From Paramecium tetraurelia (lineage: Eukaryota; Ciliophora; Oligohymenophorea; Peniculida; Parameciidae), in NCBI RefSeq assembly GCF_000165425.1, contig NW_001799643.1, positions 274,365 through 338,364 of the forward strand: DNA of 64,000 nucleotides. The letters run 5' to 3'. The translations under genes were made by a program, and so were the position numbers. Numbering within the stretch: the first letter of the stretch is position 1; each line of letters begins with the position of its first letter. Shown piece after piece: positions 1-64,000 of this stretch. The notes under the pieces are model-generated. The model searched no databases. It was not told the DNA's origin and saw only the letters and a list, made by a program, of their open reading frames with translations.

Positions 1-142
1 CAAAAACATTATCCACGAGATATGATATAGGAACTGTCTCATGTTCGTGTTTACATATTTTGCATATGCATCTAGTTTGACAATTGGGATCTACGCAAAA
101 GTTTATAATATCTTCTTTATGCATAGAACAATACGGATTCAT
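1..142 (-). CDS. B-box-like zinc-finger protein, N-terminal fragment
   Basis: The gene starts at ATG 142-140 and runs off the left edge, so only about 47 residues are visible. The start reads MNPYCSMHKEDIINFC and continues with C/H pairs (CSMH, CVDPNC, CICKIC, HEHE), a spacing typical of B-box-like zinc binding. Three other genes in this window (near 18.1, 28.4 and 63.6 kb) begin in the same way and then carry coiled coil plus WD40 or SPRY-like parts, so this may be a TRIM-like protein, but nothing past the finger can be seen. It lies 62 bp after the stop of the next gene on the same strand. Confidence 0.7.
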   Translation of the reverse strand, partial: MNPYCSMHKEDIINFCVDPNCQTRCICKICKHEHETVPISYLVDNVF

Positions 143-204
143 AAATAATAAATATTTATAATTAAAAAAGAAACATTCAAAAAAAAAGTAATATTTAATT
201 AGTA

Positions 205-744
205 TCATATTTCCACTTTTTAATTAACGAATTCTTTTCTCATTATATAGTTACTTACCATTTTTTCTGGTTCTTATGCAGCAGAATAATAATTACAGAT
301 TCCAGGGATATATGGGAATGGATCAGCAACTTTGTTGCTGAACATTAAATCTAAGAATAACTGATCAGCAATGTATTCTTAAAATAGCTCTTTAGATTCA
401 GAATCATCTTTTATGGAATCTCTTAAGTCTTTAATTTTAATTTTTGATTATTTGTCTTTTTGTCTAAATTCTATTAACCTTTTAAACCCTTTTGGAATAC
501 TTTCATATCTTTTATTGTATTTGGTTTTTTTAATCCATTTAACAATGTTGTTCCCAATCATCTTTGGAAAATTCTTGTAATTGATGTCCTCTTGTTTAAT
601 GTTGATGGTCACAGCCTTGGTCACGTTAGTTGGTAAGTGTTGACCTTGATTGAAAAAGGATTATTCAAAATCTTCCTGATAATCTCCTATCTAATCATCA
701 TAATAAGAATGCTCTTCGAAAAGTGCTAAAAGTGATTAGTTCAT
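205..744 (-). CDS. Hypothetical protein, tandem family member A (179 aa)
   Basis: One open frame of 180 codons with TAA/TAG as glutamine, from ATG 744-742 to TGA 207-205; an in-frame TGA sits just upstream, so this start is well bounded. I do not recognise the family. The N-terminal 45 residues are acidic and glutamine-rich. Then comes a conserved core: NFPKMIGNN near residue 60, a basic stretch with IPKGFKRL, KIKDLRDS, and a C-terminal block with DPFPYIPGICNYYSAA and PEKMVSNYI. The same blocks recur in the neighbour at 846-1340, so the two are tandem duplicates. No signal peptide or membrane segment is seen. The middle is very basic, which would allow nucleic-acid binding, but that is only a guess. 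Confidence 0.8.
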
Positions 745-845
745 TAATAGATAATTAATTCAAATTATCTGATTGAACAATGGTTAAAAAAAACGTGTAA
801 TTCTATTAAATATTGAAAAACAAAAAATAATATTTTAAGATTATT

Positions 846-1340
846 TCATTTAATGATGTAGCTTCCAACCATTTTCTATGGTACAAAACTAGCTGCATAA
901 TAGTTACATATCCCAGTTATATAAGCCAAAGGATCATTAATTTTAGGACTATAAATCAAATCTAATAGCAATTAATTTTTCAAATAAATTTGAAATAATT
1001 TCTATGATTCTCCATCTGATAGGCAAACCTGTCTCAAATCTGCAATCTTGAAACCTACTTATTGATGTGCCGTCTTTTTTTTGATCATTTCTTATATCCC
1101 TTTGGGATGTTTTGAGGAATTATATGTGGCATATTTGCACAGATTATTTCCAATCAATTTTGGAAAGTTCTTCAAATTCCTTTCCTAACCTTTTTATTTT
1201 TTAATTGGTAACTATAATCCTTAGATTTTTTTAGTGTTTATTAAATTCTTATTATTAGATTGGGTTTCTTCAATAAATAGTTGTTCTTCGAGAAACTAAT
1301 CTGTTGGTTTTATTTAATTCACTTTTTACATAGAGATCAT
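846..1340 (-). CDS. Hypothetical protein, tandem family member B (164 aa)
   Basis: A single frame of 165 codons from ATG 1340-1338 to TGA 848-846, closed upstream by an in-frame TGA. It is a diverged copy of the gene at 205-744: it keeps NFPKLIGNNLCKY, HPKGIQEM, KIADLRQ, and the C-terminal DPLAYITGICNYYAAS and PQKMVGSYI blocks. The N-terminal 50 residues are glutamine/asparagine-rich and not conserved with the neighbour. The spacer between the copies is 101 bp. The function is unknown. Conservation concentrated in the C-terminal half suggests both copies still code for protein. Confidence 0.8.
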
Positions 1341-1439
1341 TTATTATTAATTAATAATGCTCTGCTTTTGATATATGAATCAATGCTATTTCTATTAATA
1401 AAATTTTTTAAAAATATATATGTTAATTAAATATAAGTT

Positions 1440-1683
1440 TCAATTCTTATTATCAGTTAGAATAAATAGCCATTGGTATAATCTGCAACTTTCTATCATA
1501 GTCTAATCAAATGCAATTTTTTATTCTCTAAAAGGTAGATTTGACAAACAGGCAAATTCTTCATTTAGCTATAAGACAAATATTATGATATAAGTTTTAT
1601 GTTTAGAATACATTTAACTTAATTGGCTTCTTATAATAGGGTTTGGTATCTATTAAAAATTAATTGAAATAGTTTTCATCCAT
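1440..1683 (-). CDS. Possible short spliced gene, unassigned
   Basis: ATG 1683-1681 opens MDENYFNQFLIDTKPYYKK; the direct frame stops at TGA 1563-1561. If a 43-nt GTATTC...TTATAG segment is removed, the frame continues through NEEFACLSNLPFREQ to TGA 1442-1440, giving about 66 residues. The required intron is longer than any other in the window, so this may be a remnant instead. It sits about 100 bp upstream of the tandem pair on the same strand but shares no clear motif with them. Confidence 0.25.
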
Positions 1684-2713
1684 TTTTTAATAAAGTATAT
1701 ATTATCTTTGATAAATTAGAAATAAGAAAGTAATTTAGAATCTAAAAAATCCTCATTCTGTCTTAAGGACTTTAAGAAATATTTATTGTAAAATTTAGAG
1801 GAAATTTCACTTACACAATTTAAATTATAAAATATCTATGAATCTTACATTAATGAAAGATTGGTAGAGTAATTTTCTATTGAAAAATGCTTCTTCTTGT
1901 GCTAATTCAACTATTAACAGTTAATCGACTATATCTTTATTACAAGAATAACTATTTTGAGTTTCTCGTCTAACTATAATTTGTATTGTATAGAATAGGA
2001 TATTGCTTGATAATGTATTCATCATTCTCTAGCTTTGATTAATCATCTGTTAGTATATGTTGCTAAATGCATTTTTTATAAAATATATTTTATATTGATC
2101 CTTGATTATTCGCAATTTAGTTCTTTGCAAGAAGCAACAATAGAATGTAAAAATGTATTTTATCAGAAAACTATTCAAACATTACAAGCTCACAAATCTT
2201 GTAGAAGTGCAAAACAATTTATCTATTACTTCTCAGGATAAACAAAGAAAATAAAATATATGAATAACGCCATTTTATGAACTTTAAAATTAAATAAATC
2301 CCTTATTTAAATCACACTATTTATTACAGTTTTTTTTCCATAAGTCTAGTTTTTAAGCTAAAACACATTATTTAACTTCCTACTTCTAACAGCTCTTCAA
2401 AATTATAGTATTGTTTCTTTGAATAAAAGAAGACTGATAAGCTTTTTGTATTTATTCATTAATTATATCATAATATACATAAATTTGAATAAGAACACAA
2501 GTTAGGATAGTCTTTTTATTATTAGAAATTTAGAATCAAAGTTTTCTTCTTAATTAGTAGCATACATAATCAACACATGTTAAGGTAGGGAAAAAAATTA
2601 TGGAATTTATGAAAAAAATTAATTACTTCCTTTTTAATTACTTGTTACATAATAGAATCAACAATTTAATAATTGATTTTGAAATAGTATCCTCTAATTA
2701 AAACAGATAAAGC
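1684..2713. other. No convincing gene
   Basis: About 1 kb upstream of the NACHT gene. Long frames without TGA exist on the plus strand (1585-2010, continuing in the same frame to about 2240 past a TGA). Their composition is low-complexity I/F/Y/Q/L with no motif and no intron that joins them. I see promoter-like AT-rich sequence but no definable element. Confidence 0.4.
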
Positions 2714-2714
2714 T

Positions 2715-2797
2715 AAATAAAATTCGTCAAAATTTGATTTCAAATCTGAAATAATTAATTATTACCTTCTCTAATTAAATTTGACAAATTTTATTTT
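2715..2797. repeat. Imperfect inverted repeat upstream of the NACHT gene
   Basis: The left arm (2715-2735) and the right arm (2777-2797) are near-perfect reverse complements over about 20 nt, with one mismatch and one gap, separated by a 41-nt loop. The right arm ends 8 bp before the ATG of the giant gene. It could form a hairpin in DNA or in the 5' leader, or be a worn terminal inverted repeat of a small element. In such AT-rich DNA chance is possible, although the arms include a GTCAAA core. Confidence 0.5.
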
Positions 2798-2805
2798 ATT
2801 TATTT

Positions 2806-5800
2806 ATGCTTAAGTTGAGATATTTTCAATAATCTTTAAGAGGAGGAGGATCTGCCTTTTCTTCTACTAGTAATAGTCAGGGAGTACCCTAGAACATTTA
2901 AATTGAGGCTTAATTACATTCAACACTTTTAAATGCTTTTTTAGTTAACTTAAATAAAAGACTAGAGCAAATTGAACATATAAAAGAGATTATGAGCACC
3001 GAAGAAGGCAAAAGCGTGTTGAATAGGAACATTGCTTGGTTTTTGGAACTCGAACAATTATTTTGTTATTTCCAATTTCAGATTGACTTGGTCAAGAGAC
3101 ACAAATAAATTATCGAAAAGACACTCTAATGTTTCTTAGAATTGGCATCAACAACAATCTAATGGGACAGGTCGATCGCTTTAAAAGTATTAAAAATTTG
3201 CAACTCATTCTCCAGATTAATATTTATTTTTTACTCTAATTCAAATGAAAGAACTCAGTAATAGCAGATAGATAGATTGACATAGTTAACGGTCAATATT
3301 ACCAATTATGTTAATTTGGAGGGTGAAACATCTTTATTTTATAATGGGTTAATTTATGAGCTAACCTTGATCTAAGCCTGTATTAAGTATATACCAACCT
3401 AAGAGGAGTCACAACAAAAAAATGATTCTGCTATTGCTATTCTTAAAGAACTTGTAAACTCAGCTGTTAATTTAAAACCATCTCCTGATTTAGCTAGTTC
3501 AATTTCAAAAGGGGCGTTATTTTTATATTAACAATATCAAAAGAAGAAATCAATGGAACAATTTCAGAAGTGCCTATTTTTAGAATAATTAAAATGGAAT
3601 ATCTTGATGAGTATTAAAGCTGGTGTATTGTTTAATGAAATAGAAGACAAAATTAATGATAATTACAATAAAATTATTAAATAAGGGAGTGATTGGGCTA
3701 TTTAATATTCTTGGATTAAGATGGCAAGTGAACTAATGGCATGCAAACCACAAATTACTAAAGTCAAGTTTTTAAGTTTATAATAAGGTTCAAATTAAGC
3801 GATGACATGGGAACAAGCCTAATCAGATAATTTGATTAATGTAATCCATAAAGATTTTGAAATTGCTGAGATTATTGCAAAGAATTAAACATCAAATATT
3901 GGCATTAAATTATAAAGCATTTCTAGACAGTATTACAATCTCTAAAACTTTTTTATGAATGGAAATTAAGTCATACCTAAATTCATTGGTTACTATACCT
4001 TAGAATCAGGAAAAGATTAAATAAAGTTAGATAATGAATCAAACCAAGATTATTTTAAGATGATATAAGCATTAAGACAAATACCTTTTGATAAAATTGC
4101 TTACAATTTCAATGAATTTTTAAATAAATTTTCAGCATATTTAGCTAGTTTTTATTAAATAGAACCTAAAACAATGGATTTTACAGATTTCCAATATCAT
4201 TTAATATTAATTTAAGAACAATATCAATCTTTGCTCAATGATGTGATTAAATTTTAGATTTCAAGGAATTATATAAATAATATTATTGAAATAATCTCTC
4301 CACTTTTAATAAAATCAGATGAACTTAACAAATAGCAAACAACAATATATCATAATTGTTTTTAGACTTTTCTATATAATTATTCTAAGATATAGAGCAA
4401 AAAGTAATTTGATAAGAAAATTGATATTTATGATAAGCTTGTAAATTGGTTAAAACAAATAAATATAGTTTAAGAATAACAAATTAATTACTAAAAGCAA
4501 TTTGGAAAGAAGTTGCCAGAAGACTGCTTTGCCTTATCAAAAATTTAAGAAAAACCCTTTTAAACGTAGTTGAATTATCTGATTTTTGCACTTTAATTTT
4601 GTTAAATATGGAATCAATAAGTGTCTCTACTTTCATCATTGTTTACAGCAGAACACATTATAATCAATAAATAAGTTATCATAACAAAATAAACTTAAGA
4701 GGATGAAATGAAATCTATATCAGATAATCTAATTGAAGAATTTATTAATAGGTAGAATGCTAATTTCGAATATCTCCATTCTATCTATTCAATACTTTAA
4801 ATGTAATATGAATAATTCTTTGAATTAAAAGCATTGCTCTTTGATAATTTTTCTTTAGAAGATTTTGAAAAAATTTAAAAGAAATAAAAAATTGAATTCC
4901 TAATTGATTTAAAAATTGATTTCAATCTGTATTTTCAGTATTAAATCAATCAGCATCAATAATTGATTCAATTACTTGATAATCAAAATGAGATCCTATC
5001 TAATTAAATGAAGGAATATCAAATTAGAAAACTTAACTATTTTTGCTTTATATTTAACTTTTCTCTTATTTCAATAAATTAAATATTTAGCTTTAATTTA
5101 GATTCCATAAAGAAAATGGAAATGTTAGTAGAATTCGTTAGCAGAAAAGACAACAAGATATTATAAAATTTTAAATCAAACTAAATAAAACTTTAAACTC
5201 AAATTGATCTATTGATAGCATCTAAAGATAAGATATAATAATTTAGCAATATTGAATACGTAGAAAAAGTAAAGGAATTTGAAATTTCTGTCTAAGCCAT
5301 TTAATAAGAATTGCTAATAATAAATAATAGCGACTACAGAACTTAATTAGTTAATGAATTAAATAAATTTAATGAGTTCTTAGTGCATGCTAGAACAAGA
5401 TAAAAAAATTAATTGGATTCAACCATTGAAGCTCTAAAAACATGTACTTTAGAGTTCATTGATAAAATTGAAAATTTGTTTAAAAATTTGAAACAATCTT
5501 GGAAACAAGAATTGATTACTGAAATGAGTGAAAGCATAGATGAAAGAAAGCCAAATTAAGCTAAATTGTTAGAATTCACCAATAATTTCAAAAATTAAGT
5601 TTTGTAAGTGTAATAATCAATTGAATTTTCTGAAGTAGACACATTGTAAAATTTGGTGGATTTAATGAGATTTACAGTTTAAAATAATACAATACATACT
5701 TAATGCGAAGATAAAATCTCTAAAATATTATAAAAATTTCAACTCTTCATATCTAATATAAAAAGCCTTAATTATGAGGCATTTTGTAAAAGTTATTCAG

Positions 5801-8800
5801 AGTAATTATATTCTATTACTTAAAACCATAAAGAATTAGACCGATTTCTCAAAGATGAATTGAATTTCATATTTTCACCTGTTTAGAATTAAGTTCAAAC
5901 TAATTTAAAATAATGTAAATAAAGCATAACAGCGTCTATACTTGAATTTATTCAAGGTAATTCTTGGAGAGTAAAAGAAGGATTCTTATTTTAATGTATT
6001 CAATTAGAAAATCAATTGCAAGAATAAAATAAATAATCTATACAAAAAATATTAATCCTAATTGCAGCCAAGGAAACGAATTTGAAAATATTAGTAACAC
6101 TTAAAAACAAACAAATAGTATAACAGATGTATTAAGGATTCTCTAAGAATTGGCCAGAAGTACAAAGTGAGATTTAATCAGATTTAGCTAGCTAAATAAG
6201 TAGATTAGAATAGCTTTAATTTAGTATTTCAACTGCTGAAACTGATAGAAAGAAAGAGCAGCTACTTAAGGAACACAAAAAATTGGAAGAACAAGTTGAA
6301 TAATAAATATTAAATGTGAATCAAATTGGTGATGCTTTAGGTATCACTATCAATTTCTTAAGAGAAATTAAATAAGATCTAAATAAGATTCAATAGAAAT
6401 TAGATCAAATGCTTAATAAGATAGATGAAGTAGTTCAAGATATTAAATAATTAATTGGAAAGACACCTAAATAATTATTCGAAATTAGGATGTAATATAT
6501 TTTATAATAAAAAATTGCAAATGATTTCAATAATGTTTATGTAAATCTAAGAACAAAGGAATTGAAAGAGAATTTTAAAGATGAAGATGACGAAACTACT
6601 CTTTTTAATGATGTTTCTTAGAATAAAGGTGAAATTGATGAATTTTTATAATAACCAAAAGATTCTCTCCTTATTCATGGACCAGCAGGTTCTGGTAAAA
6701 GTGTAGCTGCTATAAAAATAGAAGAATACATCTGGCTATAATATTAATAGTTGAATTTAGATGAATGGTCAAAGGATTCAGAACAGATACCAGTTGTTCC
6801 TATATTCATTCAATTAGCAAGTTTAAAAGATCCTTATTTTAAAGCCATTGAGGAATCTTTAGCTTCAACGAACTATAATTTTGATTGGAGATAAATACAA
6901 GCTTTCTAAACTTAGGTTGAAGAAGGTAAGGTTGCAATCGTTTTCATTCTTGATAGTTTTGATGAATTAAGTAATAATTAAATAAATCTAATTTAAAATA
7001 ATAAATTGAAGAATTGGAGGTAATAGTTATTAAACTTAAGCGATTTAGCCTAGGGTCAATAAAGAATATATAGTCTTAATTATCCAAAAGTAATTACTAC
7101 AACTAGATCAGAAGTATTTGAGTTGAATAGTACAAATTATAGATAATGGTTTAGTAGTGAATCACTATTGGATTTTACGAAATATAAAGAATTAAGAATT
7201 CTCAGTTTTGATGATAATTAAAAATAAGACTACTTAAAATAATATTCATATACTTAAATAAAAAAGACTTTGCTTGATTATTTTGAAAAGTACTCAATTA
7301 TTTAAAAAAGAGGAAGAAACCTTATTAATGAAGTTGAAAAAATATGGAAAAATGTAGTTGACAAGTTGGAACGATTTAATCATTATCAATAATCAAATGA
7401 TTTATATTTAAGCGATAAACAAATCAATATCATAACCTCAATTTTGAAAAGTGAATTCAAGTTGTCTAATAAACAAGATTAATTTGCGATTTTAGAAAGG
7501 TAGTTAAGACATATTTAAACTCCTTAATTCTACAATAATAATATAATTGATTTTAATTTGGAGCAACTTCTCAAAACACCATTTATGATGAAAATAGTTA
7601 TTGACGTATTACCTTAAATCAACTCTTAGAAATAACAGCTCCAGTAGAATTATTTTATTTCTAATTATACTCATTCAATGTATGAAAAATACGTTAAGAA
7701 GAAAGAAATCAAAGAAATTCGATAGTTTTTAGAGAGAATTTCTTTAGAATAATATAAGGAAGATTAAGCAGATGAATTAAATAACCAATCATAAATACCA
7801 GAATAGCCAGAGTACTTAGAGGTTGATGAAGATACTAACCCACCTTCGCAATACTATATGGATGAGAGAATTTAATAAATGAAAAAAGCCTCACAAAATT
7901 CTCAGGATTATTATTAGTAATCTAACTAATATTACTAAAAATAGCAGCATTCAACTTAAAATTAAAAGTCATCACAAAGTTAGTAATAAATGCCTAAAAA
8001 TTATAGCGAATTTTAATATGGTTATCCATAAACGATGGATATTTAAAATTCTAGAAGTCCTCATGTAAATCCTACGAATTATTAAGAATAGCTGAAATAA
8101 GGATCGCCTTCAACAAGTACACCTTAAAGGCCATTTACAGCAACACAGAATTTTCAATAAATTCCTAATCAATACAATTATGAATAAGCGAAATAATAAA
8201 TGCCTTTAAGGGTAGAAGAAAACAATGAGAGATACAGATAATCTAATTATTATGAGTAAATTAAGCAGCCTATGCCTTTAAATGTTAGTTCCTAACAAAG
8301 AGTAGTTGGTACCTATTAGGTCTCAAGATCAAGTGCAGCTAATCATCAAATGAAACCTTTAAATAATAGTACCCATGACAGAGAGGAAGTAAATTATTAG
8401 GGATATGAATCACCTAATAATTATTAAGGATAGGTAGAGTATGCAAAAAGGGTTGCTTAAGAAAGGAGTTAAGCATATTCTCCAAATTTCAGAACATCAT
8501 AGGCAGATTAACCTCCAATTGTGTATGAGAGGGATTAAGGTGCTGAAAATTTCAAGCTATCAAAAGATCTTAAAATAAAGAATAATTTATAGATAAGGAT
8601 TAAGGAGAATTTAAGAGAAAAAGGAAAATAAATATTTTAAAAGAATTAATATTTCTCTCAGCAAGATTACGATTAATTTGGAGAAGATAAGTAGATTTTG
8701 TTAAGATGTTATAAATCTTTTAGATTGACATAGTACGACTTTTATGAATAATTCTTGGAGAATTACATTTAAAACTAAATGCAAAGAATGTCAAACCTTC

Positions 8801-11800
8801 AGCAACTAAAGTTTAATAATAATTTTGTAAATGAAGTTAATGATTATTCAAGACTGTTAGTGTCATATTTGATGCAATATTAATTAACTGCAATGGAAAC
8901 CTCGAAAACCTCTAATATGTCAGGAGTATGGAACTAAAAAATCAAACATCATTCTGCCGATCCAAGATTTCAAGAATTGTTTAATTAGAATTCTGAAGAG
9001 ATAACCTTAATCAAAAAATGCCTTCCTTTGAAACAAACCGGATCTATTTTGAGTTTTGAACATAAATCGATTTAAGAATTTATTTATGCAAAATTTATCA
9101 TTATTAATCTTTTAAGGATTAGTGAAATAATTAATTTGATCAAATAAATGAAAGTAGATGTTTTCTTAATGAATTAGAGTAAAAAGTTGAAAAAAATAGA
9201 ATTTATATCAATTTGTATTAATCTATTTTTAAATTAACGACTGGATACATTAGAAAATTAGGAATAAGCAAGAGAGATATTTATGTAAAACTTTATGTCA
9301 ATCTTTTAATTTTAATAATAGGTTTATTTCGATTGCTACAATTATATAATGGAATTAATATCTTTAATAGATTTTTCCCCATTAAATTATGTTATTATGG
9401 CAAATTAATTTTATATGGGAACAACAAGATTTATAGTAGAATATATATAAAACAATACGGATTTAAAGTCAGTCTTACATATTTTAGTTTTAATCTCAGG
9501 AATATCCTTAAAATTCGTGAATATTAGTTCAAATTCCTTTTAATTACTATCTTATATGTAGGAATTATTCTATGAAAAGAATTTTTCTGGAATTTATATA
9601 AAAGACATTAAGTTATTAGGATTAAAGTGTATAGGATGTGATTTTAGTAGGTCAACATTTGAGAATGTGACTTTGATGGGGACAAACTTAAATTATTGTA
9701 AAATAGCAGAAGTTAAGTGGAAAGACATAATCTCATAGGATTTACCAACTTTATCATTTAATATTGGCCCTATATTAAAAGCATCATTCTCCATTGATGG
9801 TAACTACATAGCATCTCTAGGACTTAACAAATAGTTAGTTGTATATTAGATAGGTGCTGAATAGGTAGTACAAAATGTTGAACTTACAAAAGAAGTAGTT
9901 GATTTTTGTTGGTCTAACACCAAATCTATGCTTGTATATTTCTCTGAAGAAACTTTAAATATCATGAGCTTTTATCAGGAATTATAAAATAGGGTAAATT
10001 ATGGTTAGAGAGATTAAAATGAATAAAGAGGTTAGCCTATCAAATCAAAACTGAAAATAGGAGACACTGTTAATTTGGTAAAATTTTCAAATTAAGACAG
10101 TTATCTATCAGTAGGATGTTAAAAAGGTAAAATAATTATTTATAAATATGCTAATTCGCAATTTACATAATTTAGAGAAATAATAGGAGTAGGAAAGAGT
10201 AGAATAACAGTATTTGACTTTTCTCCTGATGAAGATAACTTGATAGTTTGTGATCAAACTTCAATATTTTTATATAAAATATAAGAAGAATAAACTAAAT
10301 CTATTAGAACCTTATAATAAAACCAATAAGTAACAAGTATTGTTTTCAGTCCTGATGGGTAACTGTGTGCATATGCGACAACAAATGAATTGATAATAAT
10401 TTTTAGCTTAGTAAAATAAAAGGAGTAAGCTAAATTAATTGGTCATTAAAAGGCTGTTAGATGTATATGCTTTTCTAATGAAGGGAATATATTGGTAAGT
10501 GGTGGAGATGATAAGAGTGTTAGGATATGGGATTATATGAAAGGAATTTAAATTGGGGAGAATTTGCATAGTCATTCTGATGGTATTAATAGCATTGAGT
10601 TTTCGAAACCAGATGGAATGATTATTATGTCTGCAGGAAAGGATGGACTTATTAAATAGTGGCATCACTCTGATAACTATCGTGTTAGTGAATATTTGCC
10701 TGGGCATGATGGCAGCATTTTATTTATGATTATATCTTAGGATTCCTAAAGAATAATTACAAAGGGTAAAGATAAGAAAATAATATAATGGAACATTAAA
10801 ACAGCATCTATGGTTAATCAAGTAATAACTTTATAGAGTTGTTAAGAGTGTTCAATTAATAAATTATGTTCTGCCTGTTAATTAAGTCCTATCATAATTG
10901 TTGATTATGATCAATATATTATCACAGGTGGATTTGGTCACTCACTTTCAATATATGATAGCTACACTGGTAAATAAACATTTCAAACACTATCATGTCT
11001 AAAGCCTAAAGGAGAAGTCACTCATTTAGCATATTCTTAAAAAAATCATTTCATATGTTCAGGAACTTAGAATGGCGAAATTAAAATATGGGACAGTCTT
11101 AATGGAAGATAGTATAGTAAAAATATCACTCTAAATCATTAAATATTAGCTTTGTTTTTTGATCTAGACTAAAATCTAGTAGTTTTAAATTAATCTGGAA
11201 AATACACTAACTTTAAACTTGGTTCAGGAGATACAAAAACATAATCCTTCTAATATGAATTAATGGATGAAGCATCAGAAATAAAACAGATAAATTAATT
11301 GATTGTTGATGAGATTGCTGATTAATAAATTGATACATCATAGAATTCTTCATAAAGATCCAATAATAAAGTCTCATGTTTAGCACTCACATCAGATTAT
11401 TCTCATTTGGCGATCGCAACCAAAGCCTCAAATGTCTACATTCTAGAGACTAAAGACTTGTCAAAGATATTTTCCACATATTCTTATTAGGGTGTAATTA
11501 CCTCAATGCATTTTAATAAAATTGATTTAATTTTAATACTATCCTTTGAAGATCTTTCTATAAAGGTTTGGGATATATCAAAGAATATGCATGGGAATAA
11601 AATTGATTGTCACTAAGCTCCAATTAATTGTTTAGGAGCATCTTTGGATAATAAGTTTATTGTTTCTACATCTTTAGATAAATGTATTAAGATTTGGAAA
11701 TTGTAAAATTTAAGTGATGATGGAATCTTTTCTGAAGACATTAATCGTTTAAAAAAGAAGATACAAAGTTAAAAGTAAACTCACAAAGAATCTTTTTAAA

Positions 11801-12396
11801 AACTCAATTTTAGCCCAATAAATCAAATTAGTTAAGATATTGTAAGACTTACAGATAATTTGGAGTGGATGAATTTGGTAGAGGAGCGTTAGCTAAGGAT
11901 TTTTGACAAAGTAGAATAGATGTATCATCATTTATCTGAATTAAGAAGGGTTGACATGAGTGCTACATTAAGAGAATAAAAAACGTTAAAGGATGAAATA
12001 ACAAAAGAAGGAGAAGAAATTGAATAGTTACTATATACGAGTGATGAAATGATTTAATCGTTTAGTTAAAATATGATCGATATCACTACGAAGTGTTTTA
12101 CGGTATCACAAATACTTTAAGAAAGATTACTACTGAAATAAAACGAACTTAAAATATTTAAAGAAACATTGATAAAAGAGAAGGAGGAAAGAAAATAAGA
12201 AAAATAACATGTTTCAGAAGTTAAGGTTAACTCCTAAAATTAAATAACTTTCTCTGAAATATTATGTATTAATAAGACTCCTTAGAATTAAAAGTTTATT
12301 GGAACAGTTTTTGAAAAATCCAATATTAGAAATAAGACTAACCATGATTTGTTTAAGCTTTGGTAATAAACATAAGAGAAGAAAAATCATTATTGA
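2806..12396 (+). CDS. Giant NACHT / pentapeptide-like / WD40 STAND NTPase (3,196 aa)
   Basis: One intronless frame of 3,197 codons. Residues 1-1240 are helical and unassigned, with a coiled coil near 1145-1235. The NACHT core follows: Walker A GPAGSGKS at 1292-1299 and an acidic Walker B-like LDSFDEL from about 1382. A glutamine/asparagine-rich, probably disordered stretch covers about 1655-1912. FEHKSIQEF at 2084-2092 matches the winged-helix FxHxSxxEF motif of NACHT proteins. Residues 2259-2309 look like pentapeptide repeats. WD40 repeats run from about 2320 to 2970, with GxDKSVRIWDY- and LDKCIKIWKL-type blades, and a coiled coil ends the protein. In known STAND proteins the WD40 part senses a ligand and ATP-driven oligomerisation triggers the N-terminal effector; here the effector is not recognisable. 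Cytosolic location and a surveillance or scaffold role are inference. No break is seen over 9.6 kb, which argues for selection on the frame. Confidence 0.93.
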
Positions 12397-12673
12397 ATAT
12401 CGTTTAAGATAAATATAAATATTATTATTTCTTATCTACTATTTCATATTTGATTGTATTGTATATTCTCAATTTTATAATTTATTTTAATTTTAGCATA
12501 TAAATATAAAATGAAGAGTTTATTATATACAATTATTTTTATAATATTATTCGTTTTGCTTCTCCAAAATTTTGGTTGAACCAATTTAGATTTTATTGCA
12601 GACTAGAAATATACTATAAGAACTATATTTTCTAAGTATAGCTTCTCAAAAATGCATAATTTAAATTAATTGA

Positions 12674-14062
12674 ATGAAATAAACACATATTTTCTTCATA
12701 TTGATATCATGCAATGTAGTTTGTAATCTTGCTATGTCAATCATTGCACCATTTTACCCATAATTTGCTAAATCTAAAGACCTTTCTGAAGATATCATAG
12801 GTATTGTTTTTGCAGCTCATCCTTTGGGACAGTTTATTTCTTCCTTGATTCTAGGAAAAGTAATAACCCATGTAAAAAATATGCTAATCATAGGATAATA
12901 GATAGAAAATAATGGTTATTGGCATATTCTTATAAGGGGTAGGCTTGTTCTTTTTTGGTTTGTTATACTATTTTGATCCTTATTGGGTAATTCTAATAGG
13001 AAGTTTTACTGCTAGATTGATTGGTGGAATAGTATTTATATCATGAAATAAACAATAGGGTGCATCTATGTTTATGACACCATTTTATGCATTTATTCCT
13101 TAATTATTTCCAAAATCAATTGAAGAAAAAATAGCAATAGCAGAAGTCTCAACCTCTATTGGATTCTTAGGTGGTCCTATATTGGGTTCAGCTTTATATC
13201 AGTTGGGTGGGTTTGTATTACCTTTTTTTTTCTTTGGTGGGTGTTCATTTGGGTTAGCAATAATTCTAATAATTTTTTCTAAAAGTTTGGATGTGCCTGA
13301 AGTAGATCTTAGTTAATCAATCATATTACATTAATCTATATAAAACTAAGAATCAATTATAGATGCAGGTTTTAGTATATCATATCTCTCATTACTTTTC
13401 AATTACCCAGTCGTAATATCATTTATTACAAATACTTTAACGCTATCGCTATGGACATTTTATAATCCTACGATAGCTATTTATTTTTTGGAAGAATATG
13501 GCATTAAAGAAGAATATTCTGGATATTGGATATCAATAAATGCAGGAACATTTGGATTTTCTACTCTATTCATATCTAGGATAAAATCCCATAAAAAATT
13601 TTATATGTATTTTGGTCTGGTAATCAGTGGATTATTGCAATTTTATATGGGTCCTGACTATAAGTTCACCAATTTACATCCAAAATTTGTGTATACAATA
13701 GTAGCCTGGTCATTAGTTGGATTTACTGGAGGATTTCCATATGTACTGACATTGCCTTAAGTAGACTAAATTCTTAAAAAAGACTATTTTAAATATCCGA
13801 CACAATGTGCAAATATAGCATCTGCAGTGTATCTAAATAAAAATATGAAAGTTTTAATGCCAGTTTAGCCGGAGGAGAATTGCTTGGTCCAATTATGGGA
13901 GGTTATCTTACAAAGTGGTATGGATTTCAAAGGTCGGCATCATTATTAGGCTTTGCTGTTCTGATATGTTGTGCTTGTTATGTGCCTTATTTATTTTACT
14001 TGGATGAGAAGCTTGCCAGAACAAAAGCAAATAAATTAAAAAAAGCTGGTTTAAAAGAATGA
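12674..14062 (+). CDS. Major facilitator superfamily transporter (434 aa)
   Basis: Four exons joined by introns of 34 nt (12860-12893), 27 nt (13032-13058) and 23 nt (13829-13851, ending AAG) give 435 codons from ATG 12674 to TGA 14060-14062. The product has the usual length and about 12 hydrophobic segments. The first junction restores the MFS loop signature DNRQKIMVIG after helix 2, and the second restores GGIGASMFMTPFYAF. Later come TSIGFLGGPILGSAL and GGELLGPIMGGYLTKWYG, the drug/amine antiporter style of MFS_1. SLC18B1-like transporters are a reasonable comparison; the substrate is unknown. It starts 277 bp after the NACHT stop on the same strand. Confidence 0.9.
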
Positions 14063-14099
14063 AAATATAATTTGTTTTAGATATTTGATAATACATTTT

Positions 14100-14432
14100 A
14101 AACTAATCACAAATTAATTTTTAATGAGATGAAGCACCTTATTTATGTAAATCATTCATTAAATGTTTAATCCGTAAGCATGAACCAAGATTTTCCTGAT
14201 ACTAATAGAAACTGAAGTTATTTCTTATTGGTAGATCTTAAGCGTCTATAAGATGAGCAATCTAATTAATCTCTTTAACATCATCTCCTCCAATTACAAC
14301 ATCTATCAAGAATGGTACATTTTGACCCATTATTAATCCTAAATAATCAAGATCTTACTAATAATAATATTTATTTATAATAATTTGACATTTATTTAAT
14401 TATATTATTATTGATTAAGAAGAAAATTACAT
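14100..14432 (-). CDS. Unassigned open frame downstream of the GST gene
   Basis: A frame from ATG 14432-14430 contains a convincing protein-like stretch (DYLGLIMGQNVPFLIDVV, then GGDDVKEINQIAHLIDAQD, ENLGSCLRIKHLMNDL). No clean stop was found: the frame stays open into the 3' end of the convergent MFS gene, and a frame change near 14130 would be needed to reach a nearby TGA. It may be the last exon of a gene, or a decayed one. Both the limits and the family are uncertain. Confidence 0.3.
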
Positions 14433-14442
14433 AATGTGTAGT

Positions 14443-15237
14443 TCATTTTGGAGGTTATCTGATGTGTATGTCTTTCAAACTTTTAAAAAAGCAAGGATTT
14501 AATCTGTATAAGTAACTGTTGACCTTTTCGACACCTTCAACTATAAGTAATTCATAATCTGGCACCTTTCCTGCTTTGGAACATGGAAGCTACAGAATAG
14601 TCTCTCCATATTTATTAAACTACTATATATTTGAATTTGAAACTTTTGTAAAATTCTTTGTTAATTCACATTGCTAAATTATAGGCTTAAAGGCATTTAG
14701 GTTCACAAATATGGGAATGAAGCAAAAATCAATAAGTGATATTTAATCTCCATTCATATATTTTTTGTCCTCTAACCATCTTTCTACTTGTGCTATATTT
14801 TGTTTTACTAATTCCTTGTACTTAAAGAATCTCTTTTAATATATAAAATTATTACTTCCTCATCAAAGCTAAAAAAAAAAATAGACATATTTTTCATTAG
14901 TTCACTTGCATATTCAAATTTGCCTCTGTCTAAGGCTTTTTATATTGGATCAGATGACATAATTTAAGGCAGTGTTATTTCATCGATATACTCCATTATT
15001 GCGTCAGATTCAAATAAAACAACTAAGTTACATGATAATTTATTATATACTGTCATCTCCGATTATTAATATTGGTACTTTAGATAAAGGGCTAATTTTT
15101 ACAAACCATTCAGGTTTGCAATGCATCTCAATAAATTTTATTTCGAACTTAATGTTTTTGTGACACATTAAAGCAAGCACTCTCATGCTATAGGGGCATA
15201 ATTTAAAGGTAACTAGTGTGTGTTTAAGTTTTTACAT
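14443..15237 (-). CDS. Glutathione S-transferase family protein (247 aa)
   Basis: Three exons with introns of 28 nt (15023-15050) and 23 nt (14833-14855, ending AAG) give 248 codons from ATG 15237-15235 to TGA 14445-14443. The N-terminal thioredoxin-like domain has LCPYSMRV with Cys14 in the active-site place, then SPLSKVPILI (cis-proline loop) and LFESDAIMEYIDE, the glutathione gamma-glutamyl contact. The C-terminal helical domain has VERWLEDKKYMNGDQISLID. A cysteine active site instead of Tyr/Ser points to omega-like or related classes with thioltransferase or dehydroascorbate reductase activity; this is inferred. It should be soluble, as no signal or membrane segment is seen. Confidence 0.88.
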
Positions 15238-15242
15238 CAAAT

Positions 15243-15545
15243 CTTAAATTAATTTAAGAATAAATTTAATTACGCCAAAAGAATTTCTGAATTCTTTACT
15301 TTAATATAAAAAAAAACATCACATTTTTATGGAGAAAAATTCTTACTTAGAGGACTATTTGGCATATTCCTATTTACAAAATCTTCACGACTTGTCATAA
15401 TAATTAATTTTAATGACCCTAAGCAATTAATTGATATCTTTTTGCAATTTCTAAAATTCTTGAATCATAATCCTTCAATTTTGATTCTGAATAAAAATTT
15501 AATGGGAATTAGTTTATTAATTATCCTTTTCATTTGGATATGTTG
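15243..15545 (-). pseudogene. Broken or unresolved coding remnant
   Basis: Protein-like pieces occur in different frames of the minus strand: KLKDYDSRILEIAKRYQLIA followed, one frame over, by SLKLIIMTSREDFVNRNMP and more. No GT...AG segment of usual size joins them, and no upstream ATG fits. It lies in the divergent gap between the GST gene and the coiled-coil gene at 15619. I read it as a decayed gene or the end of an undetected spliced one; the family is not recognised. Confidence 0.3.
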
Positions 15546-15618
15546 TCTGATAACACTTAGGAAATGGATAAGAATTATAACTATAAAAAGTTTAATATAT
15601 AAAAAATAACAAAAAAAT

Positions 15619-18100
15619 ATGAAACGTCGTCCCCAAAGTGCCATAATAACTAAACTGATAAGAGAGAGATAAGAATCAGCAGTAAATACGTAAGATTACG
15701 ATTCTAAAAGAGTTCTTAAATGATCTACTCTAAAAAGCAAACTCCATAACAAGTAGCCCCAAAAGAGTATTTTGAAGATTAAGAACAATTGTATTTCGTG
15801 AATTTGTAATTGAAATAATAGTGTAATGAGATTAAATAAGAAAATTAAAAACTCAAAGCCTACATAGCTCAATTAAAAGTATGGAAATATATTTAGCATA
15901 GAAATAAATTGTGAGGATTGAGAAGGTAGATAAGTATTAAGTAAACTGTGATCCTCTTGGAGTAATATAGAGTGGAGAAGGGAGCATAGTACCCATTTTG
16001 AAAGCTAAAGTAAAGGAATAGCGTAATTAAATTGAAGAACTATAAACTGATTTGCATCAATAGTATAAGTCTGTTAAATTGACAAAATTATCAGAGTTGT
16101 AAAGAGAAATTTAGAATTAGTAGAATGAAATAATGAAACTCAGATAAGTGATTTAATCTGCCCTCAATATTACTGATTAAGAGTAAAAATATTATATAAA
16201 ATAACAAGTTTGGTTAATGATCCAAATGTAATTGAAAAGTTATCAAAATTTACAATAACTGTACACTAACAAGAGAACTCAATTTAATAATTGATTAAAC
16301 AAAATGATAAATTAAAGATTGAATATTAGGAAATGTCTAATGATAATGCTAAATTACTTGAGGAAATGAAGTATTTGAATTTTGAGAAGATTAATTACAA
16401 AAAACAATTGGAGGAATAAACAATCACTGAGAGTGAGATTTATCAATAAAAGAAAAGAGAGTTCTTGGAAATGAAATTAGCGTATACATCTGAATATATT
16501 TATAGTGCTACATTGAAGTAATTGGATACATTAAAGGGTGAGTTGTCCTTGTATGAGAATAAGTCCAAATCGCTATAGAAGTAAATCAAAGATTAAGAAA
16601 AAGAGTTTAAATAGAGTACGATGGAATTACAGAAGCAAAAATAAAATTTAGAAGATTAATGCAATAAAAAGGATATAATGATGTAATTTAGCTTATTATT
16701 TTAGATAAGACCTAAATGATAGAATTAATATCTTGGATTTATTAAAACAAAAAAACTCTCCTAAACCCTCTGAGTCTCCCCTTACTCTATAACACAAAAA
16801 GTCTTTCTCTCCTCCCACAACATATAGAGATGAAATGACTTAATTCCCAGAAAATCAATCATCAGATATTAATTCGGATGCTAATTGTAGTCCTATTAAT
16901 AAGAACCAATTAGAAGTCTTATTTTAACAATTAAAATTCAAGATCCTCTCTTAAAAATTAACAAAGGAAAGGATACATTTTACATTCCATAATAAAGAAT
17001 TCATATAATTAGGAGAGGCAATCTAAGTTTTTATGAATGCACCCTATAACTTTTAGAAGTCCGATTCAATAATACTTTGTAGATATCTGATTGGAGAGGA
17101 TCAAGGATTCTCTAATTCTTTATAATTTTAGGATACATAAGAAGTAAGAGAAATTATAGATCAACTTTATAGTCATCCTAAAATAAAATCTGAATATGTA
17201 TATCTATATAAAATATAATAGTTGACATTTCAGACAATCTTGAAATAGAATTACTACTCAAAATTAGTAAATTAAAAATTGGTTTAATGCAACATACCAA
17301 GTAAAATATACAATCGAGATGATTTTATACTGCTATTGAAAAACAACTTTAATTTCACTTATGAGCAAATAGACTATATGTTGATGATGAATTATTTATA
17401 TTCGAATGAAGTCGATAATATCGATATCAATGTTCTCAGAAAATTTATATAGCAGGAGTGTGATCTCTAAGCAACACTTCATAATTTAGCATATGTTTGT
17501 CAGGAATCTATTCGATATATTCCAAAGAAGATCAATAAAGTTTCATATTCAGATGATGATTAATCTAATTTTCCAATAGTTGAAAGTAAGGATTTGAAAT
17601 CTGTCTAAACACAAAGAGATGATTCAAAAATTGAAATGAGACCACCTGAATTATCAAATCAAGTATAAAACATCATTACAAGTGAACAATACTTAACATT
17701 CTCATGTATAATTTAATATATTTCAACATTAGAATTTAAAAACTCTGATTAATAACTCAAAAGTTCGGAATCTAGAAAACCAAGCAATCATAATAACAAT
17801 AGTGATATCTTACAATATAGTCAATCATTACTACCTTAGGCTACTTTAAAAAGACCATCAGAATATTAATAGATCACATCAGATAACTCCATTCACTTTA
17901 ATATTACAAATTAATTCTAGTCTCCTTAATAAAATAAGAAAAGAATAAATTAAATAAGTGAATTTTAAACAGGAAAAGAGATTGTTGATTAAAGGAATAT
18001 CCAATACAATGTTGATAATGATACATAAATTACTGATGTCAACAAAAAAGAGGATGAGTATTATGAGGAAATCTAGGAGGAATATATAGAAGAATTGTGA
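15619..18100 (+). CDS. Coiled-coil protein, unknown family (793 aa)
   Basis: Five exons; introns at 15682-15710 (29 nt), 15879-15901 (23), 16183-16208 (26) and 16683-16704 (22) bring 794 codons exactly into frame from ATG 15619 to TGA 18098-18100. Residues about 50-370 form a long charged coiled coil rich in E/K/Q. A proline/serine stretch (KNSPKPSESPLT) follows, and then a globular region with LKNNFNFTYEQIDYMLMM and VDNIDINVLRKFIQ that loosely resembles an EF-hand pair without clear calcium ligands. The last 150 residues are polar and end in an acidic tail. Such proteins are common in ciliate cytoskeletons, but no specific function can be assigned. Confidence 0.85.
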
Positions 18101-18146
18101 TAATTATAAAGTAATAAAATTTATTTTGATATTTTAATTAATAAAA

Positions 18147-19622
18147 ATGAATGTTTATTGTTAATTGGCTGGGTATCATTAAGGTATTTATCACCCATGT
18201 AGTAATTAGATGAACCCTTGGAATTAATATGTCTCAACCCTGAATGCATTTCCAACAATAAAGTTCTTAATTGTATTGCCTGCATAGAGGAAAGTCATTC
18301 TGGTCATTCTGTCATTCATTATAAGAAATTTATAACTCTTTTGTAAAAATAAGGAGCCCATCTATTGAATGAAATTGTATGAAATATGTTCTAAGTTCAA
18401 GGATTTTAAATTGCAGGACTCTACCAATAGTCAAAATGATATGTTAAGTAAAATAAGAGAAATAATTAAACAACTAACTGAATTATAAGATATTGTGAAT
18501 GATGCCATTAATAAATAGAAGGATATGCTGGAGAGAAAATTGTAATACTATGAATGTATTAATCAATATATAAAATAAGAATTTGCAAGTCTGTTACCAA
18601 CACAAGAGATATTTAATTAAGCAATTAAGTAACATGATTAGAGTCTGATATAAAAGTTGATGACCTAATTCTTTTTGAAGGTTGACTACAACTCAAAGAG
18701 ATAAGAATTTGTTGCAAGAAACAACTACCTCATTGATCAATCAGAGGAAACAGAGGGAGAGAACATCCTGTTTAGAAAACTCAGAGAATTCATTAATTCA
18801 TTTAGATAAGACATAGACAATAATTATTTGTTATAAAACTCTTAGTTGAGTACCAGTTTCAAACAAAAGAAGCTCTCCTAAACAAATAATGAATTCAAAC
18901 GCTCTCATCAGAGAATTGCAAGTTATAAGAGAGTAGTATCAGCTGAGAAATCTCCAGGCTCTCCAGATGATAGGATATCTATCACCTAATCCCTCAGCTA
19001 ATTTTATTACAAACCAAATGCAGTTTAGAAAAGAGTAGGAGAATAAGTTTAATTAATTGAAACATAGAATGCATTTACTTCAACGTATTCATTTCATCCT
19101 GAATGCTTTGGCTAAGGATTACAAATGACATCCAAACAAATTAAACTAACTACTGATAATGAAAAAAGAATGGCACTCATTAAACCTTCAATTTATGGAA
19201 GTGGATTGGCAAGAGAATAACGAATCACACTAGTAATCAAGGTTTGCAGAAATTCCAATTAAAGATATCCTATGGCAGTTGGAATATGTGATTAATAAAA
19301 GTTACAGGAAGATAATTTTATATTTTCTGGTTCTGCTGAACATGTTTCAGCCTCGCATAACAAAGATCATGGATGCTACCTTTTGAATGCTAATGGACAT
19401 ATAAGATCGATGACTGGATAGGATATGTCAAAGAGTTCTCCAAACTTAAGATTTTATAGTAACTCTACACTTGAACTAACTTTCAAGCCATTCCATAAAC
19501 AACTAATAATAAACAGAGATTAACAGGTCTAAACCACAATACCATTGGAATTCTATAAGGATCAAAAACTGTTCTTTTGTGTAAGATTGGCTGATTTGAA
19601 TGACTGCATAGAAATTTAATGA
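18147..19622 (+). CDS. Zinc-finger / coiled-coil / SPRY-like protein (474 aa)
   Basis: Three exons, introns 18184-18209 (26 nt) and 18377-18401 (25 nt, ending AAG), 475 codons to TGA 19620-19622. The N-terminus has a B-box-like set of ligands (CLNPECISNNKVLNCIAC, HSGHSVIH). A helical coiled coil follows to about residue 170, then a serine-rich linker. The last 190 residues form a beta-rich domain with SFHPECFGQGLQM, HGCYLLNANGHIRSMTG, LRFYSNSTLELTF and LFFCVRLADLND, which resembles a SPRY/B30.2 fold. That layout matches TRIM-type proteins without a visible RING. A ligand-binding or ubiquitin-related role is inference. It starts 46 bp after the previous stop. Confidence 0.82.
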
Positions 19623-19681
19623 TATTATAGTATGCAATATTATAAAAAAAGTTTTGTTTAAATAATTACTTCTTTATAAAA

Positions 19682-20564
19682 TCATGCTTTTCTCTAATTT
19701 ACTCTATCAATTTTATGATTGAAATTTCCCTTAAAATATGGTTGAATATTGTAATATAACATTAATGTCAAAGCGTCTTTTGTGGCTAATAAAAATCGTT
19801 GAGTAGATCCCTAAATTAGATAGGTTAACTTCTATGATTTCAGTACTCGACTTGTACATTCAAACACATTTTTATATTGAACAGGTGAATGATTAAAATT
19901 AAGAGTGTCAGCCTTCATCATGAGCATTATTTTGAAAAAAGGAAAAGATATAATATGAGATACAAATGTTAGGAGTTAGACCCAAAACAATCGACCAATA
20001 AATGGAAGAGCATCTGTAATATCCTTAGTACTATCGTAAAATCCAAATTACAGACCTCTGAACACTACAACAGGGGAAATGCAAGCACTAAACCCCTTAT
20101 AGTATCCTAATATGCCATCATTTTTAAAAATCTCAACTAGACATTCTCTCCATGTTAGATCAATTCTTTTTCCGACTTTTTATAAATATTTAGTTCTCTA
20201 AGACACAAATTCGTATGGATACATAACCAACATCGTTGAAGCCCCAGCTAGACTCCCAATGAGTATATTCTTTAAGTGTTTATAATCATTTACTAAATTA
20301 CGACATAAGATTACTTTTCTTTTGGAAAACTTTAGAATAGGCATCTTTAAAAGCAAAAGCTAGTGATTGATGAGGAATATAAGTTATTGCTTGAGGAATA
20401 ACCCCTCTCCAAATGACCAAATAATTCTTACATAAGTTATTCATATATACTTTTTATTCCTTATGTAGAATGGTCCTTGGAAAATTTTCGATGGATGTAC
20501 AACAAAAACTTGAAATAAAAGAGGACGTTGTGGCAACAAATATATCAATAACGAAATCTGTCAT
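19682..20564 (-). CDS. Divergent mitochondrial carrier family protein (286 aa)
   Basis: Two exons around a 22-nt intron (20293-20314), 287 codons from ATG 20564-20562 to TGA 19684-19682. The length and three-repeat plan fit the SLC25 carriers of the inner mitochondrial membrane. Repeat 1 has LVIWRGVIPQAITYIPHQSL, repeat 2 GSLAGASTMLVMYPYEF and YYKGFSACISPVVVFRGLQFG, repeat 3 FPFFKIMLMMKAD and IQGSTQRFLL. The RGxxPQ and YKGF blocks and the LMMK stretch place it near ADP/ATP carriers. The proline-acidic-basic gate motif is degenerate in all three repeats and the RRRMMM signature is absent, so the substrate may differ. Confidence 0.82.
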
Positions 20565-20648
20565 AAAAATTATTAATTTAGGATTTAGAAATAGGATTTA
20601 GTAGTTGGATTCTAATTTCTATATATTAATTTAAATTGATCAAATTTT

Positions 20649-22333
20649 TCATTGAAATTAGACTAAAAATTCCTCTGCATTATATATTTTATTTCCACCG
20701 TAAATTATCACTTTATTTATGCTTTTAGCAAAGTCACTCAACTCAGCATATTCATTATAACAAGCTCCTTCAGTAAAGCATACCAAAATGCCTTTGATAG
20801 TGGACAATAAACCGAATTCTAATCTCTAAAATAGAATTGAGAATTACTGATATATTCTTAACTCTGGAATCATACATGGTCAAAATTGATTATAGTTCAT
20901 CAATTTTCAATTCGTTTAAAAATAGGTTTTCTAACATTTACACAATTGAAGACTTCTTTCCTAATATCAAAATAGGATTAAACATTTACTTTACAATAAG
21001 TAATTTTAAAAGTTTTTCAATAGACCCTTTCCAGAATTAGGTATTTTGGATGTGATGGCAGCAAATAAGGATTTATATACGCTTTGTTATTTATTGTTTT
21101 AATTGGATGCTACTCTTTATTTAAAATTAGTAAGAATGTTCAAATATTTTTCATTTTTAATTTAAAACACCTATTCAAATTTTTTAAACTCTTATTAATT
21201 ATAATTGTTTAATAACATTAGAATCAATAATCTGAGTTTATCGATTTTCCTTAGATTGCTCAAACTTGATTATCCTCTGATTGTGGATAATCATTGACAG
21301 TCACAGTTTCATTTTATAAGATACTTTATCCCAATTGATAAAATTTATCCAGTGACTTTTATTTGGCAATTTAAGTCAATTGTTTGGCTAGATTAATGTG
21401 TGAGTCAACCATCTTTTTTTATTGATTCATTTATGGTACTAAATCAATTGCATTGAGAGCACTTGAAATTTCTTGATTTTGTTATGACACCTATTAATAT
21501 TGAGTGTTCCAATCATTTAATTCATTATCAATTTTATCGATTGCATCAGGCAAAGCCATATTACAGGCTTAGAGCCATAAATTATCATATTAAGGAGAGA
21601 GATCATATACTTGATCCTCCAATTTAACTTTATTGTATTTGATATTGAGAGTATCATGTAGCAATGCTCCATAGGTGTTTGAATGCATTATTAAAGTGTT
21701 TAGATCGATATCTCTGTCTGGTAATATGATAGCTAGCAGAGGGTAATCAGAATTGAATTCAAATTATTTGAGTTTTTCAATCAATTCTTTAGCAATTTGT
21801 TCAATTTTAGAATTCTTTTGGAAGAGAATCAACGGTTAGACTTTAAGAGCCATGATGATAGAAAACAATCCAGTTACAACTTGATTTTCTAGATTAAAGA
21901 AATTATGATTGAGAGCAACAAAGTCAAGATTGTGTTCGTATACTTTTTATATTTTTTAGACAGCCCCACTAATTTTGCTAAGTTCTTTGGCCATGTATTC
22001 TAGTAAAGTGTTTTCAACAGGAGATGAGAAATTAATGAACACTTCTGAATAAAGATCTCGATTAAAGTCTTCAACCAATTTTTCTATGCTAGCTTGTATT
22101 GGTTGTATGAAATAAAGTGCTGTGACTCCGTGTAATCTCTCTCGATTTTGGTCAAGATTGAAATGAAGAGTAATGCACATTTCTCTCAAATCTCCGACTC
22201 TGTAAATAGTGGACAATCTTTTTTCACAGTAGGAATCATAACAGAGTATTTTCCATGGAATTCTTATATCTGGCTTAAGGATTGGAGTCAAGGCATCTCT
22301 TTAGGCTTGAATAAGTGACGTGTTTATTTGCAT
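20649..22333 (-). CDS. SLY1: SLY1/SCFD1-type Sec1/Munc18 protein, frame broken once
   Basis: The frame opens at ATG 22333-22331 and gives ILKPDIRIPWKILCYDSY, VGDLREMCITLHFNL, VTALYFIQP and VFINFSSP, which match the start of SLY1, the SM protein that drives ER-Golgi SNARE fusion. Two normal introns (20961-20989, 29 nt; 20826-20847, 22 nt) join the C-terminal part, where EFGLLSTIKGILVCFTEGA and INKVIIYGGNKIYNAEEFL match the family's closing GG-strand motif; the stop is TGA 20651-20649. Between them, near 21265-21295, the frame shifts by two bases: the first frame meets TGA just after DNQV, the second carries on as SLSNLRKIDKLRLL. No usual intron fixes this. About 545 residues result, a little short for SLY1. 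Either a lesion, a sequence error or an odd splice explains it. Confidence 0.85.
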
Positions 22334-22452
22334 TTATAATTAATTTATTATATATATATACAGACATTTATAATAATTATTCATTCAAATGATTACATGT
22401 TTGATTTGTACGTACTATGAGTGATGATATCTTTTTAATAGTGTGTGCGTAA

Positions 22453-23712
<1,260 letters not shown>

Positions 23713-23794
23713 GATTTATCATCAATAATATAATCAATTTCCTAAAATGTCTACACAAAATAAATAACAATTCTTGATATTTTTATTAATAACT

Positions 23795-24747
23795 TCATTT
23801 TTTAAATTTAACACACTGTCCATTCTCCAATTTTAGATCCTATTCCAATTATTTATTTCCTTAATCAGATTTCACAGTAAATAACTACTCATTTTTCACA
23901 AATTCAGGTTTCTCTAATTTTGATTTAATAAGAGCAACAAACAAATCCTTAGTCTCCTTTGTTGCATCAGGAAGTTCATAATGATATATTGCTTTTTGAT
24001 TTATTTATGCTTATTGATATTATTAGTTAATTATTTAATGTTTCTGGGGAATCTTAGGTTTTTATTATTGCTTTTAGACTTACTTCTATTATTAAATTTA
24101 GGGTTGGATTTTAGTGATTTCCTTAGGCTCTTCTTTTGGATATGGTTTTTGCGATTATTTAATATATTGTACATTTTATCTAAAATCCTATTTGAAGTCA
24201 CTTAAATCAAAGTCATTTAGATCATTAGTGTCTTCATTAGGAGAGATATCAACATAATCTCCATTCATATCAAAGAAGTAAAACTAGTAATTTAAAGATA
24301 TAAATACTTGACCATCTTCACATTACAATTTCCATCCCAAAGGTTCGCCAGATTTATCATAATAGCATCCATTATTATCAAGAAAGTTGTAATCAGCATC
24401 CAATTTGGTAATATTTACTTTCTGTTAGTGTTTTCCCAACTTCGATGGATCTCTTTTGTAAGGAACAAAGAATCCATCTAAGTTGTAAAAGAAAGACCGA
24501 CCATCAGGAAATTTCACAAACCATCCCATAGGTTCAGCCAAACTATTATAATAACAATCCTTTTCATCAACCCAACTAATCATAGGATGAGATGTATATA
24601 CCCATTATTGGCATCTAGAATGAAGCTTGCTCCGTCTTATAATTTAAATGCAGGTTATCCATCAAGCTCTATTTCATAAAAGTTTTTAAATCTATCTGGG
24701 TCATGATCAGGCAATGTCTCTGTATCAATATCTGTAGGTATGATCAT
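23795..24747 (-). CDS. Q-rich protein with two internal repeats (308 aa)
   Basis: Two exons around a 26-nt intron (24576-24601), 309 codons from ATG 24747-24745 to TGA 23797-23795. Two copies of a 55-residue unit are visible: FILDANNGWVDEKDCYYN...EPMGWFVKFPDGRSFFYN and LDADYNFLDNNGCYYDKSG...EPLGWKLQCEDGQVF. They share an NG-W/Y-D-CYY-EPxGW-DG pattern. A glutamine/lysine-rich linker and a short conserved-looking C-terminus follow. The family is not recognised. Its ATG overlaps the TGA of the FAD monooxygenase gene upstream on the same strand (ATGA at 24744-24747), and no other ATG in exon 1 offers an alternative start. Confidence 0.8.
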
Positions 24748-26228
24748 TATTGTTATTATTATTAATAAATATGCATATCATTTCTCACAATCATCTTATT
24801 GACATTCTCAATATCTATTCTTTCGTAATTTGAATCGCAATTGATGCTATACCATTTTCTCTCCTTCTTTCTTAATATCTCCCTGACAACTAATGGCGCC
24901 AATTAACCTCCATTCTCTCCAATATCTCCTGAATTGTACTTAAAACCTATTTCCTCTTTCGGGAAGACTAAAGGAATGCAATCATCCACTTTTAATCTCT
25001 TATATATTGGATCCAATTCAATGAGAGATCCCCCTAATTTCACACCAGTCTAATATAGAAAATCTGGAGTATTTTTCATAACACTTTGGTAGATTTTGAG
25101 TTTGTTGATATCAAATGTAAATGATTTGGCAATATTAAGTGATTTCTTGTAGTATTTCAAAGCAGTCTCTATATTATCTTGTGCAATCTATTATCTCTCT
25201 TTTTAATAATACAAAAGATCTTTTTAATCTTTGATTTTATAAGCTAAGTTTTGTGCATCTTGAATTCCTGTGTTCATTCCAAATCCACCTGCTGGAGGCA
25301 TTCCATGACATGCATCCCCAACTAGAACACAATTATTCTTATAATATTACTCTGCATAGACAGCACCCATCCTCCAAAATCCCACTGACTTTATTTCGAT
25401 ATCATTTACTTAACTAAGTAATGTTTTATTTATGAGATTTTTAATTAATACATGATCTTACTTTATGTGTTAGACTTCCTATATGTCAGTTTTACCAGTC
25501 AATAGATCTAAGGGTATTTGAATAGCAAAGATGCCATCTTCAATTCTATGTTTGATTATGACTGCTGTAATATCAGAGTTATATATGAATGATAACATTG
25601 AGTTGTATTATTCAAGTCTATTTACTAACTACTTGGATGTGAAATGAATATTTAAAAATCTTTAAAGATCTCGATTGCCTATCAATTTGATTTTCAGATA
25701 ATCCCTAACAAAACCATTCAATCCATCACATCCATATAGATAGTCACATGTTATATCATCATTAACTTTGATAATTTTATCCTTGAATTCAATTTTCTTA
25801 ATTTCCTTATTTAATTAAATTTTATCTCTTATTCCCTCTTAGACATGTTAGACAAATAGACTTTATGGTAAATGAGCATAACTCGTGTAAGAATATTGTT
25901 TGTAATCTATTAATTAACGTGTACTATTCAATGGTTACTCTCCAATTCTACGCAAATAGACATAATTAGAAAAATGTTGGATATTTTCTAATGGTAATTG
26001 GATGTTTAATTCATCCAGAATCTACATATCAACTAGAAAGTAGTACTTCCATTGTTCTCATATTGAGATAATGAGCTGAAGGATGTGCTGATAAAAAGGA
26101 TTGCTTTTCGAATATTTGAAAAGGGATGTTAAATCTCTTAAAATAATGTCCTAAAATGAGACCAACTCTATAAAGTTTATAATGTATTACGGTCCAGCAC
26201 CAACAATCAAATGAGGGATATGCACCAT
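24744..26228 (-). CDS. FAD-dependent monooxygenase (478 aa)
   Basis: Three exons, introns 26168-26190 (23 nt) and 26022-26046 (25 nt), 479 codons from ATG 26228-26226 to TGA 24746-24744. The first exons join to PHLIVGAGPVGLILG, the GxGxxG dinucleotide-binding loop, with a FEKQ acidic strand end after it. LYGCDGLNGFVRDYL is the DG motif and VLVGDACHGMPPAGGFGMNTGIQDAQNLAYK the GD motif plus the substrate-side GMN loop. This is the PF01494 (phenol hydroxylase/UbiH-like) class of NAD(P)H-dependent flavoprotein hydroxylases; the aromatic substrate is unknown. The protein ends in a run of glutamines. Only 22 bp separate it from the PHF5A stop upstream, and its own stop overlaps the next start. Confidence 0.92.
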
Positions 26229-26250
26229 GTTTATAATATATTATTAATAA

Positions 26251-26607
26251 TCATCTTTTTTTAAATCCGTATTTCTTTCTTTCATAAAACAAATCTGTTT
26301 TGGCAGATCCCAAATTCACTATTTTCGGACACCCATCTCTATCCTTCTCTTGCTAAACGCATTCTCTACAGTAATAAGCATCTAAGAATTATAAATTACT
26401 AATACCACTAACTCCAACTCCTCCACATATGACACATCTGCCTTAAAAACTTCCATAATTGCATTCATCGCAGATTTTTACTAAAACACTAGGTCTGACG
26501 TATGAATCACATATCACGCATTTACCATCGCATTTCTCGCATAATCTACCAATTGCAATACCTGGTTATTTACGACACATAATCAAATCGGGATGATGCT
26601 TTGCCAT
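26251..26607 (-). CDS. PHF5A: Splicing factor 3B subunit PHF5A/SF3b14b (118 aa)
   Basis: A single exon of 119 codons from ATG 26607-26605 to TGA 26253-26251. It follows the family nearly residue for residue: [63 protein letters not shown] and a C-terminal [11 protein letters not shown]. Cysteine pairs form the zinc-binding knot. PHF5A is a core part of the SF3b complex of U2 snRNP and helps hold the branch-point adenosine, fitting for a genome full of tiny introns. Its own gene has none. The family is usually about 110 residues long. Very tight spacing: 27 bp to the upstream WD40 stop and 22 bp to the downstream FAD gene. Confidence 0.97.
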
Positions 26608-26634
26608 TATTTATTAATATTTATGAGTATATAT

Positions 26635-28393
26635 TCATTTTTATGTAATCCAAATCTTTACCTTCTTATCTGCTGAACAACTAATCAAGTATGTACTGAA
26701 TTGTAAATCGGTAATCTGATCATTATGAGCATCTAATTCAATAAGTGATTCAATCAACACCGTAACTTTCCACTTCTAAATTTCTAATAATACATAAGTT
26801 AATTACTTCCTGACACATCCCCAGTATAAAATGTATCTAGTTCTTTCCCTTCAACTGAAGCTGTAAATGGACTTCTATGTTTTATGGTAGTAACCAATTG
26901 TAATGCACTATCCCAAAGTCTAATCACTCCATCAGTTCCTATTGTAATCACTCTGCTGTCATGCATAGGCATTATGCCCACTACTTCATTGTTACTTGAT
27001 TGTATGACATTGTCAACATGAAACACATTCCCTAATTTCCATTAGTAGAGTCTTCCTCCCAAATCTGCTGAAAATAGTTTATTCTCAAATATGGCAAAAC
27101 TACAACAATCATATTTATGCATGTAAACTTGTGGAGTCAAATTGATAAATAAATATTCAATTGGTTAATCTGCTATTATTTGTTATTTCAATTTATAAAC
27201 AATTAATTGAGTTTGAACTAAAATCAAGAATAGATCATTGATCAAACCAATCTTATTAATCACTCCAATATTAGGTGTTATAAACTCACCTTTGGGTATC
27301 CACATTATCCTTCCTTTTCTCATACATCAATACTTGTGTCTAAGTTAACAAAGCCAAAAGACTTTAAGTAATTTCAACCACTTATTTAATATTTTAATTA
27401 TTGCCCAATTGTTACATTAATTTCAAACTAGGATACTCAAAAAAAGAAACTATTTTTGAACATGTGACTATTTATCCATTCTTCATTCTTATACAAGATA
27501 TCACATAAGTTAAATGGTCAATTACTCCATATAATTAAAAACTTTCTGTTTTCTCAAATTATAATTGAGTATTATCAAATTTAGTTGGTCTTGCAAGTAA
27601 TGAGGTGTAATCAATTGATTAAATATACTCCTATTATTTATCTGGGTACAAACTGTCCACAAATTCTTAGTAGGTCCCATATGGCTTAGATGTGTGATAC
27701 TCCTTTGGATTTGACAAATGAATTGCACTCTAAAACAATCTATCCTCACTTGATTTAAGAGAATTCTCCAATTTCAATGCATTTTCTAACTTAATCTACT
27801 ATTGATCTAATTAATACTAATTTCCAATATAGAATAACCCATCTAAAACTGTTTTAACTTAATTAATTTATTCTCTCACTTTAGTAACTATTCTAATTTT
27901 ATCCTTTTCATATTTATTAATTACATCCTATGAGCCCTATTACAATATTGGCAATACTAATTATAATCCTTCTTCGTAAACCTTACCATCCTTCATCATT
28001 TCAATATGATCTATGATATTCTTTAATTATTTGCTATGTATCCATTGATTATCAATAAGCGATATTAATTTCTATTCCCTCTAATTAAGAATCTAATTCG
28101 TCTTATCTTTTAAGTATTAAAATTCTTTTTTAATGTGTTAGATTATGTCTTCCTTGAAATAAATTCGTTTCAACCGTTCAACTTCTGATCTTGGTTAATA
28201 CATATTAGTACCTTTGAAATTCGTATAACATCCTATCAACAAACTTGGAAAGGGGAGTTACATTTGTATCAACATGGCCAATATGTTATTAGTTGACACA
28301 TGAATTACATGCTAACTTATATTTGCAATCGAGTTTATTGCATATGTGAGTGGTTTGGGAATTATGCTAATAACAATTCATCAGATTGTGCAT
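26635..28393 (-). CDS. B-box / coiled-coil / WD40 protein (565 aa)
   Basis: Four exons with introns 28190-28211 (22 nt, ending AAG), 27310-27325 (16 nt) and 26784-26806 (23 nt) give 566 codons from ATG 28393-28391 to TGA 26637-26635. The N-terminus carries a B-box-like finger (CYQHNSQTTHICNKLDC, CNSCV, HIGHVD). A coiled coil covers about 60-230. The C-terminal half has degenerate then clear WD40 blades: FSADLGGRLYQWKLG, VITIGTDGVIRLWD, TFYTGDVSGKIQKWKV and LISCSADKKVKIWI. The role is unknown; such proteins are often adaptors. The 16-nt intron is the shortest in the window and restores an excellent reading (TQVLMIMWIPKGEF); a frameshift is the alternative. Confidence 0.85.
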
Positions 28394-28422
28394 ATTAAAT
28401 ATTATTAATAATATATCGTTTT
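28394..28422. promoter_or_regulatory. 29-bp divergent spacer between WD40 and Piezo starts
   Basis: Only 29 bp separate the two opposed ATGs (28393 minus, 28423 plus). If both starts are right, this segment must lie inside both 5' regions, and the core promoters must extend into coding sequence or be very small and bidirectional. It is almost pure A/T with no motif I can name. Confidence 0.45.
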
Positions 28423-31400
28423 ATGAGAAAGAGATTTCATTTGAATAAATGGTACCATTCATTGTACTATTGTCTCCTGCTGATAAGTAAGAAAGATAAT
28501 TCTATGTAATAGTCTCTTGGTATAAGGTGTCCTACTTATCAATAGTAAATTGGATCTTCTATTGCATATTCACTTATTACTTGGGATACAAATGTAACAT
28601 AAACTCATAATTATAATAGTTTTTAGTGAGGAAATACTAAAATAGTTCAAATTAGTAATGAAATGTCATCTTATAATATCATTAACAATTAGTGTATATT
28701 TTGTAATAGGATTGCTTCTTAGTTTATTAAATAGTGATATGCAATTGGTAATGATTGAAAGGTTGAATTTCAATAATGAAATATACATATTTGGATATGA
28801 GAGTGTATTTGCTTTAATATTATGTTAATTATTACTTTATTTGGCGTTGGTAGTATTTTTATTGTTAATCTATTGGAATGCTCAGATGCCATAATATGAA
28901 TACGTAGAATAGAATGAGAATTACACATTCCAATAGAGAAAGACCAGTTATTTGAGATAATAGAGTATAATGGATAAGATAATAATGCTAATAATAGCTT
29001 AGTTGTGTTTGAATGATGGGTTGATCACTTTGTTTTTAGTGCTTTGCATGTTAGTGTGGTTGGCTATTCATTTTCATATTTTGAATAAAAGAAATCAATT
29101 TCGATATTGCTAAATAGTAATAAAGAGTATCATAGTATGTTCATTTGTGGCATTGCTATTGTTGATTTTATCAGGCTAATAGAACTAAAGTTTCAGCACT
29201 TTAAATGGAACTCTGAACATTTATCGAATATTTAAGTTATTTGGCTTAGTGTTGATGACTTCCATATTAATATTGAGCATGAGAGCATACCATTATTAGT
29301 TGATAATAGGAGAGGAAGAAGAGATAGAAGAGCTAGAAAAGGAAATCTAGAAAGATATGAGATTGAAGATATCATCATTGGAGATATTCTTAGGTGAGAA
29401 CTACTTTGGAGTTATTATGATTTTGAGTGTTTTCTGGATATCAAAACAATTTAGTATATTGAGAGGACTAGTCTATTTAATTCTATTGGTTGGTTAATTA
29501 AAGAGGAAAAACTATAAAGCCACAAGACGTTGGTAGTGTGCTATTGCCATATTGTACTTAGCATTTGCTCAATTTTTTTTATTGAAATTGTTTAATGTTC
29601 CATCTTTCAAAGTAAGTGTTTACTTTTAGTATTTGGGAGTGTATGAGTAGCCTCAATTCAATCCAAATGAATTATTTGCCATTTGGAATTACTTCTACAA
29701 TAGATTTCACATTATTATGATTGACTTATTCTATATACTAATTGTAAGTTGGTTAGTCTACTCATAATAAACAATTGATGATAGGAGACGTTAGAAGAAG
29801 ATTAATGATTTAGATAGTAAAGATCGTCCTAATAGAGAATAGAAGCCAAGTTGTTGGAGTAACTTCAAATCAAATTTATCGAGTTTCATCTTTCAAGTCT
29901 AAAAGAGCTTCTTAATCCACTTTGATGAAATAGTAATCATCTATTGTTTGATTACTGCCCTTAGTCATGCAGATATATTTAGAGGAGTCTTTTTGATATT
30001 CTTTATACTCTATGCTTTTGCTTAACTAGAAAAAAGAAGGAAGTATATGAGAAATCATTTAAGCATTGGTTATATCATATTGTTTGTATTGTACTCTATG
30101 TAATTGATGTTTTTGAGATCATTAACAACTCTCAATTTCATATTTAAATTTGGTGGTTTGGATGAAGTGACTTAATAATTTAAATTCCCTTTCTATTTTA
30201 TCTACAAATACTATGATATAATTATTGGATGTGTCTTATTAACATTTTAAATTTAAGTGATCTAAAAGAGTGATCACTATTAAGAATATAAGAAGAAATT
30301 GGATGATTACAATCTTGATTATTTAAGGTAAATATTGTAATCTAATGGATTGATATTCTGTTAGATCATTGCTTTGATTGTAGCCTTCATTCCACCTGCT
30401 AATTTACTGTCACTCATATTCATCTTCTTTTTCTAATTGTTTCTCTATTTGTATTACATACATGGACAACTAAATATCATTATGGACAGATTATACTAAT
30501 ATTGGCCACTCATGATCACTCTAACATTGATAATTCTGATTGTCAGATACACATACACTATTAAATTCTTTTACTATTTTGTAGAATTGTACTTTTAATA
30601 ACCAACTCTTTTAAGTGACTTCGGATTGGATCCAGATTTTAACACTCTGAAATTAGCAGGAACTGGTATTGCATTACTCGTTCTATGTGCATATAAGAGG
30701 GCTTATTTAGCACCATTAATAGAATAGTAGAAATAAGAAAAATAGATTTACAAAAAAGACACTCTTGTTTATTACATTTATTGCATCCATATCAAACTAT
30801 GTGTCTACAGTGTTTATCACATTCAAAAAGTGGCTTTCATGATTTCATTCTTCATTTCTGTTTACCAATAAAGTTACATAGGCTTTCTATTTGCCATCAT
30901 GATTTTTTTAATAATGCTGAATGAGATGAAAAACAATTGGTAAAATATATCCATTCCTATTTTGGTAATCATATTCATTTAGATCCTCATATAATATATA
31001 TTCTAAGCAGAACTACTCAGAACTGCTTAGGGTTAGGAAACTATCTCCTGGATTGGAATTGAGAACTAATATCAGAACAAATACTGGTATTTGCTCATTA
31101 TGTTTCACCTCTCAGAAATGATTTAGGTTCTGAATGTAATGTTTAAATAATAAGTAAATGATTATTTATAATTATTCCTAATATAAACAGATAGAGAAAT
31201 CAATAACCTTAATTTGCTTTAAGACTTATTACATTCATTGTAATAAAATATCGTCTAAGAGTAAAATAGCATTGACTCAGAAGCCTCATAATAATAACAA
31301 GTAGAATTACAAGTAAGGGATGATAAATCATAGGAATCTATATTTTATGATGAGTTGGACGAGTAAAATGAAAGGTTTGCAAAGATTTAAAGTTATTACA

Positions 31401-34400
31401 TACTTAAATCAAATATGCAACAGGAATAGTTTTATTATAGAGTCTATCCCTTTTATAGAGCACTGAAATTTCATTAGTCAGTTGATAATCTCTTTACCTA
31501 AATTGGATTGGAAGTCTGTTTATTCTTTATTGTCATTACTGCCTATTATCAAAGGAATTTCTTTTCTGTTTTCTACATTGTAGTTGCTAGTGCATTTGCC
31601 AATAAATCACATTTATTAGATAGACATTAGAAATTAGGTATTTTTGGATAAGCATGGGGAGCATTGTGTATATTATAAATGTTGGAAGTTATAAGAAAAT
31701 ATGCTACATTGTAATGGACTCCTCCATCATGGGATGTTCGAAAACCGTGGTGGTATTTTAGTTACTCTTGCGATCCTAGAGGAAAGGAGTCATTTAATAA
31801 TGATGACCCAGATGATTCTACTAGTGATTTCATGAAATGCCAAACAGATTGGAATTATTGGTTATCTTTATAAGGATATACTAATTGGGATTTGTGGATC
31901 AATTTCATTGCCTTACTCATCTCCTTGTGTTATTATCGACATTTCAAGACTGTTTAAAGAAGATAATAAGAATAGGAGATTCAAGATCACTTACATCCTG
32001 AGGTAGAATAGATTTAAGCCAATTTGATGGATAAAAATGATTTCACTTATGAGGAAAACAGAACTAAAATCATGGATTTCATAAAGTTCTTTATCTTTTG
32101 TTATTTCTACAAATTCGCTTTGATTGTATTTTTGTTGATAGGAATGTCATCGGATATCCAATCTTATACAGAAGTGATCTCTTGTATCTATTTCTTTTTG
32201 GCAATCAATCTATTGTATATGAGTGAGAAATTAGAGAAGGACAGAAATGTAATTTGGGGCAAGTTAATATTATTTAATACAATTGTGATGATAGCAATGT
32301 CATTATATTAAGCTCCATTCGTCAAATGTCCAATCATCTATGAAAACGATAGGTATTATTATGATAATTTGGAATGTGTGCAGATTCAACTCAACAATCA
32401 TTATTACAATAGTGATTTCTTTATCTTCTTATAGGATGAGTTTTAATTGTTGGCAAAACAAACCAATGATGTATTAAAGAAGTATGAAGGAGTGTCCACT
32501 TTAGATGTGATTTACATGTTCTTATCTCATCTCTTAGGTTTGAATAAAACTTTAGAGTATTAAATTTATTGTTAAAATTAGTTTCCGATTCGGTTTCTGT
32601 AAGGAGACTTTGATGGCATTCTTCTTTTTGCTTGGACTACTACAAAGGAATATTTGGGCACATCCTTATATGAAATAATATGTGGATCCATATTTGTAGA
32701 GACAATAATAATAGCAAAAGATAAGTGCTATTTAACTAATAGAAGGAATACATTTAAAACGAATTTGGGATTTCAAGTACGTGCAAGCATAAAAGTAAGT
32801 GCATGAGAGTCTACAATAAAGAGTGTAAAATAGAGTTGAAAGATGGGATAATTTCTTTTAGTTTGATGATAATAACAGTTTGAAAAAGAAGAGTTTCTTT
32901 TATTTGACTCCGAGAAGAGAAGAATAATTTTAGATTATTTAATTTTCTGAGGAACGATCAGAGGATAATTAATAACATACAAGTTTTGATTCTGAGAAGT
33001 TTTAAGTGTTCAAAGGTGAACCAAAGAAGTTGATGAAAGCTGAGAAGATTACATAATAAAATAAGGCGCCAGTAATACATTTGTATGATGCTTGTTGCAT
33101 TGTTAAATATTCAATCAATGAAAAGGATTTGAGATTGAGATTAAAGAAGTTAATGTTATTAGAAGAAAAAAGATAATTGGAAAAGGTCTATTTGAATGAT
33201 AGAATTGGATTAACTAATTATCACATTGGAGTAATTGATGAAATTGATAGAAAAATCATTCAAGTTGACAATGAAATAGCTCAGTTATTTAAAGTACAAC
33301 AATTGATAAAATCTACATCCATGAGAGATATCAAAATGATACCATTTGAAGAATTCAAAGATGAACGCAAGTCTTTTGAAATTCTTAGTGAGAGAGATGA
33401 AAGACAAAAATAAATATCTGAAGAAGAAAGTGCTAAGGATTTTAAGAAGTCAGAAGATGATAAATCAGAAGATGAACCTCCAATTGTCTAGCCATAGAAA
33501 TCATTCTCAGAAAAGGTCAAGGATCTTATCATCTATATACTCACCCATGAAACTTACATCAGAGAATAAGAGTAATAACAAAATGAAATAGACAAAAAGA
33601 AATTGTCAGTCTTGATATTTGTTTTTGTTGCGCATTACTTTTAAGTGGTTTGTGTATTATTGATGGTATTTAATGCTTGTTTCAATGCTAACATAATAGC
33701 TTTATTCTACCCTTTTTCAGCCTTCCTCTATGGGTTATTAGAGAATCCGGTTCCTTCTAAACGATACTGGAACTTCTTACTCATCTACACCATAATAATA
33801 ATTTCATTGAAATTCATATATTAGATGCCCATCTTTTGTGATTCACCTCCCTACACATTTATAGGATTCTCTTAAGAAGAAGCATGTGAACCTAGAGTAA
33901 CAACTCAATAAGAGAAAATCACAAGGATAGACTACGTTATTGGTATTCGAAAATATTAAGGAGCAGAAACCTTCATGAATGCCATTTGGATAGAATTACT
34001 ATTATTTATAGCTCTCTTAATCCAGAGGTATTTGTTGCAATCTTAGGGAATCTGGGATTACATGAAATTGTCATTAGATCAATATTTCATACCTTAATTC
34101 TAACAGTAAGTAGATGACAAATCAAGTGAACACCAATAGGAATCTAGTTTGAAGGAATCTGAACAAGAAAGTGACGATTTCTCAGAAAATCATCAGGTTT
34201 AGGAGTAATAAAAAGAATAATAGACGATTATGATATCTATTTAAGACACCTTTACATCTATGTGGAAGCAAATAGTCAAATACTATTATCGTTTATTCCC
34301 TCATGCTTTATCTACCATTTACAATTAAAGGAAATATGACCCTGCAACTTAACAGATGATAATAAAAGATGGAGTCGTACTTCCAGAACAGATTAAAGTG

Positions 34401-36226
34401 GGTAGAGATTTCTATGCCCCGGGATTTATCATTTGTATGATCATTTTAGTCTACTTCCTATTATTCTATCCAAATATCATAGCCAAACGAAGTTATGCTC
34501 ACATTACCTAAGGATAGAGTCAAAGATTTTCATCTGAAGTTATATTTGTACTACTAGTTGTCATTACTATCATAATTACTGACAGAGCATTGTTTATCAT
34601 GAGGAAAGTGACTAAGGATCCAAGAAATGACAAATAAAATTAGAGTGGAAATGATATCCAGAAATATACTTTGATGATAAAAGTAGCCATTCATTTCATT
34701 TTAATCATAGTTGTTCATTATTACTTCTTTTTTGTTATACCATAAAAAACTAATAAAAGTATTAATAAATCATTAAATTTTAGGATTCTAAGAGTCATAC
34801 TATCTAATATTTGCATACATTCTAGTTTGTATATATTTTATGATTTCATCTGTGTAAATAAGATATGGATATCCTATATAAAAGTATACTCAGATATTTA
34901 CTAATTCTCATAAACCAGCCAATTCAATGGCATTTAAGATCTATAGAATGATTCCCTTTTTATATGAATTGAGAGTGATTATTGATTGGACATTTACTAC
35001 TACAGCTTTGGATCTAATTTAATGGTTTAGACTCGAAGATATCTTTGCTAATCTATACATCTGTTAGGCATATTAGGATTCTCGTATTGAAAATCACAAG
35101 TTAGGAGATCCAAGATCTGCATCTGACAAATGTTTAAATGGATGTCTCTATTCGATGTTTATTGTTTTTATTATCATCTTGCCAATTCTGATTTTTAGTA
35201 CATTAAATCCAGCTGTAGAAATCAATAATATCACAAATGGCAAATTTAGTATTAAGGCTGCTTTCTTTGGTTCTGATGATAAGTTATTCTTTACATTATT
35301 TTAAGTAAACGACTTAGAATTATTGGATATACCAAATGATTAATTTAAGAAAATATAAAAGATCTATGGTGAAATTGAAACATCATGGTAAGAGAGAATG
35401 TAAAAAGTTAGAATCAAGAGATTCAGTGATATTGAATGGAATCTTCCTGAAAATTATAGAGATTAAATCAGAAATATGATAAAGTCATAAGAGTATTAGG
35501 TAGAAATCCAATGTGAATGGGTATTTTAGAAGAGTGATAGCTAAGGAGGTGCAAAATCATTCACAGGTTAATCTATTGTATAGGCACCTGATACATTTGT
35601 AAATAATTTTGGTAAGATCCTTGCTCCAAGAGCACCTGATGCCGTATTTGACATTAAGGTGTTGGTTCCAAAATTCTTATATGTTGGAGAGTCTGCTGAG
35701 ACTCAAGCATTACGATTAGAACCAGTTAATATAAGAGAGGAAATCAGTTACTATTAAGATATTCGTTTGATTCACAAAAAGACAAGTGATTTTGTATTCT
35801 TTGAGTTGGTACCCAATGATGATTCAACAGATTTGAAGTAGATTGGAGGTATATTTTGATTAATATGCTATAGCATCATCATAAAATAGAGTTGAATTCT
35901 TTGTATTGAATGAATTAGCTTTTGGTAGTTTGATTGGAGCATTGTCTACAAATATGTCAATAATAAGTATATATGCAACATTTGTGTTGACAATCGGTAG
36001 GTTTTTGAGATTTGCATATGACAAAATAAGTACAAGAGTTATGTTTGAGGAAATGCCAGAAACATATGAATTATTTGATTTGTGTCAAAGCATTTATATA
36101 GCAAGAGTGGATGGAGATTTCTTTAACGAAGAAATATTTTATGAATTACTAATTAGGATATATAGAAGTCCAGAAATACTATTTAAAATGACAGGTGCTT
36201 CAATTTATGATAGATAAAAGAAATGA
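28423..36226 (+). CDS. PIEZO: Piezo mechanosensitive cation channel (2,560 aa)
   Basis: Six exons, introns 28487-28512 (26 nt), 28626-28645 (20), 32557-32581 (25), 34759-34783 (25) and 35849-35873 (25), give 2,561 codons to TGA 36224-36226, the normal size for Piezo. The N-terminal two thirds hold dozens of membrane segments in repeated four-helix units. Family signatures near the end: YPFSAFLYGLLENPVPSKRYW, KVGRDFYAPGFIICMI, the anchor MIPFLYELRVIIDWTFTTTAL, the extracellular cap, the pore helix region (FGSLIGALSTNMSIISIYATFVLTIG), FEEMPETYELFDLCQSIYIAR and the C-terminal IRIYRSPEILFKMTG. Piezo trimers open a cation pore when the membrane is stretched. In a swimming ciliate a role in mechanoreception is plausible but not shown here. 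Large Q/E-rich loops between helices appear lineage-specific. Confidence 0.95.
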
Positions 36227-36260
36227 TTGTAATTAATATATATTTATTTGATAATTGAAT

Positions 36261-36770
36261 ATGAGTTCTGGAAGTGAGAAGTTGGATTAGGTGCATCAAC
36301 ATCACTTGATGGCACCTTTGAAACCTTTCTTTCCTAATCAGAATTTGGAAGATAAGAGGATCAGAACTGCAGCCAGAGAATTTCATGATTTTCTGAAGGA
36401 AGCAATAGACGAAGAACATTAACACCTATTGAATGCAGATCAATCTATAATAAATGATGAGATAGTTAAGATGGCATTACCAGAAACTAAAGCTGAAATC
36501 AAAGAATTAATTTATGAATTAAAACGAATCCAAAATGAAGAAGAATAGCTGTTATTGCATTTTATAGGATAAGCTAAACAACTAGATAATAATGATAAAA
36601 CGACTCCAAAAAGATTAAAGGATTATTTTGAAGGATTCTACTATGAAGTTATGATAAGAAGTAGTGACAAAAAGAAATTGTATGAAAAAGTTTTGTTGCG
36701 AGAAGAACAATTGTAATTATCACTTAAATATCAAGGCAGAAGCATTTAACCTAATTGGAAATTAATATGA
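36261..36770 (+). CDS. Hypothetical helical protein (169 aa)
   Basis: A single exon of 170 codons from ATG 36261 to TGA 36768-36770, beginning 34 bp after the Piezo stop. It is mostly helical and charged, with two likely coiled coils (near 55-90 and 130-155) and no membrane segment. The family is not recognised. Its stop overlaps the ATG of the next gene (ATGA at 36767-36770). The two could not be joined by an intron, because there is no GT donor near the junction. Confidence 0.7.
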
Positions 36771-38509
36771 ATAAAATTGAAAAGAATTATGAATCTATCA
36801 AAAAGTGGCATGAAATTAGATCATTAAGACAGACTGGGTATTTTGTTTCATCTATTTAAAATAGGAGATTTAAGAACAGTACAACTAAAATATAGAAAAT
36901 ACAAATTCCAAACAATGTCTCAGTCTAAGCATTGAGTCAGGATTTTCTTACAAAAAATGTAAATATACAACAATAAGAATAATCTGTATTGCATGAAGAT
37001 GTCATGTCCAAACCAAATGCAATCACTTCAGGATACAATCTGGAGTATAAACCTATTCAATATAAGGAAATATAATCAGATTTAAAAGAAATTGAAATTG
37101 ATGAAACAAGTGTCTATGATTGGATCGTAGACATTGATTTAATCACTACTATTGCTAAAAATGGTTGGAAAGTATATTTGTCAAAGAAATTTGCAGATGC
37201 ACAAGTCAAATAAGAGTTAGAAATACCTAATTATGGATTCACTAAATAATAACATAAGGCTTAATGGGAAGGTGCAGCTGTTGCAGTCGTTGGTTTATAC
37301 GATAAAGGAAAAACCTTTGTACTCAACAATCTTACATCTTCAAATTTACCTTCAGGGAAGAAAGTAACTACTAAGGGAGTCTCATTTAAGCATGTGAATG
37401 TTGATTCAGGTACATAATTGATACTTGTTGATACTGCAGGTAGTTATTCACCTGTTAAAATTACGAATGAATTAAGTATTGTAGAAAAAGAAGCCACAGA
37501 AATGTTTATCACTGACTTAGTTTTTGAGATCTCAGATTATTTCATTTGTGTAGTCAATGATTTCACTAGTCTCGATTAAAGATATTTGGATAGATTGAGT
37601 AGAAATCTGTAGAACTCTCCAAATAAAACATTTAGAGAAATTATTGTTATACACAATCTAAAAGAAGTAGAATCACCTGAGATCTTAGAACATGTTTGGA
37701 GTACTCAAGTTACTCAAATCTATTAGAATGGATCAATCTAAAGAACTAAGGTTGCATCAATTAATCCTATCAATCATTAATTGTAAGAAAAACATGTCTT
37801 ATGGTTCAAAACTGAATTTACAAGACATGTTTGTTTAGTTAATGATGACTCATATCTAGGAATGTCAATCAACCCTTGGGTTTTTTCATTGTTGAGATAT
37901 TGGTTAAAGGCAGTATTTGTTCCTGTTAATAGATAATTCTCAGTTGTAGATAGTATCATTCAATTTAGTAAGGTATGTATTTATTCATCAATTCATTTAG
38001 ACTAAATTATCATCTTATTTTAGAACCATTCTCACACTTCAGATTTAAGATACTGATGACTTTTTAGTTAAAACTATTGTTACTTAATAAGAAGTATAAG
38101 ATAGCAATGTCAGAATACCTTAAGTCTCTATTGATTCTAGCGGTTTGATAATGACCAGACCTGACAGTTTCTTACCTAATACTGATATCATAGCCACTGA
38201 TTAATACATTATTTATATGGATGTGCCTGGATTAACCAAAAATGAAATCCTTGTGTATCGTCAAAATGTTGTAACAATCATAAAAGGAATACGTAAAAGA
38301 CCCTATGATGTAATTCAATTTATTTAGTTTATAAGACTGAGAAACTAGAACGCAGTGAACGCAAATACGGCGAGTTTGCTTTGTCATTTAAAATTCCAGA
38401 GATTTACGAAAGGAAATGGAGTACCTTTACAGTTGAAAATGGAGTGTTGACAATTGTTTATGAAAAAGATAAAGATGATTAAATTGTCAGATAAAAAAAA
38501 CAGGAGTGA
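36767..38509 (+). CDS. GTPase fused to an HSP20-like domain (562 aa)
   Basis: Three exons, introns 37973-38000 (28 nt) and 38310-38335 (26 nt, ending AAG), 563 codons to TGA 38507-38509. After a basic 100-residue lead comes a G domain: P-loop GLYDKGKT at 176-183, a G2-like TTKGVSF, G3 LVDTAG at about 220-225 and a possible G4 in IVIHNLKE. The large spacing and GTPase style recall GBP/dynamin-like or TRAFAC proteins, but no known family is clear. The C-terminal 100 residues form an alpha-crystallin/HSP20 domain: IIYMDVPGLTKNEILVYRQN, IIKGIRKRPYD, ERSERKYGEFALSFKIP and FTVENGVLTIVYEK. A GTPase joined to a small heat-shock domain is unusual; a GTP-controlled chaperone or membrane-coat role is speculation. 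Confidence 0.85.
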
Positions 38510-38547
38510 ATTAATATAAATATTAATATATATATATGATATTTGTT

Positions 38548-39709
38548 TCACATTAATTAATTAGGTAAATTTGAATAACCCATAATGTTTTCATTATTAA
38601 AATCAATGAATTGATTCTATGATAAAGAGAATTATATACATTTGAAAAATTGAAGTTTGGTAACTCAGGCATGAAATTAGGTTTTATTACAGATTTTAAT
38701 GGTTATTACACCTTTTTAATACCAAAATTGAATGATTTCTTTCCTTTGCTTAATCCGAACATTTTATATTCATCATAAATTTTGATCAATAATTGTTCTA
38801 CTAATTGACAAGCCTAAATTTATTATTATTATTACTCTAAGAAAGAGATGATTATGTTTAGAGGATACACATAAATGTAAAGGTTCCTGAGATTCTCTTT
38901 TTTCTGGTCCTTCCTTGTACCCTGATCCTCTTCCTCTTAATCTTAATTTAACCAAATCTTATTCTTTTGTATCACAATCAAAAAGACATTAATCAATTAT
39001 CTTTTTCATGTTGCATCCTTTTGCACCTAAAATAGATTCCAATTCAATACCTATAATCTTACGAGCAACTTGAAAATCTTTGTCATTATCGATTTATACA
39101 TCATATCTACAAGTAAACTTTTATTGATTTGAATCTTGGAATTCCATAATTTCTAATAGATCCTATTGACTAGTGAATTCTATTTTTATAGTGACATCTA
39201 ATTCTTTGATTTAATGTTTATTTAATAGTTTGTAAACTATGAAAGCATCGAAAACTGAATTGAATTTAATTATGATCGCACCATTGACTTTTGTATAGAC
39301 TTATTTAACTTCTCCAAAATTTTCACAAACCTAAAGATTTTAATATAAAATTCTCGTTACTTATTTAATATCATCTTAATCAAGTTCAATTTCATAATTG
39401 TCTTCACTTGACAATTCAACTGTCAAATATTAATGTGGATATTGTCTACTCTATATATAGGATTACAATTAATTACTTTCTATTTCAACATAGCACTTAT
39501 TCTCTATTTCACCTTCTGATCACTGAATAATTAGATTTATTTATTCCCTATTAGTAGGTGAAGCATTCAGTAAATTGTCATCACTCTATTCTAACTATAA
39601 AGTAAATATGAAATCATACTAGGAAATTGGTCATGTCCTCAATTTGCTATGAAATCTCTTGAAAGCTCATTAATTATTCTGTTAAAATAATATATTTTGT
39701 ATTATTCAT
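38548..39709 (-). CDS. KH-domain RNA-binding protein with an in-frame TGA
   Basis: Four exons joined by introns 39595-39619 (25 nt), 38814-38835 (22) and 38617-38639 (23) give 364 codons to TGA 38550-38548, but codon 39522-39520 is TGA, in the middle of NLIIQ-TGA-SEGEIENK. Both sides look like one coherent protein. A region from about residue 90 (VTRILYQNLQVCENFGEVKQVYTKVNGAIIIKF) resembles an RRM. The C-terminal part is a KH domain of SF1/KHDC4 type: IGIELESILGAKGCNMKKII, KLRLRGRGSGYKEGP and ESQEPLHLCVSSKH. It probably binds RNA, perhaps in splicing. Start options are 39709, which overlaps the previous gene's stop, or 39670 in the same frame. The TGA may be a point mutation, an error or recoding. 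Confidence 0.75.
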
Positions 39710-40248
39710 ATAATATCTTCACTTTATAATTGTTTTTCAAATGGAATCTTTGTATATTTAGGAACAGAAAGACGTCTACAAATTCTCTGCTGATAAGAAT
39801 ATTAAGGTGTTTTGGCACCAGAACGAGGCCTATAAATCGTATGCATCACTACCTTTCCCTCTCAGGAGTTCTTAACCCTTATTTAAATGAGACTAACCAA
39901 TGTCTATCGGCACATGTATTCATCAATCCACCATGACTATCTCTATTCATATTTAGAATTAATACTATTTACAAAATATAATTATCTCTTCCACTTCCAT
40001 TGCTAATATAATGCAGAGTCTTATTGCTTGATTGAGGTCTATAAATTTTCGTTGATTTTTTGGGTTGAAAACTTCCAACTGGAGGTTGATGACATCTCTA
40101 AGCATGTAATGTCAATCCACCGTTATCAAATTAGACATATGTATCACGTCCTGTTTTTCAATAAATCTACTATCTTACCTGTTCCATCAGAATAATAAAA
40201 ATTGGCCTTAGCATATTAAGCTTCCGTTTTTATGTTACCAGTCTTCAT
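39706..40248 (-). CDS. GRDxY-repeat protein (153 aa)
   Basis: Four exons with introns 40151-40178 (28 nt), 39943-39972 (30) and 39830-39852 (23) give 154 codons from ATG 40248-40246 to TGA 39708-39706. Two copies of a short unit are plain: YYSDGTGRDTYVQFDNGGL and YISNGSGRDNYILDSHGGL, separated by a proline/lysine linker. The remainder is basic and proline/arginine-rich. I recognise the G(S/T)GRD(T/N)Y...GG pattern as a repeat but cannot name a function. It lies 45 bp downstream of the giant coiled-coil gene, and its stop overlaps one of the two possible starts of the KH gene. Confidence 0.8.
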
Positions 40249-40293
40249 CGATTTGTAAAAATAATTAAGTAAATTACTATTATAAAAAATATA

Positions 40294-43200
40294 TCATTTA
40301 ATTTAAACATTTCTGTCTTCTCTTTGCATATTTAATTATTCCTGCAATAACTAACATTCTTCAACTAAGTGAAACTAAAGCATATTATTAATAACTTACA
40401 ATCTATTACTGACATTTCGAATGCACATCATCATCTTTAATTTAACTAATATTATCAAAAAACGAATCATCTCCATATAGGATTTCTTGTCTTAATGAAA
40501 AATTCAAAATATTTAAGCTATGTTACTCTGATTAATCTTAATCCAAGTCATTCAAACTTATTCTCTGAGGCATTCTCTATTTCATCTCTTATATTTATTA
40601 CACTAATTTCTTGCACTCCATCTCATAATACATTGCTTTTTACTAAAACATAAATTAATACATTTACTTCTGATTTATCAACAATCTATTAATACTGTTA
40701 TAAATTGAATTTTGTGTCATCAATGCATTTTTATTATTTTTCTGCTTACAATAACTTATTCTACAATTCCCCAATCTTCTTTCTATATTCATTAACGTTT
40801 TGTCTTTATTACTCTGTTAATAATGATTTCATAGATTGCATTGTCAAATTAACTCTATTATGTAAGAATTCTTGCATAAGTCCATCTAACAATTACGAAT
40901 AAGCCTCTATTGATTTTATATCCTATGAATTGCTGCTTTATTTCTTCTATTCGCTTAACTTCAACTCCTTAATTTTCACAAGTATATCTCCCTCTCCCTC
41001 AAATTCATTCTCTATTTTCTTATATTTATCTCTAACATCAATTAATCCAACCATTTGATTACTAATAACTTATATCTACTTTTCAACATCTTCCTCTTCA
41101 TCGTCTGTTAATAACTCAGAGTATAATTAAAATATCAATGTTGAATATTGAGATTGTTTATCTAATAATTCTTAAAATTCATTCTTTATCTAAGATAATG
41201 CATTTATAACATTTTCTTCACTAACTTCAGAAATAGATAACTCCTATTATAAAATTTAATTAATTTTATTCTATTCCTCATTTTCAAACCTATTCTTCTC
41301 TCCCATTTCAAATACCTTCAATCTGTATTCATTTTCTCTCTTTCTAACTTATTCTATCAGTGTGCTATTCTCCTCCTACAATTCACTAAGTCTAACAAAT
41401 AATTCTTTATTTTGATTTCCGAGTTCATTTAATTAACTTTCAAATTATTACTTTTGATTTTCTGATTCTAAATCACTATTTTATAACTAAATACTCTTGA
41501 CTTCTAAATCTTACTGGATCTTCTCAATGTTAGTCCTTAATTAATGAATCTTCAAGTTCTATTGTGACTTTTCATCCATTATTAAAGTCAATTCTTCATT
41601 TAATTACAATACCTATGACTGATATTATTCTATTAAGATTCCTTATTCTTATAATTCTGTATCTTTAGACGACAACTATTCATTTAACTATTGGCAAGTA
41701 GTCTATTGATTTTTCACTATTTCCTTCAAATTTTCATTCTTTTTTAGCAATTCTTCTGTAATTTTTTCTTTCTCCATTTATACTTATTCTACTATTTACT
41801 TCAATTCACTCTATTCAGAGCTGGATTACATTGAGACTTAATTTAAATTGTTAAGTTTTTCATTATAATCTTATTCCTATTTCACTTATAATATTTGCAA
41901 GTTATTTATAAGTTCATTCTGATCAGCAATCTGTTATTCACGATTTTTTAATAAATTTAATACATTATCTAATTCTTCTTATTTCAATTAATTATAATTA
42001 TTTATTGTATTAACTTATTCATGTAGTTTAGTGACTTGATTTTCAAAATCATTTATTTAAATATCTTTGTTATTATTTATTTCTTGTAAAATTGTAATTT
42101 ACTTCAATAAATCATCATTTTCATTCTATAATTTGATAAATTAATTTTTCAGCTGTGTGAGTTCGTTTGAACTAATATCCAATTCTTATTATTTCTTATT
42201 GACCAGATCCTTTGATTATAATATAACTTCACTTAGTTGTAGATTCATTTAACATTCGAAATCTTTCACTTATGATTAGAGTTAATTAATGAGAAAATCT
42301 TATTCTTTTATCTTAAATTTAAGTTCATTTATAGTATTTGAATTTGATTCTGATTGTTAAGATATCTATGACTATAAATCTTTATTTTAATCTTTATAAA
42401 GACTCATTTCTTTGGAAACCAAAATTAATTTACCATTCAATTCTTCATTATCTAAAACTCTTTCATTTAATAATTTATCAATTGAATCTATTTCATTTTA
42501 TTTCTATTCTAATTATTCTTTCAATTTTTATAACTCTTGATTTGTTATTTGTTCTTACTCAATCAACTTGATTTAATCTTATTCTATTTAGGCTCTTCTT
42601 TCACTTGTATGTATTAACTATTCATTCAATTTCCCGATTTCAGATTTAGAATTTATTTCAATAGTTCTAATCTTTTCATCCTTCTATTGGAGTAAATCTT
42701 TCCATTTTAGTTATTCATTTTGAGACTCTTATTATAATGTCTCTAACTATTCAATTAATTAGCGATATAAATTTTAATTTGACTATGATTGTAAATAAAT
42801 TTCCTTGTTCTTTTAATCTAATTAAACTATTTTATTTTCTAGTGCTTTAATTTAATCTAAGAATCCTTATTTTTCTTCTTCTTTTGTTGAAATTTATTAT
42901 TCCATTTAGCAATTAATTTGATTGATTTCTTATTGTAAAACCAAATCAAATCTTTCTTAATTAAGTTTAATCTAAATTTAATGTTATTAAACATCATGTT
43001 AGTATTAATCTCTTTAATTTTAAAGTTATTCTTAAAATTCTTAGATCTATTTATGGAGTTCCAATATTATAGATTCTTTTTCTTAATTACTTTAGTTTTA
43101 AACCAAATCTAAATTTTTTTGTATTTACTTTAATTCAATTTCATGTTATTACTAGTCAATCTATAACTAAGATTGCAAATCTTGAATAGTTTTAGAATTT

Positions 43201-46105
43201 TGTTCAATAGTATTATTAAGTTAAGTAGATTCAAATCTCAATTATGTTATTTCACTTTACGTCGTAATTAAAGTTTGAGATAATTATTCTGCAGTAATCT
43301 TATTCTCAATATGCCTTTTTTCAGTTGCTTCAAGATTAGATTTCAATTAATTTATGAGATTTATTTGATCTTATATAGTTTTACCTAATTCTGATTGGTT
43401 TTATTTATTAACTATATCTTATTGTTCTATTTATTTTTTGAATTTGTAACATTCTTATTATGTATCATGATGTAATAATTATTAATTTTAGATTAGTTCT
43501 TATTGATCAAGTACAACTTACTTGGTCTAATTTAATTCTAATGCTAATAATTCATACTATTCTTTCATTGATTACATTGATTCGCTATTGTTTTATAATA
43601 ATGCTTCATTCTCTAAATTGACTTTCTGTAACTAGGCTTATGATTCATGTAATAGTTTCTTCTATTCGCAAATGATCATTTAATTTTATTCATTGAGTCT
43701 TTCAAAAGATTACAATTTCTATTATAGCATTTCTTAAGATTATTTTTATTGATCCTGCAATGTCTTGACTTGCTTTTAATGGTCATTAGTTTATTTTAGT
43801 AATTCTTTTTTGAGTTTAGTAATAGTTTCATCTTAGTTTCTTCTTTCATTTTCTGCTTATTAATACTTCTCAGAGAGATCTTTAATTTCAGCCAACTACC
43901 TTTCCGATAATTTAATGAATTCATTAATTTTTTATTCATACTATTCTTAATTCTTCTAAAGATCTTTTTTCATTAATTTAATTGTATCTTAATCTTATTG
44001 TTATTGAGAATAGAATTCTACATTTTATGATTAAATTGCTTTATATTCTTCTTCCAAAGCAGAATGCTCAATCTCCTTATTTTATATAATTTCTTATAAT
44101 TTCTTAACCTTATCTGAGTAAACTAAACTATCTTTTGTGATTTTATCTTTGATAATCTATTCAGCCTCTTTCAACAATTATATTTGATTATCAGATTGCT
44201 CTATTTGACTATGAAGATCAATAATTAATTGATGTAATCTAGTAATTTCAGATTTATTCTATTCAATAACAGTTAACAGATTTTCTTCCTATTGGGAAGA
44301 TTTTGACTAGTTTTATAAAATAACTTAATTTAATCTTTCGATTTCTTTTTTGAATTAGTTTATTTGTGTTTATTGTTCATTATAAGTCAATTTAAGTTCT
44401 TAAGATTTAGTAATATCTTCTTTTAGTTTTTTGGTTTATTCATTCAGATTTAATATTTCTTGTTGCTTATTTTACAATGCTGTAACACTTATCTAAGTTT
44501 ATCTGTTAAATTCGACTTATAAGTTTTCATTCTTCTGTACTAATTCCTTATTTGTATTAGAAAGTTGATCATAAAGTTCTTTATAATTTTTTAGTTGCAA
44601 TTCGTAATTTTAAAATTCTAATTTAAATTTATTTTGTAATTCTTCTATCTATTGTTTGGCTTTGATATGAGTATTGTTTAATTCTTTATTTATTAGTAAT
44701 ATTTCTTCAGATTGATTGAACAATCTTTCATTAATGGCATCCAACAATCCCTTGAAATCATTTTGTTTATGAACTATTTTATTATTTTGAATGATTTCCT
44801 TTAATCTCATTACTAGTGTTTCTTAAAACTATTAAAATTCATATTATTCAGATTCTCTTTAATTTATGATTTCTTGAATTTCCCCTAATTATTTTAGCCA
44901 TTTTGCTATACTATCACCGATAACACCTTAAAATTGATAAGCATCCTGGAATTTTTATGCTGAATTGTGGCCAATCTTATTTAAATATTAATAATAAGAT
45001 TTAATATTAGTTTCTAATTCAGAAATAGCTTATCGAAGTGTAGAGATCTGTTTTTGGCACGTTAAATCAATTTCTAAAAACTTTTTCCATAGATCTTGAT
45101 TATTCTCACAGATTTGAGCCGAATATTTGAGAATCTCTTCCTTCTATTCACACATAAGCTTAAAGGATTCTTTGTAATAGAGATGAGTAGTTACTTAATG
45201 AATTTGAGATGAGATTGTTCTTTTCATTTTCGACATCTGTATTCAAACTGTTGTTCTTTGATAGATTTTCAATAGCTTCATAATTCTTCTAATCAATATC
45301 CTTAATCAATGATAATAGCATGGGTTCATAAGTATCTGGAATATTTTCTTTGTTTTTTGGATAAGTTCCATTTAAGATTTCATTCAATTCATTCTTTTTG
45401 GAGAATGATGTTTTGGCACTTTTCTTACCTGATTTATACAGTTCCAATTCCTTCTCACTCTTGTCTAATAACTAATACAATTTCTTGATACACACTTTTC
45501 TACTCTAAAAATAACATTAATGTAATTTAATACTTCTGCCTTTTTTTCAGCCTTCTACAATTGCATCTTTAATTATGCCAGATTGGATAGAGATTGTGAA
45601 TTGATGTTATCGCTAACTCTTTTTCTTAAGGTATCATTCTCTTATTTAATCTTTTCTAATTACACAGCTAATGAATCAGCAGATTCTAAGACATCCTACT
45701 AATCGATGAAATAAATACCAATCTCATTTCCACTTATGTTCTAATTTACATATAGGTTCGAATGATCTTGTCATCAGTGTTATTTTCAATTGCATTATTA
45801 GCTGCTCTAATTAAATTAAAAATTAAGCCAGGTTCCCTTGGAGATTATAATTTTAACTAAGGTGAAAGAGGTAGCTTTTTTTAGCTTCCTGGTGATGATA
45901 TACTCATCAAATCTACTTTCTTTTATTCGCATTATTTAAATTTATATTTTTCTCTACTTTGACTCTATTATCTAGGTCTTTGTCCAATTTATAAAGATGA
46001 CCTTGCAGTTAATTCATAAACTGAAAGAAGAAGATCTGCATTATTTTAATTGTTATTTCGCCTAATTTATTCAGTGGTTTACCTTTACTCAAGAGTTCGT
46101 TGCAT
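40294..46105 (-). CDS. Giant coiled-coil protein (1,894 aa)
   Basis: Six exons, introns 45696-45718 (23 nt), 45505-45533 (29), 45170-45194 (25), 40643-40667 (25) and 40375-40399 (25), give 1,895 codons from ATG 46105-46103 to TGA 40296-40294. The first 130 residues are polar with SP-rich segments (SISSPGSQKKLPLSPQ). Almost everything after residue 150 is continuous heptad coiled coil, very rich in Q, E, K, N and L with hardly any proline or glycine. It looks like a golgin, centrosomal or basal-body scaffold, but composition alone cannot say which. Glutamine is written mostly as TAA/TAG, so with the standard code the gene vanishes. It is followed by a 45-bp spacer. Confidence 0.9.
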
Positions 46106-46200
46106 TTTATGTTTTGAATTCAAAAATATTAATTATACACAATACTTGTTAAAATAAAAATTAACTATATTTGTTTGAATATTCAATGAAAATGTAAAAA

Positions 46201-49200
46201 TCATCTGATGAACTATTAAAAATACTTCTACTTCTCCTATCCCTATAATTCAGCTATGAATTCATCGAACTGTTCTACTTTCTATAATAAAGTCTCTTCA
46301 TCAATTTCACTTTCTTATGATTTCTTATGCATCTCTTAAATCTCTTAAGCTAAAGTGCAATTCTTTATGAATTTCTCTAATTTCTCTTAATATTTGTTCC
46401 TATAAAAGGCATCTTTGTTTTTATTATTAGCTTTCAAAGAAATAGCAATAAACTTCAAAACTGTTTCTTTGCAAGATAAAGTGGGATATTTGGGTTTTTA
46501 ATATCCTAATTGAGCCAAAACTCTTATGATAATATTCTTAAGATGTAATTCTAAATATGATGTGCAATCACCTCTCTTCGCTACTTTCTTTGCAATATTC
46601 TAAAATATTTATAAATATTTATTATACCTTGACAGATTATAATTCTCCCAATTACATTTTATCAGGTAATCTGGCATGCTTGTATCTCTAAGGATTCATT
46701 TCAAATAATTGCATATTATGTGCGTTAGTGAATATCAATTGTTAATTCTTATGGACAATCACTAAGTTACTTTGACCCTTAACTAAATTGTTGTTAATCA
46801 ATTCAACTGGACAATGACCTAAATGCATTAATAATTACATAATACCCTTATATTCTGGATATGGATCGAATTTATCTCCAACAGTTAGTTATCTTGGTAT
46901 CTTATATTTTTCAATTGAATTATTGCAATAATGAGTGGGATTCTTGATAAAATCTTATTCAGTATCTTCACTTGATAAGAAGAATAATTAATCATCATAA
47001 AACAATAGATATGGACTTCTTAACTAACTGGCCACGTAATTCTTTTTTGCTTTAATTAAAACAGGACAATAATTATACAATGGACTTAATTTTTGAATGA
47101 TTTATTCTTCAGTCAAAGTCAAAGAACTTACTCTAACTGGTTCCTATGTAATTAATGCTCTTGCTACTAAAGCTCGAGAATATAAATTGTCTTATATATA
47201 TTTAGTGCATAATGAGATCATACCCCAGCTTGATACTTATCCAACCTATAGATATCTCACATTATTGAAATGTGTTGAATAATATGCTGATAATAATGAA
47301 GTTTGATTTGCCGATAATCTTTAATGGACCACATGATCAATACCACCAAATTTAGGATTTAATTTACGAATTACATATTCATCATCTTTATCACAAACAA
47401 ATACTACTGTTGGAATGATACCTGCCTTTGATAATGCCAAAGCTTCATCAATGGTTCTTGGATACCCATCTAAAATGTATCCTTAATTGTATATGTCAAG
47501 CAATTGAATTCTCTTTTGAATAATTTAAATTATAGATTATGTATCTACCTCCTTGCCTTCTTTCAATTGATTTTTGATTTTTACTGCCAATAAATCCGTT
47601 TAATTAGTTACAAATTCAGCCAGCAAATGGGACACTTTGACTCTAGCTAATTTTAGTTTATCACTTAACAATCTAACAATCTCAGTTTTTCCTGACTTTA
47701 CTTTTCCTAAAATGAATATAGTGGGCTTGATTTAAATATCATTAGGAACTGTTGGCTTATAAAAGTATTTGTATGGTCTTTAGCATACCTATTCCCTTTA
47801 ATCCTCACTGTCAAGATAGTAAATTCTATTTCTATATAAAACTGGATAGTCTCTGCAATGAGGAACATTTTACAAGGTAATGGCATTCCTATTTCCAAAT
47901 TTAGATTATTTATGAGTGTATAATTTTTCATAGATATCTAATTTATTTATATTAAAGTTGGTTGGATCTGGATACAAATTTAATTTTTAACATTATTCTT
48001 TTTCTAACATATTTTCTCTGTATTCTCTATCCATAATATTTTCTAATTATGATGTGATTCTTTCTGTGACATTTTCTATAGTAGTATCAGTACTGAGGAT
48101 TACTGCATTGATTTTTAATTCTTCAAATTATCTTTACAATTCTTCAATTTTAGCTGAATCTGCTTCATGCTATTACTTTAATTTATCTTCCTATTCTTTT
48201 ATCATATCATCTAATTTAGGTGCTTCTGGATCTTCTTCTTCACCTTGAGGTGCTTCCAAAGATGGCAACTCTTCAGCCCCTTCTTCAATAGCCTTGTTTC
48301 TTGCCTCCACTCTTTCCTAATACCTTTTCTATCTCAACTCTTCCATCTTCATCTAATATTCATCCTCAATAACTTTAGAATTAAAGTTTCGTTTAATAAA
48401 GTTATCTTATTCTATTTTTAATAAAATAACATATTCAGGTAATTTTTTGGCTTCAACTAATAAATCAACAATTGGAGTTGAAACACTCTCCTCTGAAACA
48501 TCAAAGAAATTAGCATTAATAATTACCCCTGCACAGTCTAAGATTTTATTTAATACTTCTATTTCATGAGCCTTGCGATCAAAATCAGCAGGATCTTCAG
48601 TGATTTCAGCATCTGGAATTTCTTTTCCATCAGCATCCAATTCCTTTGGTTTAAATCCTTTTAAGTAATATCTATTCAATTATCTATTCTTTTTATTTAT
48701 TTCTAAATTTTAAATTAAATTAGTTTTCAAATCTAAAACTGGTAATTTATATAATCTATTCAATATTTTCAATTGAGTACGCAAACCACTTCCTCTTACA
48801 CCAATGAACATAATTCTTGGTTATGGGATTGTTATTTTTGATGGAATATACAATTAGACATTATCTTTAAATATTTATTATTCCTTTTCTCCATAAAATC
48901 TATAAACTCTTCCTCTTACTAAAGCAATAAACTCTTCTTTTCCTGGTACTAACCAATTGGTTTTCTATAATGTAACAGGACAATAATTAGCATAATCACC
49001 ATAAGGAATAGGTTCTTCACCTTCTTGCACATCTGCGGGTGCTCTCACTAAACTTTCATCATCAGCTCGAATATAAAATGGATCCAAAGCCAAACGCACT
49101 CTAGACCAAACTTCCTCTCTAGTTCCATCAATAGGGATTTCTTTAACATTCTCCTCTTAATAAGCCTCTTTTAATAATGCAGATAAGGCATTTACTTAAG

Positions 49201-52200
49201 TTAATTCCTATTCAATTAGAAGGTCAGGATTTCTTTATAATAATAATTGTCCTGCTTCTTCTGATCTATCTTAAAGAATTAGAACCTTATCTATTTTAAT
49301 CCCCCATAGATTCAATTAATCAATTTATTCTTATGTTTATGGATATCCAATGATCACAATCCCTTTTGGTTTTGATGTTTCAGGGACTTTCAATTCGCTA
49401 TCCAATAATGGTATGATCTCTTTAGTTGGTACATCTTCAGGAGGTGGAGTGACTGGTTTAACATTCTCTTCCACAACTTCAACGACTTCTTCCTTCTTTT
49501 TCTTTGCTTATTACTTTTTAGCTTCTTTCTTTTTCTTTTCTTCATCTTCTTCAGGTGGTTATTCTTCCTCCTCTTTCTTTGGTTCTCCCCACCCTAGAGG
49601 TTTTCTTTGTAATGGTATATTTAAGTAATTTAACACCATAGGTAATACATCCTTAATAGCATTTCCTTTGTAGAATTCTTTCCATTCAGCTTCTGTTAAA
49701 TGAATATCATTAACTCTTGGATCAAATGTTGATGCTAAATGTTTAGTTCTTTCTTGTTAAGCCAAAATCTTCTTTCTCACTATATCCTCGACATCAACCA
49801 ATGTCCATCCATAATACTCAGCTAATTGACTAGCCACAGTATTCTTGCCAGAACACTTAGGACCTTAAACTGATACAATATAGGTTTTTGGCAATTATGG
49901 AGGTTTACTTAAATATTTTCTAGGATAATTGATGAATTTATTTTAATTTTCTTCATTATCAAACAAAAACACTCTGCCTGCATATTCGCAAGCAAATTCT
50001 GCCTTACCTGGTATAATCTTATCTTTTAACACCAATTCGACTGCATCAACCTATTACCATTAGGACCACATTCTGTAAACCTTTTCATCAGTTAAATTCA
50101 ATCCTAACAAGTCCTTCTCTGAGCCACCTTCTAATTTAATAGCTAGGGGCCTTAAAGGTTACCCTTTCAAAATTTAAGCAGATACGCGATCAACTAATTA
50201 TTATGTTGTCAAACCAGCAGATTGAAGTGTAATAATATGTTGATCTGGTAAATGATCATATAATGACTATAATTTCTCTTATGATTTTTAAAAACTTTGT
50301 AGTGATTCTAATAAAAATTCTTAATCTAAAGGTCTATAAAATAGATCCTTTTCTGGTATAATAGGTGGTTTCTCCTCATCGTCTGGATTGTCTCCCTAAT
50401 CTTCTTCGTCTGGATCATTTGGATCTTTATATTTTATCTTAGGTCTCTTTTATTCTTCTCTATCATATTATGAAGATGCCACTAAATCATCTTGTTTTTC
50501 CATTATTCTAGCTGCAAAATACAAAACATCTTCATCTGATTATTCTAAATTAACAACATGCGTGAAATATCTACAACCTATTTTTGGTAATATCATTTTG
50601 TTAGATAGTATTGAATTAACCCAAAATTGATTCTCCAAAGGTAGATCTAAGATATACCCTTTATTTTTAGGTAAATCCTATTATAATTCAACATTAAATA
50701 ACTATTCTAATTGTTCTTGAGTCAATTCTCTTCCAAATTTTAATGAATCAATTACTTCTCTCTCCAAAGGGTTCAAAAATTCTTTTGGATTTCCCTCCTC
50801 ATCCATTTAAGGATTATTTTCATTTTCTGCTACTTTGGCATAAATTCTTTGAATTCCCTTTTCTAAATCTAGGTATTCTAAATCAAGTTATTTAGCCAAT
50901 GCCTTAGCAAATGTGCTCCTACCACTTCTAGGTTTCCCAATCAAGAATATTTAAGGAGGTGCTTGGTTTGCGTATTCAATAACATCATCTTCATAAGGAT
51001 TCTTACTATCAATCGGTAATTATCCTTTTGGTGATATGAATTTACTCAGATATGATTGAAATGATGGTAATTATACATTTGATTATTGTTCTTAAATAAT
51101 TTCTAAAGCTGGCTACAATTATTATGAATCCTTTGTTTGATTTAAATCACCTAAAAAGGTTCTGAGAATTTAGGGAATATTCTTTGCTTATCTTTTATCA
51201 GGATTTGATGACTTTGAAATATCAAAGGTTTATAATTAAGAAGTTAACAATTATCTTTTAGCTGAGACAATCTTTCTCTCCCATTTCTTATTTACTTTGT
51301 TTATTTAATCAATTCTGTAATCTTCCTCTGTAAAGAATTCACTTTTGATATTGATCAATAATGGTTTTTCCTCCTAACTTTTTAATGGGAATTAAGACCA
51401 CTATATATCTCTCGTTATCAATTTACTTAATTTATAAAATTGAGAATGAAATCCATAAGAATCGTCATTCTACTCTATTATATATTGCAATCCTATCTCT
51501 GGAACTAGTTGACTATTAGGTAATGCCAATAAAAATGTTTCAGTAACATTCCCAATCAGCTTTATTTCCTTAGCAAATGCATATTAAGCAGATGTATAAT
51601 GTTGATATTCGGATTGTTGGCACTTATTATTCATCAAAGTAAATATCATGCATTCACAACTCAATCCAATAGGAATAATTTCATTTAGAGGTGCCAATCT
51701 ATATTTGATTATTCTACTTGGAATCACATTAGCACTCTATAATTATTCTTCATTATAGATGTACTATTCGGTATAATAGATTGGGAAGAAGGACTTTTTG
51801 GAGTCACTTTTCAAACTCTATTCAACTCGATCGGAATTATGTATTTTTACAAGAATATGATAATCTACATCTTACTTTGTATTGTCTAATAATCATAAGA
51901 AGCCAATACCTTTTACATCTATCAACTACCGACGATATATACGAGCATGAATTGTTTTCAAAAGGTAAATGGCAGAACTCAAATCAGGTTGAATAATCAG
52001 TTAAAACAACAATTAAGTTATTGCATCTACAAACACTTGATAACACAAGTATTCAGGAAGATTTGGATCCAAATCTGTCATCGATTCTAAATACTATTAT
52101 GATAACTGTTTCAGACTTTCATCTGGTAAACATATTACACACTTCATTATTGCTGTAATCACCTATGATAACAATAGAAATTTACCTCTAACAACTCGGT

Positions 52201-52384
52201 TGCCAATACTTTTCCTTATGGATTCTTTCCAATCTAATCCCAATATTTTAGCAAATTCTTTTGATATTCTAAATTTTGAGATAAGCTCACAATAAATTTC
52301 ACACTCAAATTATCTCCTCTCTATAGTCGATCTGCATTTTATAACAATCAAACATTTACTTTTGTAGAAGAGTGGATTTTACAT
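46201..52384 (-). CDS. AK9: Four-module adenylate kinase, AK9-like (2,026 aa)
   Basis: Five exons, introns 52332-52359 (28 nt), 52163-52185 (23), 51886-51909 (24) and 46600-46627 (28), give 2,027 codons from ATG 52384-52382 to TGA 46203-46201. Four NMP-kinase-like modules are spaced about 360 residues apart, with P-loops near residue 455 (GKPRSGRST), 816 (GPKCSGKN), 1169 (GVRGSGLRT) and 1534 (GKVKSGKT). Only modules 2 and 4 keep the Walker lysine; module 4 also has YILDGYPRT, the AMP-binding motif of adenylate kinases. Repeated segments of the form CPVTLxKxxWLVPG and RVYRFY/QLFFLSSE separate the modules. Length and layout match AK9 (AKD1), a nucleotide kinase of cilia and flagella that keeps ATP/ADP/AMP in balance. 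Acidic/lysine linkers (1020-1060, 1390-1430) join the parts. Confidence 0.92.
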
Positions 52385-53443
52385 ATTATTTTTTATTAAT
52401 TTAATATTTATTAGGGCGGAGGCTAACTCAAGGCTTAAAAATTTCATCATATCAAAGAGCCAACAAAAATTACCCCAAAACTAAACTCTAGAATCACATT
52501 ATTAATTCTTAATTAACAAACCAATTACGAGAGCCCTTTAGAATACCTAAATTATGATGTAAACCTGCGATCTAAACTCTTTTACAATTTGTCTCAAATT
52601 ATCTATGTATAACTCATTATACGTTAAATTTAACATGAGATATATCAAAAAGCCTGAAATATTATAAAATGATGTTAAATTTTATCACTTCAAATATGGT
52701 TTGAATAACCTGAAATGTTGACCTTGTATTTGGAATAAAACTTAAGATAACTAACAAAGTGAGTATTCTGTAATATCTTGTGAGAATATTGGCTAACTAC
52801 CATATATAACTCTTACTTAGTAATACTATATCTTAGAGATACTGGCACAATTGTTAAGAATGTTCACTTTGATCAAAAAAATATCAATTTTGTCTAAGAT
52901 ATCAATTAAATAATCAAAATTACTCTTAAAGTCAAGATAGTAATTAAAGTGATTGGGCCAATACTAAAAAACACTCTCATGTAATAAATTGGAGATCTGG
53001 AACTGAGATTTAATCCTTATCAAATAGTTCTAAATTTAATATGAAATTAGATTAGATATAGAATAGAAAATTTATATTATTTTAATAAGATGTTTGCAAT
53101 ACATGAAATACCATAACAAAAATGAATTACAATTTGATATTTAATCCTAAAAAAAATTTTTTAATTTATTTCGCAATTTTCTTGAATCATTTGATATAGC
53201 GCCTTTCATTATCATCAATTATTTCAAAAATATAAAATAATTGAATTGCTATCCTTATGTTTAATAATATACAATACTAAGAGGAACTTTTATTGGGATA
53301 TTGTCAATCTAACTTTTCCTTAATGAAAAAACTTCTGCTTTTAAACTAAGATTGAACATTCAATTTTTATTTCTTCTAGTATTATTAATTAATTACCTAA
53401 TGAATGGAAAAAAGTAAAAGAAGTTGATCACTGAAGAGTTAAC
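52385..53443. other. About 1 kb without a gene
   Basis: No frame longer than short chance runs and no intron-joined coding were found on either strand. The first 150 bp are less AT-rich (GGGCGGAGGC near 52425) than the rest. I found no tRNA fold, repeat array or inverted repeat. It lies between the divergently oriented AK9-like and TPR genes, so both promoters are probably here. Confidence 0.45.
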
Positions 53444-55909
53444 ATGGGAACAACTTGTAATCTGTGGTATTGTTTTCTTTGATAAAAGGGAATCAATCAT
53501 ATGAATCAGGCAGAACTGATGAAGCTTTACTAGAATATGATAAGGCTCTTATCCTAAATCCAAATAATTCATTAATATATCATAACAGAGGTTCAGAAAT
53601 TTAGTACCTTTACTAGGGATTTTGTATTATAACATGGAGAAAAATGAAGAGGCATTGCTCGATTATAATAAGGCCATTGAATTAAATTCATAAGATTCAA
53701 AAATATATAATAATAGAGGTAAAAACATTTCAATATATTTAGGGAACTTATATTCAGATTTGGGGAGATCGGACGATGCATTAAACGATTTCAATTAGGC
53801 CATCAAATTAGACCCAAACTTTTCAGATGCATATAATAGCAGAGGTAATTAAAATAACAATAAATATAGCGATGCTCTATGTTGACTTAGGAAAAAATGA
53901 TTAGGCTCTTATTGATTTTGGCCAAGCTATAAAATTAAAAGCTTAATCAAATATATTGAAAAATAGAGGTTTTATATCATGAATTATTTAAGGAATCCTT
54001 TTATTTAATTTAAATCAATTTGATGAAGCTCTGAAAGACTTTAATGAAGCCATAAATCTTACTCAAAATGATTCCACTTTATACCTTAATGCTGGTCTCA
54101 ATTTATTTAATCTTCTTAGCTATAATTTTATAAGCATAAAATAAAAATCAAGAAGCTTTGGAGCATTATAATTTATCAATTAAATTAAACACTAATGATT
54201 AACGGGCTTATAAAAGCAGAGGTAAGTTAATATTGAATATTCAAAGCAATGCTTTACTCGAATTTAGGAGAAGTCTAATTAGCTGTATCTGATCTTTCTA
54301 AAGCAATATTGCTAAAATCAGATGACTTTAATGCTTACTATCATAGAGGCAAGCTTATTATAGTATATTATAGCAAACTAGTATTGGAAACAAAAATAAT
54401 TAAATTTAGCTTTATAGGATTTTAACTAATCTATTAGGCTCAATCCTAAATATTAAAATGCATATGATTGTAGGGGTAATAATGATCGCTCATGAATAGG
54501 CTGCTTATTTCTAGAATTGGGTGAGAACAACAAAGCTGAATCAGATTTCAGCAAGTCTATTGAATTGAATACAAGAAGTTCCAATTCATACAATAATCTT
54601 GGTTAGCAAATATCTAATTTTAGGAAATTTTTTCGTAAGCATAGGCAATTATTAAGAAGCATTAAAAAATTATTAATAAGCTATATAGCTCGATGCCTAT
54701 AATTCCATTTATTTGATCAATCTCGGTTAACTGCACCTTAAGTTGAATGATTTTTAATAAGCTTTTATCTTTTTTTTACAAGCAAATTCGCATTTAGATG
54801 TTAATAAGCAGGTATAACTTTCAAGCATTCGAGAAATAATTGAAAAAATGCTTCAAATTTTACTTGAAATTTTTACTGAAATTGAAAAGGAGAATAAATT
54901 AATAATAACCTAGCCCTTAGAATTTCAAGTCAAATTAGATTCTATTAATGAAATCAAGTAAATAGAAATTAGTGTTGAAAATTAGTTAAAAATAATTCTC
55001 TAACCAATATCTCTTTAGTCAAAATAACATTAATTTAGTCAGCAAGTTGAATAACTGCAAGAAATATTAGTAGATACTCGAATAAAATTCTCATTGATTC
55101 ATTAATCGCTTAAAAAAGAATAATTAGTAGATGCAAATTAAGAATAATAATTAGATACAAATTAAGATTAACAATTAAATCAATAATAATTGCCAAATAT
55201 TAATATTGCTACAATTCAGTCAGGAATCACTAATTTAAAAGAATAAAACAATAATCAATATTTTTATTTCAAATCCTTATGTTACAATCTCATCTCTTTT
55301 ATGTAATTTTGTTTCGAAATTTAAAAAACCAATAAAATCCTTCCACAAAGCTCTATCGAAAAGCAAAACTTAATTCCAAATCCATTCTGCACATTTAAAG
55401 AAGAAGAGTGTATATCCAATATTGATTAAAAGGAATCTCTCATTGAAACAATTTGTGAAGCGCTTGGTTACTAAGACAATTTTAAATAAACAATTATTAA
55501 CAGAAACTTTGCTTAGTTGTACTATATTGAGAATAATTATTCTGAAAATTTAGAGATAGAATTTCATCTTCTTGCGATTGATTTAGCAACAAAATAAGAG
55601 GGAGTTCCTGAAATAAACTCATATTTTGATTTAGTAGAGAAAATATCAAAAATTTAAATGAAGAATCTGCAAATTACTTCAAACATATTTTGGAAAAAAG
55701 GAATATTAGATTCCATAAAAATCATATAATTTATCGATAATAATATCAATAGGATTATTTCAGATGGGTTGTAGTACTTAAGAATGTGGAAGGAAGATTG
55801 TGCAAATGAGGAGGTTGTTGTGATTCATTAATCTCTAGCCGAGCAGCTGATGGCTGAGACACCAGTAAATGGGTAGCCAACTTACTGTTCTTTTTGTTCA
55901 ATTTCATGA
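53444..55909 (+). CDS. TPR protein with one exon per repeat (737 aa)
   Basis: Eleven exons; introns at 53457-53488, 53591-53616, 53719-53742, 53845-53869, 53969-53992, 54095-54119, 54222-54246, 54349-54373, 54476-54499 and 54602-54623 (22-32 nt) give 738 codons to TGA 55907-55909. Eight internal exons are exactly 102 nt and one is 99 nt: 34 or 33 codons, one tetratricopeptide repeat each. Every intron falls at the same phase-1 site, usually in NRG. Repeats read like EALLEYDKALILNPNN and DALNDFNQAIKLDPNF. The eighth intron starts with GC instead of GT. The last exon adds one or two TPRs, a Q-rich coiled coil near 400-470 and a helical C-terminal domain with no known family. TPR solenoids bind partner proteins; the partner is unknown. 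Confidence 0.9.
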
Positions 55910-57392
55910 TTAATAAATTGATAATTTATTAATGATAAAAATAAAAAATGGATATTTTCATTAATTAACTTTATATTCAAATATTAGAAAAATAATTTTA
56001 TTGCTTTTTTATATTTAATAAATTGTAACTTAAGAGAGTTTATATGATTAAAATTTAAATAAATATATAATAGAATTTGCTTATCTTCATTCAAACAGCA
56101 TAATTTATATTTTGTAATATGAAATTTATATAACCTGTCTGTAGAAATTCAATGAATACTCTAGTTAGGATTTGGAAACCTTTCATAATACAACAAGAAA
56201 ATTAAACTTGAAGGAAAGCGTATGACCTGGTTACATGAATGATCAAAAAATATCGTCAATAAAAATAGATTTTATATGTGAATTAACCTAGCTTAGTTCT
56301 TTGGCCATAATTATTGGTGATAAAAACTGAGTAACAAATTTTGTAAATTAAACATATAAGGTTATTTCGTGTTTCACAAGTAAATGTTGGCACTAGAGGT
56401 TAGTAAGATAAATAAAGAGAAAATATAAAATAATAGCCTGAAATGCCTACAAATTTTATACATGACTTTACAGGCTAATACTTCTAAATTTATATCCTTC
56501 GACATTGGGTTTGTCGGAATATTTATTATTTATAGTTGTTAGAATAAGGATTTAAGTTTTTGAATATTCTGGTCTTGAATTTAATCAAGTTTATTTTGTT
56601 GTGTCTAACGATTAGGGACATTTTTTTGTGCTGGAATATATTCTCTAACTCATTCAACTCTTTTTCTAAACTCTTGGATTCTAGGGGTAACTATTTTATT
56701 TGCTGAAGTAACTGTCTATATTAAATCGAAATGTAAATAAATTCATTAAATCTACTTTAAGACTAATAATACTAACAACTCTGATTGAATCTTTAAATGA
56801 GTTTCGTTTTATATGTAGAATATCAGAATAGTTTTTAATTCTATTTAATTAAGGAATTAACATACGCAACCTTGATATTTTTTTGTGTCTTTGTTTGAGA
56901 ATATTTCTTTCAATTATTAATTTTTGAATATCGAGCAAATATTAACACAGAATCATTTCATTGAGTAAAAATACAACATTATTTTGGAAAGTTCATTTAT
57001 AATTCAAATAATTTAACAATAATTTCCGATTTCCTCTAACTTCAAAGTCAGTATTAAAAGTTTTTATTCAATTATTACTTATTGATTAATATTTATGAAT
57101 ATCTGCTGAATTTTAACAAGTGACATTACTATCTCCATCTGATATTGAAATAAATTTATCAAATTTAAAAAATATTAATAATAATGCATTCTAACAATTT
57201 TACATTTTTGACTACCCAAAAATTTTTATTTTAGCAATTTTGCTTGTTTTACAATAATATGTACAATTACTTGATTCAAAAATTTTCAATATCAAATAAT
57301 TTTTCACTAAATACTAAAATTTCATTCCTTTAATTCTTTTTTAATTATATCACTTATTTAAAACTTAATATTTTTTTACTTGATAAATATTA
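55910..57392. other. About 1.5 kb without a gene
   Basis: This is the longest empty stretch in the window. No coding frame with recognisable protein sequence and no set of small introns joining frames was found. An imperfect hairpin (TTCGACA ... TGTCGGA) lies near 56500. It ends at the start of the membrane-protein gene and probably contains its promoter. Confidence 0.4.
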
Positions 57393-60300
57393 ATGATTAT
57401 TTTTATTGCATTAGTGCAAATTACTTTTTAAAATGTGATCTATAATTTTGATGCGAATTTGGAAGAAAAGGATGGTATTTTTGCAAAGCTATCAATTAGA
57501 ATGGTCAAGCAACTTGCAATTTGTGTCATGTAGTTCGTATTAGTTTTTGGGGTCCTGTTGTGAGATGTCTGTAATTAGTAGATTGTTTTTAAATCTAGAG
57601 ACTCATTATGTAATTAAAATGGAGGGTTATTTTCTAAGGTAGTGATATTTATTAATTTCAAAAGATAAGAAGTAGATGATGAATTTTTATTCTTTCTTGA
57701 TGGTTATTAGTTAGAAGTTATATTGATAAGCGATTTAGAGGTAAATAGCGATTGTGGGAGGATGATGCTATCAAATATTTCAATTATTCATTAGCATAAC
57801 AGAAGGACAAGCTTAATTTAAATAATCCAACCTGCAGGAGGAATTATGAAACTATAAATAAGTATACTGAATTGTTAGGAAGAATGCATTGGATGTATTT
57901 GGAATTATCCAATTAATTGTGAAAAATGGATTTTGCACTAATATTCATTTGATTAGAAATAGATGACTTATTCTGACGGATGGAATGCTGTTCTTAATTA
58001 TCATGAGGTAGGATGCGATGGTTGTTAATATTTAAAGTTTAAAGATATTTCTTACTCAACCCAAATACCATCTCATTAAGATATATTAATCAGGTTTTAT
58101 AAAAGGTCATTGAATTCTCTTATATTGAACTATATGTATGGAGAAGTATGGATTGCTTTTGGTGAATATGTCGTTGAAATTTTTTTATAAAATTACCCAA
58201 CTGAGATTTTGAACCTGAATATAAAATCAGAAGATATTACTCAAGAAAGTTTGATTAGAGATTTTGAAATATATTGCACAGTGCCAGAAACCCACATTTT
58301 AGATCTAAATTAAGGCTGTTAAGACTAGATAGGAGATCGATGTCTCAATTGCGAAGATGGTTGGGTTTTAGATGAATTTAAATAAAGTTGCAGTCCTATC
58401 TGTGGGGATATGATCATCAATGGGGATGAAGAATGCGATGATGGAAATTTGATATCTTATGATGGTTGTTTTTAATGCAAACATTAATGTATTGATTCTT
58501 GCAAAACTTGCATTTTAGGAATTTGTAAACAATGTCTAGAGGGCTTTGTTCTTAATTCAAATAATGATTGCGATCCGTAATGTGGAGATGGCATTGTGAT
58601 TCCTTACTCAAATGAATAATGTGATATTAAAGAGGATGAAGATTAGGGTGGTTGTTAAAATTGTAAATATCCATCAATACCTAATTGTAAACAAGAATTT
58701 TTTTCTATTTGTTTAGAGTGTGAAGATGGGTTTTTCTTTTTAATTGATTAATGCTACCCTAATTGTGATAAAATTAACTTTCTTGAATAAATTGAAAATT
58801 GTGATTGCATATAGGATGGTATTATTTTTCATCCAAGAAAATGTAGGTTGGAATGTGAATAAGGATACGAGTTTATTGATTATAGTTGTCATTCTGTTTG
58901 TGGAGATGGATTGGTTTAAGAATAAGAGGAATGTGATGATGGTAATGAATAAGTTGGCGATGGTTGCTTGAAATGTGAAATCGAAAAAAATTGGGTTTGT
59001 AACTCAATAATGAAAAATTCTCCTAGCTAATGTATACTTGTAAAGGCTCCTCATTTAATAATTAATTACCTCAATATGACTTAAAATAAATAGTACATAA
59101 GCATTAGATTTAACGAATAGGTTAAAGTCAATACTACTAAGCTTCTATCTAATACTATTTCATTTAAATTAATTAACATAGACAATTAAAATTGGAGAAG
59201 CAGCTTTTAAATTAAATAAGATGTAGGATCTTACGTGACTTTTGGAGAGTATGTTCTAGAGATAGAAGTGCTTTAATTACTTGATTTTAGACCGACCTTG
59301 CAAATCGAATTAAATCAATCGGTTTCTAATATTATTAATGCTGAATTAGAGGATTATACAAAATTTCTAACTTTAGATTATCCAAAATATCTAAATGAAT
59401 AGCAAATGAATTATTCATAAAAATTGAAAAATACTAATATTTACCTAATTTACGCATTGTCTGCAATTACTGCACTAAGTTTATTATTTGGTACTGGAGA
59501 TCTTTTTGTTGAAGTCCTGGCAATTTTATAATATTTATAATACTTAAGATACATAAATCTAAAATATCCCTAAAACCTAGAAATATATTTTTCTATTAAT
59601 GATTTATTATCAATCGAGCCATTACTAAATTTTATTCATTTTGATTTTTTCTTTAAGTTTATTAATATCTAAACGGACTAAGAATATTCAGAAGGAAAAA
59701 TTAAATAAAATTCTAATTTGATAATTAACCTTTCATCTCAAATAATTTAATGCGCTATTTTTTTACTTCTATTTTTAATTTCAAAATGGATTAAAAAAGT
59801 GATTTACAATTGGATATTTTGCACTGGATACTTTGAATGCATGTCATCCTTATCTAAATATATGAGCCCAACCATAATGACTAAGTTTAGTTAACTATTT
59901 TATGATAATTGCTTAAATATAATTGAGTTAGAGCATTATATTTCCTTTTCAGGATTATAAAAAGCATTATTACTTAATGGTTGGGATATGATATTTAAAA
60001 TATTATTGTATACTAGAAACATTTAAATTAATAATTATTTAGATATTAGCCAGATAATAATAGTAATCATAATACTAATCTTATATTTTGTAGTAATATT
60101 GAATAATTTCGGAGGTAGAGTACCGAAATAATAACCCTAAAAACAGAGAATTTTTGAAATTCTTAATTTTGTTAGGTAATTCCTATTTTTATTATTTTTG
60201 ATATATATATAAAGTTCGCAACTGCTTTAACTAGGATTGCTTCTTTTAACAAATATTTTTGAGATTAACATAATATTTAATTATCGTTATATCTTCAATA

Positions 60301-60608
60301 AATAAAAATATATTGTATAAATGGTAATTGAGATATCAGTATTGATATTTATGCTTAGTTCATTCTTCTACATTGAAGAGTTTAATTAATACATTAATGA
60401 AGCTTAAAAGATATTATTAGGATGGTTCTAGGCAATCTTATTATCCTCAGGAATTATAATTGAATTGCTGATGGTTATATATAAGTCTAACATTATAATA
60501 AGATAAAAATGCATAAACAAATAATCGATTAAATAGTAATCAATAACTAAAAATCATGTAGAGGAATAAACGGTCTGGCAGAATAAAAAGATTTTAATCA
60601 AATTTTGA
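57393..60608 (+). CDS. Cysteine-rich multi-pass membrane protein (1,054 aa)
   Basis: Three exons, introns 57475-57499 (25 nt) and 57639-57664 (26 nt, ending AAG), 1,055 codons to TGA 60606-60608. The N-terminus MIIFIALVQITF looks like a signal peptide. A long extracellular part has an unassigned beta-rich region and then, about residues 310-520, Cys-rich units of the Myxo-disulfide/DUF4215 kind: GDEECDDGN...YDGC, CGDGIVI...EQCD and VCGDGLVQEQEECDDGN...GDGC, mixed with furin-like CKTCILGICKQC. The last 350 residues hold about 6-8 hydrophobic segments. Such proteins are a large ciliate family of surface proteins; a receptor or adhesion role is inferred. No enzyme motif is seen. Confidence 0.86.
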
Positions 60609-60689
60609 TAAATCTTCATGAATTTTAAATTTACATACTTATTACATAAAACATTAAATTATTAATTGATAAGCTTATGTAATACTCGA

Positions 60690-61630
60690 AGCATTTGTTT
60701 AAGTATAGAAGTTAGCCATAGATCTTATATTTACTTTTGAATCTTTATTAAGTAAATTAGTCTTTATAAATTTATAGATAATCTCAAATATCAAATACGA
60801 ACAATATTCAGAAGCAAACCATAATAAAGTTTATAACATCTGATCTCAATATTGTCATCACAAATGTTGATTATTGATTTAAAAAGTCTTAGGAACAAGA
60901 TATTGTATCGATTTCATCAACACACTATTTTTTATTAAAAATAACTTTAATGAGATGGTTGAGCAAGCATTACTTGTATTACTCAAATTTTTAGGAGCAT
61001 CTGATAGATTCCAATTAATTATTTAATAATCGTCCAATTAGATGAAACAATTAAAACTGAAGAAAAAAAAGATATTTTCAGGTTTTAATTAACAGGATTG
61101 TTGCTCATGGAGGCACTATTAATTCATGTGCAGCAGAAATCGCCTTTTAATAAATGAAGGAAAGAAAACACAGAAATAACGTTACTTCAATATTTTTATT
61201 AACAGATGGTTTAGACTATTCTGCATATTCTTAAATTAAATCTCAAGTTAATTCAAATTGAAAATGTTTTTAACCACCTTTTCAAGATTTGAAAATAGCC
61301 AAAACTTTTGGAAAAATGTGGGAAAAATAGTTTATAAATATCAAATCCTTATTCATACTCCCTTAAATTTATATTTTAATTTATGAAGATTAAAAACATT
61401 GAATTTCTTTTAAGCGAAACTTACAATCACTGATCCCCTGAGTTAACAAGAGATTGAAAGAAGGGAGATTCTTGAATTGGTTATTCTTAATGAAAATGAG
61501 GAATTTAACTAAAATACTACTGATACCGATGTCAATTATATAGAATAGCTTAGTATTAAAATCTTTGTTTAAATCGGATGATGTAAAAACTTCCAAAAAG
61601 AAAGTTCAAGATAATTAAAAACCAGAATGA
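60690..61630 (+). pseudogene. Decayed von Willebrand factor A-domain gene
   Basis: Fragments of a vWA protein appear in order but in several frames: YSEANHNKVYNI then TGA; MVEQALLVLLKFLGASDRFQLI; RIVAHGGTINSCAAEIAFQQM with RNNVTSIFLLTDGLDYSAYSQ; then TGA again; and ITDPLSQQEIERREILELVI. The metal-site start (DVSGSM-type) is not preserved. At least three frame changes and two in-frame TGAs occur with no introns of usual form to remove them. I take it as a dead copy of a gene family that is common in ciliates. Confidence 0.65.
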
Positions 61631-61750
61631 TCTTTTGAGAAATACACATGTATGTATATTAATATAATATAAGAGCATCAAATATATTATTTATTTTTTT
61701 TACTTCTATTTTTATTTTAAGACACTAGTATTCAAATGATGCAAATTCAT

Positions 61751-61875
61751 AATTGAACTGAAGAAGGCAATCCTCAACCTCACTTTAGGGATTGTACTTA
61801 CTTTTCCTCAGTTACGGATCTCTGAGGATAAACCCATATCAATGTTTCTTTCTAAAAAAGGTCGCTGAAAAACAG
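61751..61875. ncRNA. Candidate structured RNA (less AT-rich block)
   Basis: An island of clearly higher GC content between the vWA remnant and the WD40 gene, with no coding frame. Two adjacent stems are visible: 61768-61774 with 61787-61794 (CAATCCT / AGGGATTG, one bulge) and a perfect 7-bp stem 61805-61811 with 61822-61828 (TCCTCAG / CTGAGGA) with a 10-nt loop. In AT-rich genomes such islands are often snRNA, snoRNA or SRP-type genes. I could not match it to any of these, and the strand is unknown. Confidence 0.35.
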
Positions 61876-62005
61876 AAAAAAATATGGTGGCACATCATCT
61901 TTCATATTAAAAATAAGCTATAAAATATTTTATAAATAAATTCTAGATAAAAAGGTAATAGTGAATATTAAATAAAATCAGAAATAAAACATAAGTACAA
62001 TTAAT

Positions 62006-63640
62006 TCATATATTTAAAATTTCATAAGTCTAATACTTTTCTTTCTTCCGATCCCAAAATACTAAATACTCTCCATTATTGGTCATGCTTCCAAAAACTT
62101 ATTTTACTTAACAATTCAATTATTTATAAACTTTAAGAGTACCATCGATTAATTATCTAAAGAAATAGATATGATATTTATGTCTTATCAACAATATATT
62201 TTTTTCTAAATTATGTACGATTGAAAAATTCATATCATCTTCGCTTTTATTATTCTTAGTTAATTTGATAGTTTTATTAGCATTTTATTAAAAAACCCCT
62301 CTCTATAATTCAAATACTAAAATATCATCAATATCTGCATCCATAGTTACCCAAATTAGAAGTTAATCATTTATTAAATGTATTTTATACCCTTTATTAG
62401 CAACTGATTATTTATATTGAAATTCCCATTTTCCTGAGAGTCCTTATTCCCATACTATGAATTCATCAAATCCACAGGACACCAATTAAGTTTCATTTGA
62501 ATTAAACGATAATGACTCTACACTGTTTTCATGGTTATTTAAGGTATAAAGAAAAGTCAGCTGATTCTTCATGAAATCTACTTTCCAAACATTTATATAT
62601 TTATCACAACTTCCTGAAATAACTTAATCCTCCTCTTTATTTAACATTAAACAATTAACTCCTTCAAGATGATTTTAATATGGCTATGAATACTTCCACT
62701 CATGTTTATTAATCTATTACCAACAGATGAGAGTGTGATCTATAGAACCAGAAATAAATGAATTTCTGAGTTTGCTATACACTAAACATCTAACAGTCTC
62801 TTGGTGTTATGAATAAGTGTTAATTAATTTTAATTTTCCTTTTTCAATGTTCCAAATTTAAATCTTTGGACTCTCACAAGATACCATAATTGATCCTGTT
62901 TTATCAAACACTATTGCAAAACAATACCCACTTGATTAATTTGAATTATCAATTTATTTAAGTTCAATTTTTTTAGCTATCATCTATTATTATTATTCTA
63001 GTTATTCCTATTAAATGGCAATTTAATTCATTTCCTATTGTCTCTTAGCATCACATCTTTAGTTTCCTTAATGTTATATACTTTTCAATAATTCCTCGCA
63101 TTATTTGGTTTCTTAAAATGATTTAAAAAATGTTAACGTCGTATTGATCTTCGAACTTTTTGACTAATTTTATTTGTGTATTTGTTCAATAAGAGATTCC
63201 TGATTGAATTAATCATTATTTTTTTAAATAATTAATTTTTCTAATTCATCAAAAAAGCTATATGTGGCATTTTATTCTCCATATTTCAACACTTCTTAAA
63301 TCCATTAATCTACAAACCCCATTAATTTTTCTATATTTTGAGCAACTTTATTTTTTAATTCAATTAGAACCAACCTAATTTATTCAATATAATTGATATT
63401 GATTCTTACAACATTCTCAACATATAATTTTCTTTGATTTTAATTTGCTTCAATTTTTTCTTTAACTTATTTAAATATTTTAAAAGACTCATTTGATTCT
63501 ACACTGTCTATGCATATTCTGCATAATAGTCTTTACTTCTTATTTAGTCTTGGGTCACTAGATACCATAAAGTTTGGCTCCTTATGAATAGCACATTAAA
63601 GAATTTCCTCTTCTTTTTCGGTCATTCTTGAAGTAATCAT
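62006..63640 (-). CDS. Zinc-finger / coiled-coil / WD40 protein (544 aa)
   Basis: A single uninterrupted frame of 545 codons from ATG 63640-63638 to TGA 62008-62006. The N-terminus has a B-box-like finger: CAIHKEPNFMVSSDPRLNKK then CRICIDS. Residues about 45-270 are coiled coil. The rest are WD40 blades: CFAIVFDKTGSIMVSCESPKI-Q-IWNIE, SFISGSIDHTLICWQQ, QVISGSCDKYINVWKVDF and LVSCGFDEFIVWEQ, then weaker ones. The same layout occurs in the gene at 26635-28393, but the sequences are clearly different and this one has no introns. It probably works as an adaptor; the ligand is unknown. Confidence 0.88.
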
Positions 63641-63733
63641 TTCTTAAATAAAAAGGGAGATTTAATATATAAATTGACACTCTTAGAGTGATTTAGAATT
63701 TAATTTAATATTTAATACCAGAGAACTTATGCC

Positions 63734-64000
63734 TCATTTAATAAATTAGTGCTAAAACAAAAAAAATTTAGAATCTTAGACAATCTTACAAATTTCAGTG
63801 ACGAACTCGGACTGATATCTTAAGGCTAGTCTATGCTACCTAGAATCAAGGGAGACCTAGCAATTAACAGATAAGGAGACCTAAAAGATCTTAAAACATA
63901 GGAACGCTGAAAGTTAATCATCCTCAACCTTATTCTGATCATTGATATCGCTACTATTACCGAAGAAAGCAATAATGGTGTAAGCCGAGAACACGACGGC
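63734..64000 (-). CDS. C-terminal end of a gene entering from the right edge
   Basis: An open minus-strand frame of 88 codons runs from the edge to TGA 63736-63734. It starts with a hydrophobic stretch (VVFSAYTIIAFFGNSS), then an acidic patch and SAFLCFKIFQVSLSVNCQ. Base composition is less AT-rich than its neighbours. The short tail after KIVQ is low-complexity, so an undetected intron near 63790 is possible. The family cannot be told from this fragment; a membrane protein is likely. Confidence 0.5.

Follow-up and report, generated by a model that had tools for sequence, protein, structure and literature searches.

The window, by which we mean the whole 64,000-nucleotide stretch of Paramecium tetraurelia DNA analysed here, contains a forward-strand frame of 3,196 residues when it is read with genetic code table 6, in which TAA and TAG encode glutamine. 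Within the frame 264 TAA/TAG codons are read as glutamine, and TGA occurs only at the end. The sequence-only reading had described a single uninterrupted frame of this length with NACHT motifs, an FxHxSxxEF motif, a pentapeptide-like stretch and WD40 blades, and our analysis confirms both the frame and the places of the motifs (Table 1), including Walker A at residues 1292-1299 and the Walker B-like motif. Other uninterrupted frames in the window reach 1,748, 1,537 and 1,429 residues, so that long single frames are not unique to this gene. Elsewhere the window holds a Piezo-like channel fragment, a frame with P-loop stretches and a further WD40 protein.

Table 1 Features of the window gene, its surroundings and related loci (window coordinates unless a contig is named)
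Feature	Position	Strand	Remarks
Whole coding frame	2806..12396	+	3,196 aa, table 6; no intron detected; colinear with paralogues
N-terminal arm	2806..6525	+	residues 1-1240; family-specific, no known domain; residues 1-700 predicted all-helical at low confidence
N-terminal signature LRGGGSA	2836..2856	+	residues 11-17; most frequent form in the family: LRGGGCGx[ST]K
NACHT NTPase region	6526..7785	+	residues 1241-1660; Pfam stretch 1288-1409
Walker A GPAGSGKS	6679..6702	+	residues 1292-1299
Walker B IVFILDSFDE	6937..6966	+	residues 1378-1387
Q/S-rich low-complexity insert	7786..8580	+	residues 1661-1925; not in C211, C35; evolves fast, with 42% aa identity between the twins
Winged-helix-like segment	8581..9135	+	ends near FEHKSIQEF (9055-9081, residues 2084-2092)
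Pentapeptide-like stretch	9610..9729	+	residues 2269-2308; Pentapeptide_4 E 6.5e-6, 26.6 bits, cut-off 38
WD40 propeller region	9766..11745	+	residues 2321-2980; blades diverge from each other
C-terminal tail and stop	11746..12396	+	residues 2981-3196; evolves fast, with 53% aa identity between the twins
Piezo-like channel fragment	32610-34967		Pfam THU_Piezo1 1.3e-30
Single frame with P-loop stretches	46568-51814	-	1,748 aa; adenylate-kinase/AAA-like P-loop stretches; YHS match just under cut-off
Further WD40 protein	62006-63640	-	adjoins contig end
Twin of the window gene	C224:257900-267200		inverted copy
Homogenised 126-bp WD40 arrays	C138 (8466-9301 of analysed segment), C222, C108, C210, C8, start of C191, start of C169		
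Pentapeptide-WD40 module on C210	segment 1-1764		preceded by a different N-terminus that includes a Cys/His-rich stretch

The window protein combines a Walker A with a Walker B of the form hhhhD[GAS]xDE, the pairing that characterises the NACHT clade. Its Pfam NACHT match is below the model cut-off (8e-5, 23.0 bits against 26.7), which counts against the STAND reading developed here; across the region it is 37% identical to its sibling C35 (loci are named after the contigs of the organism's own assembly, 69.07 Mb in 231 contigs, C224 being the window contig). The FxHxSxxEF motif, which we take to belong to a winged helix (WHD), marks a putative conserved-histidine winged helix after the NTPase, with superstructure repeats of the WD40 type behind it. 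The Pfam WD40 match is strong (2.4e-37, approximately residues 2340-2970). These motifs bear out the earlier proposal of a NACHT-WD40 STAND protein in a ciliate. PADLOC made no call for the window protein, nor for one C35 segment.

The nearest relative of the window gene, its twin, is an inverted copy that starts about 10 kb upstream on the same contig (257.9-267.2 kb) and has 85.6% DNA identity. Internal indels between the two are multiples of three in 15 of 20 cases. For the pair of window gene and twin, dN/dS comes to 0.24 for residues 1-820, 0.33 for 868-1240, 0.20 for NACHT, 0.20 for the WHD, 0.25 for the pentapeptide stretch and 0.28 for WD40, with looser values for the Q/S-rich insert (0.66), residues 2111-2230 (0.45) and the C-terminal tail (0.42), and 0.33 overall; these are pairwise averages that do not tell which copy is constrained, and they mostly omit residues 821-867. 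That interval surrounds two single-base shifts in the twin, near codons 822 and 862, and the twin is possibly a pseudogene or misassembled. Purifying selection acts between the two copies. The mostly in-frame indels, together with dN/dS of 0.20-0.33 in six of the nine segments, show that the frame is not a product of chance. Similarity to the twin falls off 5' of the window-gene ATG and LRGGG follows after ten residues in both copies, which supports the assigned start. As for hidden in-frame introns, GTA...TAG candidates exist, but none of the seven window/twin indels of 15-200 bases corresponds to a GT...AG unit of equal length and the candidates were rejected, in a test that is blind to any intron kept by both copies. 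A phenylalanine-rich stretch (744-765) is open in both.

With TGA as the sole stop in the code, two or more adjacent genes could in principle be read through as one frame, and the weak conservation of the low-complexity insert at residues 1661-1925 would suit such a junction. We give this explanation very little credence: the insert is missing from C211 and C35, the paralogues hold an identical part order in one frame across about 2,900 residues, and 3,196 TGA-free codons at about 26% GC are by our own estimate not expected by chance. The window frame looks like a real gene of Paramecium and a divergent member of a large NLR-like STAND family, whose architecture resembles that of intracellular immune receptors in fungi and bacteria.

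Nine paralogues, the twin among them, were read at length. Single frames run from a Met before LRGGG in C211 (2,946 residues), C35 (2,934), C67 (2,894) and C62 (2,830), and C169 is open across 2,450 codons until it is cut near a contig end. Frame breaks occur in four of the nine, a further point against the STAND reading; C138 and C153a have an N-terminal break that, judged by eye, is not intron-like, and C49 is divided between two frames. Over nearly full length C67 is 40.5% identical to C211 and 41.4% to C35, and the window protein shares 24.8% identity with C211 across residues 3-1724, so that a common part order connects the window protein and its distant paralogues at about 25-41% identity. 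Since four of the nine paralogues, all of them distant, are likewise single frames, the absence of introns is an old trait.

The lack of introns had earlier been read as a possible sign of recent gain or retrocopying. We reject both, because C211, C35, C67 and C62, distant and on other contigs, are equally intronless single frames; a "recent" gain of the window gene is refuted, and horizontal transfer or retrocopy as the cause of the missing introns is highly improbable. The twin also speaks against it, being an inverted DNA duplicate whose similarity does not end at the stop codon and carries on toward the adjacent MFS gene. In favour of a gain, the sole prokaryotic relative in one scan, a protein of a Methylomicrobium MAG, likewise links NACHT with pentapeptide repeats. 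Its identity is 22%, and its architecture makes an ancient bacterial source possible. Scans for viral relatives of NACHT and of the N-terminus, one each, found none.

A search of the organism's own genome with the window NACHT region gave 31 matches, corresponding to at least 28 loci on 24 contigs with the window gene counted, a lower bound that includes some broken loci. Pfam NACHT was found in all three members scanned (best 2.6e-10). The model PF05729 gave ten matches in the genome, each over the cut-off and each at a family locus; it also matched 11 of 14 control genomes, in three of them over the cut-off, which weighs against the STAND reading. All 25 translated loci carry a GxxGSGKS Walker A, 23 of them a Walker B-like motif and 22 FxHxSxxE(F/Y), in a count that omits C108, C52 and C111, which were split in the search, and in which C206 is cut by a contig end. 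A NACHT tree was built from 27 loci, with C108 and C52 included and C111 omitted. It places the window gene with its twin on a solitary long branch and unites C138, C169, C52, C222, C206 and C108 in one clade with support 100/100; a false joining of long branches may affect C128/C166 and window/twin. Four family loci are clustered on C153. Thirteen of the 28 loci lie within 20 kb of a contig end (p 2e-5), which we do not read as a subtelomeric bias, because contigs also break inside repeat arrays. Eight contig ends were inspected. That of C50 opens with mixed CCCCAA/CCCAAA repeats, a telomere type that together with the genetic code points to Paramecium; two others read N, and the remaining five show no telomere.

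The first 1,240 residues had been proposed as a possible new effector or scaffold domain, and neither Pfam nor PDB profile searches placed them in a well-known family. Residues 1-1240 of the window protein matched nothing in Pfam better than 0.022, the N-termini of six members gave no Pfam match at E below 0.01, and a profile of these six aligned against the PDB gave six weak matches, mostly helical bundles (best E 0.033). AlphaFold, run without an alignment, returned pLDDT values of 37.7 and 31.6. That the N-terminus shows no recognised effector domain is another point against the STAND reading. Searched against its own genome, the window N-terminus gave at least 36 matches, with 37 of 51 candidates scored, and 35 of the 36 are at family NACHT loci; the exception is on C192, a contig that ends about where NACHT would start. 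The N-terminal arm is shared across the family, private to it and probably helical.

A degenerate DNA pattern for LRGGG[CS][GA] occurs at 19 places in the genome, compared to one for the reversed control. Seventeen of these sit 3.5-4.2 kb 5' of a same-strand NACHT match; the remaining two are C192 and C12, the latter with a WHD/pentapeptide-like match 2.8 kb downstream that contains two TGAs. A looser pattern adds C211 and does no better than its control (23 against 21), a point against the STAND reading. Altogether 18 of the 28 NACHT loci have an LRGGG start, and its absence 5' of the other ten counts against the STAND reading. Of these, two (C169 and C168) are truncated by contig ends, and the start of contig C53 reads N; an N-terminal match that lacks LRGGG is present at C50, C90, C159 and C219, and C128, C166 and C111 have no N-terminal match. 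Because C50, C90, C168, C53 and C219 belong to one clade, LRGGG may have been lost there. Twenty starts were selected for LRGGG, so that its constancy among them carries no information. Directly after it stands C in 17 of the 20, then G in 19, and the tenth place is K in 15. Four of them (C12, C153c, C153d and C153e) have no in-frame Met in about 100 bases upstream.

The common form LRGGGCGx[ST]K looks like an LRGG end of the ubiquitin type with a GCGxSK behind it that is similar to myristoylation/palmitoylation sequences. Read from the third glycine, 16 of the 20 starts fit an N-myristoylation-like consensus. N-terminal lipidation would need prior cleavage, because LRGGG is not at position 2. 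By eye no ubiquitin-like sequence was seen in short stretches upstream of LRGG. A processing role for this motif near the protein start is a guess, and we mention it as speculation.

The WD40 region of the window protein is not of the 42-aa tandem-repeat type with high internal conservation, its best 40-mer self-match being 12/40, and Tandem Repeats Finder detected no 126-bp array of such kind in the window gene or C35. It detected 126-bp arrays in C169, C138 and C222. The repeats of the sister clade measure 42 aa (126 bp) and are 72-86% identical within an array (mean amino acid identity 86% in C222, 81% in C108 and 72% in C138). Several arrays therefore fall short of the 85% criterion given in PMC4986451, and of these three only C222 passes. 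A PDGTTLASG pattern is found at 80 places genome-wide, against none in the control, many of them exactly 126 bp apart. These places include the NACHT loci C52, C108, C138, C169 and C222, all in the 100/100 clade, as well as C210 and the contig starts of C8, C169, C191 and C205, and several contigs start or finish within such arrays. In C210 the part 5' of the pentapeptide segment has no NACHT match. The pentapeptide-WD40 repeat module is common to different protein types, and its presence in C210 without a NACHT match implies that the variability is not confined to proteins with the STAND switch.

For the HNWD genes of Podospora, PMC12222747 gives repeats of 42 aa/126 bp that are over 80 to 100% identical and in which dN/dS is high at positions 10, 11, 12, 14, 30, 32 and 39. 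We examined these seven positions in 41 repeats from seven arrays, 14 of the 41 coming from the NACHT loci C138, C222 and C108. The repeat register was set before the test from the HET-E sequence, and it is the best of the 42 circular shifts (2.21; next 1.29). Mean entropy at the seven positions is 2.21 bits compared to 0.46 bits at the other 35 (column-permutation p 1.5e-5), where the repeat regex fixed seven of the other columns (other mean about 0.56 without them) and units that did not fit it were dropped. For NACHT-locus repeats alone the values are 1.76 and 0.36 (p 1e-5), and for single arrays p ranges from 5e-6 (C222) to 0.004 (C138), six of the seven having enough units; the repeats are not independent, because they exchange sequence. 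The positions are variable as a set, most strongly 30, 12, 14 and 11. Position 39 is not variable (0.33), and outside the set positions 3 (1.78) and 4 (1.47) are. Pairwise codon differences, as raw non-synonymous to synonymous counts and not dN/dS, are 3,771:372 at the seven positions and 4,195:2,505 elsewhere. PMC3464196 remarks that Paramecium IESs present in 3 to 6 copies trace back to TPR or WD40 repeats that expanded or recombined, which fits this picture.

Three known systems invite comparison. The fungal HNWD/NWD NLRs (Podospora het-d, het-e and het-r) have NACHT followed by WD40, as in the window protein, and the sister genes share with them homogenised 42-aa/126-bp arrays with variation peaks at 11, 12, 14 and 30. 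They differ from the Paramecium proteins in several respects: no HET domain was found by Pfam in the N-termini of six Paramecium members, which have instead a private 1,240-aa N-terminus and a pentapeptide segment between WHD and WD40; the identity of the sister arrays (72-86%) extends below the fungal range given in PMC12222747; position 39 is not variable in them; and the window gene's own blades are divergent. The Methylomicrobium protein (HD-CE/NACHT/Pentapeptide) also has NACHT followed by pentapeptide repeats, but in addition to its low identity it carries an HD-CE domain and no WD40 by Pfam. Animal APAF1 and TEP1 combine an NB-ARC or NACHT STAND ATPase with WD40 repeats behind it, and TEP1 organises a complex in vaults and telomerase. 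The WD40 of APAF1 is among the PDB matches, but neither a CARD nor a TROVE domain was found, and among Pfam models NACHT, not NB-ARC, scores best across the members scanned.

We consider it likely that the window frame is the gene for a giant STAND NTPase with a private N-terminal arm, in an old and expanded NACHT/winged-helix/pentapeptide/WD40 family. The sequence-only reading is supported in part: its STAND interpretation holds, its proposal of recent gain or retrocopy does not, and family size, the LRGGG signature and the repeat diversification of the sister genes had been missed. We infer that the protein would act as an NLR-like STAND switch or sensor and may have an immune role. By analogy with STAND biology, the WD40 propeller or propellers would bind a ligand or partner, the NACHT-WHD module would exchange nucleotide and oligomerise, and the N-terminal arm would pass on or scaffold the output. 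Variable recognition is probably carried by the sister clade with its homogenised, surface-variable WD40 repeats. The window gene, which forms a lone long branch with its twin and lacks homogenised repeats, would probably have a conserved sensor, helper or scaffold role.

The same two features would also suit a constitutive scaffold that is no receptor, in which the helical arm and WD40 organise a complex and NACHT serves assembly, with no variable recognition. Consistent with this, the window WD40 is as constrained as the remainder of the protein, and a TEP1 beta-propeller model matches at 1e-24, below its own cut-off and as one among many WD40 models. The search of the window protein and six members' N-termini for a TROVE domain before NACHT, a TEP1 trait, found none, and the number of loci, the frame-broken copies and the four-locus cluster on C153 look like a receptor family; we regard a pure scaffold as rather unlikely. 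Returning to the receptor family, we put forward tentatively, at somewhat less than even chances, that the ciliate holds a diversifying intracellular receptor repertoire for non-self similar to fungal HNWD, with the window gene as a conserved, non-variable member. In such a repertoire the clade of C138, C169, C52, C222, C108 and C206 (the last counted by the tree, its WD40 being cut off) would homogenise its 126-bp WD40 units and vary their binding-surface codons for recognition of non-self, e.g. symbionts, parasites or viruses.

In the open literature, which includes few of the subscription papers, we recognised no paper describing a Paramecium NACHT/WD40 family. Fungal NLRs are tied to multicellularity (PMC4986451), two fungal phyla hold 84% of eukaryotic highly repetitive propellers (PMC9218822), NACHT/NB-ARC is scored in 67 species (PMC7539657) and NACHT is present in almost all eukaryotes (PMC3499355). 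NACHT itself is not new in protists. The finding in the window is not an isolated oddity, and the more surprising part is the repeats of the sister genes. Homogenised, surface-variable repeats on NLR-like receptors are best known from filamentous fungi. Paramecium is a genus open to manipulation that hosts bacterial symbionts. If true, a family of this size that carries such repeats in a single-celled phagotroph would make it possible to test directly whether multicellularity is required for this mode of recognition, and it would offer a new N-terminal arm for study.
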